Source: Actinomycetota bacterium
Lineage (GTDB): Bacteria > Actinomycetota > Acidimicrobiia > Acidimicrobiales > Acidimicrobilacustridaceae
Assembly (NCBI GenBank): GCA_005787345.1
Contig: SYBH01000048.1
Span: 1 to 38,973 of the forward strand
Direction of reading: 5' to 3'
Length of the DNA: 38,973 nucleotides
Shown: positions 1 to 38,973 of the stretch, piece after piece
Position numbering within the stretch: position 1 is the first letter of the stretch
Layout: each line of letters begins with the position of its first letter
Program-made: the position numbers and the translations under genes
The notes under the pieces: model-generated
Told to the model about the DNA's origin: nothing
The model's input: the letters and a program-made list of their open reading frames with translations, nothing else
The model's database searches: none

Positions 1-1663
<1,663 letters not shown>

Positions 1664-1799
1664 GGCCTTTTCCGGTGTCGAAGAACTACTGCGAATGGCC
1701 CATGACGCTAGTTGCCCCAAGTGATTGAGTTCCTATTTGCTCTGGGAACAAGGGGTGGAGACCGAAACATGATTGACCGCTGCGAGGTCTGCCTGCAAA

Positions 1800-1809
1800 A
1801 TGCATGCAT
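1800..1809. repeat. 10-bp perfect palindrome over the vapB start codon
   Basis: ATGCATGCAT is a perfect palindrome that covers the proposed vapB start at 1808. A weaker inverted pair, GTTCC and GGAAC, lies about 60 bases upstream (around 1730-1750). VapB antitoxins commonly repress their own operon by binding short palindromes near the start, so this is a candidate operator. That role is inferred from position and symmetry only. Confidence 0.35.
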
Positions 1810-2074
1810 GCCATCAATATCTGTTCGTAACGTGCCGGACGCGACTCGTGACGCCTTGGCCGCGAAGGCCGCACAGGCGGGCCAGTCGCTGCAGGAATAT
1901 CTGCTGGCGAGGCTGATTGAACTGGGCAACTCACGTGAAATCTCTGCAGTACTGGCCGACATGCGGGCGATCCGCAAAGGATGGTCAAAGCCGATCACTC
2001 GTGCGCAAGTTCTTGAGGCAATTGATGAAGGTCGCCGCGAGGCCGATGAGAAGTGGGATCGCTTGTGGGGATGA
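1808..2074 (+). CDS. vapB: VapB/FitA-type ribbon-helix-helix antitoxin
   Basis: Probable antitoxin of a type II toxin-antitoxin pair: it should bind DNA through an N-terminal ribbon-helix-helix and neutralise the PIN toxin through its C-terminus. The 88-residue product starts MPSISVRNVPDATRDALAAK, with the beta strand SISVRNV followed by two helices (about 8-40), as in FitA/VapB proteins. The tail (about 55-88), containing ITRAQVLEAIDEGRREADE, would be the toxin-binding part. I chose the ATG at 1808 because the ribbon starts there. The frame is open further upstream (ATG at 1770), but those residues do not look like the family. Its stop overlaps the toxin start (ATGA), so translation is probably coupled. 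Confidence 0.82.
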   Translation: MPSISVRNVPDATRDALAAKAAQAGQSLQEYLLARLIELGNSREISAVLADMRAIRKGWSKPITRAQVLEAIDEGRREADEKWDRLWG

Positions 2075-2457
2075 TTGTGCTCGACGCGTCGGCGGCGATT
2101 GAGGCGTATATCGATTCACCATCAACTGGAGAAATCGATCGGCTCTTTGAAGAGAACATGCTGTTGGCCCCGCAGAGTCTGGGTGTGGAAGTCATGCAGG
2201 GGTTCCGACGGATGGTGTTTGCCGACGAGTCGGATGAGAGGCAAGCGAGTTTGGCGATTCGGAATATCATGGAGTTGCCGATCGTGAAGTTGCCGTTCGA
2301 ACCCTTTGTTGAACGCATCTGGGAACTGCGCAACAACGTTTCTGCGCACGACGCTTGGTATGTGGCAATTGCCGAAACCTTCGGCGTTCCACTTGCAACG
2401 ACCGACCGTCGTTTGGCGAACGCCACCGGGCCACTCTGCGAATTCTGGGTGCTCTGA
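2071..2457 (+). CDS. vapC: PIN-domain ribonuclease toxin VapC
   Basis: Probable RNA-cleaving toxin with a PIN domain filling its 128 residues. The acidic residues expected at the metal site are visible: D5 in MIVLDASAAIEAY, the Glu in LGVEVMQGFRR, the Asp in SAHDAWYVAIAE and the Asp in ATTDRRLA. Length and order match VapC. The start is the ATG at 2071 inside the antitoxin stop (ATGA, 4-base overlap). An in-frame ATG at 2053 would add six residues before the conserved first strand and is less likely. The pair sits next to two tRNA-Ser genes. The RNA target cannot be read from the sequence. Confidence 0.88.
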   Translation: MIVLDASAAIEAYIDSPSTGEIDRLFEENMLLAPQSLGVEVMQGFRRMVFADESDERQASLAIRNIMELPIVKLPFEPFVERIWELRNNVSAHDAWYVAIAETFGVPLATTDRRLANATGPLCEFWVL

Positions 2458-2478
2458 AATCGCCCTCGCCCGCTGGGG

Positions 2479-2519
2479 CAAAAAGAGTGATGGGCCCCGC
2501 CGGAGCGAGACCCATCACT
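2479..2519 (-). terminator. Rho-independent terminator after tRNA-Ser(GCT)
   Basis: Read on the minus strand just after the tRNA 3' end, a perfect 9-bp stem AGTGATGGG/CCCATCACT (2486-2494 with 2511-2519) encloses a 16-base GC-rich loop. It is followed within two bases by five T residues (complement of the A run at 2480-2484). This is the classic intrinsic terminator layout. It also lies just past the vapC stop on the other strand, but the T run suits the tRNA direction. Confidence 0.75.
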
Positions 2520-2524
2520 GCGAG

Positions 2525-2613
2525 CGGAGAGGGTGGGATTCGAACCCACGGGCGGTGTTACCCGCCACCTCCTTAGCAGGGAGGCCCGATCGGCCGGACT
2601 CTGGCACCTCTCC
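2525..2613 (-). tRNA. tRNA-Ser (anticodon GCT)
   Basis: An 89-base serine tRNA. Acceptor arms GGAGAGG (2607-2613) and CCTCTCC pair fully, with discriminator G at 2525. The T arm is GTGGG-TTCGAAT-CCCAC. The anticodon stem-loop CTCCCTGCTAAGGAG gives anticodon GCT (reads AGC/AGU). A long variable arm (GGTGGCGGGTAACACCGCC) marks it as a class II tRNA, as expected for serine. CCA is not encoded. It lies 48 bases downstream of the tRNA-Ser(TGA) gene, probably on the same transcript. Confidence 0.96.
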
Positions 2614-2661
2614 ATATGCAGGGTTGCAACATACAGGGCAAACCCCTGCGATTTCGAATGG

Positions 2662-2746
2662 CGGAAGGAGGGGGATTCGAACCCCCGGAGGCTTTCACCT
2701 CGACGGTTTTCAAGACCGTTGCATTCGTCCGCTCTGCCACCCTTCC
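2662..2746 (-). tRNA. tRNA-Ser (anticodon TGA)
   Basis: An 85-base serine tRNA. Acceptor GGAAGGG pairs with TCCTTCC (one G-T pair), with discriminator G. The T arm is GGGGG-TTCGAAT-CCCCC. The anticodon stem-loop ACGGTCTTGAAAACCGT gives anticodon TGA (reads UCN codons). The extended variable arm agrees with serine. It lies between pheA and tRNA-Ser(GCT), all on the minus strand. Confidence 0.96.
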
Positions 2747-2813
2747 GCCCGCGATAGTAGCGAGTCGGTCGTGGTCGGCCCCAATGGGCGAGCGGGTGTT
2801 CGGTCGCTGCTGG

Positions 2814-3785
2814 TCAGTCGACGCGATTGCGAAGTTCACTGATCCAGTCCGAGGCCTTGGACTGGGCATCGGCCACTTCCTGGCGAAGGGCATGGCCTCG
2901 TTCGCCGGCGGCGGGATAGGAACCCATGAACTTCACTTCGGCGTGCTTGGACTTCAGCGAACGCAGTGCGTCGGCCACAACCTCATCGGCGATATGGCCT
3001 TCAAGATCAATAAGAAAGCAGTAGTCGCCAAGGCCGCGACGCGTTGGGCGTGACTCAAGCTTGGTGAGGTTGATCCCGCGAGCGGCGAACTCTTGAAGGA
3101 TTGACAACAACGAACCGGGTTCGTCGGCGCGCTGGAAAACGACGATGGAAGTTTTGTCATGCCCGGTTGGTGCGGGGATCGTCTTCGGTGCAACGAGCAC
3201 AAAGCGTGTTGCGTTGTCATCGTGATCCTCAATGGCGTGGGCAAGAACGTTGAGCCCGTACACCTCGGCGGCGCGCGCAGGGGCAATGGCGGCACCGTTT
3301 GTGGCGAGTGCATCGGTGGCTTCGGCCAACATGCGCGCGGCTTCGGCGGTCGAGTTGGATGCCTCGGAAACTGCGTTTGGAAGATTCGCGTTCAAGTACT
3401 TGCGACATTGCGCAAGGGCGTGCGGGTATGACCACACCTGCGAGATGTCTTCGAGCTTCACACCAGATCGGGCCATCAGTTCAAGATGAATGGGCAGCAC
3501 GATTTCGCGTTGAATGAGCAGATCGGAATCAAACGCGAGCGCGTCTTGGGTGATGTTGACCGTGCCCTCGATGGCATTCTCGAGCGCAAGGAAGGCGTAA
3601 TCGACCTTGCCGTCTTCAGCGGCGCTCAGGACGTTGGCAAAGGTGTCGATCGGGCGCAGGTTGGCCGTGGCGAGATCGGCCTGGCTTAACAGCGCCTGTT
3701 CAGAGAACGTGCCGATGGGACCAAGGAAGGCGATCGTGCGGCGGGTCCAGTCGGTGCCGGTTGCTGGTGCTGCGGATGAGGTCAC
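2814..3785 (-). CDS. pheA: Prephenate dehydratase
   Basis: Converts prephenate to phenylpyruvate in phenylalanine synthesis. The 323-residue protein has a periplasmic-binding-like catalytic domain (about 16-200) opening with TIAFLGPIGTFSEQAL and carrying the catalytic Thr-Arg-Phe at 193-195 (DNATRFVLVAPK). A C-terminal ACT domain (about 211-290) has the phenylalanine-binding motif ESRP at 244-247, so feedback inhibition by Phe is expected. No chorismate mutase domain is present. The start is GTG at 3785. No other start lies close before the conserved first strand, and the longer open frame would run into larB. A TATCCT box 8 bases before the GTG suggests a leaderless mRNA. Confidence 0.94.
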   Translation of the reverse strand: MTSSAAPATGTDWTRRTIAFLGPIGTFSEQALLSQADLATANLRPIDTFANVLSAAEDGKVDYAFLALENAIEGTVNITQDALAFDSDLLIQREIVLPIHLELMARSGVKLEDISQVWSYPHALAQCRKYLNANLPNAVSEASNSTAEAARMLAEATDALATNGAAIAPARAAEVYGLNVLAHAIEDHDDNATRFVLVAPKTIPAPTGHDKTSIVVFQRADEPGSLLSILQEFAARGINLTKLESRPTRRGLGDYCFLIDLEGHIADEVVADALRSLKSKHAEVKFMGSYPAAGERGHALRQEVADAQSKASDWISELRNRVD

Positions 3786-3793
3786 AATGGGCG

Positions 3794-3799
3794 AGGATA
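3794..3799 (-). promoter_or_regulatory. Possible -10 box for leaderless pheA
   Basis: TATCCT on the minus strand, 8 bases before the pheA GTG. It fits the TAnnnT-then-start layout seen repeatedly in this window, though the spacing is slightly long. It lies inside the 5' end of the divergent larB region. Inferred from position only. Confidence 0.4.
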
Positions 3800-3804
3800 G
3801 GGGA

Positions 3805-4602
3805 ATGGACGCCCAAGCCTTGAGTGAGTTGTTGGAACAGGTCCGCACGGGGGCGGTCAGCCCCGACGATGCCGTTACTGCGCTGCGACGTTTGCCCTTT
3901 GCTGATATCGGTTTCGCAAAGGTCGACCACCACCGAACCTTGCGCCAAGGCTTGGCCGAAACGGTGTTCGCTCCGGGCAAGACGCCTGAGCAATGCGCAG
4001 CGATTGTGGCGGAATTGTTGGCTCAGCCGGGTTCGGCGCCGGTGCTCTTGTCTCGGGCTTCAGCCGAGCAGGTTGCCACCGCGCTCGCTGGAGCTGACGA
4101 TGGTCATGTGATCGAAGCTGGTGGCGGCGATCCAACGAATGCGCGACTTCACACCGTGGTGTGGCGCCCAGCGGCCGAACGTCGAGAACGCGTTGCGGTC
4201 GTCACGGCTGGAACTGCCGACCTTCCGGTTGCCGATGAATGTGCAGCCACTCTTACCGCGCACGGATTGCGGCCGTTGCGCATTACTGATGTTGGTGTCG
4301 CGGGACTGCATCGCATTCTCGATGCGGCCGAAGAACTCGCAGCAGTCGATGCGATTGTTGTTGTTGCCGGCATGGAAGGCGCACTGGCCAGTGTTGTTGG
4401 TGGGCTTTCGTCGGCGCCGGTGGTGGCCGTTCCGACATCGGTTGGCTACGGATCTTCGTTAGATGGCATCACAGCGTTGTTGGGGATGTTGGCCTCTTGC
4501 GCATCGGGCTTAACGGTTGTCGGAATCGATAACGGTTTTGGTGCAGCGATCGCGATTATTCGCATGTTGAACGTTCGGGTCTCGGAACGCAGCGATGTCT
4601 GA
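3805..4602 (+). CDS. larB: Nickel-pincer cofactor biosynthesis protein LarB
   Basis: LarB carboxylates nicotinic acid adenine dinucleotide and hydrolyses it to pyridinium-3,5-biscarboxylate mononucleotide, the first step to the nickel-pincer nucleotide used by lactate racemase-type enzymes. The 265-residue product has the LarB N-terminal segment (LRQGLAETVFAPGKTPEQ, 46-63) and a C-terminal PurE/AIR-carboxylase-like domain (about 128-258) with RVAVVTAGTADLPVADEC, VVVAGMEGALASVVGGL and VPTSVGYGSSLDGITALLG. Of two in-frame ATGs (3787, 3805) I prefer 3805, since AGGGGA directly precedes it; the other adds six residues. It is divergent from pheA with a 19-base gap and overlaps larC by 8 bases. Confidence 0.92.
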   Translation: MDAQALSELLEQVRTGAVSPDDAVTALRRLPFADIGFAKVDHHRTLRQGLAETVFAPGKTPEQCAAIVAELLAQPGSAPVLLSRASAEQVATALAGADDGHVIEAGGGDPTNARLHTVVWRPAAERRERVAVVTAGTADLPVADECAATLTAHGLRPLRITDVGVAGLHRILDAAEELAAVDAIVVVAGMEGALASVVGGLSSAPVVAVPTSVGYGSSLDGITALLGMLASCASGLTVVGIDNGFGAAIAIIRMLNVRVSERSDV

Positions 4603-5863
4603 GCACTCGCATGACCATTCACACGATGACACCGTGATTGAAGGAACGGTCGCATGGGAAGGCATCACGGTTCCGTCCACTCTGAGTTCCAACAGCACCG
4701 TTGCGTGGTTTCACTGTTTCTCGGGCATTGCTGGCGATATGGCGCTGGGTGCATTAATCGATGCGGGTGCTGATGTTGATGAGATTCGTTCCATGTTGGA
4801 GCGACTCCCGGTCGGCGGCTGGTCGCTCGAAACCGAGACCGTGCTGCGCTCAGGTATTGCCGGTACGAAAGTTCATGTGCATACAGAACCAACGCCGCCG
4901 GCGCGTTCGGCGGCCGTTGTTGCCCAGATCGTGGCCGATGCGCAGTTGCCCGATCGCGTACATCGGCGCGCGCTGGCAACGTTCCGTGCGCTGGCCGAGG
5001 CCGAAGGCCACCTGCATCGTCAAGCGCCCGAAACGGTGCACTTCCACGAGGTCGGCGCGCTCGACGCAATCATCGATGTTGTTGGTACGTGCATTGCGCT
5101 TGAGTTATTGGGAGTTGATGAAGTCGCGTCATCGCCGGTAGCCGATGGTTTAGGAACCGTGCGCGCTGCGCACGGTGTGTTGCCAGTTCCGGTTCCTGCG
5201 GTGGTGTCGTTGCTGGCTGATGCGCCCACCTACGGCCTTGACATTCCTCGCGAACTCACCACACCAACTGGCGCTGCGTTGTTGGCTGCCAATGTTGTGC
5301 AGTGGGGCCCGATGCCGGCCATGACTATTCGTTCTGCCGGTTTTGGTGCAGGAACAGCCGATCTTGGCGATCGTCCGAATCTCACGCGTGTCGTCATCGG
5401 AATGCGTTCTGATTCACCATCAGTCGAGGGTCAGCCGGTTGTGCTGCTTGAAGCGAATGTCGACGATGTCACCGGCGAAACGTTGGCCTATGCCATTGAT
5501 GCGTTGCTCGAAGCGGGTGCCCACGATGCGTGGCTTACGCCGATCATCATGAAGAAGGGCCGACCTGCACACACAGTGAGCGCGCTAGTTGATCCGGCCG
5601 AGGCGGCTGCGGTGCGCGAGGTACTCGTACGCGAAACCGGAACGATGGGCGTACGCGGAACGCAGCTTGAACGTTGGCCGCAATCTCGCGCGTTCGACAC
5701 GGTCGATGTCGATGGTCAGCCGGTGAAGGTGAAAGTCACGGCTGGTCGAGTGAAGGCCGAACACGACGATGCCGCCCAGGCTGCACGGGCATTGGGTCTG
5801 CCACTACGAGAGGTCACCCGCCGAGCCGAACAGGCCTGGCGCGACGCTCAGACCTCGAAATAG
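4595..5863 (+). CDS. larC: Nickel insertion protein LarC (nickel chelatase of pincer cofactor synthesis)
   Basis: LarC inserts Ni into the bis-thiocarboxylated pyridinium mononucleotide in a CTP-dependent reaction. The 422-residue protein has a His/Asp-rich N-terminus (HSHDHSHDD at 4-12), a common metal-binding feature in this family. Conserved blocks follow: FSGIAGDMALGALIDAGAD, VHFHEVGALDAIIDVVG, ELTTPTGAALLAA, LLEANVDDVTGETLAYAID, DAWLTPIIMKKGRPAH and GVKAEHDDAA-like residues near the end (GRVKAEHDDAAQAAR). Its ATG lies inside the larB 3' end (8-base overlap), so the two are co-translated. The sulfur-transfer partner LarE and the apo-enzyme LarA are not in this window. Confidence 0.93.
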   Translation: MSEHSHDHSHDDTVIEGTVAWEGITVPSTLSSNSTVAWFHCFSGIAGDMALGALIDAGADVDEIRSMLERLPVGGWSLETETVLRSGIAGTKVHVHTEPTPPARSAAVVAQIVADAQLPDRVHRRALATFRALAEAEGHLHRQAPETVHFHEVGALDAIIDVVGTCIALELLGVDEVASSPVADGLGTVRAAHGVLPVPVPAVVSLLADAPTYGLDIPRELTTPTGAALLAANVVQWGPMPAMTIRSAGFGAGTADLGDRPNLTRVVIGMRSDSPSVEGQPVVLLEANVDDVTGETLAYAIDALLEAGAHDAWLTPIIMKKGRPAHTVSALVDPAEAAAVREVLVRETGTMGVRGTQLERWPQSRAFDTVDVDGQPVKVKVTAGRVKAEHDDAAQAARALGLPLREVTRRAEQAWRDAQTSK

Positions 5864-5866
5864 TCC

Positions 5867-5897
5867 GAATTACCCAACTGCCCCATTTGGGTAATTC
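5867..5897. repeat. 11-bp perfect inverted repeat, probable operator
   Basis: GAATTACCCAA (5867-5877) and TTGGGTAATTC (5887-5897) are exact reverse complements separated by 9 bases. The repeat is AT-rich relative to its surroundings, begins 3 bases after the larC stop and ends 3 bases before a TAGAGT -10 box. No T run follows, so a terminator is less likely than an operator for the downstream pair. Autoregulation by the AbrB-like antitoxin is inferred. Confidence 0.6.
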
Positions 5898-5900
5898 TGG

Positions 5901-5906
5901 TAGAGT
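5901..5906 (+). promoter_or_regulatory. Leaderless -10 box of the second toxin-antitoxin pair
   Basis: TAGAGT, preceded by TG one base upstream (extended -10, TGGTAGAGT), lies exactly 6 bases before the GTG start at 5913. Transcription would begin at or next to the start codon. The palindrome at 5867-5897 would cover the polymerase -35 region. Confidence 0.6.
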
Positions 5907-5912
5907 TGCGCT

Positions 5913-6167
5913 GTGCCTGAACAACTCGTGGAACTCGATGAACGGAGGCGTGTGAGCCTCGGCCGAATCGGCCGACAAGAACACACGCGCTATCTGGTCA
6001 GCGAAGAAGCCGATGGCACATTGGTGTTCACCCCGGCAGTGGTGCTCAGTGAGCTTGAACTCAAGCTCCTCGCGAATGACGAACTAGTCGACGAGATTTT
6101 GTCCAACAGGGCAGATCCCAGTCGTCTCGTGAAGCGCACCCGCCGTGGTCAGACCAACGATGCCTGA
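5913..6167 (+). CDS. AbrB-like swapped-hairpin antitoxin candidate
   Basis: An 84-residue product (GTG start). Its N-terminal half, LDERRRVSLGRIGRQEHTRYLV followed by GTLVFTPAVVLSELELKLL, resembles the SpoVT/AbrB swapped-hairpin fold: a D-E-R-x-R-V-S-L strand, a charged turn, then a strand ending TPAVVLSELE. The C-terminus (about 52-84) is charged and probably contacts the partner. The small size, a palindrome upstream, a leaderless promoter and an 8-base overlap with a similar-sized downstream gene together suggest a type II antitoxin. I recognise the fold by pattern only and cannot name the family. No ribosome binding site precedes the GTG, in keeping with a leaderless transcript. Confidence 0.65.
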   Translation: MPEQLVELDERRRVSLGRIGRQEHTRYLVSEEADGTLVFTPAVVLSELELKLLANDELVDEILSNRADPSRLVKRTRRGQTNDA

Positions 6168-6435
6168 ACTCTGGTTTGCTGCTCCCGCTGATCGACTGCT
6201 CTACGAGTTAGAGGCTGACGAAATGCGTCGTCGTTTGTTCGACCGTATTGATGCAGTTCTCTCAGACCTTGAGCTCGACTCGATCCAGCTCTACCTCCGA
6301 AGACACCGGTTTCAGATTGGCATGTGGGGCGTGATCGTTGCATCCGGCGCTGACGAATGGATTGTCCTCTGGGAACCCCACCCTGACATTGATGACGCGA
6401 TCATCATTCAGTACGTCGGTCCGTCAGCGTTTTAG
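6160..6435 (+). CDS. Putative RelE/ParE-like toxin partner
   Basis: A 91-residue product starting MPELWFAAPADRLLYELE. I chose the ATG at 6160 because it overlaps the antitoxin stop (ATG...TGA within 8 bases); an ATG 15 bases upstream is also in frame. The end IVLWEPHPDIDDAIIIQYVGP recalls the last strands of RelE-superfamily toxins, and a helix-rich N-terminal half (MRRRLFDRIDAVLSDLEL) precedes it, as in that fold. No catalytic residues can be assigned, and similarity to a known family is weak. Function is inferred from size, coupling and context. Its last 4 bases overlap the 3' end of the convergent P450 gene. Confidence 0.55.
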   Translation: MPELWFAAPADRLLYELEADEMRRRLFDRIDAVLSDLELDSIQLYLRRHRFQIGMWGVIVASGADEWIVLWEPHPDIDDAIIIQYVGPSAF

Positions 6436-7637
6436 TTCGTATGAAGAATTACTTCGGCGCGGTTGACACCCGCGATCACGTTGCTGGCCGACATGCCCGC
6501 GGGTGAGAGAAGTTCGATGCGAGTGACGCCGCGATCAAGCAAGTGTTCGAGCACGGCAGCAACTTCGAGGCGAGCAAGCGCAGCGCCAAGACAGAAGTGC
6601 GCACCGAATCCGAACGCAATCTGATGGTTTGGTGATCGCCCAACATCAAACTGGTCGGCGGTGGGGCCGAACTCGGCTTCGTCGCGGTTGGCCGACGCGT
6701 AGACCATCACGACCGGATCGCCAGCGCTGATCTGCTTTCCACCAAGCACGGTGTCGACCGCAGCGGTGCGCATGAAATAGATGACGGCGGTCGTCCATCG
6801 AAGAATTTCTTCGACTGCGCTTGGAATGAGTGAACGGTCGGCCACAAGACGCGACCACTGGTCGGGATTCTCGGCCAATGCAACGAGTCCGCCACTGATT
6901 GTGTTGCGGGTGGTTTCGTTTCCGGCAACAAGAATCTGATTGAGGAACATCGCGATTTCATCGTCGGTAAGACGATCACCATCAATCTCAACGCTTGACA
7001 ACATTGAAATGACGTCATCGCGTGGTTCAGTGCGAGAGGTTGAAACCAGACGCATGAGCTCGGCCATCATCTCGGCGCTGAGGCGCGCTTTGCGTTCAGG
7101 ATCGTTGAAGATTTCGGTGCCAGGAATGGAAGCTTCCGACCAATCCCAGACCTTGTCCCATTCGCTTTCAGGCAGTCCGAGAAGCTGCGCAATCACCTGA
7201 ACGGGAAGTGGGACAGCAAGTGGCGCAACAATTTCAATTTGCTCATTGAGCGGCAACTTATCGACGAGAACCTTTGCGGCTGCATGCACGGAATCTTCGA
7301 GCGTGCGCACGACTTTGCGGCCGAACGCCGGCTGCACCAGCGTTCGATAGCGAGTGTGATCCGGTGGATCGGTGTGCATCATGGTCGGGGGAGTGGCGTA
7401 GTCCGCACCGATCTCAAAGGTGAGAATGCCCTTTGCGGAACAGAACGTGTCGGGGGAAGTGGAGACCGCCATGCACTCGGCATGGCGACTCGCAACCCAG
7501 AAACCCTGCGTGGCGTTCCATGCGACCGGGTTCTCGGCCCGGAGCTGCGCGTAAAGGGGAAACGGGTCCTCGACGTCGAGGGTGAACCCCATAAACAAGT
7601 CAGTCAGCGGCTCGTGGACTTTGTCGGTATCGGTCAT
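6432..7637 (-). CDS. Cytochrome P450 (first)
   Basis: A soluble bacterial class I P450 of 401 residues. The oxygen-activation motif AGNETT is at 238-243 in the I helix, with Asn where many P450s have His or Asp. ExxR is E277-R280 (EEILR), and the heme loop FGFGAHFCLG has the thiolate Cys349. HTDPPDHTRYR near 88-98 is the usual C-helix region. The substrate is not evident; actinobacterial P450s of this shape act on steroids, terpenes, fatty acids or polyketides. No ferredoxin or reductase gene is adjacent. A purine-rich GGGGGGGAG lies 5 bases before the ATG. It is divergent from the MBL gene and overlaps the toxin gene by 4 bases at its 3' end. Confidence 0.93.
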   Translation of the reverse strand: MTDTDKVHEPLTDLFMGFTLDVEDPFPLYAQLRAENPVAWNATQGFWVASRHAECMAVSTSPDTFCSAKGILTFEIGADYATPPTMMHTDPPDHTRYRTLVQPAFGRKVVRTLEDSVHAAAKVLVDKLPLNEQIEIVAPLAVPLPVQVIAQLLGLPESEWDKVWDWSEASIPGTEIFNDPERKARLSAEMMAELMRLVSTSRTEPRDDVISMLSSVEIDGDRLTDDEIAMFLNQILVAGNETTRNTISGGLVALAENPDQWSRLVADRSLIPSAVEEILRWTTAVIYFMRTAAVDTVLGGKQISAGDPVVMVYASANRDEAEFGPTADQFDVGRSPNHQIAFGFGAHFCLGAALARLEVAAVLEHLLDRGVTRIELLSPAGMSASNVIAGVNRAEVILHTN

Positions 7638-7705
7638 TGCGACTCCCCCCCAAAGGTGATGGAGGGAGTGTGGCCGTTGCGCCTGCCTTCCGCAAGACTG
7701 TTGCT

Positions 7706-8434
7706 ATGACCGATGCCGCCACAACCGATCGCCTTTATTTTCGCCAGTTGCTCGCGGGCCGTGACATTGCCACCAATGATCCTTTGGCCCGGCAGATGGT
7801 GAATTTCGTGTATCTCATTGGCGATCGCGAGACAGGCGAAGCCGTTGCTATCGATCCGGCCTACGACGTGCAGGGAATCGTCGATGTGCTTGCGGCCGAC
7901 GACATGAAACTCACGGGCGTTCTCGCCACCCATTATCACCCCGACCATGTCGGCGGAGAAATGATGGGCTACTCCATCGAAGGGGTACATGAACTGCTCG
8001 ACATTGTGTCGGTTCCGATTCATGTGCAAACCGAAGAAGCCGAATACGTCAGCAAAGTTACGAACCTGACGGCTGCCGATCTCGTCACTCACAGCAGTGG
8101 CGATGTTGTGATGGTTGGCAACATCCCGATCGAACTCATTCACACGCCAGGTCATACGCCAGGTAGCCAATGCTTCATGCTCGATGGCGCGTTGGTTTCG
8201 GGTGACACGTTGTTTCTTGAAGGCTGTGGTCGCACCGACCTTCCTGGAGGCGATCCGCTCGCGCTGTACGAAAGCCTTACGCAGAAATTGTCGAAGGTTC
8301 CCGACGATTCCATTCTGTTCCCAGGCCATTTGTATTCGGCAGCGCCGTGCGCCTCAATGGGTGAAACCCGCCACGCGAATTTTGTGTTTCGGCCCAAGAC
8401 TGCCGAGCAATGGTTGGCTATGTTCAGCGGCTAA
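7706..8434 (+). CDS. MBL-fold metallo-hydrolase (glyoxalase II / persulfide dioxygenase-like)
   Basis: A 242-residue metallo-beta-lactamase-fold protein. Metal ligands are visible: THYHPDHVGG (H76, H78, D80, H81), H150 in HTPGHTPGS, D167 in VSGDTLF and H208 in FPGHLYS. GCGRTDLPGGDP is typical of the hydroxyacylglutathione hydrolase/ETHE1-like branch, so it probably acts on a thioester or persulfide of a low-molecular-weight thiol. The exact substrate is not known. I chose the ATG at 7706; the frame is open to 7637, but those residues are proline/lysine-rich and unlike the family. AAGACT 6 bases before the ATG may be a weak leaderless -10. The gene overlaps the convergent amidase by 11 bases. 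Confidence 0.88.
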   Translation: MTDAATTDRLYFRQLLAGRDIATNDPLARQMVNFVYLIGDRETGEAVAIDPAYDVQGIVDVLAADDMKLTGVLATHYHPDHVGGEMMGYSIEGVHELLDIVSVPIHVQTEEAEYVSKVTNLTAADLVTHSSGDVVMVGNIPIELIHTPGHTPGSQCFMLDGALVSGDTLFLEGCGRTDLPGGDPLALYESLTQKLSKVPDDSILFPGHLYSAAPCASMGETRHANFVFRPKTAEQWLAMFSG

Positions 8435-9236
8435 GAGGCATCCGTCTGCGGATATCAGCCTGAAGTGATGCGTCGAACTCGGCGACGATGATCGTGTCGT
8501 CGCTGGGTCCGGCGTCGGCCAAGACGCGACCCCATGCATCAATGATGAGTGAATGCCCATAACGGTCGATGCCGTCGGGGCTGGTTCCCCATTGCGCGGC
8601 GGCAATGATCATCGTTTGATTTTCCACTGCGCGCGCTCGTAACAACAGTTCCCAATGATCCCGCCCGGTAGTCGCTGTGAATGCTGCAGGTACAACGATG
8701 ATGTCGGCGCCTTGCAAGGTTTCGTCGTGGAAAAGTTCTGGGAAGCGCAGGTCATAACAAATCGTCAGGCCGACACGAATGCTGGCATCGCTGATCTCTA
8801 TGTCAACAACGGTCGAAGTGGTTCCGGCGCGAAAGGTGTCGGACTCTTTGGAGCGTGCACCTTCAACGTCCACATCGAACATATGGATCTTGCGGTAACT
8901 GCCGAGCAGCGAACCGTCGGAACCCACGGCGATCGAGGTGTTGTAGAGCGTCTGGGCATCGTTGGGGTCGCGCTCAACGAATGAGCCCGCAACGATGGCA
9001 CAGTGATTGTGGACAGCGGTTTGCTGGGCCCATGCAAGAGTTGGTCCGTCGAGAGGTTCAGCAGCACCACGCATTGCCGAGGTGCGACCAAGCGACGCAA
9101 AAAGTTCCGGAAGAACAACCAGGCCAGCGCCTTCATGAGCCGCAGACTGAACAGCCACTGTTGCCCGCGCGAAATTGTCGGTTGTGTCGGCTGAACACTG
9201 AAGCTGCACCGCTGCAACGTTCATTTCGCTCGCCAT
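8424..9236 (-). CDS. Carbon-nitrogen hydrolase, Nit1/Nit2-like amidase
   Basis: A nitrilase-superfamily amidase of 270 residues with the catalytic triad E44 (VVLPELFAS), K116 (GSYRKIHMFDVD) and C160 (GLTICYDLRFPELF). SYRKIHMFDVD and KESDTFRAG are typical of the Nit1/Nit2 branch, whose known members hydrolyse deaminated glutathione or omega-amides such as alpha-ketoglutaramate. N-carbamoylputrescine amidase belongs to the same superfamily and would suit the nearby polyamine locus, but the motifs fit Nit better. The gene overlaps the upstream nadD-like gene by 16 bases, so the two are co-transcribed and probably coupled. Confidence 0.88.
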   Translation of the reverse strand: MASEMNVAAVQLQCSADTTDNFARATVAVQSAAHEGAGLVVLPELFASLGRTSAMRGAAEPLDGPTLAWAQQTAVHNHCAIVAGSFVERDPNDAQTLYNTSIAVGSDGSLLGSYRKIHMFDVDVEGARSKESDTFRAGTTSTVVDIEISDASIRVGLTICYDLRFPELFHDETLQGADIIVVPAAFTATTGRDHWELLLRARAVENQTMIIAAAQWGTSPDGIDRYGHSLIIDAWGRVLADAGPSDDTIIVAEFDASLQADIRRRMPLSR

Positions 9237-9772
9237 TCCTCTCGTCCGGCTCGAACATCGGTGGCCGACACCGGGTGATGAGACGGGTCGGTGTCGAGGA
9301 TGACGACGTCAACACCTACCGGAGGATCAGCGGAAGCATCTTCGCCAGGCATTGTCCACGGAGGTCGCGCGGCGAGCGCAACGAGTGGGAGCCGCTGAAG
9401 TGCTTCGTTGCGGGCGTCAGGACCTGCGTACCAAACTGGGTCCAGCACCTGGTGCCACTTGTCGGCACCGAGAATGATGACCTCGTAGCCCTCGGCGATA
9501 TCGGCGACGAGACTGTGGGGAGTCATGGTCACGCCAATGCGAGCGTTGCCACTCGAAATAGCAGTCAGTTCGGCCATACGGTCATCGATCGGCCTGAGCC
9601 GGGAGTCGTCCTTGCCTAACGTACGAGCCGATAGTGCGAAATCGACGCGGTCGAGACCGAGTTGTGCAATCGCAGTTTCGGCCAGATGCACATGGGCAAT
9701 AGTGGGCGGATCAAAGGAGCCCGGGTACACGGCTCGGCGCGGTAGCGGCGGTGTTGTGTGATCAGAACCCAC
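9221..9772 (-). CDS. NadD-like nicotinate-nucleotide adenylyltransferase
   Basis: A 183-residue nucleotidyltransferase of the NadD/CoaD fold. The first strand and nucleotide loop read AVYPGSFDPPTIAHVHLAE (14-32), where T-I-A-H stands for the usual H-x-x-H motif; the second His (H27) is kept and the first is Thr24, a common variant. The C-terminal HPVSATDVRAGREEW matches the ISST-x-IR motif that binds ATP phosphates. VIILGADKWHQVLDP is the acceptor-binding region. Whether it makes NAD or adenylylates another nucleotide is not certain, since it is short for NadD and lies far from obg/rsfS. The GTG start at 9772 follows a TAGCCT box by 6 bases. Confidence 0.75.
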   Translation of the reverse strand: MGSDHTTPPLPRRAVYPGSFDPPTIAHVHLAETAIAQLGLDRVDFALSARTLGKDDSRLRPIDDRMAELTAISSGNARIGVTMTPHSLVADIAEGYEVIILGADKWHQVLDPVWYAGPDARNEALQRLPLVALAARPPWTMPGEDASADPPVGVDVVILDTDPSHHPVSATDVRAGREEWRAK

Positions 9773-9778
9773 AGGATG

Positions 9779-9784
9779 AGGCTA
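9779..9784 (-). promoter_or_regulatory. Leaderless -10 box of the nadD-like gene
   Basis: TAGCCT on the minus strand, exactly 6 bases before the GTG at 9772. The same hexamer at the same spacing precedes the genes starting at 29168 and 37210, so it is unlikely to be chance. Confidence 0.6.
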
Positions 9785-9807
9785 GCGATCGTGGGAGACT
9801 CAAACCC

Positions 9808-11034
9808 ATGAGAAGCCCGTTTCTTCATCCCTTTGCCCGTCCGGGAGCCGCAGCCGAGGAGTTCATCACCATTGCACGTGGTGAAGGTGCGCTGGTGTGG
9901 GACAACCAGGAGAACGAGTACATCGATGCACTGGCCAGCCTTTGGTATTGCAACGTAGGTCATGGTCGGTGGGAGATCGTCGACCAGGTTGCGTCGCAGA
10001 TGGCGGTGCTCGAGAACTACAACACCTTCGACATTTTCACGAATGAGACCGTTGAAACCTTTGCTGCATTTGTTGCTGCAGCAGCGCCGATGGATGACAG
10101 CCGCATCTTTTTCACATCGTCAGGTTCTGAGGCTGTCGAGACAGCGCTCAAACTGGCACGGCTTACGCACTCTTTAAAGGGCGATGTGCAACGCACGGAG
10201 TTCGTGGGACGCGTGAACTCGTATCACGGTGTCGCGTATGGCGGTGTATCGGTGCAAGGTCTGCCGCTTAATCAACAGGGCTTTGGTCCGCTACTCGACA
10301 CGGTGCATCAGGTGTCAGCTCACGACATTGAAGATGTCGAGAAACTGTTCGAACGTTCGGGATCCACAATCGCTGCTGTCATCACCGAACCAGTGCAGGG
10401 TGCTGGCGGTGTGTATCCGCCGGTTGACGGCTACCTCACTCGATTGCGCGAGCTTTGCGACGAGTACGGCGTGCTGTTGATTTTCGATGAGGTCATTACC
10501 GGCTTCGGTCGCTTGGGTTCATGGTTTGCAGCGTCACACTTTGGCGTTGTGCCCGACATGATTACGTTCGCGAAGGGCTGCACGTCTGGCTACTTGCCAC
10601 TTGGCGGTGTTGTAGTGGGCGAAGCGGTGCTCGATGTGCTCGAAGCCGACCCCACCTTCATCCTTCGACACGGTTACACCTACAGCGGCCATCCGTCAGC
10701 ATGTGCTGCAGCTCTTGCAAATACGGCAATCTTGTTGGAAGAGAACTTGTTTGATCGCGTGCCGGTTATTGCGGAGCGAATCGGAGGCGGACTCAGCGCT
10801 TTAGCGGCAACCGGTGCGATTGTTGAAGCTCGCGGTATGGGTGGTATCTGGAGCGCAGAACTTCAGCCCGGCCTTGCCGCTCCGGCAGTACGCAACGAAA
10901 TGTTGAAGCGCGGTGTGATCGCACGACCAATTGGACTTTCCGTCATCGCGTTCTGCCCACCATTCGTCACAACTGATGCACAACTCGACCAATGCGTGGT
11001 TGCGCTGAGCGAGTCAATCGCCGCGTTGTCGTGA
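9808..11034 (+). CDS. Class III PLP-dependent aminotransferase (first)
   Basis: An omega-aminotransferase of fold type I, 408 residues. The PLP-binding lysine is K256 ([16 protein letters not shown]). The cofactor aspartate is in [13 protein letters not shown], the phosphate loop is [16 protein letters not shown], and [15 protein letters not shown] is the subunit-interface motif. The probable role is transfer of an amino group from a diamine or beta/gamma-amino acid to pyruvate or 2-oxoglutarate. Its place beside alanine dehydrogenase and the polyamine transporter favours a putrescine- or beta-alanine-type donor, but specificity cannot be read directly. I chose the ATG at 9808, the only one close to the family N-terminus; GGGAG lies 10 bases upstream. 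It is divergent from nadD across 35 bases. Confidence 0.88.
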
Positions 11035-11065
11035 TGTGGTGTGAAGCGTCGTGAGTTGATTTGAG

Positions 11066-12208
11066 TCAGACGGCCGGGAGCGCTATTTCCGGTTCGACGA
11101 ACGATTTTGCGAGTGCTTCAGCAACTGCAGCATTCGTAACGCAACCGCTCGCGGTATTGAGACCCTTGGCCAGCGCGGAATCGCGTCGCACGGCTTTTGC
11201 AGCACCGAAGCGCGCCAGTTCGGTGAGATAGGGGAGTGTTGCGTTGGTGAGTGCGTTTGTTGAGGTGTGCGGTACTGCGCCGGGCATATTGCCAACCGCG
11301 TAATGCACTACCCCGTGCTTCACGAAGGTGGGGTCTGAATGGGTTGTCTCGTGAGAGGTTTCTATGCAACCGCCTTGATCGATGGCGATATCGATCACGA
11401 CTGCTCCGGGTTTCATTGTTCGGATCATGTCTTCGCTTACGACGATTGGCGCACGGCCACCGGGAACAAGCACGGCGCCGATGACAAGGTCGGCGTCGGC
11501 TACCGATCGTTCGACCGCCCCGCGATTCGAGGTGATGGTGGTGATGCGACCCATCTGAATCTGATCAACATGGCGAAGGCGGTCGATGTTCTTGTCGAGT
11601 AGGTCGACCTCGGCTTCAAGGCCAGCGGCCATCCATGCCGCATTCCAGCCAACGTTGCCAGCCCCGAGCACAACAACGCGCGCTGGCCGAACCCCAGGAG
11701 CGCCGCCAAGCAGCACGCCGCGACCGCCGTTATGGCGTTCGAGGAAATGAGCACCGATCTGCACGCTCATGCGACCAGCGACTTCGCTCATCGGGGCGAG
11801 AAGGGGAAGCGAACCGTCGGCCAGTTGTACTGTCTCGTAGGCGATGGCCGTGACATTGCTGGCAAGAAGCGCGTCGGCGACTTTGGGATACGCGGCAAGG
11901 TGTAGGTAGGTGAAAAGGATGAGGCCAGGACGGAAGTACGGAAACTCAGATGCGAGTGGTTCTTTCACTTTGCAGATGAGTTCGGCCCGTTCCCACACTT
12001 CACCTGCGGTATTGACGATGACAGCTCCCGCACGTTGATAGTCCTCATCTGGGATTGATGAATCGATACCAGCATCTTTTTCGACAAGGACTGTGGCCCC
12101 GGCATGGAGAAGTTCGCGAACTCCATCGGGAGTGATGGCGACGCGATGTTCTTCTTTTTTGGTCTCGCGGGGTACTCCAACGGTGAGCGAGACCGAAGCG
12201 GGATTCAT
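11066..12208 (-). CDS. ald: Alanine dehydrogenase
   Basis: NAD-dependent oxidative deamination of L-alanine to pyruvate and ammonium (reversible). The 380 residues match the family: GVPRETKKEEHRVAITPDGV with substrate-binding R22, then K82 (ICKVKEPL) and the catalytic H103 (LFTYLHLAAYP), equivalent to K75 and H96 of the well-studied enzymes. The Rossmann NAD motif is VVVLGAGNVGWNAA, and DIAIDQGGCIETSHETTHSD is the conserved nucleotide-side loop. Its ATG overlaps the stop of the upstream aminotransferase (ATGA), so the two enzymes are made together. This suggests that the aminotransferase uses pyruvate as acceptor and Ald regenerates pyruvate. Confidence 0.95.
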   Translation of the reverse strand: MNPASVSLTVGVPRETKKEEHRVAITPDGVRELLHAGATVLVEKDAGIDSSIPDEDYQRAGAVIVNTAGEVWERAELICKVKEPLASEFPYFRPGLILFTYLHLAAYPKVADALLASNVTAIAYETVQLADGSLPLLAPMSEVAGRMSVQIGAHFLERHNGGRGVLLGGAPGVRPARVVVLGAGNVGWNAAWMAAGLEAEVDLLDKNIDRLRHVDQIQMGRITTITSNRGAVERSVADADLVIGAVLVPGGRAPIVVSEDMIRTMKPGAVVIDIAIDQGGCIETSHETTHSDPTFVKHGVVHYAVGNMPGAVPHTSTNALTNATLPYLTELARFGAAKAVRRDSALAKGLNTASGCVTNAAVAEALAKSFVEPEIALPAV

Positions 12209-13599
12209 GTCAGTGCCACCGGGGTTCCCGCTGAGGCAAGGATGTCGATTGCTTCTTCAAGGGCGATTCGTACGATGCGCTCAATTTCGTCGAACTCGGC
12301 CTGGCCCGCGATGAGTGGTGGAGACAACTGAATAACGGGATCACCTCGATCGTCGGCTCGGCAAACGAGTCCGAGTTCAAGGAGTCGCTTCGACAAGTGG
12401 CCCCGCAACAACAACTCCGCTTCATCAGCAGTAAACGTTTCGCGAGTAGCGGCATTCTTCACGAGTTCGATGCCATAGAAGTACCCCATGCCTCGCACAT
12501 CGCCCACGATCGGAAGATCGCGAAGCTTTTCGAGCGTGGACCGGAACGCAGCTTCATTTTCGAGAACGTGTTCAATGAGGTGTTCGTTTTCGATCACATC
12601 AAGATTGGCCATAGCGACGGCACAACTCACCGGATGGCCGGCGAACGTAAATCCGTGAAGGAACGAAACGCCCTCCGCCTTAAACGGCTCGGCGATGCGA
12701 TCGCTCACGATCATTGTCCCGAGGGGCGAATAGCCCGACGTGAGTCCTTTGGCGGAGGTAATGATGTCGGGCACGTAGCCCAGTCGATCGCAGGCGAACA
12801 TTGAGCCAAGACGACCCCATGCGCAAATGGTTTCGTCGCTGATCATGAAAATGCCGTAGCGATCGCAGATCTCGCGTACACGAGCGAAGTAGTCGTTGGG
12901 AGCGGTGAAACAGCCACCGGCGTTCTGCACTGGTTCAACGAAGACGCACGCAACGGTGTCGGGGCCTTCTCGCAGAATCATCGTTTCGATGTCGTCAGCG
13001 CAGGCGAGGTTGCAAGCGCTTTCGTTCGAACACATGGTGCAGCGATACCGGTTGGTATTTGCTGCGCGACCAACACCAGGCACGAGTGGTTCGAACATCT
13101 GTCGGAATGCGGGTACGCCGGTAAGCGAAAGTGCACCCATCGTGGTGCCGTGATACGCGAGATATCGAGTGATGGCTTTCGTGCGTAATGGCTGTCCGCT
13201 GAGTTTGAAGTACTGACGCGCGAGCTTCCATGCTGACTCCACCGCTTCGCCACCGCCGGTGGTGAAGAACACGCGATTGAGATCGCCGGGGGCAAGGTTC
13301 GCGAGACGCGCCGCCAGTTCGATCGCGTTGGGGTGGGCGTAGGTCCAAACGGGAAAGAACTCAAGCGTTGCTGCTTGTTTCGCAGCGGCTTCGCCGAGTT
13401 CGGAGCGGCCGTGGCCGATCTGCACAGTAAAAAGTCCGGCGAGTCCGTCGAGGTAACGCTTGCCATCGACGTCCCAAACCGAGCAGCCTTCACCGCGTTC
13501 CATGATGGGAGCGCCGCCGTCTCCGGGGTCAAGCCTGCTGAAGTGTCCCCAAAGGTGGGACTGGGCGAGCTGTCGGAGTTCCGCAGGGGTCCGGCTCAT
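12205..13599 (-). CDS. Class III PLP-dependent aminotransferase (second), pyruvate type
   Basis: A 464-residue omega-amino acid/diamine:pyruvate aminotransferase-like protein. PLP lysine K284 (DIITSAKGLTSGYSPLG), cofactor aspartate D255 (FMISDETICAWGR), phosphate loop FFTTGGGEAVESAWKLAR, and the interface motif FTFAGHPVSCAVAMAN. A loop with four cysteines (C187, C190, C196, C200 in RCTMCSNESACNLACADD) resembles a Cys-rich loop in some relatives. Translational coupling to ald and a position directly downstream of the polyamine transporter genes suggest that it removes an amino group from an imported diamine or its product. CGGGAG lies about 8 bases before the ATG. Confidence 0.88.
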   Translation of the reverse strand: MSRTPAELRQLAQSHLWGHFSRLDPGDGGAPIMERGEGCSVWDVDGKRYLDGLAGLFTVQIGHGRSELGEAAAKQAATLEFFPVWTYAHPNAIELAARLANLAPGDLNRVFFTTGGGEAVESAWKLARQYFKLSGQPLRTKAITRYLAYHGTTMGALSLTGVPAFRQMFEPLVPGVGRAANTNRYRCTMCSNESACNLACADDIETMILREGPDTVACVFVEPVQNAGGCFTAPNDYFARVREICDRYGIFMISDETICAWGRLGSMFACDRLGYVPDIITSAKGLTSGYSPLGTMIVSDRIAEPFKAEGVSFLHGFTFAGHPVSCAVAMANLDVIENEHLIEHVLENEAAFRSTLEKLRDLPIVGDVRGMGYFYGIELVKNAATRETFTADEAELLLRGHLSKRLLELGLVCRADDRGDPVIQLSPPLIAGQAEFDEIERIVRIALEEAIDILASAGTPVALT

Positions 13600-13655
13600 G
13601 GTGTGCTCCCGAGAGAGGCCGGCCGAGAATCGGACGTGCCGTTGATCGTGTGCTG

Positions 13656-13684
13656 ATTCTTGCCCGACGAAAGCGATTCAGCAA
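13656..13684 (-). promoter_or_regulatory. Possible promoter before the second aminotransferase
   Basis: On the minus strand TTGCTG (13679-13684) and AAGAAT (13656-13661) are separated by 17 bases, an acceptable -35/-10 layout, in the 106-base gap between potC-like and the aminotransferase. It would start transcription about 50 bases before the ATG. Both boxes are imperfect; read-through from the transporter genes is equally possible. Confidence 0.3.
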
Positions 13685-13692
13685 CGAACTTT

Positions 13693-13712
13693 GGTCAGGA
13701 AGCGGTCAGGAA
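13693..13712. repeat. Short direct repeat at the potC-like 3' end
   Basis: GGTCAGGAA occurs at 13693-13701 and 13704-13712, an 11-base period (one helical turn). It spans the potC-like stop codon. It may be a protein binding site or chance; nothing else supports a function. Confidence 0.25.
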
Positions 13713-14530
13713 TCGCTCAGGCCAGCGAGTTTTTGTGCTCTGCGGTTGTTGAAGATCACCAAAAGCGCCGCCAGGACGATGCTGATGATGAGTAGAGCGG
13801 TCGAGAAGACGTTGATCTGCACGGGGATCTTTGAGCGCTTCATGTTCCAAATCTGTATGGGAAAGGTGTTGTCCAGACCCGAATTCAGGTACGTGATGAT
13901 GAAGTCATCAAGCGACAGCGCAAAGGTGAGCATTGCGGCGGCGACGACACCGGGAGCGATGAGCGGCAAGGTCACCTTGTAGAAGGTGCGCAGCGCTGAA
14001 GCGCCGAGGTCGAGGGAGGCTTCTTCCAGTCGCCAATCGAATCCGCGAATGCGTGCGCGCACGGTGGTGGCTACGTAACTCACCGAGAACATCACCTGAG
14101 CGATGACGATGGTGAGGAACCCCCGTGACCAGTTGATGGACACGAATAACGTGAGGAGCGAAAAGCCGAGGACGATCTCGGGCATTGTGAGCGGGAGGAT
14201 GAGGATCGCGCCGATTGTGCCTTTGGCCCGGAACTTGTACTTCACCATGGCCAAGCCCATGAGTGTGCCCAGCACGGTGGCAATGACAGTGACGACAACG
14301 GCAATTTTGAGACTGAAGATGAGCGCATCAGTCAGTTCGGGATACTTGAACGGATCAGTCCAACCGGAAAGCGAAAACTTGTTCCAGACGTAGTTGTATT
14401 TCCCGGTTGGTTCGTTGAAGGAATAGATGACTGTGACGAGGATTGGCGTGAACAGGAATAGCAGGCCGAATACAGCCCACACCCACAGCGAGACGCGTCC
14501 GATGGCGCGCAACCAATTGGGCGGATTCAT
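13706..14530 (-). CDS. potC: Polyamine ABC transporter permease, PotC-like
   Basis: An inner-membrane permease of a spermidine/putrescine-type ABC importer, 274 residues with about six membrane segments (the first at about 13-37, VWAVFGLLFLFTPILVTVIY). The EAA loop that contacts the ATPase is EEASLDLGASALRTFYKVTL (168-187), close to the usual E-A-A-x3-G pattern. The C-terminus matches PotC/PotI permeases (FALSLDDFIITYLNSG). The ATG overlaps the potB-like stop (ATGA). It is last of four transporter genes in the order ATPase, binding lipoprotein, PotB, PotC. PotC is assigned by order and by the SLDDF block; substrate specificity is inferred from the locus. Confidence 0.88.
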   Translation of the reverse strand: MNPPNWLRAIGRVSLWVWAVFGLLFLFTPILVTVIYSFNEPTGKYNYVWNKFSLSGWTDPFKYPELTDALIFSLKIAVVVTVIATVLGTLMGLAMVKYKFRAKGTIGAILILPLTMPEIVLGFSLLTLFVSINWSRGFLTIVIAQVMFSVSYVATTVRARIRGFDWRLEEASLDLGASALRTFYKVTLPLIAPGVVAAAMLTFALSLDDFIITYLNSGLDNTFPIQIWNMKRSKIPVQINVFSTALLIISIVLAALLVIFNNRRAQKLAGLSDS

Positions 14531-15411
14531 GCGATTTCCTCGGTACCCAATAAGCGCGCATACACAATGACGCCGACGAGGATCATCGCCATGAGCATGA
14601 ACGACAAGGCCGAGAGTTCAGGTCGGAAAAATTCCTTACCAAAGTTCTTTTCGATGATCTGGCCGATCATGACGGTGCGGTCAGAACCCAAGAGTTCCGA
14701 GTTCACGAAGTCGCCTGCCGCAGGAATGAACGTGAGGAGTGTTCCGGCGAAGAGGCCAGGGAGCGAGAGGCGGAGAGTGATTTTTCGAAACGCTCTTGCT
14801 GGCGACGAGTAGAGATCAGCAGCGGCATCGAGCAGGTGGCGATCCAACTTTTCGAGACTCACGTAAATGGGCAGCACCATGAACGGTAAGAAGTTGTAGG
14901 TGAGCGCGGCCACCACCGCGAAGGGCGAGCCGAGGATGCCTTGGCTGTCGTTCAGTATGCCGATTGATTGCAAAATGCCAACAACGGGGCCGTTATCGAA
15001 CAACAGAATTTTCCACGACAGCGTGCGCACGAGGTAGGTCACGAAGAACGGAAGAATCACGAGTGCAAGAAAGAGGTTCTTGTATTTGCCTCCCTTCGTG
15101 GCAATGACATAGGCCAACGGGTAGCCGATGATGATCGCGGCGAGGGTTGAGATCGTTGCGTACACGAATGTACGGATGATCACCGTCGAGTTGTCGGAGA
15201 TCACCGTTGAGTAATTCGACAATCCGCCGTCTTGTAGCGATAAGCGTCCGAGACTGAAAAGCGGAAAGACGAAAAAGATCAGCAGCCATAGACCGCCGGG
15301 AGCAATGAGCAACCAGGGCGTGAACCACCGCCGTGCCGCCACGCCGGTGTCGTCCCCGCCGTTTTCACGGCGAGGGCGACGAAAGCGCGACGGCGCAGCG
15401 GCAGCGGTCAT
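14527..15411 (-). CDS. potB: Polyamine ABC transporter permease, PotB-like
   Basis: The first membrane subunit of the importer, 294 residues. A basic, cytoplasmic N-terminus (SRFRRPRRENGG) is followed by six predicted membrane segments, the first at about 31-53 (LLIAPGGLWLLIFFVFPLF). The EAA-type loop is DAAADLYSSPARAFRKITL (194-213). IPAAGDFVNSELLG is the conserved PotB/PotH segment after it. The start lies 9 bases after the lipoprotein stop, and the 3' end overlaps potC by 4 bases, consistent with a single operon. It would pair with PotC to form the channel. Confidence 0.88.
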   Translation of the reverse strand: MTAAAAPSRFRRPRRENGGDDTGVAARRWFTPWLLIAPGGLWLLIFFVFPLFSLGRLSLQDGGLSNYSTVISDNSTVIIRTFVYATISTLAAIIIGYPLAYVIATKGGKYKNLFLALVILPFFVTYLVRTLSWKILLFDNGPVVGILQSIGILNDSQGILGSPFAVVAALTYNFLPFMVLPIYVSLEKLDRHLLDAAADLYSSPARAFRKITLRLSLPGLFAGTLLTFIPAAGDFVNSELLGSDRTVMIGQIIEKNFGKEFFRPELSALSFMLMAMILVGVIVYARLLGTEEIA

Positions 15412-15420
15412 TGAGGGGTG

Positions 15421-16584
15421 TTACTGCTCGGTCGCGGCAACGAATGCACGCTCTACTTCTTCGGCGACATCGGCACTGATGACATCAAACTCGTACAACG
15501 GCGGAGTTGCCGGCGGAACGATGAAGGGGCTGGCCTGTGCGGCAGCTGTCATGTACTTCTCGGCGCCGGCAACTGGCGGGATGTACAAGATGCTTTCGTA
15601 CAGCGGGCCAGCAACGGCGGGGTCGTAGACGTAGTTGAGGAGTTTGTTCGCGCCCTCGGGGTTCTTGGCGCCAACGGGGATCATTGCGTTGTCGACCCAC
15701 AGCATTCCGCCCTGACTCGGGATGACCCATTCGAGGCCCGGATTATCGGCCTGTAGCTGTGCGACATCGCCGGACCATGCAACGGCAATCCAGGTATCGC
15801 CTAGTGCGAGATCTTCGGTGTAGCTATTGCCAGTGACCTTCTTGAACTGACCTGCGTCGCGGGCCTTTTCAATCTTGTCGACTGCGGCAAGCATTTGCGT
15901 TGTGGTTCCGGTGGTCGGATTAGCGCCCATTCCAAGCATGGTGAGGCCAACGGTGTCGCGCATTTCGTCAAGAATCGTGACCTTGCCTTTGAACTTGGGG
16001 TCGAAGATGGCATTGACGTCGGTGATCTTTCCGCCGACTTTGTCAGGCCAGTAGGCGAGACCGGTTTGACCAACGGCCCACGGAATCGACTTCGCACGTC
16101 CTGGATCCCATGATGGGTTGGCAAGGCGAGAGATCACGTTCTTCTTATTCGGGAATGCGGCGCTGTCTAGCGGTTGCACCAGATTGGCGCCGATGTAGGC
16201 AGCAGCGTTCCATGACGTAAGCACGATGAGGTCGGCGCCGATTCCTTGGCCCTTTTCGAGCGTTGCTTGGTACTTCGTGTTGAACGACTCGTTGCCGTCG
16301 ATGCTGTTTCGGTAATCAACCTTGATACCGGTTGAAGACGTGAAGCCCTTCAGCGTTGCCGAGGTGCTGGGCTCATCGCCTTCGATATAGAGCGGCCAGT
16401 TCAGAACGGTGATGCCATCGCTGCTGCCACCACTGCTGCCCGAGTCAGAACTACATGCAGCAAGAAGTGTTGGGCCCATAGCAAGTCCCCCGAGGGCGAG
16501 TCCGCCCATGCCGAGGAATCGACGACGCGACGTTCGTTGCTGGGCCATGGCCTCAAGGAGTTCGGGGTCGATTGGTTTGGTCAT
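15421..16584 (-). CDS. potD: Polyamine-binding lipoprotein, PotD-like
   Basis: The extracytoplasmic substrate-binding protein of the importer, 387 residues. The N-terminus has a twin-arginine-like stretch (TSRRRFLGMGG, 18-28), a hydrophobic core and the lipobox LAAC with Cys44, so it is probably exported folded by Tat and anchored as a lipoprotein. A Ser/Gly-rich linker follows. The body is a two-lobed solute-binding domain of the PotD/PotF group (VLNWPLYIEGDE, IVLTSWNAAAYIG, VGQTGLAYWPDKVGG, IAVAWSGDVAQLQADNPGLE). I chose the ATG at 16584, with GGAGG 7 bases upstream, one base after the ATPase stop region. The open frame extends further into potA, but that part is not PotD-like. Confidence 0.9.
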   Translation of the reverse strand: MTKPIDPELLEAMAQQRTSRRRFLGMGGLALGGLAMGPTLLAACSSDSGSSGGSSDGITVLNWPLYIEGDEPSTSATLKGFTSSTGIKVDYRNSIDGNESFNTKYQATLEKGQGIGADLIVLTSWNAAAYIGANLVQPLDSAAFPNKKNVISRLANPSWDPGRAKSIPWAVGQTGLAYWPDKVGGKITDVNAIFDPKFKGKVTILDEMRDTVGLTMLGMGANPTTGTTTQMLAAVDKIEKARDAGQFKKVTGNSYTEDLALGDTWIAVAWSGDVAQLQADNPGLEWVIPSQGGMLWVDNAMIPVGAKNPEGANKLLNYVYDPAVAGPLYESILYIPPVAGAEKYMTAAAQASPFIVPPATPPLYEFDVISADVAEEVERAFVAATEQ

Positions 16585-16586
16585 GG

Positions 16587-17738
16587 TCAGTCCTCCAGTA
16601 ATTGCGGTTGTTGGTTGGGAGCAGATGGCAGAACGCAAGCGGCGCTCTGCGTCCACGAAGCCCACACGCTGTCGCCAGGGCGAAGAAGCGGAAGGTCGGC
16701 ATCGGGATCGACATTGGCGATGATCGGCGAACCGTCGGCTGCTTCGAGCGCGAGTCGAACGATCGGGCCTTGGAACGCGAGGTCGGAGACGGTTGCGTTC
16801 ACTGATTGGTCGACACCAGTTTCTGATGTCGGTTGCGTAAGCGAGATTGAGATGCGCTCGGGCCGGACCATGAGCGTTGCCATTGATCCGACAGCGAGTG
16901 TTGAATCTCCGCAGGAGCCACCAAGACAAGCCCCCCCGAGTGCAGTCACTCGCGTTGTACCTGTCGTGTGTTCAGTAACGGTTGCTGGCCAGAGGTTTGC
17001 TTGTCCGATGAACCCGGCAACGAACTCGCTTGCGGGGTTGTCATAGATCTCGGCGGGGGTACCGATTTGTTCGACGCGACCATCGGACATGACAGCGATG
17101 CGGTCACTCATAGTGAGCGCTTCTTCTTGATCATGGGTGACATAGACGAACGTGATGCCAACCTCGCGCTGGATGCGTTTGAGTTCGAATTGCATGGCGT
17201 GACGAAGTTTGAGGTCGAGTGCACCGAGAGGTTCGTCAAGCAGTAGTGCCTTGGGAAGGTTGACCAGAGCACGAGCAAGTGCCACGCGCTGTTGCTGACC
17301 GCCAGAAAGTTGGGCGGGCCGGCGACTTGCGAAATCGGTCAGGCGGACGACCTCGAGCATTTCGGTGACGCGCTTTTTGATTGTGGCCTTGTCCACGTTT
17401 TTTGACTGTGGTCCGAAGGCCACGTTGTCGAACACGTTCATGTGAGGGAACAGCGCGTACTGCTGGAAGACGGTGTTGACGTCGCGCTTATTCGGCGGCA
17501 CCTTTGAAACATCGACACCATCGAGACGTACGGCACCGCTGGTGGGTTGTTCGAAGCCAGCAATCATTCGCAGCGTCGTGGTTTTGCCACAACCAGATGG
17601 GCCGAGCATTGAGAAGAACTCGCCTTGACCAATCGAGAAATCAACATCGTCGACCGCGACGAACTCGCCGAATCGCTTCACGACATGATCGATCTCGATA
17701 ACTGGAGCCGAAAGGTCGGCCGCAGTAGGAGACGTCAT
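16587..17738 (-). CDS. potA: Polyamine ABC transporter ATPase, PotA-like
   Basis: The cytoplasmic ATPase of the importer, 383 residues. Walker A GPSGCGKT (46-53), Q-loop QQYALFPHM, signature LSGGQQQ (144-150), Walker B ALLLDEP (164-170) and H-loop [10 protein letters not shown] are all intact. A C-terminal TOBE-type regulatory domain (about 255-370) follows. It is the first gene of the minus-strand transporter operon and is divergent from the PatD-like dehydrogenase gene, with a 229-base shared control region. The potD start follows its stop by two bases. Confidence 0.92.
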
Positions 17739-17967
17739 AGCAATTGAGTTCTCTGTCAGCTCTCACCCCTCCGAAGTCTCGGGCAGACCGTTTCGGCGCC
17801 CGGTGGAATGGGAAAGGATCACAAGAATTCGGGCTCACCGCAAGAATTGGCCTATGGCGAAATGGTGAACAGTTGATGACGGGCATCTCTCGCGGCTCTT
17901 TTCGGGCAATTCCTTGCGGTTTCGGCGCTCGTGGCCCACGATGCGGGGGGAAAGAAAGGGAGTGGTC
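17739..17967. promoter_or_regulatory. Divergent control region between potA and patD genes
   Basis: A 229-base intergenic region, the largest in the window. It holds CAAGAATT twice (17822-17829 and 17841-17848, 19 bases apart, about two helical turns) and CAATTCCTTG at 17907-17916, whose complement CAAGGAATTG is a close inverted match. GTTTCGGCGC also occurs twice (17790-17799 and 17919-17928). These may be regulator-binding sites for polyamine-responsive control. No regulator gene was seen nearby, and clear -35/-10 pairs could not be assigned. Confidence 0.4.
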
Positions 17968-19389
17968 GTGGCACATCTCAATTTCATTGGTGGGAAATGG
18001 ATTCCGGCTCAAAGCGGCGCAACCGACGAGGTGCTCGCTCCAGCGACCGGAGCCGTTATTGGTTCAGTGCCGTCAAGCGATGCTGCCGACGTCGATGCTG
18101 CGGTGAGCGCGGCGCGAGCGGCGTTCGCCGAGTGGGGGACAGCAACTCCACGCGCTCGGGCTGAAGCATTGCTGGCATTGGCCGACCGGCTTGAAGAGAA
18201 TCTCGACGAGTTGAAAGCAATCGAAGGCGAGAACGTCGGTAAGCCAGTTTCGATCATCGACTTCGAATTCGACCTGACTATTGACAACCTTCGCTTTTTC
18301 GCAGGAGCGGCGCGCACGATGGACGCGCAGGCCGCGGGCGAATACATGGACGATCACACCTCAATGTTGCGGCGCGATCCACTCGGTGTCGTTGCAGGTA
18401 TTGCGCCTTGGAACTATCCGCTCAACATGGCGATCTGGAAAATGGGTCCCGCGCTCGCCGTAGGCAATACGTTCATTCTGAAGCCATCGGAACTCACGCC
18501 ATTTACTGCGTTTCGATTAGCAGAACTCACCGAAGGGATTCTTCCTGCAGGTGTGTTCAATGTCGTTGTTGGTCAGGGCGAAACGGCGGGCGACGCAATT
18601 GTTCGTCACCCCGGCATTGCGATGCTTTCGCTTACTGGCGATGTGAACACTGGAAAGATGATTGCGCGCAACGCGGCCGACACATTGAAGCGCGTGCATC
18701 TTGAACTTGGTGGCAAAGCACCTGTTGTGGTGTTCGATGATGCAGACGTTGAAGCACTTGTCGCGACTCTTACTGAGACCGGTTACTACAACTCCGGCCA
18801 GGATTGCACCGCGCCTTGTCGGGTGATCGCGGGCCCTGGTGTGTTCGACGATCTGATTGGTGGGCTTGAAGCTTCGGTTGGCGCGCTCATTACTGGCGAT
18901 CCCAATGACGCGACAACCAACGTCGGCCCGGTGATCTCCGCTGCGCAGCGAGATCGTGTCGATGGCATGGTGAGTCGAGCCGTTGCTTTGGGTGCGCGCG
19001 TCGTCATTGGCGGCGAAACGATTGATCGTCCTGGTTATTTCTATACGCCCACGGTTGTCGCGGGACCAACGCAGGATTCCGAACTTGTGCAACGCGAAGT
19101 GTTCGGGCCAGTGATCAGCGTGCAGAAGTTTGCCGACGAAGCTCAGGCGCTCGCATGGGCGAACGATGTTGACTACGGATTGGCCGCTTCAGTGTGGACT
19201 CGCGATGTTGGCCGGGCAATGCGCATGTCTCGTTCAATGATGTTCGGCACGGTGTGGGTGAATGACCACATTCCGATCGTTTCCGAATTTCCGCATGGCG
19301 GATTCAAGAACAGCGGGTACGGCAAAGACATGTCGAAATACGCGCTTGAGCACTACACCGAACTCAAACACGTCATGATTAAACATTGA
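17968..19389 (+). CDS. patD: Gamma-aminobutyraldehyde dehydrogenase
   Basis: Oxidises 4-aminobutyraldehyde (from putrescine) to GABA with NAD(P). The 473 residues match E. coli PatD (YdcW, 474 aa) in length and along the whole chain: [41 protein letters not shown] (N149), [15 protein letters not shown] with general base E246, [14 protein letters not shown] with nucleophile C280, and the C-terminal [19 protein letters not shown] and HVMIKH. I chose the GTG at 17968 because AAAGGGAG lies 5 bases before it and the protein then begins like the family. It is divergent from the polyamine transporter operon, which supports the substrate. Related betaine-aldehyde dehydrogenases are the main alternative. 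Confidence 0.88.
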
Positions 19390-19426
19390 ATGATGAAGCA
19401 CTGAGAGATTCGACCGAGGAGAACCC

Positions 19427-20179
19427 GTGTCCGAAACGGTAAAGACTGAAGTTCGTGGCCGGATTCTGGTCATACGTCTTGAGCGTGAAGAAAAGCGAAA
19501 TGCGATCGATGTTGAACTCGCCGAGGGCATCGACGAGGCACTGAATCGACTCGAGGACGATCCTGAACTTTGGGCGGGCGTCATTACGGGAACGAAGTCG
19601 GTTTTCTGTGCTGGCACCGATATGCGCGCCGGCGTTCATTCCACCGATCGCGGCGGTCAATACGGAATCATTCGCCGTTACCGCACGAAACCCCTCATCG
19701 CTGCGGTGGAAGGCGCGGCCCTTGGCGGCGGGTTTGAGGTCGTGTTGTCCTGCGATCTTGTCGTTGCGTCAAAGACTGCCGAGTTTGGATTACCGGAAGT
19801 GAAGCGGAGCCTCGTGCCGATCTGTGGTGGTCTGTTCCGCGCCCCGAAGGCACTTCCGCGAAATGTGGCACGTGAGCTTCTTCTCACTGGCGATTCCATC
19901 GACGCCAAGCGGGCCTACAAACTCGGTTTCGCCAGCATCCTCTCCAATGCTGGCGATGCGCTCGACGACGCAGTCGCTCTGGCCGAACGTATCTGCGCCA
20001 ACGGCCCTGTAGCGGTTCGCGAAACCATGCGGTTCTTGGCCTCGCTCGATGCGCCCGACGAAGTTCATGGCTGGGAAGAAACCCTCGAATCGGAAGATGT
20101 CATTCGCAATGCTGAAGACACCCGGGAAGGCGTGACGGCCTTCTTCGAAAAGCGCCCCCCGAATTGGTCGGGCCGCTGA
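19427..20179 (+). CDS. Enoyl-CoA hydratase/isomerase family protein
   Basis: A crotonase-fold protein of 250 residues. The oxyanion-hole segments are FCAGTDMRAG and VEGAALGGGFE. The two glutamates of true hydratases are present, E104 (GGGFEVVLSCD) and E124 (GLPEVKRSLVP), so hydration of an enoyl-CoA is plausible. The start is GTG at 19427 with GAGGAG 5 bases upstream. It follows patD by 37 bases and precedes an acyl-CoA dehydrogenase by 51 bases on the same strand. The substrate is unknown; the position next to polyamine genes does not define it. Confidence 0.9.
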   Translation: MSETVKTEVRGRILVIRLEREEKRNAIDVELAEGIDEALNRLEDDPELWAGVITGTKSVFCAGTDMRAGVHSTDRGGQYGIIRRYRTKPLIAAVEGAALGGGFEVVLSCDLVVASKTAEFGLPEVKRSLVPICGGLFRAPKALPRNVARELLLTGDSIDAKRAYKLGFASILSNAGDALDDAVALAERICANGPVAVRETMRFLASLDAPDEVHGWEETLESEDVIRNAEDTREGVTAFFEKRPPNWSGR

Positions 20180-20230
20180 TTCACCGGCAATGATGACGCT
20201 ATTGCCCGGTCGGCATCAGTAGGGGGAACC

Positions 20231-21448
20231 ATGGATTTTGAAGAGACACCAGAAGAGGCAGCGTTTCGCGCCGAGTGCCGAGCATTCCTTGACCAGCACT
20301 CAACGATGAAGGCTGCAGGTGCTCCCCGAAACGTGATGAGCACGCTTTCAGAAGACGAGCATGCCCATGTGCAGGCCTGTCGTGATTGGCAGCGCACCAA
20401 AGCCGAGAATGGTTGGGCTGGTCTCACTTGGCCCGTCGAATACGGCGGTCGTGGCCTTACCGGTTTGCAGCAGGGCATCTTCCTTGAAGAAGAGCACAAG
20501 TACGACCTTGCGGTGGGCATGTTTGCTCAGGCCACCGGCATGGTTGGTCCGTCGATCATCGTGCACGGCACCGAAGAACAGAAGACGCAGTTCCTTCCTT
20601 CGATTCTTCGCGGCGAACAGGTGTGGTGTCAGCTGTTCAGCGAACCGAATGCCGGTTCCGATCTCGCGGCCCTGCGCACAAAGGCCGAACTCGATGGTGA
20701 CGAATGGGTCATCAGTGGTCAGAAGGTGTGGACCTCATCAGCGCATGTTGCTGACTGGGGCATGTTGTTGGCCCGAACTGATTGGGACGCGCCGAAGCAT
20801 CGCGGCATCACGTATTTCCTTCTTGATATGCGCTCACCGGGCATTGAAGTTCGTCCGCTGGTGCAGGCAACCGGTGGCGCTGAATTCAACGAGGTGTTCC
20901 TCGAGGAAGTTCGCATTCCCAAAGAGAACGTGCTTGGTGAAGTGAATGGTGGCTGGGCTGTGGCCATGACCACGCTCACCAGCGAGCGCGCAGACATTGG
21001 CGCTGGCCATGGTGACGGGTTTGCTGGCGTGCTTCGACTCGCGCAGCAGTACGGCCGTGTGAATGATCCGGTTGTTCGTCAAGAACTCATGAAGCTCTAC
21101 ACGAGCTACCAAATTTCGAAGTACATCGGGTATCGCACGCGCACCGCCGCTTCGAAGGGCATTGCGCCGGGCCCCGAGGTTTCGACCATGAAGATCGCGA
21201 TTTCCGACCGCCTTGCTTTCCAGGGTGACTTGGTCGAATCGCTCATGGGCGCGGATGGAATGTTGTGGGGTTCTGACGCCATCGACGATGGCTATTGGCA
21301 GACCATGGTGTTCATGGGGCAGTGGATGGCCCGCATCGGTGGCGGCACGGAAGACGTGCAGCGAAACATCGTGGGCGAGCGAGTGCTCGGACTGCCCCGC
21401 GAACCGGGTAATGACCGCACGACGCCGTTCCGCGAACTGCCGCACTGA
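20231..21448 (+). CDS. Acyl-CoA dehydrogenase
   Basis: An FAD-dependent acyl-CoA dehydrogenase of 405 residues with the usual three-domain layout: an N-terminal helical domain (1-120, with ENGWAGLTWPVEYGGRGLT), a beta domain with the flavin motif LFSEPNAGSDLAAL and VWTSSAHVADWG, and a C-terminal helical domain ending GGGTEDVQRNIVGERVLGLP. In that last block the position of Glu376 of medium-chain dehydrogenase is glycine, as in many actinobacterial FadE proteins that place the base elsewhere or work as heteromers. GTAGGGGGAACC before the ATG gives a good ribosome binding site. The substrate cannot be named. Confidence 0.9.
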   Translation: MDFEETPEEAAFRAECRAFLDQHSTMKAAGAPRNVMSTLSEDEHAHVQACRDWQRTKAENGWAGLTWPVEYGGRGLTGLQQGIFLEEEHKYDLAVGMFAQATGMVGPSIIVHGTEEQKTQFLPSILRGEQVWCQLFSEPNAGSDLAALRTKAELDGDEWVISGQKVWTSSAHVADWGMLLARTDWDAPKHRGITYFLLDMRSPGIEVRPLVQATGGAEFNEVFLEEVRIPKENVLGEVNGGWAVAMTTLTSERADIGAGHGDGFAGVLRLAQQYGRVNDPVVRQELMKLYTSYQISKYIGYRTRTAASKGIAPGPEVSTMKIAISDRLAFQGDLVESLMGADGMLWGSDAIDDGYWQTMVFMGQWMARIGGGTEDVQRNIVGERVLGLPREPGNDRTTPFRELPH

Positions 21449-21486
21449 CCTTCACGGTTTTGGACAACTGGCTGTAGACATTCCCT

Positions 21487-22701
21487 ATGTTCAATCCGTT
21501 CGCGCCTGGCTTCGCCGAGAATCCCTACGAGGAATATCGCGTTGAGCGCGAAAGCGAGCCGATCCAGCAGACGCCGTTTGGTCCGTGGATTGTGTTCAGC
21601 CATGCCGAGTCAGTACAGCTCCTTCGCGACGTCACATTGAGTGTTGATGTGCGCAAAGCGATGGAGATCTTGGGTGAGGATCCTCGCGATCGGGCGAAGA
21701 TGCGCGCCGAGTTGTTCCCCGACAAGGCACCGCGAGAGGACACTTCGATTCTCAACATTGACCCACCCGATCACACACGACTTCGCAAACTCGTAAGCAG
21801 TGTGTTCACACCTCGTCGAGTTGCTGATCTGGCGCCGATGGTCGAACGCATCGTGGACGAACACCTTGATGCAGTGGCCGATCGCGGCGAGATGGATCTC
21901 ATCGCCGATCTCGCCTTCCCGCTTCCGTTCGCAGTCATTTCTGAAATGTTGGGAATGCCAGACGGCGATAGCGCGCAATTGCGTGAGTGGTCACACACAC
22001 TGGTGAAGATTCTCGATTTCACGATCGGCCCGGAAGAGCTCATGGCTGCAGTGATTGCTGGCGAGAATCTGCGTGAGCACATTGCCAATGTCATTGAGTG
22101 GAAGCGTTCGAACCTCGGTGATGACTTGCTCAGCGCGTTGATTCTCGCTGAGGACAATGGCGATGTCCTTTCCGACGTCGAACTCGTCGACCAAGTGAAT
22201 GTCTTGTTCATTGCTGGTCACGAAACCACGGTGAATCTCATTGGCAATGGAACATGGGCGTTGCTGCAGAACCGTGATCAACTCGAGTTGTTACGTGATG
22301 ACCCAGCGGTTGAGGCAACGGCGATCGATGAGCTCCTTCGCTACGACTCGCCAGTGCAGATCTCACGACGGATCACGCTTGAACCGATTCAGGTCGGTGG
22401 ACACGACGTGGCGGCAGGCACGTTCGTTCTGACAAGTCTTGGGTCGGCCAATCGCGATCCCGCAGTGTTCGGGCCGACGGCCGATCAGCTCGATCTGCGC
22501 CGTGCCGATGCCGCTCGTCACCTCGCTTTTGGCAGTGGCACCCATCATTGCCTCGGGGCCTCGCTTGCCCGCATGGAAGGCACAATTGCGATCACGCGCC
22601 TGATTCGGCGCTTCCCTGAACTGCAGGCGATGAGCGCACCAGCATGGAACGGCCGACTCGTGCTGAGAGGCATGGATTCTCTCCAACTTTCGCTTCGCTG
22701 A
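21487..22701 (+). CDS. Cytochrome P450 (second)
   Basis: A soluble class I P450 of 404 residues. I-helix motif AGHETT (243-248), ExxR as E282-R285 (DELLR), and heme loop FGSGTHHCLG with Cys355. NIDPPDHTRLR (90-100) is the C-helix region. It is clearly distinct from the P450 at 6432-7637, which has AGNETT. No redox partner lies beside it. TAGACA 6 bases before the ATG is a weak candidate leaderless -10. Its 3' end is followed after 29 bases by the third aminotransferase. The substrate is unknown; the hydratase and dehydrogenase upstream suggest an acyl or ring substrate. Confidence 0.93.
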   Translation: MFNPFAPGFAENPYEEYRVERESEPIQQTPFGPWIVFSHAESVQLLRDVTLSVDVRKAMEILGEDPRDRAKMRAELFPDKAPREDTSILNIDPPDHTRLRKLVSSVFTPRRVADLAPMVERIVDEHLDAVADRGEMDLIADLAFPLPFAVISEMLGMPDGDSAQLREWSHTLVKILDFTIGPEELMAAVIAGENLREHIANVIEWKRSNLGDDLLSALILAEDNGDVLSDVELVDQVNVLFIAGHETTVNLIGNGTWALLQNRDQLELLRDDPAVEATAIDELLRYDSPVQISRRITLEPIQVGGHDVAAGTFVLTSLGSANRDPAVFGPTADQLDLRRADAARHLAFGSGTHHCLGASLARMEGTIAITRLIRRFPELQAMSAPAWNGRLVLRGMDSLQLSLR

Positions 22702-22730
22702 AGTTGTTCGATGGGTGGCAAGATCTGCCC

Positions 22731-24026
22731 GTGACTACGCACGATGAGCTGCTGGCCCGCCACCGCCGGGCGCTTCCGGATTGGTTAGCGCTGTATTACG
22801 AAAAGCCGATCTCGTTGGTGAGCGGTGAGGGTCGTCACGTTGTCGATGCTGAAGGCACGCGTTATCTCGATTTCTTTGGCGGCATCCTCACGACGATGAC
22901 GGCCTATTCGCTTCCGGAAGTTGTTGAAGCGATTCAAGAGCAGGCCGGAAAGATGATTCACACCTCGACGCTGTACCTCGTCGAGCCGATGATTGAACTC
23001 GCCGAGAAGGTGGGGGAGTTGTCGGGGATCCCCGACGCCAAAGTATTTTTCGCTACTTCAGGCTCAGAGGCCAATGAGACGGCGCTGTTGCTGGCATCAA
23101 CTGTTCGGCGTTCAAACCAGGTGCTTGCGCTTCGTAACAGCTACCACGGTCGTTCGTTCGCAACGATGGGCGTTACGGGTAACCGAGGTTGGTCCTCATC
23201 AAGTCTTTCGCCGTTCGCGGTGTCGTACGTGCATAACGGTGACATGTTCCGTTCTCCGTTCCGCGATCGCGATGAAAAGGGTTTTGTCGACGCGATTGTC
23301 GAAGACCTCCGCCATGTGATTGCCACAACAACTGCGGGTGACGTCGCATGCATGATTGCTGAACCCATTCAGGGGGTCGGCGGCTTCACCGTTCCGCCCG
23401 ATGGTCTGCTTGGTGCGCTGCAAGAGGTATGTCGTGAGTTCGGCATTCTTTGGATTTCCGATGAAGTGCAAACCGGATGGGGTCGTACTGGCGAAAACTT
23501 CTGGGGCTATCAAGCCCACGGACTTGAGCCAGACATCCTCACGTTCGCGAAAGGTCTCGGGAACGGTCTCGCGATGGCGGGCGTTGTCGCCAGCGCGTCA
23601 TTGATGGACAGCGTCAATGCCAATTCAATTTCTACGTTTGGTGGCAATCCACTCGTGTGTGCGGGCGCATTGGCAAATCTCGACTACGCACTTGCGCACG
23701 ATTTGCAGGCCAATTCATTGCACCAGGGGGCAACGATGATTGCGGCGCTGCGCCCTCTTATCGATGAGTTGTCCATCGTTGGTGATGTTCGGGGTAAGGG
23801 CCTCATGGTCGGCATTGAGCTTGTAGGTGCCGACGGCCGCGAACCGAATGCGACTGCAGCGACTGCAGTTCTCGAGCAGTGCCGCGAAAACGGACTCCTC
23901 ATTGGTAAGGGCGGCCTGTATGGCAATTGCCTGCGCGTAGCGCCGCCGCTCACGCTTACCGATGAGGAATGTGCCGAGGGCGCAGCGATCCTTGTCGACG
24001 CGTTGCGTGCAGTAAACGCTCGCTGA
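22731..24026 (+). CDS. Class III PLP-dependent aminotransferase (third), GABA/omega-amino acid type
   Basis: A 431-residue aminotransferase of the GabT/AGXT2/acetylornithine group. Phosphate loop FATSGSEANETALLLA (107-122), cofactor aspartate in LWISDEVQTGWGRTG, PLP lysine K274 (ILTFAKGLGNGLAMAG), and the interface motif STFGGNPLVCAGALAN. Given the PatD-like enzyme in the same cluster, GABA is a likely donor, but alanine-glyoxylate and beta-alanine types look alike at this level. I chose the GTG at 22731 because the family N-terminus starts there; the longer frame would overlap the P450 gene. No succinic semialdehyde dehydrogenase is present in the window. Confidence 0.87.
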   Translation: MTTHDELLARHRRALPDWLALYYEKPISLVSGEGRHVVDAEGTRYLDFFGGILTTMTAYSLPEVVEAIQEQAGKMIHTSTLYLVEPMIELAEKVGELSGIPDAKVFFATSGSEANETALLLASTVRRSNQVLALRNSYHGRSFATMGVTGNRGWSSSSLSPFAVSYVHNGDMFRSPFRDRDEKGFVDAIVEDLRHVIATTTAGDVACMIAEPIQGVGGFTVPPDGLLGALQEVCREFGILWISDEVQTGWGRTGENFWGYQAHGLEPDILTFAKGLGNGLAMAGVVASASLMDSVNANSISTFGGNPLVCAGALANLDYALAHDLQANSLHQGATMIAALRPLIDELSIVGDVRGKGLMVGIELVGADGREPNATAATAVLEQCRENGLLIGKGGLYGNCLRVAPPLTLTDEECAEGAAILVDALRAVNAR

Positions 24027-24063
24027 CCCACCCAAAAAACAAGCGGAATAAACAACCAGCCCG

Positions 24064-24069
24064 TAGGGT
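24064..24069 (+). promoter_or_regulatory. Leaderless -10 box of the DUF1295 gene
   Basis: TAGGGT followed by 7 bases and then the ATG at 24077. The spacing places the transcription start at the initiation codon, and no ribosome binding site is seen. Confidence 0.55.
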
Positions 24070-24076
24070 CCTGTTT

Positions 24077-24868
24077 ATGCATTGGTCAGTCTTCGCGTGG
24101 TCCGCGCTCGCAATCGCCATCGTCATGATTTCGACGTGGGTGGTGAGCCTGTTTCTTCGAAACGCTTCGATCGTCGACCCGATTTGGTCTCTTGGATTCG
24201 TTGTCGTGGGCTGGGTGTCATTCGCCGCGATGCATCAACACGTCAACGCACTCCGTACCGGCGTGTTGCTTACCTTCGTCACGATCTGGGGAGTGCGACT
24301 GTCGCTGCACCTCTTCATCCGAAACTTCGGCCATGGCGAGGACTACCGCTACAAGGCCATGCGCAAGAAGCACGGCGCAAAGTTCTGGCTCGTCAGTCTC
24401 GGAACTGTGTACGTGTTCCAGGGAATCCTCATGTGGATTGTCTCGCTGCCGTTGCAGTTCGGTATCGGCATCGCCACGAAGACCTCATGGTGGGTGCTCC
24501 CACTCATCCTTGGTGCCATTGTTTGGCTCGTCGGTTTCGGATTTGAATCCATCGGCGACGCGCAGCTGAAAGCCTTTCGAGCCGACCCGGCTTCGGCTGG
24601 CCAGGTCATGGATCGCGGACTGTGGCGCTACACCCGTCATCCCAATTACTTCGGCGATGCCAGTGTGTGGTGCGGGGTCTTTCTTGTTTCACTGGGTGCT
24701 GGCGGTTGGGCCTGGCTCGGTGTCATCGGCCCGATTGTGATGACCACATTGTTGCGTCGGGTGTCGGGTGTGACCTTGCTTGAGAAGTCACTGGTGAAGC
24801 GCCGACCGGGGTACGAGGACTACGTGCGCCGCACGAGTCCGTTCTTGCCGCGCCCACCGCGTAAGTGA
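24077..24868 (+). CDS. DUF1295 / steroid 5-alpha-reductase-like membrane protein
   Basis: An integral membrane protein of 263 residues with about six to seven membrane segments, the first starting near residue 4 (VFAWSALAIAIVMISTWVVS). The C-terminal RGLWRYTRHPNYFGDASVWC is the NADPH/cofactor-side motif shared by DUF1295, isoprenylcysteine methyltransferases and steroid 5-alpha reductases. YRYKAMRKKHG near residue 94 is also typical of DUF1295. The function is not known, though reduction of a lipid or steroid double bond is a family-based guess. The start is the ATG at 24077, with a leaderless promoter directly upstream; longer readings lie within the aminotransferase gene. Confidence 0.85.
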   Translation: MHWSVFAWSALAIAIVMISTWVVSLFLRNASIVDPIWSLGFVVVGWVSFAAMHQHVNALRTGVLLTFVTIWGVRLSLHLFIRNFGHGEDYRYKAMRKKHGAKFWLVSLGTVYVFQGILMWIVSLPLQFGIGIATKTSWWVLPLILGAIVWLVGFGFESIGDAQLKAFRADPASAGQVMDRGLWRYTRHPNYFGDASVWCGVFLVSLGAGGWAWLGVIGPIVMTTLLRRVSGVTLLEKSLVKRRPGYEDYVRRTSPFLPRPPRK

Positions 24869-24891
24869 CCCATCGCAACTGCTATCACCAC

Positions 24892-24897
24892 TAGCCT
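24892..24897 (+). promoter_or_regulatory. Possible -10 box of the CYTH-CHAD/parA operon
   Basis: TAGCCT lies 34 bases before the GTG at 24932, so the mRNA would carry a leader of about 28 bases containing GGGAGTGAGGG as ribosome binding region. The same hexamer serves as a leaderless box elsewhere in the window. Confidence 0.4.
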
Positions 24898-24931
24898 CAT
24901 TTCACATTCGTCTGTGTGGGAGTGAGGGTTT

Positions 24932-26485
24932 GTGAGCAAGATGCGTCGCTACGAGGTCACTGCTGCTGGTGATTTCGCTTCGGTGCTTGCCGTGCTTACC
25001 GACCACCTCGGACTGCGCCTCCTCAGCCTTGATGAAGGCCAGCGCAGTTGGCTCGACACTCCTGCCGGCACGCTCGAACGGGCCGAGACCACGCTCGAAT
25101 TCCGCCGGCCTTCGGGCGATGGAACGCCGACGCTCACATGGGCGGCCGAGGGTCGAGTGCTCGTGCACGACCCGTGTGTGTCGTCCACTCCGCCAGTGCA
25201 GTCCAGCGAGCTTCCTGATTCCCCAGCATTTGCGAGGCTGGCCACGTTGGTCGACGGAGGCGAGTTGGTTGCCGGTCCAACGGTGAACTCCCAGATCGCA
25301 GTATTGGCGTGTCTTGACGATGAAGAGAAGACCACTGCGCGAATCATCTTTGATCGCTCCGAAACTATCGATGGCATCACGCTGCCGATGCTGCTCGAAG
25401 TCCTGCCGCTACGGGGCTACGAAGACGAAGCATCGGCGCTCGAAAAGAAACTGAAGCGCAGCGTCGCACTTTCTGCGTCGGTGACTCCCATGAGGGAACT
25501 CGCGCAACAAGGTGCGAGCGAGGGACGCGGTGCGGGTAGTGGGGAAGACGGCGCTGCACTCGTGCCCACAATGTCGGCAGCGAGCGCATGGCGTGCCGTC
25601 TTCCAAGATCTCAGCGATGCCATCACGAAATCGTTTTCGGGTGTGCTGAGCGGTAATGACCCAGAAGATCTGCACGCGTTTCGCGTAGCGGTTCGGCGCA
25701 TCCGAACAATTTTGCAAGATGGCGACGACGTTGTTGACCCAGAATCTCGCGATCGGTTCCGTCATGAGTATCGCTGGCTCGGCGATGTCACGACACCAAC
25801 CCGTGATGCCGATGTGCATCTCATTGAATTCCCGGAACTCGCAGCGACGCTCCCGCCGTCGCGTCGCGAAGAACTCGTCCCATTCAAGGGGATTCTCGAA
25901 CGTCACCGAGCCGATTGCCACGCTGCAATGACGGTAGAACTGCGCTCAATGCGTCGTGCTGAATTCGGAACTGCGTGGCTTTCGTTCCTTGCCGATGACG
26001 ACGCTTGGACTGGTTGTGGCGATCTCGCCGACGAACCCGTGCTCCGGATTGTTTTGCGCCGTGTCGAGAAGGCGAACCGGCAGCTGGTAAAGAACGGCCG
26101 AAAGATTTCAAAAAAGTCACCGGCAATTGCTTTGCATGAACTTCGTAAAGAAGGAAAGCGACTCCGGTATTTGTTGGAGTGCTTTTCCCCCTTGTTTAAC
26201 GAGAAGGCATTGGCAACGATTCTGCGTCCGCTGCGCGATGTGCAAGATGACCTGGGCGAATTCCAAGACACTGAGGTGCAGGCCAACGCGTTACTCGAAC
26301 TTGCCGGCGAACTCGAAGGGGCTGACGACCATTCTGCCCTCATGGCCATTGGCGGAGTTATCGAACAACTTGGAGTTCGAGGCGCCGAAGCCCGAGCATC
26401 GTTCTCAAAAACTTTTGGTCAATTCGACAATCGAAAAGTGCAGCGAGCCTTTGATCAACTAGAGCCCCGAAAGAAGAAGCGATGA
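24932..26485 (+). CDS. CYTH and CHAD domain protein
   Basis: A 517-residue two-domain protein. Residues about 4-190 resemble a CYTH (triphosphate tunnel) domain: RYEVTAAG, LRLLSLDEGQRSWLDTPAG, ETTLEFRRP and the late strand LLEVLPLRGYEDEA. The opening ExExK motif is reduced to a single Glu (RRYEV), so catalysis is doubtful. A Gly/Glu-rich linker (about 193-212) leads to a CHAD domain (about 220-515) with the conserved His helices LHAFRVAVRRIRTIL (H248) and LHELRKEGKRLRYLLE (H402), basic helices that bind polyphosphate in known CHAD proteins. E. coli YgiF has the same order. The stop overlaps the parA-like start (ATGA), which is unusual company for this family. Confidence 0.88.
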   Translation: MSKMRRYEVTAAGDFASVLAVLTDHLGLRLLSLDEGQRSWLDTPAGTLERAETTLEFRRPSGDGTPTLTWAAEGRVLVHDPCVSSTPPVQSSELPDSPAFARLATLVDGGELVAGPTVNSQIAVLACLDDEEKTTARIIFDRSETIDGITLPMLLEVLPLRGYEDEASALEKKLKRSVALSASVTPMRELAQQGASEGRGAGSGEDGAALVPTMSAASAWRAVFQDLSDAITKSFSGVLSGNDPEDLHAFRVAVRRIRTILQDGDDVVDPESRDRFRHEYRWLGDVTTPTRDADVHLIEFPELAATLPPSRREELVPFKGILERHRADCHAAMTVELRSMRRAEFGTAWLSFLADDDAWTGCGDLADEPVLRIVLRRVEKANRQLVKNGRKISKKSPAIALHELRKEGKRLRYLLECFSPLFNEKALATILRPLRDVQDDLGEFQDTEVQANALLELAGELEGADDHSALMAIGGVIEQLGVRGAEARASFSKTFGQFDNRKVQRAFDQLEPRKKKR

Positions 26486-27228
26486 AGGTTCTTGCCACCT
26501 ACAACATCAAAGGTGGAGTCGGGAAAACTGCAACTGCGGTGAATCTTGCTCACGTTGCTGCTGCCCACGGAAATCGCGTTCTCGTTTGGGACCTCGATCC
26601 CCAGGGGGCGGCAACGTTCTATTTTCGGGTGAAGCCAAAGGTGAAGGGCGGCGGAAAAGCCATCGTTCGCGGTTCACTTGAACTTGGCGATGCCATCAAA
26701 GCCACCGACTTCGACAATCTCGATCTTGTGCCCGCTGACTTTTCTTATCGCCATCTCGATCTTTGGCTCGACGATGCCAAGAAGCCGCTTGTTCGCATCC
26801 GGCGCGCGCTTCGTCAGGTTTCCGAAGAGTACGACTATGTGTTTCTTGATTGTCCGCCGAGCATTTCGCTTACGTCCGAAAGCGTGTTTCGTGCCGCCGA
26901 TGCCCTGCTCGTGCCAACAATTCCCACGACACTGTCGCTGCGTACCTACGAACAACTTGATCGTTTCGTCGAGGAAAACCCCGACATGGTTCGCGAACTC
27001 AAGATCCTCGGATTTTTCTCGATGGTCGATCGTCATAAACGGTTGCATCGACGGTTTATGAACGACCTCCGTGCGGCACATCCCGAGTTACTCGAAGCAA
27101 CGATTCCCAACTCCACCGACATTGAGCGCATGGGTGTCCATCGTGAACCAGTCGGCGCCTACGGCAAAGGCAGCAAACCCGCACGCGCTTATGAAGCGCT
27201 GTGGTCGGAAATCCAGACTCGTCTCTAA
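26482..27228 (+). CDS. ParA/MinD-family ATPase
   Basis: A 248-residue ParA-type P-loop ATPase. Deviant Walker A with the signature lysine, IKGGVGKTATAVNLA (K10 and K15); Walker A' LVWDLDPQGAAT (D37, D39); Walker B YVFLDCPPS (D123). It has no N-terminal DNA-binding extension, and no parB, parS-like repeat or partition locus is nearby, so plasmid or chromosome segregation is unlikely. Small ParA proteins of this kind position cargo such as carboxysomes (McdA) or chemoreceptor clusters. Its start overlaps the CYTH-CHAD stop, so the likely partner is that protein. The next gene, gluQ, begins 13 bases downstream. Confidence 0.9.
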   Translation: MKVLATYNIKGGVGKTATAVNLAHVAAAHGNRVLVWDLDPQGAATFYFRVKPKVKGGGKAIVRGSLELGDAIKATDFDNLDLVPADFSYRHLDLWLDDAKKPLVRIRRALRQVSEEYDYVFLDCPPSISLTSESVFRAADALLVPTIPTTLSLRTYEQLDRFVEENPDMVRELKILGFFSMVDRHKRLHRRFMNDLRAAHPELLEATIPNSTDIERMGVHREPVGAYGKGSKPARAYEALWSEIQTRL

Positions 27229-27241
27229 GTGACTGATTACG

Positions 27242-28180
27242 GTGCCTAACGGAAGGTTCGCCCCGAGCCCAACGGCCTCGCTACATCTCGGAAATCTTCG
27301 AACGGCACTCGTGGCATGGTTGGCTGCTCGCTCAAGTGGATCGCAGTTCTTCTTCCGCAGTGAAGACATGGACCAGGTCGCGTGTCGGACCGAACACGAG
27401 GCATCGGCGGTGCGTGATCTTGCGGCGTTGGGGCTCACCCACGACGGCGATGTCGTGCGGCAATCGGAGCGTTTGGAGTTGTATCGGGCCGCAATCGATC
27501 GATTGATTGCCGACGACCTCACCTACCCGTGTTTTTGCACTCGCCGCGAGGTGCTGGCCGAAGCAGCCGAGTCCATTGCTGCTCCTCACGGGGCGCGACC
27601 TGCGGGCGCGTATGCCGGAACCTGCAGCACGCTTGATAGTGCTGGACGGTCCGAGCGAGAAGCGTCTGGACGTGCGCCTTCGCTTCGTCTTCGGTCGGGT
27701 GGTGCGGTGGTGTCGTTTACTGATCGGCTCGCTGGGTTCTACGAGGGAGCGGTTGACGACTTTGTCATCCGTCGAGCCGATGGAACTCCGGCCTACAACC
27801 TCGCGGTAGTTGTCGATGACGCCGAGCAGGGCATAGGTGAAGTTGTGCGTGGCGACGACTTATTGGAGACGACACCGAGGCAAATTCATCTCGCTCGGTT
27901 GTTAGGTGTGGACGCGCCGGACTATCTCCACGTTCCACTTGTGTTTGGCCCTGACGGTGAACGTCTCGCGAAACGCCACGGTGCAGTGACGCTTGATGAC
28001 CAACAAGCGATGGGCCGAACCCCCGCAGCCGTGCGCGATGTGTTCGCTGTTTCGTTAGGGCTGGCGGAAGAAGGCGAAAGTCCATCGCTGGATGAACTCT
28101 TCCAACGTTTCGATGCGGCGCAACTGCCGAGAAACAGATGGGCCCTTCCCCAAGAATTGAGCGGTAGCGTCGAACCGTGA
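27242..28180 (+). CDS. gluQ: Glutamyl-Q tRNA(Asp) synthetase
   Basis: A paralogue of glutamyl-tRNA synthetase without the anticodon-binding domain; the family attaches glutamate to queuosine in tRNA(Asp). The 312-residue product has the HIGH-type motif FAPSPTASLHLGN (H15-N18), the KMSK-equivalent RLAKRHGAVTL, and the zinc site CxC...Y...C (C97, C99, Y124, C128 in YPCFCT and GAYAGTC) that marks GluQ against GltX. The VVVDDAEQGIGEVVRGDDLL block is the catalytic core. The start is GTG at 27242. Its stop overlaps the start of a DUF4031 gene (GTGA). Confidence 0.93.
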   Translation: MPNGRFAPSPTASLHLGNLRTALVAWLAARSSGSQFFFRSEDMDQVACRTEHEASAVRDLAALGLTHDGDVVRQSERLELYRAAIDRLIADDLTYPCFCTRREVLAEAAESIAAPHGARPAGAYAGTCSTLDSAGRSEREASGRAPSLRLRSGGAVVSFTDRLAGFYEGAVDDFVIRRADGTPAYNLAVVVDDAEQGIGEVVRGDDLLETTPRQIHLARLLGVDAPDYLHVPLVFGPDGERLAKRHGAVTLDDQQAMGRTPAAVRDVFAVSLGLAEEGESPSLDELFQRFDAAQLPRNRWALPQELSGSVEP

Positions 28181-28443
28181 CCGTGCTTGTTGACGCCGCG
28201 ATTTGGCCATTCGAAGGTCGTAAGTGGGCACACCTTGTAAGCGACACAAGTTTTGAGGAACTGCACGAGTTTGCCGAGCAACTCGGTATTCCTCGACGAG
28301 CATTTCAGGGAGATCATTACGATGTCCCGACCGACTATCGCGATCGAGCGATTTCGTTGGGGGCAGAACCGGTTCCTTCTCGGGAGCTCGTTCGGCGTTT
28401 ACGGGAAGCGGGGCTTCGGCGAGTCCGATCAGCCGGCTATTGA
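28177..28443 (+). CDS. DUF4031 family small protein
   Basis: An 88-residue protein starting MTVLVDAAIWPFEGRKWAHL (GTG start) and containing LHEFAEQLGIPRRAFQGDHY and ELVRRLREAGLRR, the recognisable pattern of DUF4031 proteins. Function is unknown. The conserved D-H-Y, W and His residues might form an active or metal site, but that is a guess. It is translationally coupled to gluQ by a 4-base overlap and is convergent with the DUF6457 gene, with a 10-base gap. Confidence 0.8.
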   Translation: MTVLVDAAIWPFEGRKWAHLVSDTSFEELHEFAEQLGIPRRAFQGDHYDVPTDYRDRAISLGAEPVPSRELVRRLREAGLRRVRSAGY

Positions 28444-28453
28444 GACGTCGTTC

Positions 28454-28681
28454 CTAGGCTGAACCAACTTGGCCGGCAGCGATCTCGTCGCCGATGGCCT
28501 TTGCTTCAGTTGGAGAAATCCCTGATCTCCCGACAAGAAAGCACGTCAGCGGAGCAGCAAGTCGTTCCGAGGTGTGCGCAGCAACACTGGCGAGGTCGAG
28601 TAGGACATCAATGTCTGCTTGCGAGAGCGGGCCGAGCCCGAGCCGGTCGGCAAATGTCGTGAGCCATTCCTGTGCGTCCAT
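28454..28681 (-). CDS. DUF6457 family small protein
   Basis: A 75-residue acidic helical protein: MDAQEWLTTFADRLGLGPLS, then VLLDLASVAAHTSERLAAPL and a final helix ISPTEAKAIGDEIA. This W-L-x-x-F ... A-A-H-x-S-E-R-x-A-A-P-L pattern is the DUF6457 family common in Actinobacteria, often seen with molybdenum-cofactor genes, none of which are visible here. Function unknown. TACGCT 7 bases before the ATG indicates a leaderless mRNA. It is divergent from arfB with 41 bases between the starts. Confidence 0.78.
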   Translation of the reverse strand: MDAQEWLTTFADRLGLGPLSQADIDVLLDLASVAAHTSERLAAPLTCFLVGRSGISPTEAKAIGDEIAAGQVGSA

Positions 28682-28688
28682 AGGTCGC

Positions 28689-28694
28689 AGCGTA
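28689..28694 (-). promoter_or_regulatory. Leaderless -10 box of the DUF6457 gene
   Basis: TACGCT on the minus strand, 7 bases before the ATG at 28681. It faces the arfB -10 box at 28710 with only 15 bases between them, so the two promoters share upstream DNA. Confidence 0.5.
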
Positions 28695-28709
28695 GATCGG
28701 GTCGGCTCC

Positions 28710-28715
28710 TAGGCT
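28710..28715 (+). promoter_or_regulatory. Leaderless -10 box of arfB
   Basis: TAGGCT, 7 bases before the ATG at 28723, with no ribosome binding site between. Part of a compact bidirectional promoter. Confidence 0.55.
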
Positions 28716-28722
28716 CGTTGGT

Positions 28723-29139
28723 ATGGCCGAGGAGGACGCACTGCGAGTCACCGCATCGGTGCTGATCCCTGCCCACGAACTCACCTGGACGTTCGGGCCA
28801 AGCGGAGGGCCTGGTGGTCAGCACGCGAATCGGGCCCATACCCGAGCCGAAGTTCGGTTCGATGCTGAGGCTTCGGGGTCGTTGTCGCAGTACCAGCGCC
28901 AGCGCATTATCGATCGTTTGGGATCGGTCGTAACCGTCTCGGCTGATGATGAACGATCACAGTTGCGGAATCGTCGTTTAGCTCTCGACCGGTTACGTCA
29001 GAAATTGGCCGGAGCATTACGGGTCGAGAAGCCCCGTCGGCCCACACGGCCGGGTCGGGGAGCAGTGGAACGTCGGCTTGATGCCAAGCGTCGTCAGGCA
29101 GCGCGCAAACGCGATCGCCGCGGCGGTTTCGACGACTGA
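28723..29139 (+). CDS. arfB: ArfB-like peptidyl-tRNA hydrolase (ribosome rescue)
   Basis: A codon-independent release factor that frees stalled ribosomes. The 138-residue product carries the catalytic GGQ motif in PSGGPGGQHANRAHTRAEV (GGQ at 31-33), the release-factor domain-3 fold, and a strongly basic C-terminal tail (about 105-135, KPRRPTRPGRGAVERRLDAK onward) that in ArfB enters the empty mRNA channel. There is no codon-recognition domain. Length agrees with ArfB/YaeJ (about 140). Confidence 0.92.
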   Translation: MAEEDALRVTASVLIPAHELTWTFGPSGGPGGQHANRAHTRAEVRFDAEASGSLSQYQRQRIIDRLGSVVTVSADDERSQLRNRRLALDRLRQKLAGALRVEKPRRPTRPGRGAVERRLDAKRRQAARKRDRRGGFDD

Positions 29140-29155
29140 GCTGCGCTGAAATCAG

Positions 29156-29161
29156 TAGCCT
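29156..29161 (+). promoter_or_regulatory. Leaderless -10 box of the first LLM oxidoreductase
   Basis: TAGCCT exactly 6 bases before the GTG at 29168, with no ribosome binding site. Same hexamer and spacing as at 9779 and 37217. Confidence 0.6.
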
Positions 29162-29167
29162 CACGGG

Positions 29168-30013
29168 GTGCGCTTCGGATTCAAGACCTCACCTCAACAC
29201 ACGACATGGCAAGCGATGCTCGATGTGTGGCAGGCCGCAGACGACATTGAACTGTATGAATCGGGTTGGAACTTCGATCACTTCTATCCCATCAATTCCG
29301 ATAATTCGCATGGTCCCTGTCTGGAAGGGTGGTCGACACTCACTGCTCTTGCGCAGGCGACCAAGCGCATTCGTGTTGGCGTACTCGTCACTGGCCTTCC
29401 GTATCGCCACCCGGCGGTGATGGCGAATATGGCTGCGACCGTCGACGTGATTTCGAATGGTCGACTCGAACTTGGTCTTGGCGCCGGCTGGAATGATGAA
29501 GAAGCCGACGCCTACGGCATCAGTCTTGGTTCGACGCTTACTGAACGATTCGACATGTTCGATGAATCACTCGAAGTGATTGTCTCGTTACTCACCAATG
29601 AAGTTTCGAACTTCAGCGGCCAGCACTTCACGCTTACGAATGCTTATTGCGAGCCAAAGCCAATTCAGCGGCCGCATCCGCCAATCTGTATCGGTGGGGC
29701 TGGTCCTAAGCGCACACTTCCCGCTGCGGCTCGTTGGGCCCAGCACTGGAACTTCCCTGGCGGACCGGTTGATTCGTGGAAGGCATCGCGCGATCTGTTG
29801 TGGGCCGAATGCGAACGTATTGGTCGTGATCCATCCGAGATCATGACCTCAACCCATCTTTTGGCCGACGTCAACGATCCCGGAGTTGCTGTTGCGCAGG
29901 CCGAGGCGTATGCCGAAGCCGGCCTCGATATGGGCATTGTGTATTTGCCGCCACCTCATTCACCCGCAGTACTCGAAGCACACGCGGTCGCTCTCCAGCA
30001 TCTAGTTGAGTAA
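29168..30013 (+). CDS. LLM class F420-dependent oxidoreductase (first)
   Basis: A luciferase-like (beta/alpha)8-barrel protein of 281 residues that probably uses F420 (or FMN) to reduce or oxidise a small substrate. Family blocks: MRFGFKTSPQHTTW at the N-terminus, ESGWNFDHFYPI (substrate/cofactor strand), IRVGVLVTGLPYRHPAVMAN, SNGRLELGLGAGWNDEEADA, and HPPICIGGAGPKRTL binding the cofactor phosphate. The GTG start is set by the leaderless promoter just upstream. A second LLM gene follows after 15 bases on the same strand, so they are probably co-transcribed. Substrate unknown. Confidence 0.88.
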   Translation: MRFGFKTSPQHTTWQAMLDVWQAADDIELYESGWNFDHFYPINSDNSHGPCLEGWSTLTALAQATKRIRVGVLVTGLPYRHPAVMANMAATVDVISNGRLELGLGAGWNDEEADAYGISLGSTLTERFDMFDESLEVIVSLLTNEVSNFSGQHFTLTNAYCEPKPIQRPHPPICIGGAGPKRTLPAAARWAQHWNFPGGPVDSWKASRDLLWAECERIGRDPSEIMTSTHLLADVNDPGVAVAQAEAYAEAGLDMGIVYLPPPHSPAVLEAHAVALQHLVE

Positions 30014-30028
30014 ACACCAGGAGTCATC

Positions 30029-30913
30029 ATGGAAATTGGAATCTTTAGCCAACCTGAGACTGTCGATAAGGCAGTTGAACACGGACGACTTTTCGCCGAC
30101 GCAGGTTTCGGGTCCTATTGGATGCCACAGATCTTTGGCCTCGACACGCTCACCGCGCTCACGGTAGTTGCGCGCGAAGTGCCGAAGATCCGTCTGGGCA
30201 CCGCAGTTGTTCCCACCTATCCGCGTCACCCTGCGATGTTGGCGGCACAGGCGCGCACGGTGCAGCAGGTTGCCGACGGCCGTTTCACACTCGGTATTGG
30301 TCTGTCGCATCAGATGGTGATCGAGGGAATGTTCGGCATGACCTTCGACAAGCCCGTTCGTCACCTTCGCGAATACCTCAACATCCTTATGCCGCTTTTG
30401 AATGGCGAAGCGGCCGACTTTGCCGGTGAAACGTTGCATGGTCACCTTGGGCTCGACATCCCCGATTCAACGCCAGTCGACACGCTCGTTGCTGCACTGG
30501 GCACGCAGATGCTGAATGTCACCGCGCGTATGGCGCAGGGAACAGCTACTTGGATGACTGGTCCGACCACGATTGGTTCGCATATTGCGCCGACCATCAA
30601 TAAGGCTGCAGCCGAAGCCGGTCGCCCCGCACCGCGAATTGTGTGCGCGTTGCCGGTGTGTGTCACTGACGATGAAGCCGGTGCACGCGCCAAGGCCGCC
30701 GAGGAATTCCTGGTGTACGGATTCCTTCCTTCGTACCGAGCGATGCTTGATCGTGAAGGCGTTGAGGGTCCGGCCGATGTCGCACTTGTTGGTAACGCGG
30801 CAGCGGTTCGAGCCGGCATCGAAAAGATCTTCGAAGCGGGCGCGACTGAATTCGTAGCTGTTCCTTATGACAATCGCGACGAAACCCTCGAAATGCTTGC
30901 GGGCTTGTTGTAA
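30029..30913 (+). CDS. LLM class F420-dependent oxidoreductase (second)
   Basis: A second luciferase-like barrel protein, 294 residues, of a different subgroup from its neighbour. It begins MEIGIFSQPETVDKAVEHGR and has SYWMPQIFGLDTLTAL, IRLGTAVVPTYPRHPAMLAA and GRFTLGIGLSHQMVIEGMFG, resembling the mycobacterial F420-dependent group often found next to lipid-metabolism genes. AGGAG 6 bases before the ATG is a clear ribosome binding site. It converges with the sulfatase gene across 11 bases. The role is not known. Confidence 0.88.
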   Translation: MEIGIFSQPETVDKAVEHGRLFADAGFGSYWMPQIFGLDTLTALTVVAREVPKIRLGTAVVPTYPRHPAMLAAQARTVQQVADGRFTLGIGLSHQMVIEGMFGMTFDKPVRHLREYLNILMPLLNGEAADFAGETLHGHLGLDIPDSTPVDTLVAALGTQMLNVTARMAQGTATWMTGPTTIGSHIAPTINKAAAEAGRPAPRIVCALPVCVTDDEAGARAKAAEEFLVYGFLPSYRAMLDREGVEGPADVALVGNAAAVRAGIEKIFEAGATEFVAVPYDNRDETLEMLAGLL

Positions 30914-30924
30914 CCAGCGAAATA

Positions 30925-32469
30925 TCAGACAGGCGCTTCGGCGTGTCGGAATTCGCGGGGCTCAACAAAGTTGGCAGCAAGATCGATCAGAAGTTCGTCG
31001 CGCAGCGCACGGCGTTCGGGGTCGTCCCACAGATTGACCTGCTGCAATGGATCGAGGACAAGGTCGTAGAGCTCGCCCTCGGTGCCGTCGTGCACGGTAC
31101 CGGGCTGATAGGTCGTGCATACGAAATTGTCACGCATGATCGTGCGCAGATGGATCTCGGTGCCGTCGGGCTGACGGCTATCCCATTCGGTGGTGACTCG
31201 CTCGAAACCACGAGCAACTGCATCGGCATCGTCGATGGGCAACGGATGGCCTTCCATCCATTCCGGCGGTTGAACGCCAGCAATGGTGCAGAAGGTTGGC
31301 GCGAGATCAAGCAAGCCAACGGGCTGCGACACGCGTGCGGTGGCATCGATGCCACCGCCGGCTGAGGGTGCGGGACGCCAAATAAGCGGCAGGCGCATAA
31401 GCGAATCAACGTGGTACGGGCCCTTGAAGAGCAGCCCGAAATCGCCTTGGAACTCGCCGTGGTCGGTGGTGAACACGATGTCGAGATCCTCGCTCCAACC
31501 CTTGGCGTCGATCGCAGCAAGCACGCGGCCAATGGCTTCGTCGATGAGCTCGTTTTCGATATGCGCCATTGCATTGACTTCGCGAATTTGATCGGCGGTA
31601 AGGGTTGCGGGAACCCATTTGCCGGGCGCTTCGTAATTGCTCACGAGTGTTCCGTCGTACCAAAGGCGCCAGTGACGCGGTTTGGAATCGATGATTGCTT
31701 CTCGTTCGGCTTGGTTTTGCGGGTAACCCACGGGCAGATCGAGTTCGCGCCAGTCGACGCGGTGCAGTTCAGATTCGGGTGGGTCCCACGGATGGTGAGG
31801 ATCAGGAAAACTCATCCAGCAGAACCAGTCGTCGTCAGCATTCAAACCGTCGAGCCACGAAATCGTTCGATCGGCAACCCAGTCGGTGTGATACCAGTCG
31901 CGCGGAACAGCATTGTGTTTGATCTGCGGAGCGCCGGAATCACCGCCAGGAACATCGCTGACTTCAAGATCGCCGTCAAGCACCTGAAAGAACATGCCGA
32001 TGGCTTCGGGATGTTCTTTGCGAATGAAACGTGAGTAATGCGTGAATCCGGCCGCGCCATGGGTCGCGAGTTCCATGTGATCGAAACCGCGGTGGCCTTC
32101 TGTGGCGCCAGCAAAACCCTGACGGTTTTCTTCGAAGCGCAAGAACGGGTCGAGCAGTGGTTCGAAGTGGCTCTTACCAATAAGTGCCGTGCGGTAGCCG
32201 GCATCGCTGAGAACTGCAGCAACACTTGGTGATTCAACGGGAAGTGGAACACCGTTCATCCACACGCCATGCGTACCAACGTTCTGGCCGGTCACCATCG
32301 TGGAGCGTGATGGCATGCACACGACATTTTGTGGTTGTGCACGGTCGTAGGAAATTCCGTTAGCTGCAAAGGAGTCAATGTTTGGTGTGCGGGCAACGTT
32401 TCCGCCATTGGCACCGATTGCGTCGTAACGCATCTGATCGGTAGTGATGAAAAGAATTTTGCGACCCAT
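30925..32469 (-). CDS. Sulfatase, alkaline phosphatase superfamily
   Basis: A type I sulfatase of 514 residues. The Cys-type signature CMPSRSTMVTG (C51, R55) would be converted to formylglycine by a maturation enzyme not seen in this window. Metal ligands lie in FITTDQMRYDA (D11) and in VFTTDHGEFQGDFG. The enzyme should hydrolyse a sulfate ester; family members also include phosphonate-monoester hydrolases with the same Cys. No signal peptide is visible (it starts MGRKILFITTDQ), so it appears cytoplasmic. Its ATG shares one base with the stop of the upstream SRPBCC gene (TGATG), so the two are coupled. Confidence 0.9.
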   Translation of the reverse strand: MGRKILFITTDQMRYDAIGANGGNVARTPNIDSFAANGISYDRAQPQNVVCMPSRSTMVTGQNVGTHGVWMNGVPLPVESPSVAAVLSDAGYRTALIGKSHFEPLLDPFLRFEENRQGFAGATEGHRGFDHMELATHGAAGFTHYSRFIRKEHPEAIGMFFQVLDGDLEVSDVPGGDSGAPQIKHNAVPRDWYHTDWVADRTISWLDGLNADDDWFCWMSFPDPHHPWDPPESELHRVDWRELDLPVGYPQNQAEREAIIDSKPRHWRLWYDGTLVSNYEAPGKWVPATLTADQIREVNAMAHIENELIDEAIGRVLAAIDAKGWSEDLDIVFTTDHGEFQGDFGLLFKGPYHVDSLMRLPLIWRPAPSAGGGIDATARVSQPVGLLDLAPTFCTIAGVQPPEWMEGHPLPIDDADAVARGFERVTTEWDSRQPDGTEIHLRTIMRDNFVCTTYQPGTVHDGTEGELYDLVLDPLQQVNLWDDPERRALRDELLIDLAANFVEPREFRHAEAPV

Positions 32470-32876
32470 CAGCGTTCATCCTCAGTGTGGTCGTTCAGCA
32501 TGCGAGCAAGATTTTCGATGCCCTCGGAAATGACGCCGTCGAGCACGAAGGCCATCGGGTCGGGAGAAATTTCGGTGGAGTACATGAGCAGGCAGCCCGG
32601 TTCACCATCTTCGATGACATCCATCGTGCCGAGGTGATACTTCACGGGAAGTGGGCCGGTGATGCGGTACTGGAAACGGCGCATGCGATTGTCGAGCGTG
32701 ACGATCTCTTCGAAGACAGGCAGACCTGCTGCGAGAGTGAGCGTGCGGATGTTGTCCTCAACGGTCACGGCGGTGACGCCCGGGAACCACTGCACGATGC
32801 GTGTTGGGTCTCCGACGACCTTCCAAACGTCGTCAGCGCTTCGGTGGACTCTGACATGTGATCTGATGGTGGCCAT
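32469..32876 (-). CDS. SRPBCC (START-like) family protein
   Basis: A 135-residue protein of the SRPBCC/polyketide-cyclase fold, which binds hydrophobic ligands in a deep cavity. The start RSHVRVHRSADDVWKVVGDP is the typical first strand and two helices, followed by WFPGVTAV and the strands LTLAAGLPVFEEIVTLDNR; the last helix is LDGVISEGIENLARML. No catalytic residues can be assigned. It is translated just ahead of the sulfatase, so it may bind the sulfatase substrate or product. CCGGAG lies 6 bases before the ATG. It is divergent from the acyltransferase gene across 54 bases. Confidence 0.8.
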   Translation of the reverse strand: MATIRSHVRVHRSADDVWKVVGDPTRIVQWFPGVTAVTVEDNIRTLTLAAGLPVFEEIVTLDNRMRRFQYRITGPLPVKYHLGTMDVIEDGEPGCLLMYSTEISPDPMAFVLDGVISEGIENLARMLNDHTEDER

Positions 32877-32916
32877 CGAAACTCCGGGACAGGAAAGTGT
32901 TCAGACTACCGTCAAT

Positions 32917-32922
32917 TAAAGT
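32917..32922 (+). promoter_or_regulatory. Possible leaderless -10 box of the acyltransferase
   Basis: TAAAGT 8 bases before the ATG at 32931 in the AT-rich 54-base gap between divergent genes. The spacing is at the upper limit for a leaderless start. Confidence 0.4.
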
Positions 32923-32930
32923 GACAATTC

Positions 32931-33647
32931 ATGTCTTGGTCTGATCGCTTGAAGGCGCAGTCTCGTTCCGTCGCGACGACGGTCATTAACGCCGCATGGG
33001 ATCGACTTCGCCTTGCTGGTGCGATCAACGCTGAGCATCCGCTGGCTCGTCGTTACGGATCAATGGGACGCGGCAGTTACGTCGCGTTCCCTCAGGGGGA
33101 TTGCTACAACGCCCATGCCATTCACCTCGGCGAGGACTGTTTCATCGGTGCCGGCACGACCCTCGCGGTGGGTATGCCTACCGAGACGTACCCGGCCGAT
33201 TCGCCCCCGGTGATTGAAATCGGTGATCGAACGACGGTGGGTAAGGACTGCTGGTTTGTGGCTCGCCATTCGATCGTGCTTGAAGCCGATGTCACGATCG
33301 CTCCCAACGTGTACTTCACTGACCACAATCACACCTACGCCGATCCTTGGCTTCCGGTGGGCAAGCAGGTGTTGCAGGGTTTTTCCGTGCGCGTTGGTTC
33401 AGGAACTTGGATCGGCACAAACGTTGTCGTGTTGCCGGGCGCCAACATTGGTCGCAACTGTGCGATTGCCGCAGGTGCCGTTGTGCGCGGCGACATACCC
33501 GATCACAGCGTTGTCGTGGGCGTGCCGGGCCGTGTCGTTCGTCGTTGGATCGATGGCGAGGGCTGGGTCCCGCCGCTTACGAATGAAGTTGTTGTTGTCG
33601 AAGGTTGGCCCGTGGGAGTTCGACCGACCGAAGAATCCGGCAGTTAA
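32931..33647 (+). CDS. Left-handed beta-helix (hexapeptide repeat) acyltransferase
   Basis: A 238-residue protein whose middle is a hexapeptide-repeat beta-helix (about 60-195): IHLGEDCFIGAGTTLAV, VIEIGDRTTVGKDCWFVA, IVLEADVTIAPNVYFTDHNH, WIGTNVVVLPGANIGRN and CAIAAGAVVRGDIPDHSVVV. DHNHTY carries the histidine that usually activates the acceptor in the maltose/virginiamycin-type O-acetyltransferases, and VVGVPGRVVRRW is the typical end of the helix. Acetyl-CoA is the likely donor; the acceptor, possibly a sugar of a cell-surface polymer, is unknown. No glycan cluster surrounds it. Confidence 0.85.
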   Translation: MSWSDRLKAQSRSVATTVINAAWDRLRLAGAINAEHPLARRYGSMGRGSYVAFPQGDCYNAHAIHLGEDCFIGAGTTLAVGMPTETYPADSPPVIEIGDRTTVGKDCWFVARHSIVLEADVTIAPNVYFTDHNHTYADPWLPVGKQVLQGFSVRVGSGTWIGTNVVVLPGANIGRNCAIAAGAVVRGDIPDHSVVVGVPGRVVRRWIDGEGWVPPLTNEVVVVEGWPVGVRPTEESGS

Positions 33648-33653
33648 TGCGAA

Positions 33654-34505
33654 TTAGTTCTTGCGTCCGGACTTCACTTTTGGCTTGAAGGCTCCGGAAA
33701 GTTCATCCTGCGTGAACGCGTCGCCATTCGGAAGACCAACTGCGAAGCGGTAGAGAGCCGTGCGGTAGATCGCGCCGAGTGCAGACATCAGGCAGCTGAT
33801 GACGACAACCCAGATGAACAGAAGCGGAATGCCGACGACGGGAAGGACGAAGCTCAATCCGCCGAAGATCAAGATGCCCGGCAGCATCAGGAGGAACCCG
33901 ATGAGGCCAATGCCGGCCTGTGCGAAGAGGTTCTCGCCCCAGGTCGTTTTCAAGAGATTTGCAGACTTCTTAATTGCAGCGATTGGGCCGATGCCCTCGA
34001 TGATGATGATCGGAAGCACGAGCCACGTCACCACGTTCCAGGCTGCGCCGATAAGACCAGCAGCAACGTCGCCGAGGAATCCGGCTTTGTCGCGAATCGC
34101 TTGAAGAACGAGACCAACTGTCGAGTTGATCGCCGACCAACCGAGAATCGAGGGCGTGCGAGTTGTTGCTTTGGAAAATGCCTGACCCATGGTGAAACTG
34201 CCACCATCGAGTCGTTCATTGGCGGCGGCGATGAGAGTGGCGGCGAATATCTGCGAAACGAGACCGATGATGAACAGTCCCACAATGCCAATCGCCCATG
34301 ACGCAGGCGTGAGAGAAAAATCGTCTTGGCCGGGCGCAGGATTGGCAATGAAATCGGCGGTGAGAACAACGCCGCCACCAACGGCCACTGCAATGATGCC
34401 GCAGGTGATGGCTGAAACTGCAGGAATGGCGGCGAGCTTCTTCTCGCTTTTCAGAACACCGAAGCTGGCTCCAGCCAGCGCTTTGCTATTTGCGAATTTT
34501 CCCAT
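33654..34505 (-). CDS. DUF6159-like membrane protein
   Basis: A polytopic membrane protein of 283 residues with about six hydrophobic segments (for example AVSAITCGIIAVAVGGGVVL, WAIGIVGLFIIGLVSQIFAA, GLIGFLLMLPGILIFGGLSF, GIPLLFIWVVVISCLMSALG) and a basic C-terminus (KPKVKSGRKN). AANERLDGGSFTMGQAFSKA between segments and ATYRTALYRFA-like residues near the end (AIYRTALYRFAVG) fit DUF6159 as I remember it. Function unknown. TAGAAT precedes the ATG by 6 bases, so the mRNA is probably leaderless, separate from the phosphatase gene 26 bases upstream. Confidence 0.7.
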   Translation of the reverse strand: MGKFANSKALAGASFGVLKSEKKLAAIPAVSAITCGIIAVAVGGGVVLTADFIANPAPGQDDFSLTPASWAIGIVGLFIIGLVSQIFAATLIAAANERLDGGSFTMGQAFSKATTRTPSILGWSAINSTVGLVLQAIRDKAGFLGDVAAGLIGAAWNVVTWLVLPIIIIEGIGPIAAIKKSANLLKTTWGENLFAQAGIGLIGFLLMLPGILIFGGLSFVLPVVGIPLLFIWVVVISCLMSALGAIYRTALYRFAVGLPNGDAFTQDELSGAFKPKVKSGRKN

Positions 34506-34511
34506 TTGCTT

Positions 34512-34517
34512 ATTCTA
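34512..34517 (-). promoter_or_regulatory. Leaderless -10 box of the DUF6159-like gene
   Basis: TAGAAT on the minus strand, exactly 6 bases before the ATG at 34505. The hexamer is close to the general TATAAT consensus. Confidence 0.6.
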
Positions 34518-34531
34518 GGGCAGACCGCTGA

Positions 34532-35110
34532 TCAGATTCCGGGGAGCGGGTCGATATCGACCACTTCCCCATGACCGCCATCAGGGACGAGGAGAGCGGC
34601 GGTTGCGGCGCAGAGTTTGTCGAGTTTGTCTGCGGTGGCGGCGTAGACCTCAAGGCCCTCGCCAACGGGATCAGCAATGTCGTCAGCGGCAATTCCGGCA
34701 GGTCTGTTCGGGGTTCGCAGTGCTGCAACGGTGGCGCACCACTCGCGAACCGATTGCCCAGGTTTGCGGGGCCCAATCTTGTTGCCCAGCCGGACGATCT
34801 CGCCCATAACAAAGGTCCGTTCAAGTGCGGCATGGTCATGGATGACGATGCCGTGAACATGATCACGAGTCACGCCGATGATGAGATCAGCTTCGGCAAC
34901 GTCTTCGCCCTTGATACGGCGACTTTCGTGTTCAGAGAGATCAAGGCCCCGAGCAGCGAGAGTCTCGACGGCATGGTTGGTTGCTGGTCCGCCCCAACCA
35001 AGAGTTCCGGCAGAGTGCACGCGTGCTTCCATGCCGCGAAGTGTCAGGTGATACGCAAGGAGGCCCATCGCCATTGGCGATCGACAGGTATTACCGGAGC
35101 AAATGATCAA
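34532..35110 (-). CDS. Low-molecular-weight protein-tyrosine phosphatase family protein
   Basis: An LMW-PTP-fold phosphatase (or related arsenate reductase). The P-loop C-x5-R is CSGNTCRSPMA, and the catalytic acid is probably the Asp of DDIADPVGEG near residue 148. MGLLAYHLTLRG and VHSAGTLGWGGPATNHAVET match the family. The only conventional start, TTG at 35110, leaves just three residues before the catalytic Cys, shorter than normal. Upstream in frame lies ATC at 35119, giving MEILIICSGNTCRSP, the proper first strand, and TAGGAT sits exactly 6 bases before that ATC. I give the TTG coordinate but suspect the true start is 35119. The gene follows the hypothetical gene at 35145. Confidence 0.85.
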   Translation of the reverse strand: MIICSGNTCRSPMAMGLLAYHLTLRGMEARVHSAGTLGWGGPATNHAVETLAARGLDLSEHESRRIKGEDVAEADLIIGVTRDHVHGIVIHDHAALERTFVMGEIVRLGNKIGPRKPGQSVREWCATVAALRTPNRPAGIAADDIADPVGEGLEVYAATADKLDKLCAATAALLVPDGGHGEVVDIDPLPGI

Positions 35111-35125
35111 GATTTCGATTTCGTG

Positions 35126-35131
35126 ATCCTA
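35126..35131 (-). promoter_or_regulatory. Leaderless -10 box of the phosphatase gene
   Basis: TAGGAT on the minus strand, 6 bases before the in-frame ATC at 35119 and 15 bases before the TTG at 35110. In this window such boxes lie 6-8 bases from the start codon, which favours the ATC. Confidence 0.45.
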
Positions 35132-35144
35132 GAAGGCTGCGGAG

Positions 35145-35777
35145 CTATGCCTGTTCAGACCCGTTGGACTGTTCATCAAAGACACAGCGCCAAGATGAGC
35201 GCAGCGATCCACTTGCAGCGGTGATCGTGTCAATCAGGACTGTGGTCGCGTCGTCATGATCGACCAATACGATCGGCTCGTCATCATCGCTATCGATAAC
35301 TCGAAGAGTGAAGTTGGGAATTGGCGATGCTGAGGTTGCTGTGACCTTCGAAATGTATTCCTGAAGACCAACAGCTAACTCATCGTCGTTCAGTTGAAAG
35401 AGATTGAGAATCGGCGTAGGCGTTGGTGGCCACCAAAAACTGGGAAGGGCCGCAAGTAGGTTGCAATCGCGCCGCTGCACTCGAATGTGTCCGCGAAGAA
35501 AATCGGGTAGGCCGCCTGAGGATTTCGTGTGTTCGACATACGCCTCGGTATCGAGTGTCGCAAGGGAGTCGAGGTCATACATGGTGAGGTATTGCGGTGG
35601 ATCGTCGTCGCGCCCGCCGGCTATCCACTCGAAGCGTCGTGCCCGCCGGAAACCGGGGAGCACGAGTTGCTCGCGATGGTGGTCATCGCACCAGGCCGAG
35701 AACTGCATATGCAAGTGCGCTGGAAGCCAGGTCGCGAGGTAGAGAACGGCGTTTGGGGTGGTAATTGAGTCAGTCAT
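35145..35777 (-). CDS. Hypothetical protein with dimeric alpha/beta-barrel-like N-terminus
   Basis: A 210-residue protein not assigned to a named family. The N-terminal half, AVLYLATWLPAHLHMQFSAW through LVLPGFRRARRFEW and PQYLTMYDLDSLATLDTEAY, resembles EthD/DUF4286-like ferredoxin-fold proteins, in which a strand, a helix with W-x-D-D-x-H, and P-G-F-x-x-A-R-R-F recur. The second half (about 115-210) has no pattern I recognise, although it could be a second copy of the fold. It starts 2 bases after the MFS stop on the same strand, so the genes are co-transcribed. No membrane segment or signal peptide. Confidence 0.75.
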   Translation of the reverse strand: MTDSITTPNAVLYLATWLPAHLHMQFSAWCDDHHREQLVLPGFRRARRFEWIAGGRDDDPPQYLTMYDLDSLATLDTEAYVEHTKSSGGLPDFLRGHIRVQRRDCNLLAALPSFWWPPTPTPILNLFQLNDDELAVGLQEYISKVTATSASPIPNFTLRVIDSDDDEPIVLVDHDDATTVLIDTITAASGSLRSSWRCVFDEQSNGSEQA

Positions 35778-35779
35778 AG

Positions 35780-37210
35780 TCAGCCTTCAAAAGCAGGCAG
35801 TGTGGTGAGGCCGGCTTCGGTTTCCATGTCTTTTATGAGTTCGCGTTCCTGAGCTTTGCGTTCTTCGGGCGTGCCCGTAAAGCGTTTGTGGGAAACGACC
35901 CGAGTCATGGTTGCTGTTGAGAGCAGGGCGAGGGCAAATGTGGTGAAGTAGATCGCCCTGAAGCCACCGATGGCCGATGCCGCAAGCGCGATGCTGATGC
36001 CCATCGTTGATCCGAGCAACGCGATCATGCGCAATGTGGCCATGCCGACACCGAAGTACTCAGGGCTCAGTGCCGCGCCACCAGCCGATGCGACTGCTGG
36101 TCGAACGAATCCGTTGGCGATTCCCTGAATGATGAGAGCCAGAGTGACAAGTCCCATTGATTCGGTGTCGTACCCAGCAAGGAAGAGCAGCATCGAAAGG
36201 GCCATAGATGTGGTGCCGATGAGTCCACCCCGGCGCTCACCGAATCTTGCAGCGACACGGCCTCCGAGAATTGCTCCGAAGCACATGCCAAGTGGCAGTG
36301 GCAGCATGAGGAATGCGGTTTCGGCAACTGATTTTCCAAACCGCTGCTGAAGAAGGAGCGGAGCGCTGAAGAAGACAGCGTTGCTCGAGGCCTGCGAAAA
36401 GAATTCAGAAACTGCGGGCATCGAATAGGCGGGATTGGCGAGAAGGCCAGTGGGTAGGAGAGGAAACTTGGCGCGCTTTTCGATGCGGATAAATAAAAGA
36501 ATGAGCATCGGTGCGGCAACGAGTAATGCCAACCCGATTGGTTGGGTCCAACCCCAGGATCCACCTCGATCGAGATAGAGCAGGATTGATCCGGTTCCCA
36601 ACATGAGGGTGATACCGCCAGCGATATCGAAACCGATGTTGGATCGACGTTGTGTCTCGGTGAGCCAGCGCAAGCAGAACGGGAGAAACGCGAGAGCGAG
36701 AACACCCTGCGCGAGGAAAACGCCGCGCCAACTGAGGACCTCGACCATTGGGCCGCCAAAGGCCAGACCAAGAGCCGGTGCGGCAGCGGAAACAAACGCC
36801 CACATGCCGAGAGCCTTGGGGCGAGCATCGAGTGGAAACGTTTCCATGATGAGCGCAACTGCGGTCGGTGCGGTGGCAAAGCCGGCGGTCTGGCTGATGG
36901 TTCGAAAAATGATGAGCGAGGCTGCATTCCATGAAAATGCGGTGAGGATTGCGGCGGCACCGCACACGGTGAGGCCGATCAGGAAGACTCGCCGCTGACC
37001 TTTAAGATCGCCCAGTCGACCGAAGGTGGGAAGCATGACGGCACCGACCAGCATCGGAAGCGAAAGCACCCACGAAAGCGTCGAGGTGGACGCGTCAAGG
37101 TTGTCACCGATTTCCGGAAGCGCAGCAACGAGAATGACCGCGGGCCAGCCCGAGACAAAAACACCGAGCATCGTTGCGACAAGTACCCGTCGTTGCTTGC
37201 CCCTGTCCAC
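35780..37210 (-). CDS. MFS transporter, DHA2-like
   Basis: A major-facilitator permease of 476 residues with roughly 14 hydrophobic segments, as in the DHA2 drug:proton antiporter group. The loop after segment 2 reads GRLGDLKGQRRVFLIGL, the conserved MFS A motif (G-x-L-x-D-x-x-G-x-R/K). ATAPTAVALIMETFPLDARP and WRGVFLAQGVLALAFLPF are also typical. Export of a small hydrophobic compound is likely, substrate unknown. The GTG start at 37210 follows a TAGCCT box by 6 bases, giving a leaderless mRNA that continues into the hypothetical gene downstream. Confidence 0.88.
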   Translation of the reverse strand: MDRGKQRRVLVATMLGVFVSGWPAVILVAALPEIGDNLDASTSTLSWVLSLPMLVGAVMLPTFGRLGDLKGQRRVFLIGLTVCGAAAILTAFSWNAASLIIFRTISQTAGFATAPTAVALIMETFPLDARPKALGMWAFVSAAAPALGLAFGGPMVEVLSWRGVFLAQGVLALAFLPFCLRWLTETQRRSNIGFDIAGGITLMLGTGSILLYLDRGGSWGWTQPIGLALLVAAPMLILLFIRIEKRAKFPLLPTGLLANPAYSMPAVSEFFSQASSNAVFFSAPLLLQQRFGKSVAETAFLMLPLPLGMCFGAILGGRVAARFGERRGGLIGTTSMALSMLLFLAGYDTESMGLVTLALIIQGIANGFVRPAVASAGGAALSPEYFGVGMATLRMIALLGSTMGISIALAASAIGGFRAIYFTTFALALLSTATMTRVVSHKRFTGTPEERKAQERELIKDMETEAGLTTLPAFEG

Positions 37211-37216
37211 CGGCCG

Positions 37217-37222
37217 AGGCTA
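37217..37222 (-). promoter_or_regulatory. Leaderless -10 box of the MFS gene
   Basis: TAGCCT on the minus strand exactly 6 bases before the GTG at 37210. It overlaps the palindrome TACCGGTA at 37221-37228, which may serve as an operator. Confidence 0.6.
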
Positions 37223-37285
37223 CCGGTAGAGGGTGATCCGTTCGAAGAAGTGGGGCACTAGCGTTTCGCTCTTAGGAGGATCGGT

Positions 37286-37981
37286 ATGGCGACATCATCA
37301 CGCACCCTTGTCATCACAACAGGATCGGGGATCGGAGCATCGGTAGCCAAGAAGCTTCGGGATCGAGGTGATGCGGTGATCGAGACTGATCTATCACTCG
37401 ACCTCGCCGATGCGCATGCCGTCAGCAGGGCACTCCGCTCGCTTGTTGGATCAGGAACGGTTGATCGCGTTGTTCTTGCGGCGATTGATCCATCGGCATT
37501 TCGCGCTGCTCCGATTACGTCGCTCTCAGAAGAGGACTGGGATCAGGCGGCGGAGTATCCGATGCGAGCCGCATTCGTTGTGTTGCAACAAGTACACACG
37601 GTCATTGCCGACGGCGGTCGCGTCGTCCTCATCCTGCCGACGGTGGCGACCACCGGTGTGGCCGATCTCGTTCCGCTGTGTAGCGCAGTTGAAGCCATAC
37701 GGGTGATGGCCAAAGCAGTTGCCCGACGGTGGGGTGCACGGTCAATCACGGTGAACACAATCGAAGTGGAACTTGGCGCATTCATGCTCGGCGATGACGT
37801 TGAGGGTGATGCTGGAGGTGTCGGTGTGCCGGTAGTGCCGGTGCTCGGTCAACCGGCGTTGCCGCCAGGTTCAGCGGTTGACGATGTTCTTGGCCTTATC
37901 GACATGTTGGCCATGCCAGCAGCTGCTGCCATTACCGGCACACTTCTGGTTGCTGATCGCGGAACGGTGATGCAGCCATGA
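37286..37981 (+). CDS. SDR-fold protein lacking the catalytic Tyr and Lys (probable pseudoenzyme)
   Basis: A 231-residue short-chain dehydrogenase-like protein. The nucleotide-binding loop is kept in part (LVITTGSGIGASVAKKL). Where active SDRs have Y-x3-K it reads PLCSAVEAIRVMAKAV, with C132 for Tyr and E136 for Lys, and the catalytic Ser strand reads LILPTVATTG. The rest (AVARRWGARSITVNTIEVEL, ITGTLLVADRG) follows the SDR fold. It should not catalyse redox chemistry by itself. Its stop overlaps the next SDR start (ATGA), which suggests that it is the non-catalytic subunit of a mixed SDR. TAGGAGG lies 6 bases before the ATG. Confidence 0.82.
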   Translation: MATSSRTLVITTGSGIGASVAKKLRDRGDAVIETDLSLDLADAHAVSRALRSLVGSGTVDRVVLAAIDPSAFRAAPITSLSEEDWDQAAEYPMRAAFVVLQQVHTVIADGGRVVLILPTVATTGVADLVPLCSAVEAIRVMAKAVARRWGARSITVNTIEVELGAFMLGDDVEGDAGGVGVPVVPVLGQPALPPGSAVDDVLGLIDMLAMPAAAAITGTLLVADRGTVMQP

Positions 37982-38754
37982 GCGGACTTCAAGGTTTGAT
38001 GGAGGGCCGCGTTGTTCTCGTGACTGGAGCGGGTGCCGGTGTGGGCCGCGGCGTTTCCGCCGCTTTTGGGTCAGCGGGTGCGATTGTTGGCATCGGCGTG
38101 CGTCGACCAGAAGCAGCCGAGGAAACTGCGGCTGATGTCGCTGCTGCAGGCGGTACACCAGTGATCTTGCGCTGTGATGTCACCGATGCTGAGCAGAGCG
38201 CTGCCGCAATTGCACAGTTAGTTGCCGATTACGGTCGTCTCGACGCGGTGGTGCATAACGCTGTTAGCGGTCGTTCGAGCGAAGCGACGGATTTCGAAAA
38301 CACCACACTCGAAGAATGGGAAGACCATTCGTCGGTAACCGTGCGCGCCACCTGGCGCCTTGCGGTGCAGGCCTACCCGCATCTGCAAAAGACTCAGGGC
38401 GCGTACTTGCTCATGAGTTCACCTGCAGGCATCGAAGGATCTGAGCGTGCACCGTTTTACAGCGCGGTGAAAGCTGCACAACGTGGCTTCGTGCGCGCCC
38501 TTGCTCGTGAATGGGGCTCTGATCACATCCGCGTTAACAGCGTGGCGCCATTGGCGATATCGCCGGCGCTCGAGAACATGAAAATTCTCGAACCCGAACG
38601 CGTGAAGCGCATCGAAGGGCTTGTTCCTCTGGGTCGCCTCGGTGATCCCGAAACCGATATTGGGCCACCGTCGGTGTTTTTGTGCAGCGACGAAGCGCGT
38701 TATGTCACCGGCCAAACACTGGTTGTCAGCGGCGGACGATTTACCAGTCTCTGA
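37978..38754 (+). CDS. Short-chain dehydrogenase/reductase (catalytically complete)
   Basis: A 258-residue classical SDR. NAD(P) loop VLVTGAGAGVGRG (16-23), acidic-residue site RCDVTD, and HNAVSG in place of NNAG. Catalytic Ser147/148 (LLMSSPAG), Tyr161 and Lys165 (FYSAVKAAQRGF) are present. The C-terminal VFLCSDEARYVTGQTLVVSG is typical of the FabG-like branch. Its ATG lies in the stop of the inactive SDR upstream, so the two are made together. The substrate is unknown; a hydroxyacyl-CoA or hydroxy-steroid is plausible. It overlaps the 3' end of the convergent third SDR by 14 bases. Confidence 0.9.
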   Translation: MSGLQGLMEGRVVLVTGAGAGVGRGVSAAFGSAGAIVGIGVRRPEAAEETAADVAAAGGTPVILRCDVTDAEQSAAAIAQLVADYGRLDAVVHNAVSGRSSEATDFENTTLEEWEDHSSVTVRATWRLAVQAYPHLQKTQGAYLLMSSPAGIEGSERAPFYSAVKAAQRGFVRALAREWGSDHIRVNSVAPLAISPALENMKILEPERVKRIEGLVPLGRLGDPETDIGPPSVFLCSDEARYVTGQTLVVSGGRFTSL

Positions 38755-38973
38755 GACGGGCGCGAAGTTCCTCGTTGTGTACAAACACAGGGAGTTCTTC
38801 GCTGTCGTTATATGTGGGGCGCACTGAGGTTCCACCGTCGACGCACAACACCTGACCGGTGACGTAGGCCGACATATCGGACATCATGAACAACACACCT
38901 TTGGCGATGTCGTCGCTGGTACCGCGACGGCGCATCGGTATTACGTCGGTGTCGTTGCCGTCGGTGTCGCCGG
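38741..38973 (-). CDS. Short-chain dehydrogenase/reductase, C-terminal part (5' end beyond window)
   Basis: Only the last 77 or so residues are inside the window. The frame is open to the window edge and reads GDTDGNDTDVIPMRRRGTSD, then DIAKGVLFMMSDMSAYVTGQ and VLCVDGGTSVRP, the standard C-terminal end of FabG-like SDRs. The extra tail, TYNDSEELPVFVHNEELRAR, is a little longer than usual. An internal ATG at 38935 should not be taken as the start. The substrate is unknown; it is convergent with the SDR pair. Confidence 0.88.
   Translation of the reverse strand, partial: GDTDGNDTDVIPMRRRGTSDDIAKGVLFMMSDMSAYVTGQVLCVDGGTSVRPTYNDSEELPVFVHNEELRARLRDW

Follow-up and report, generated by a model that had tools for sequence, protein, structure and literature searches.

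What does a ParA-type ATPase act on when its neighbouring gene encodes a CHAD protein and not ParB? The question is raised by a gene pair in the window, by which we mean the whole 38,973-nucleotide stretch of Actinomycetota DNA analysed here. The pair is flanked by genes for DUF1295, a GluQ-RS-like synthetase, DUF4031 and an RF-1-domain protein (Pfam scan), and has the following features.

24932..26485, + strand: pseudo-CYTH-CHAD gene (GTG start, 517 aa), proposed polyphosphate (polyP)-granule adaptor
24932..25486, + strand: degenerate CYTH/TTM domain, approximately residues 1-185 (TTM fold by Foldseek; ExExK lost)
25487..25576, + strand: segment joining CYTH to CHAD, approximately residues 186-215 (AF2; residues 200-206 least confident, pLDDT <50)
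25601..26293, + strand: CHAD domain, polyP-binding module, residues 224-454 (Pfam PF05235, E=1.7e-47)
26482..26485, + strand: ATGA stop/start overlap of the two genes (sequence)
26482..27228, + strand: ParA-type ATPase gene (ATG start, 248 aa; Pfam AAA_31 and AF2 match to Soj/ParA)
26509..26529, + strand: deviant Walker A motif KGGVGKT with signature lysine K10 (sequence; conservation in 52 ParAs)
26623..26652, + strand: clade signature FRVKPKVKGG, residues 48-57 (conservation in 52 ParAs; profile alignment to Soj)
27028..27051, + strand: conserved basic stretch DRHKRLHR, residues 183-190, candidate DNA contact (profile alignment and conservation)

A first-pass annotation had described a CYTH-CHAD gene ending in an ATGA that starts a 248-residue ParA with intact Walker motifs and signature lysine, and no parB nearby. 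Open reading frames and sequence agree on the junction, which probably couples translation of the two genes; the motifs are borne out by the sequence and by their invariance in 52 homologues; and the Pfam scan of the flanking genes gave no parB of the kind that adjoins parA in ParABS loci.

The gene pair is conserved across phyla

A profile scan of genome contigs with this ParA yielded 80 loci, whose titles name Actinomycetota, several proteobacterial groups and Acidobacteriota. CHAD lies directly upstream of ParA in 60 of the 80, with a gap of ≤20 bp in 53, so the adjacency is not limited to one genome. The two genes overlap in 39 of the 80 loci (by 4 nt in 30 and by 1 nt in 9), and the 4-nt overlap seen in the window is found in 40 of 75 adjacent loci. 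Within the same class as the window, 13 of 148 genomes have a ParA match at E≤1e-40; CHAD adjoins all five of the nearest hits (≥57% identity) and none of the looser ones. Of the 16 ParA matches that score best (E≤1e-80) in an Actinomycetota sample, 13 likewise adjoin CHAD. This ParA is carried by 68 of 398 Pseudomonadota genomes, with at least six adjacent pairs among the CHAD matches listed for these 68. CHAD was present in 57 of the 68 genomes with ParA and in 139 of the 330 without it (Fisher p=1e-10, uncorrected for relatedness); in the remaining 11 ParA-positive genomes no CHAD was seen. Named strains with the pair include Methylotuvimicrobium buryatense 5G (L074), Methylomonas lenta (L065) and Nitrosomonas marina Nm22 (L117).

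In a quick ParA tree of 143 rows, with many weak inner forks and some long branches flagged, the CHAD-adjacent loci all fall in one 128-row group whose early branches are CHAD-adjacent. Chance adjacency of CHAD and ParA was considered and rejected on the overlap frequency, the co-occurrence and this tree. The CHAD-ParA pair is well supported as a real, old and functionally linked module. A tree of CHAD domains (158 rows) separates linked and remote pseudo-CYTH CHADs from all others with three label changes, and the ParA-linked CHADs form nearly one clade.

Non-adjacent ParAs nested in the 128-row group come from methanotrophs and from a 17-row proteobacterial subclade. Among 17 genomes with ParA parted from CHAD, 14 have CHAD elsewhere, in all 14 cases of the pseudo-CYTH type, and in methanotrophs with broken adjacency this type usually persists elsewhere in the genome. 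For the 17-row subclade, the best CHAD match per genome, taken from 15 genomes, is of a different, stand-alone type. Since this subclade keeps ParA apart and with another type of CHAD, it counts against strict dependence of ParA on CHAD. We also considered the basic N-terminal tails of stand-alone CHADs as ParA-partner tails and rejected them because ParA-negative genomes have such tails too.

The window's own genome has two further ParA-like matches. One, on contig C57, is 29% identical to the window ParA, is followed by a ParB-like ORF (recognised by sequence, without a domain scan) and is separate on the tree, so the window ParA does not group with its genome's parB-linked ParA. The other is a frame on contig C137 (L180, 278-1132, +), with no obvious partner within the 3 kb inspected.

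A degenerate CYTH domain precedes an intact CHAD domain

The AF2 model of the CYTH-CHAD protein is confident (mean pLDDT 91.7). Its CYTH half has no Pfam match but adopts a triphosphate-tunnel fold, with Foldseek matches to TTM structures. The ExExK motif is absent from this half, whose N-terminus reads MSKMRRYEVTA. The first-pass annotation had remarked on a partial loss of this motif here; the loss extends to every complete ParA-linked CYTH domain (ExExK in 0 of 61), and a relaxed acidic-x-acidic-x-basic pattern occurs in 7 of the 61 within a fixed N-terminal stretch. By comparison, among unlinked CYTH-CHADs, 20 have a CYTH strand that can be recognised; a script found ExExK in 16 of these, and EREIK is visible in two more. 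E. coli YgiF, a catalytic CYTH-CHAD protein with the same domain order that the fold search also retrieved (structure 5a60), differs from all complete ParA-linked members in this respect.

The CHAD domain has kept its ligand contacts. According to the available text of a Chlorobium study and the work cited there (PMC6537752), polyP is a ligand of CHAD domains, and proteins with this domain are located on granules; that text also reports that mutating His253, Arg256, Arg260, Arg296 or Arg418/Tyr419 of the Chlorobium protein lowers polyP binding (PMC6537752). By pattern and alignment, the counterparts in the window protein are H248, R251, R255, R291, R412 and Y413, all six invariant in 71 CHAD sequences. 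The polyP-contact residues of the CHAD central pore, a mark of phosins, are thus in place, and the AF2 model matches the CHAD-polyP crystal structure 6qva with a TM-score of 0.89 (target length).

Known ParA/MinD partners are described, in the accessible part of one report, as having a disordered, positively charged N-terminus (PMC10241942). The CHAD protein has no such feature in the AF2 model, where residues 1-10 have a mean pLDDT of 86 and residues 5-9 form a strand. Separately, a motif GRxPxDYSSKL precedes CHAD in many ParA-linked and remote proteins (e.g. L062, L065, L103, L107 and L162); it was found neither in 26 unlinked CHADs nor in the window's own protein.

The ATPase is intact and has lost two DNA-contact lysines

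The 248-aa protein matches Pfam AAA_31 (ParA-type; E=1.6e-35). Its Walker A' motif (DLDPQG) is intact, and 52 ParA homologues show no variation at K10, G11, G12, G14, K15, T16, D37, D39, Q41 or D123. Structure searches with the AF2 model (mean pLDDT 85.1; Walker A loop 11-14 poorly modelled) rank Soj/ParA best, then McdA, with BcsQ lower.

Two surfaces bear on what this ATPase might contact. The signature FRxKPKVKGG is near-invariant in the clade (52 ParAs) and aligns with loop L23 of Helicobacter pylori ParA (HpParA), in which Phe52, Arg53 and Lys56 are reported to contact a ParB peptide (PMC11229316, available portion); by this alignment, the loop is perhaps a docking site for the partner. 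As for DNA, HpParA contact residues K227 and K230 align with window positions 210 and 213, which are basic in 0 of 52 ParAs, so that two of the four Soj DNA-contact lysines are lost throughout and nucleoid binding by ParA is not assured. HpParA K199 aligns with position 190, which is basic in 39 of 52 and has other basic residues nearby, and the counterpart of K247 is uncertain.

PolyP genes neighbour the pair

A PPK1 gene lies near five ParA loci, four of them adjacent CHAD-ParA pairs, and a PPX gene near one; in the window's own genome, PPK1 is on a different contig from the pair. Genes for SixA-like phosphatases, named by sequence resemblance, occur near about 12 loci, including L074, L099, L101, L114, L117, L119 and L123. 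The link to polyP drawn in the first-pass annotation is strengthened by these PPK1 and SixA neighbours together with the invariant polyP-contact residues, and it is likely that the pair concerns polyP.

Positioning of polyP granules is the most plausible role

McdA and McdB position carboxysomes. The pair resembles them in having a ParA-family ATPase, with an intact deviant Walker motif, beside a conserved partner gene other than parB, the ATPase presumably serving a protein-marked cargo. We consider a model in which the CHAD protein would coat polyP granules; either its dead CYTH domain or the stretch that precedes CHAD would dock on dimeric ParA, with the FRxKPKVKGG loop as a possible site; the docked protein would stimulate ATP hydrolysis by ParA; and a gradient of nucleoid-bound ParA-ATP would space the granules or divide them between daughters. 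Adjacency, gene overlap, co-occurrence, grouping on the trees, retention of the pseudo-CYTH CHAD, loss of ExExK, PPK1/SixA neighbours and binding of polyP by CHAD together argue for such a positioning or segregation module, while the lost DNA-contact lysines, the lack of a disordered basic N-terminus and the ParAs apart from CHAD in Pseudomonadota raise doubts. On balance, granule positioning is the most plausible mechanism for the pair. We give an McdAB-like system, in which granules are coated by CHAD and positioned or segregated by ParA, about an even chance of being correct; the wider proposal of a widespread ParA system with the polyP granule as cargo, in which CYTH, formerly an enzyme, now serves as a docking module for ParA, is more tentative and somewhat less probable.

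The most serious alternative casts ParA as a regulator with no part in positioning: bound to the CHAD protein, it would act as an ATP switch over the synthesis or breakdown of polyP, a role comparable to that of BcsQ for cellulose synthase. Such a regulator would suit the PPK1 and SixA neighbours, a folD-ppk-parA-CHAD arrangement in Acidithiobacillus (below) and the loss of two Soj DNA-contact lysines. However, by fold and by profile the ATPase comes nearest to Soj/ParA, BcsQ standing lower in the ranking, and a dead CYTH makes it less likely that the adaptor itself acts as an enzyme; we regard this reading as unlikely, though not negligible. Alternatively, DNA-bound ParA dimers might statically anchor CHAD-coated granules to the nucleoid, with no gradient. 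The precedent is AlgP of Pseudomonas aeruginosa, which spaces polyP granules and organises them on the nucleoid according to the accessible text of a review (PMC13052382); AlgP is a histone-like DNA-binding protein with no ATPase. The ATPase motif residues invariant in 52 homologues would be needless for a static tether, and we consider this reading quite improbable. That the genes have no functional link, being remains of an old operon, and ParA serves another cargo, as the 17-row proteobacterial subclade (not CHAD-adjacent, with its stand-alone type of CHAD) might suggest, is very improbable: the genes adjoin across phyla, often overlap and co-occur, and where they have separated the same CHAD type has been kept.

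The pair differs from described systems in several ways. Whereas McdA works with McdB, the adaptor proposed here is a polyP-binding CHAD protein that lacks the disordered basic N-terminus; in the fold search, McdA structures come after Soj. Chromosomal ParABS (Soj/Spo0J) provides the closest solved relatives of the ATPase, yet the window ParA has no adjoining parB, is tree-separate from its genome's parB-linked ParA and lacks the two DNA-contact lysines. A similar gene content is that of the folD-ppk-parA-CHAD cluster reported as conserved in Acidithiobacillus (PMC10892726, PMC6416229), in which, by the published description, parA adjoins a CYTH-CHAD gene and ppk is present. The first-pass annotation knew of no described system with this pairing; the pairing itself had been reported there, whereas the available text of those papers gives ParA no positioning role and describes the CYTH active-site residues as conserved.

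In our literature search, with subscription papers and preprints mostly outside it, no paper put forward a ParA system for polyP granules. According to the accessible part of a 2025 review, it is unknown whether placing polyP granules costs ATP and, in Caulobacter, which proteins do the placing (PMC13052382). The pair offers a conserved two-gene candidate for ATP-dependent granule placement and, if the proposal is true, a case of an enzyme domain (CYTH) reused as a cargo adaptor.

Other gene arrangements

Several loci show further arrangements. In Methylobacter-type methanotrophs (L063, L064, L068, L071, L075 and L077), ParA is parted from CHAD and followed by a glycogen phosphorylase-like gene (named from sequence, without a domain scan), and L118 has CHAD, ParA, PPK1 and a glycogen phosphorylase-like gene in one row. 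In L055, a ParA-like frame (2893-3537, -) lies upstream of a CYTH-CHAD frame (1363-2865, -) with intact ExExK; this ParA-like frame falls outside the clade and aligns poorly at Walker A, and may represent a second, independent pairing.
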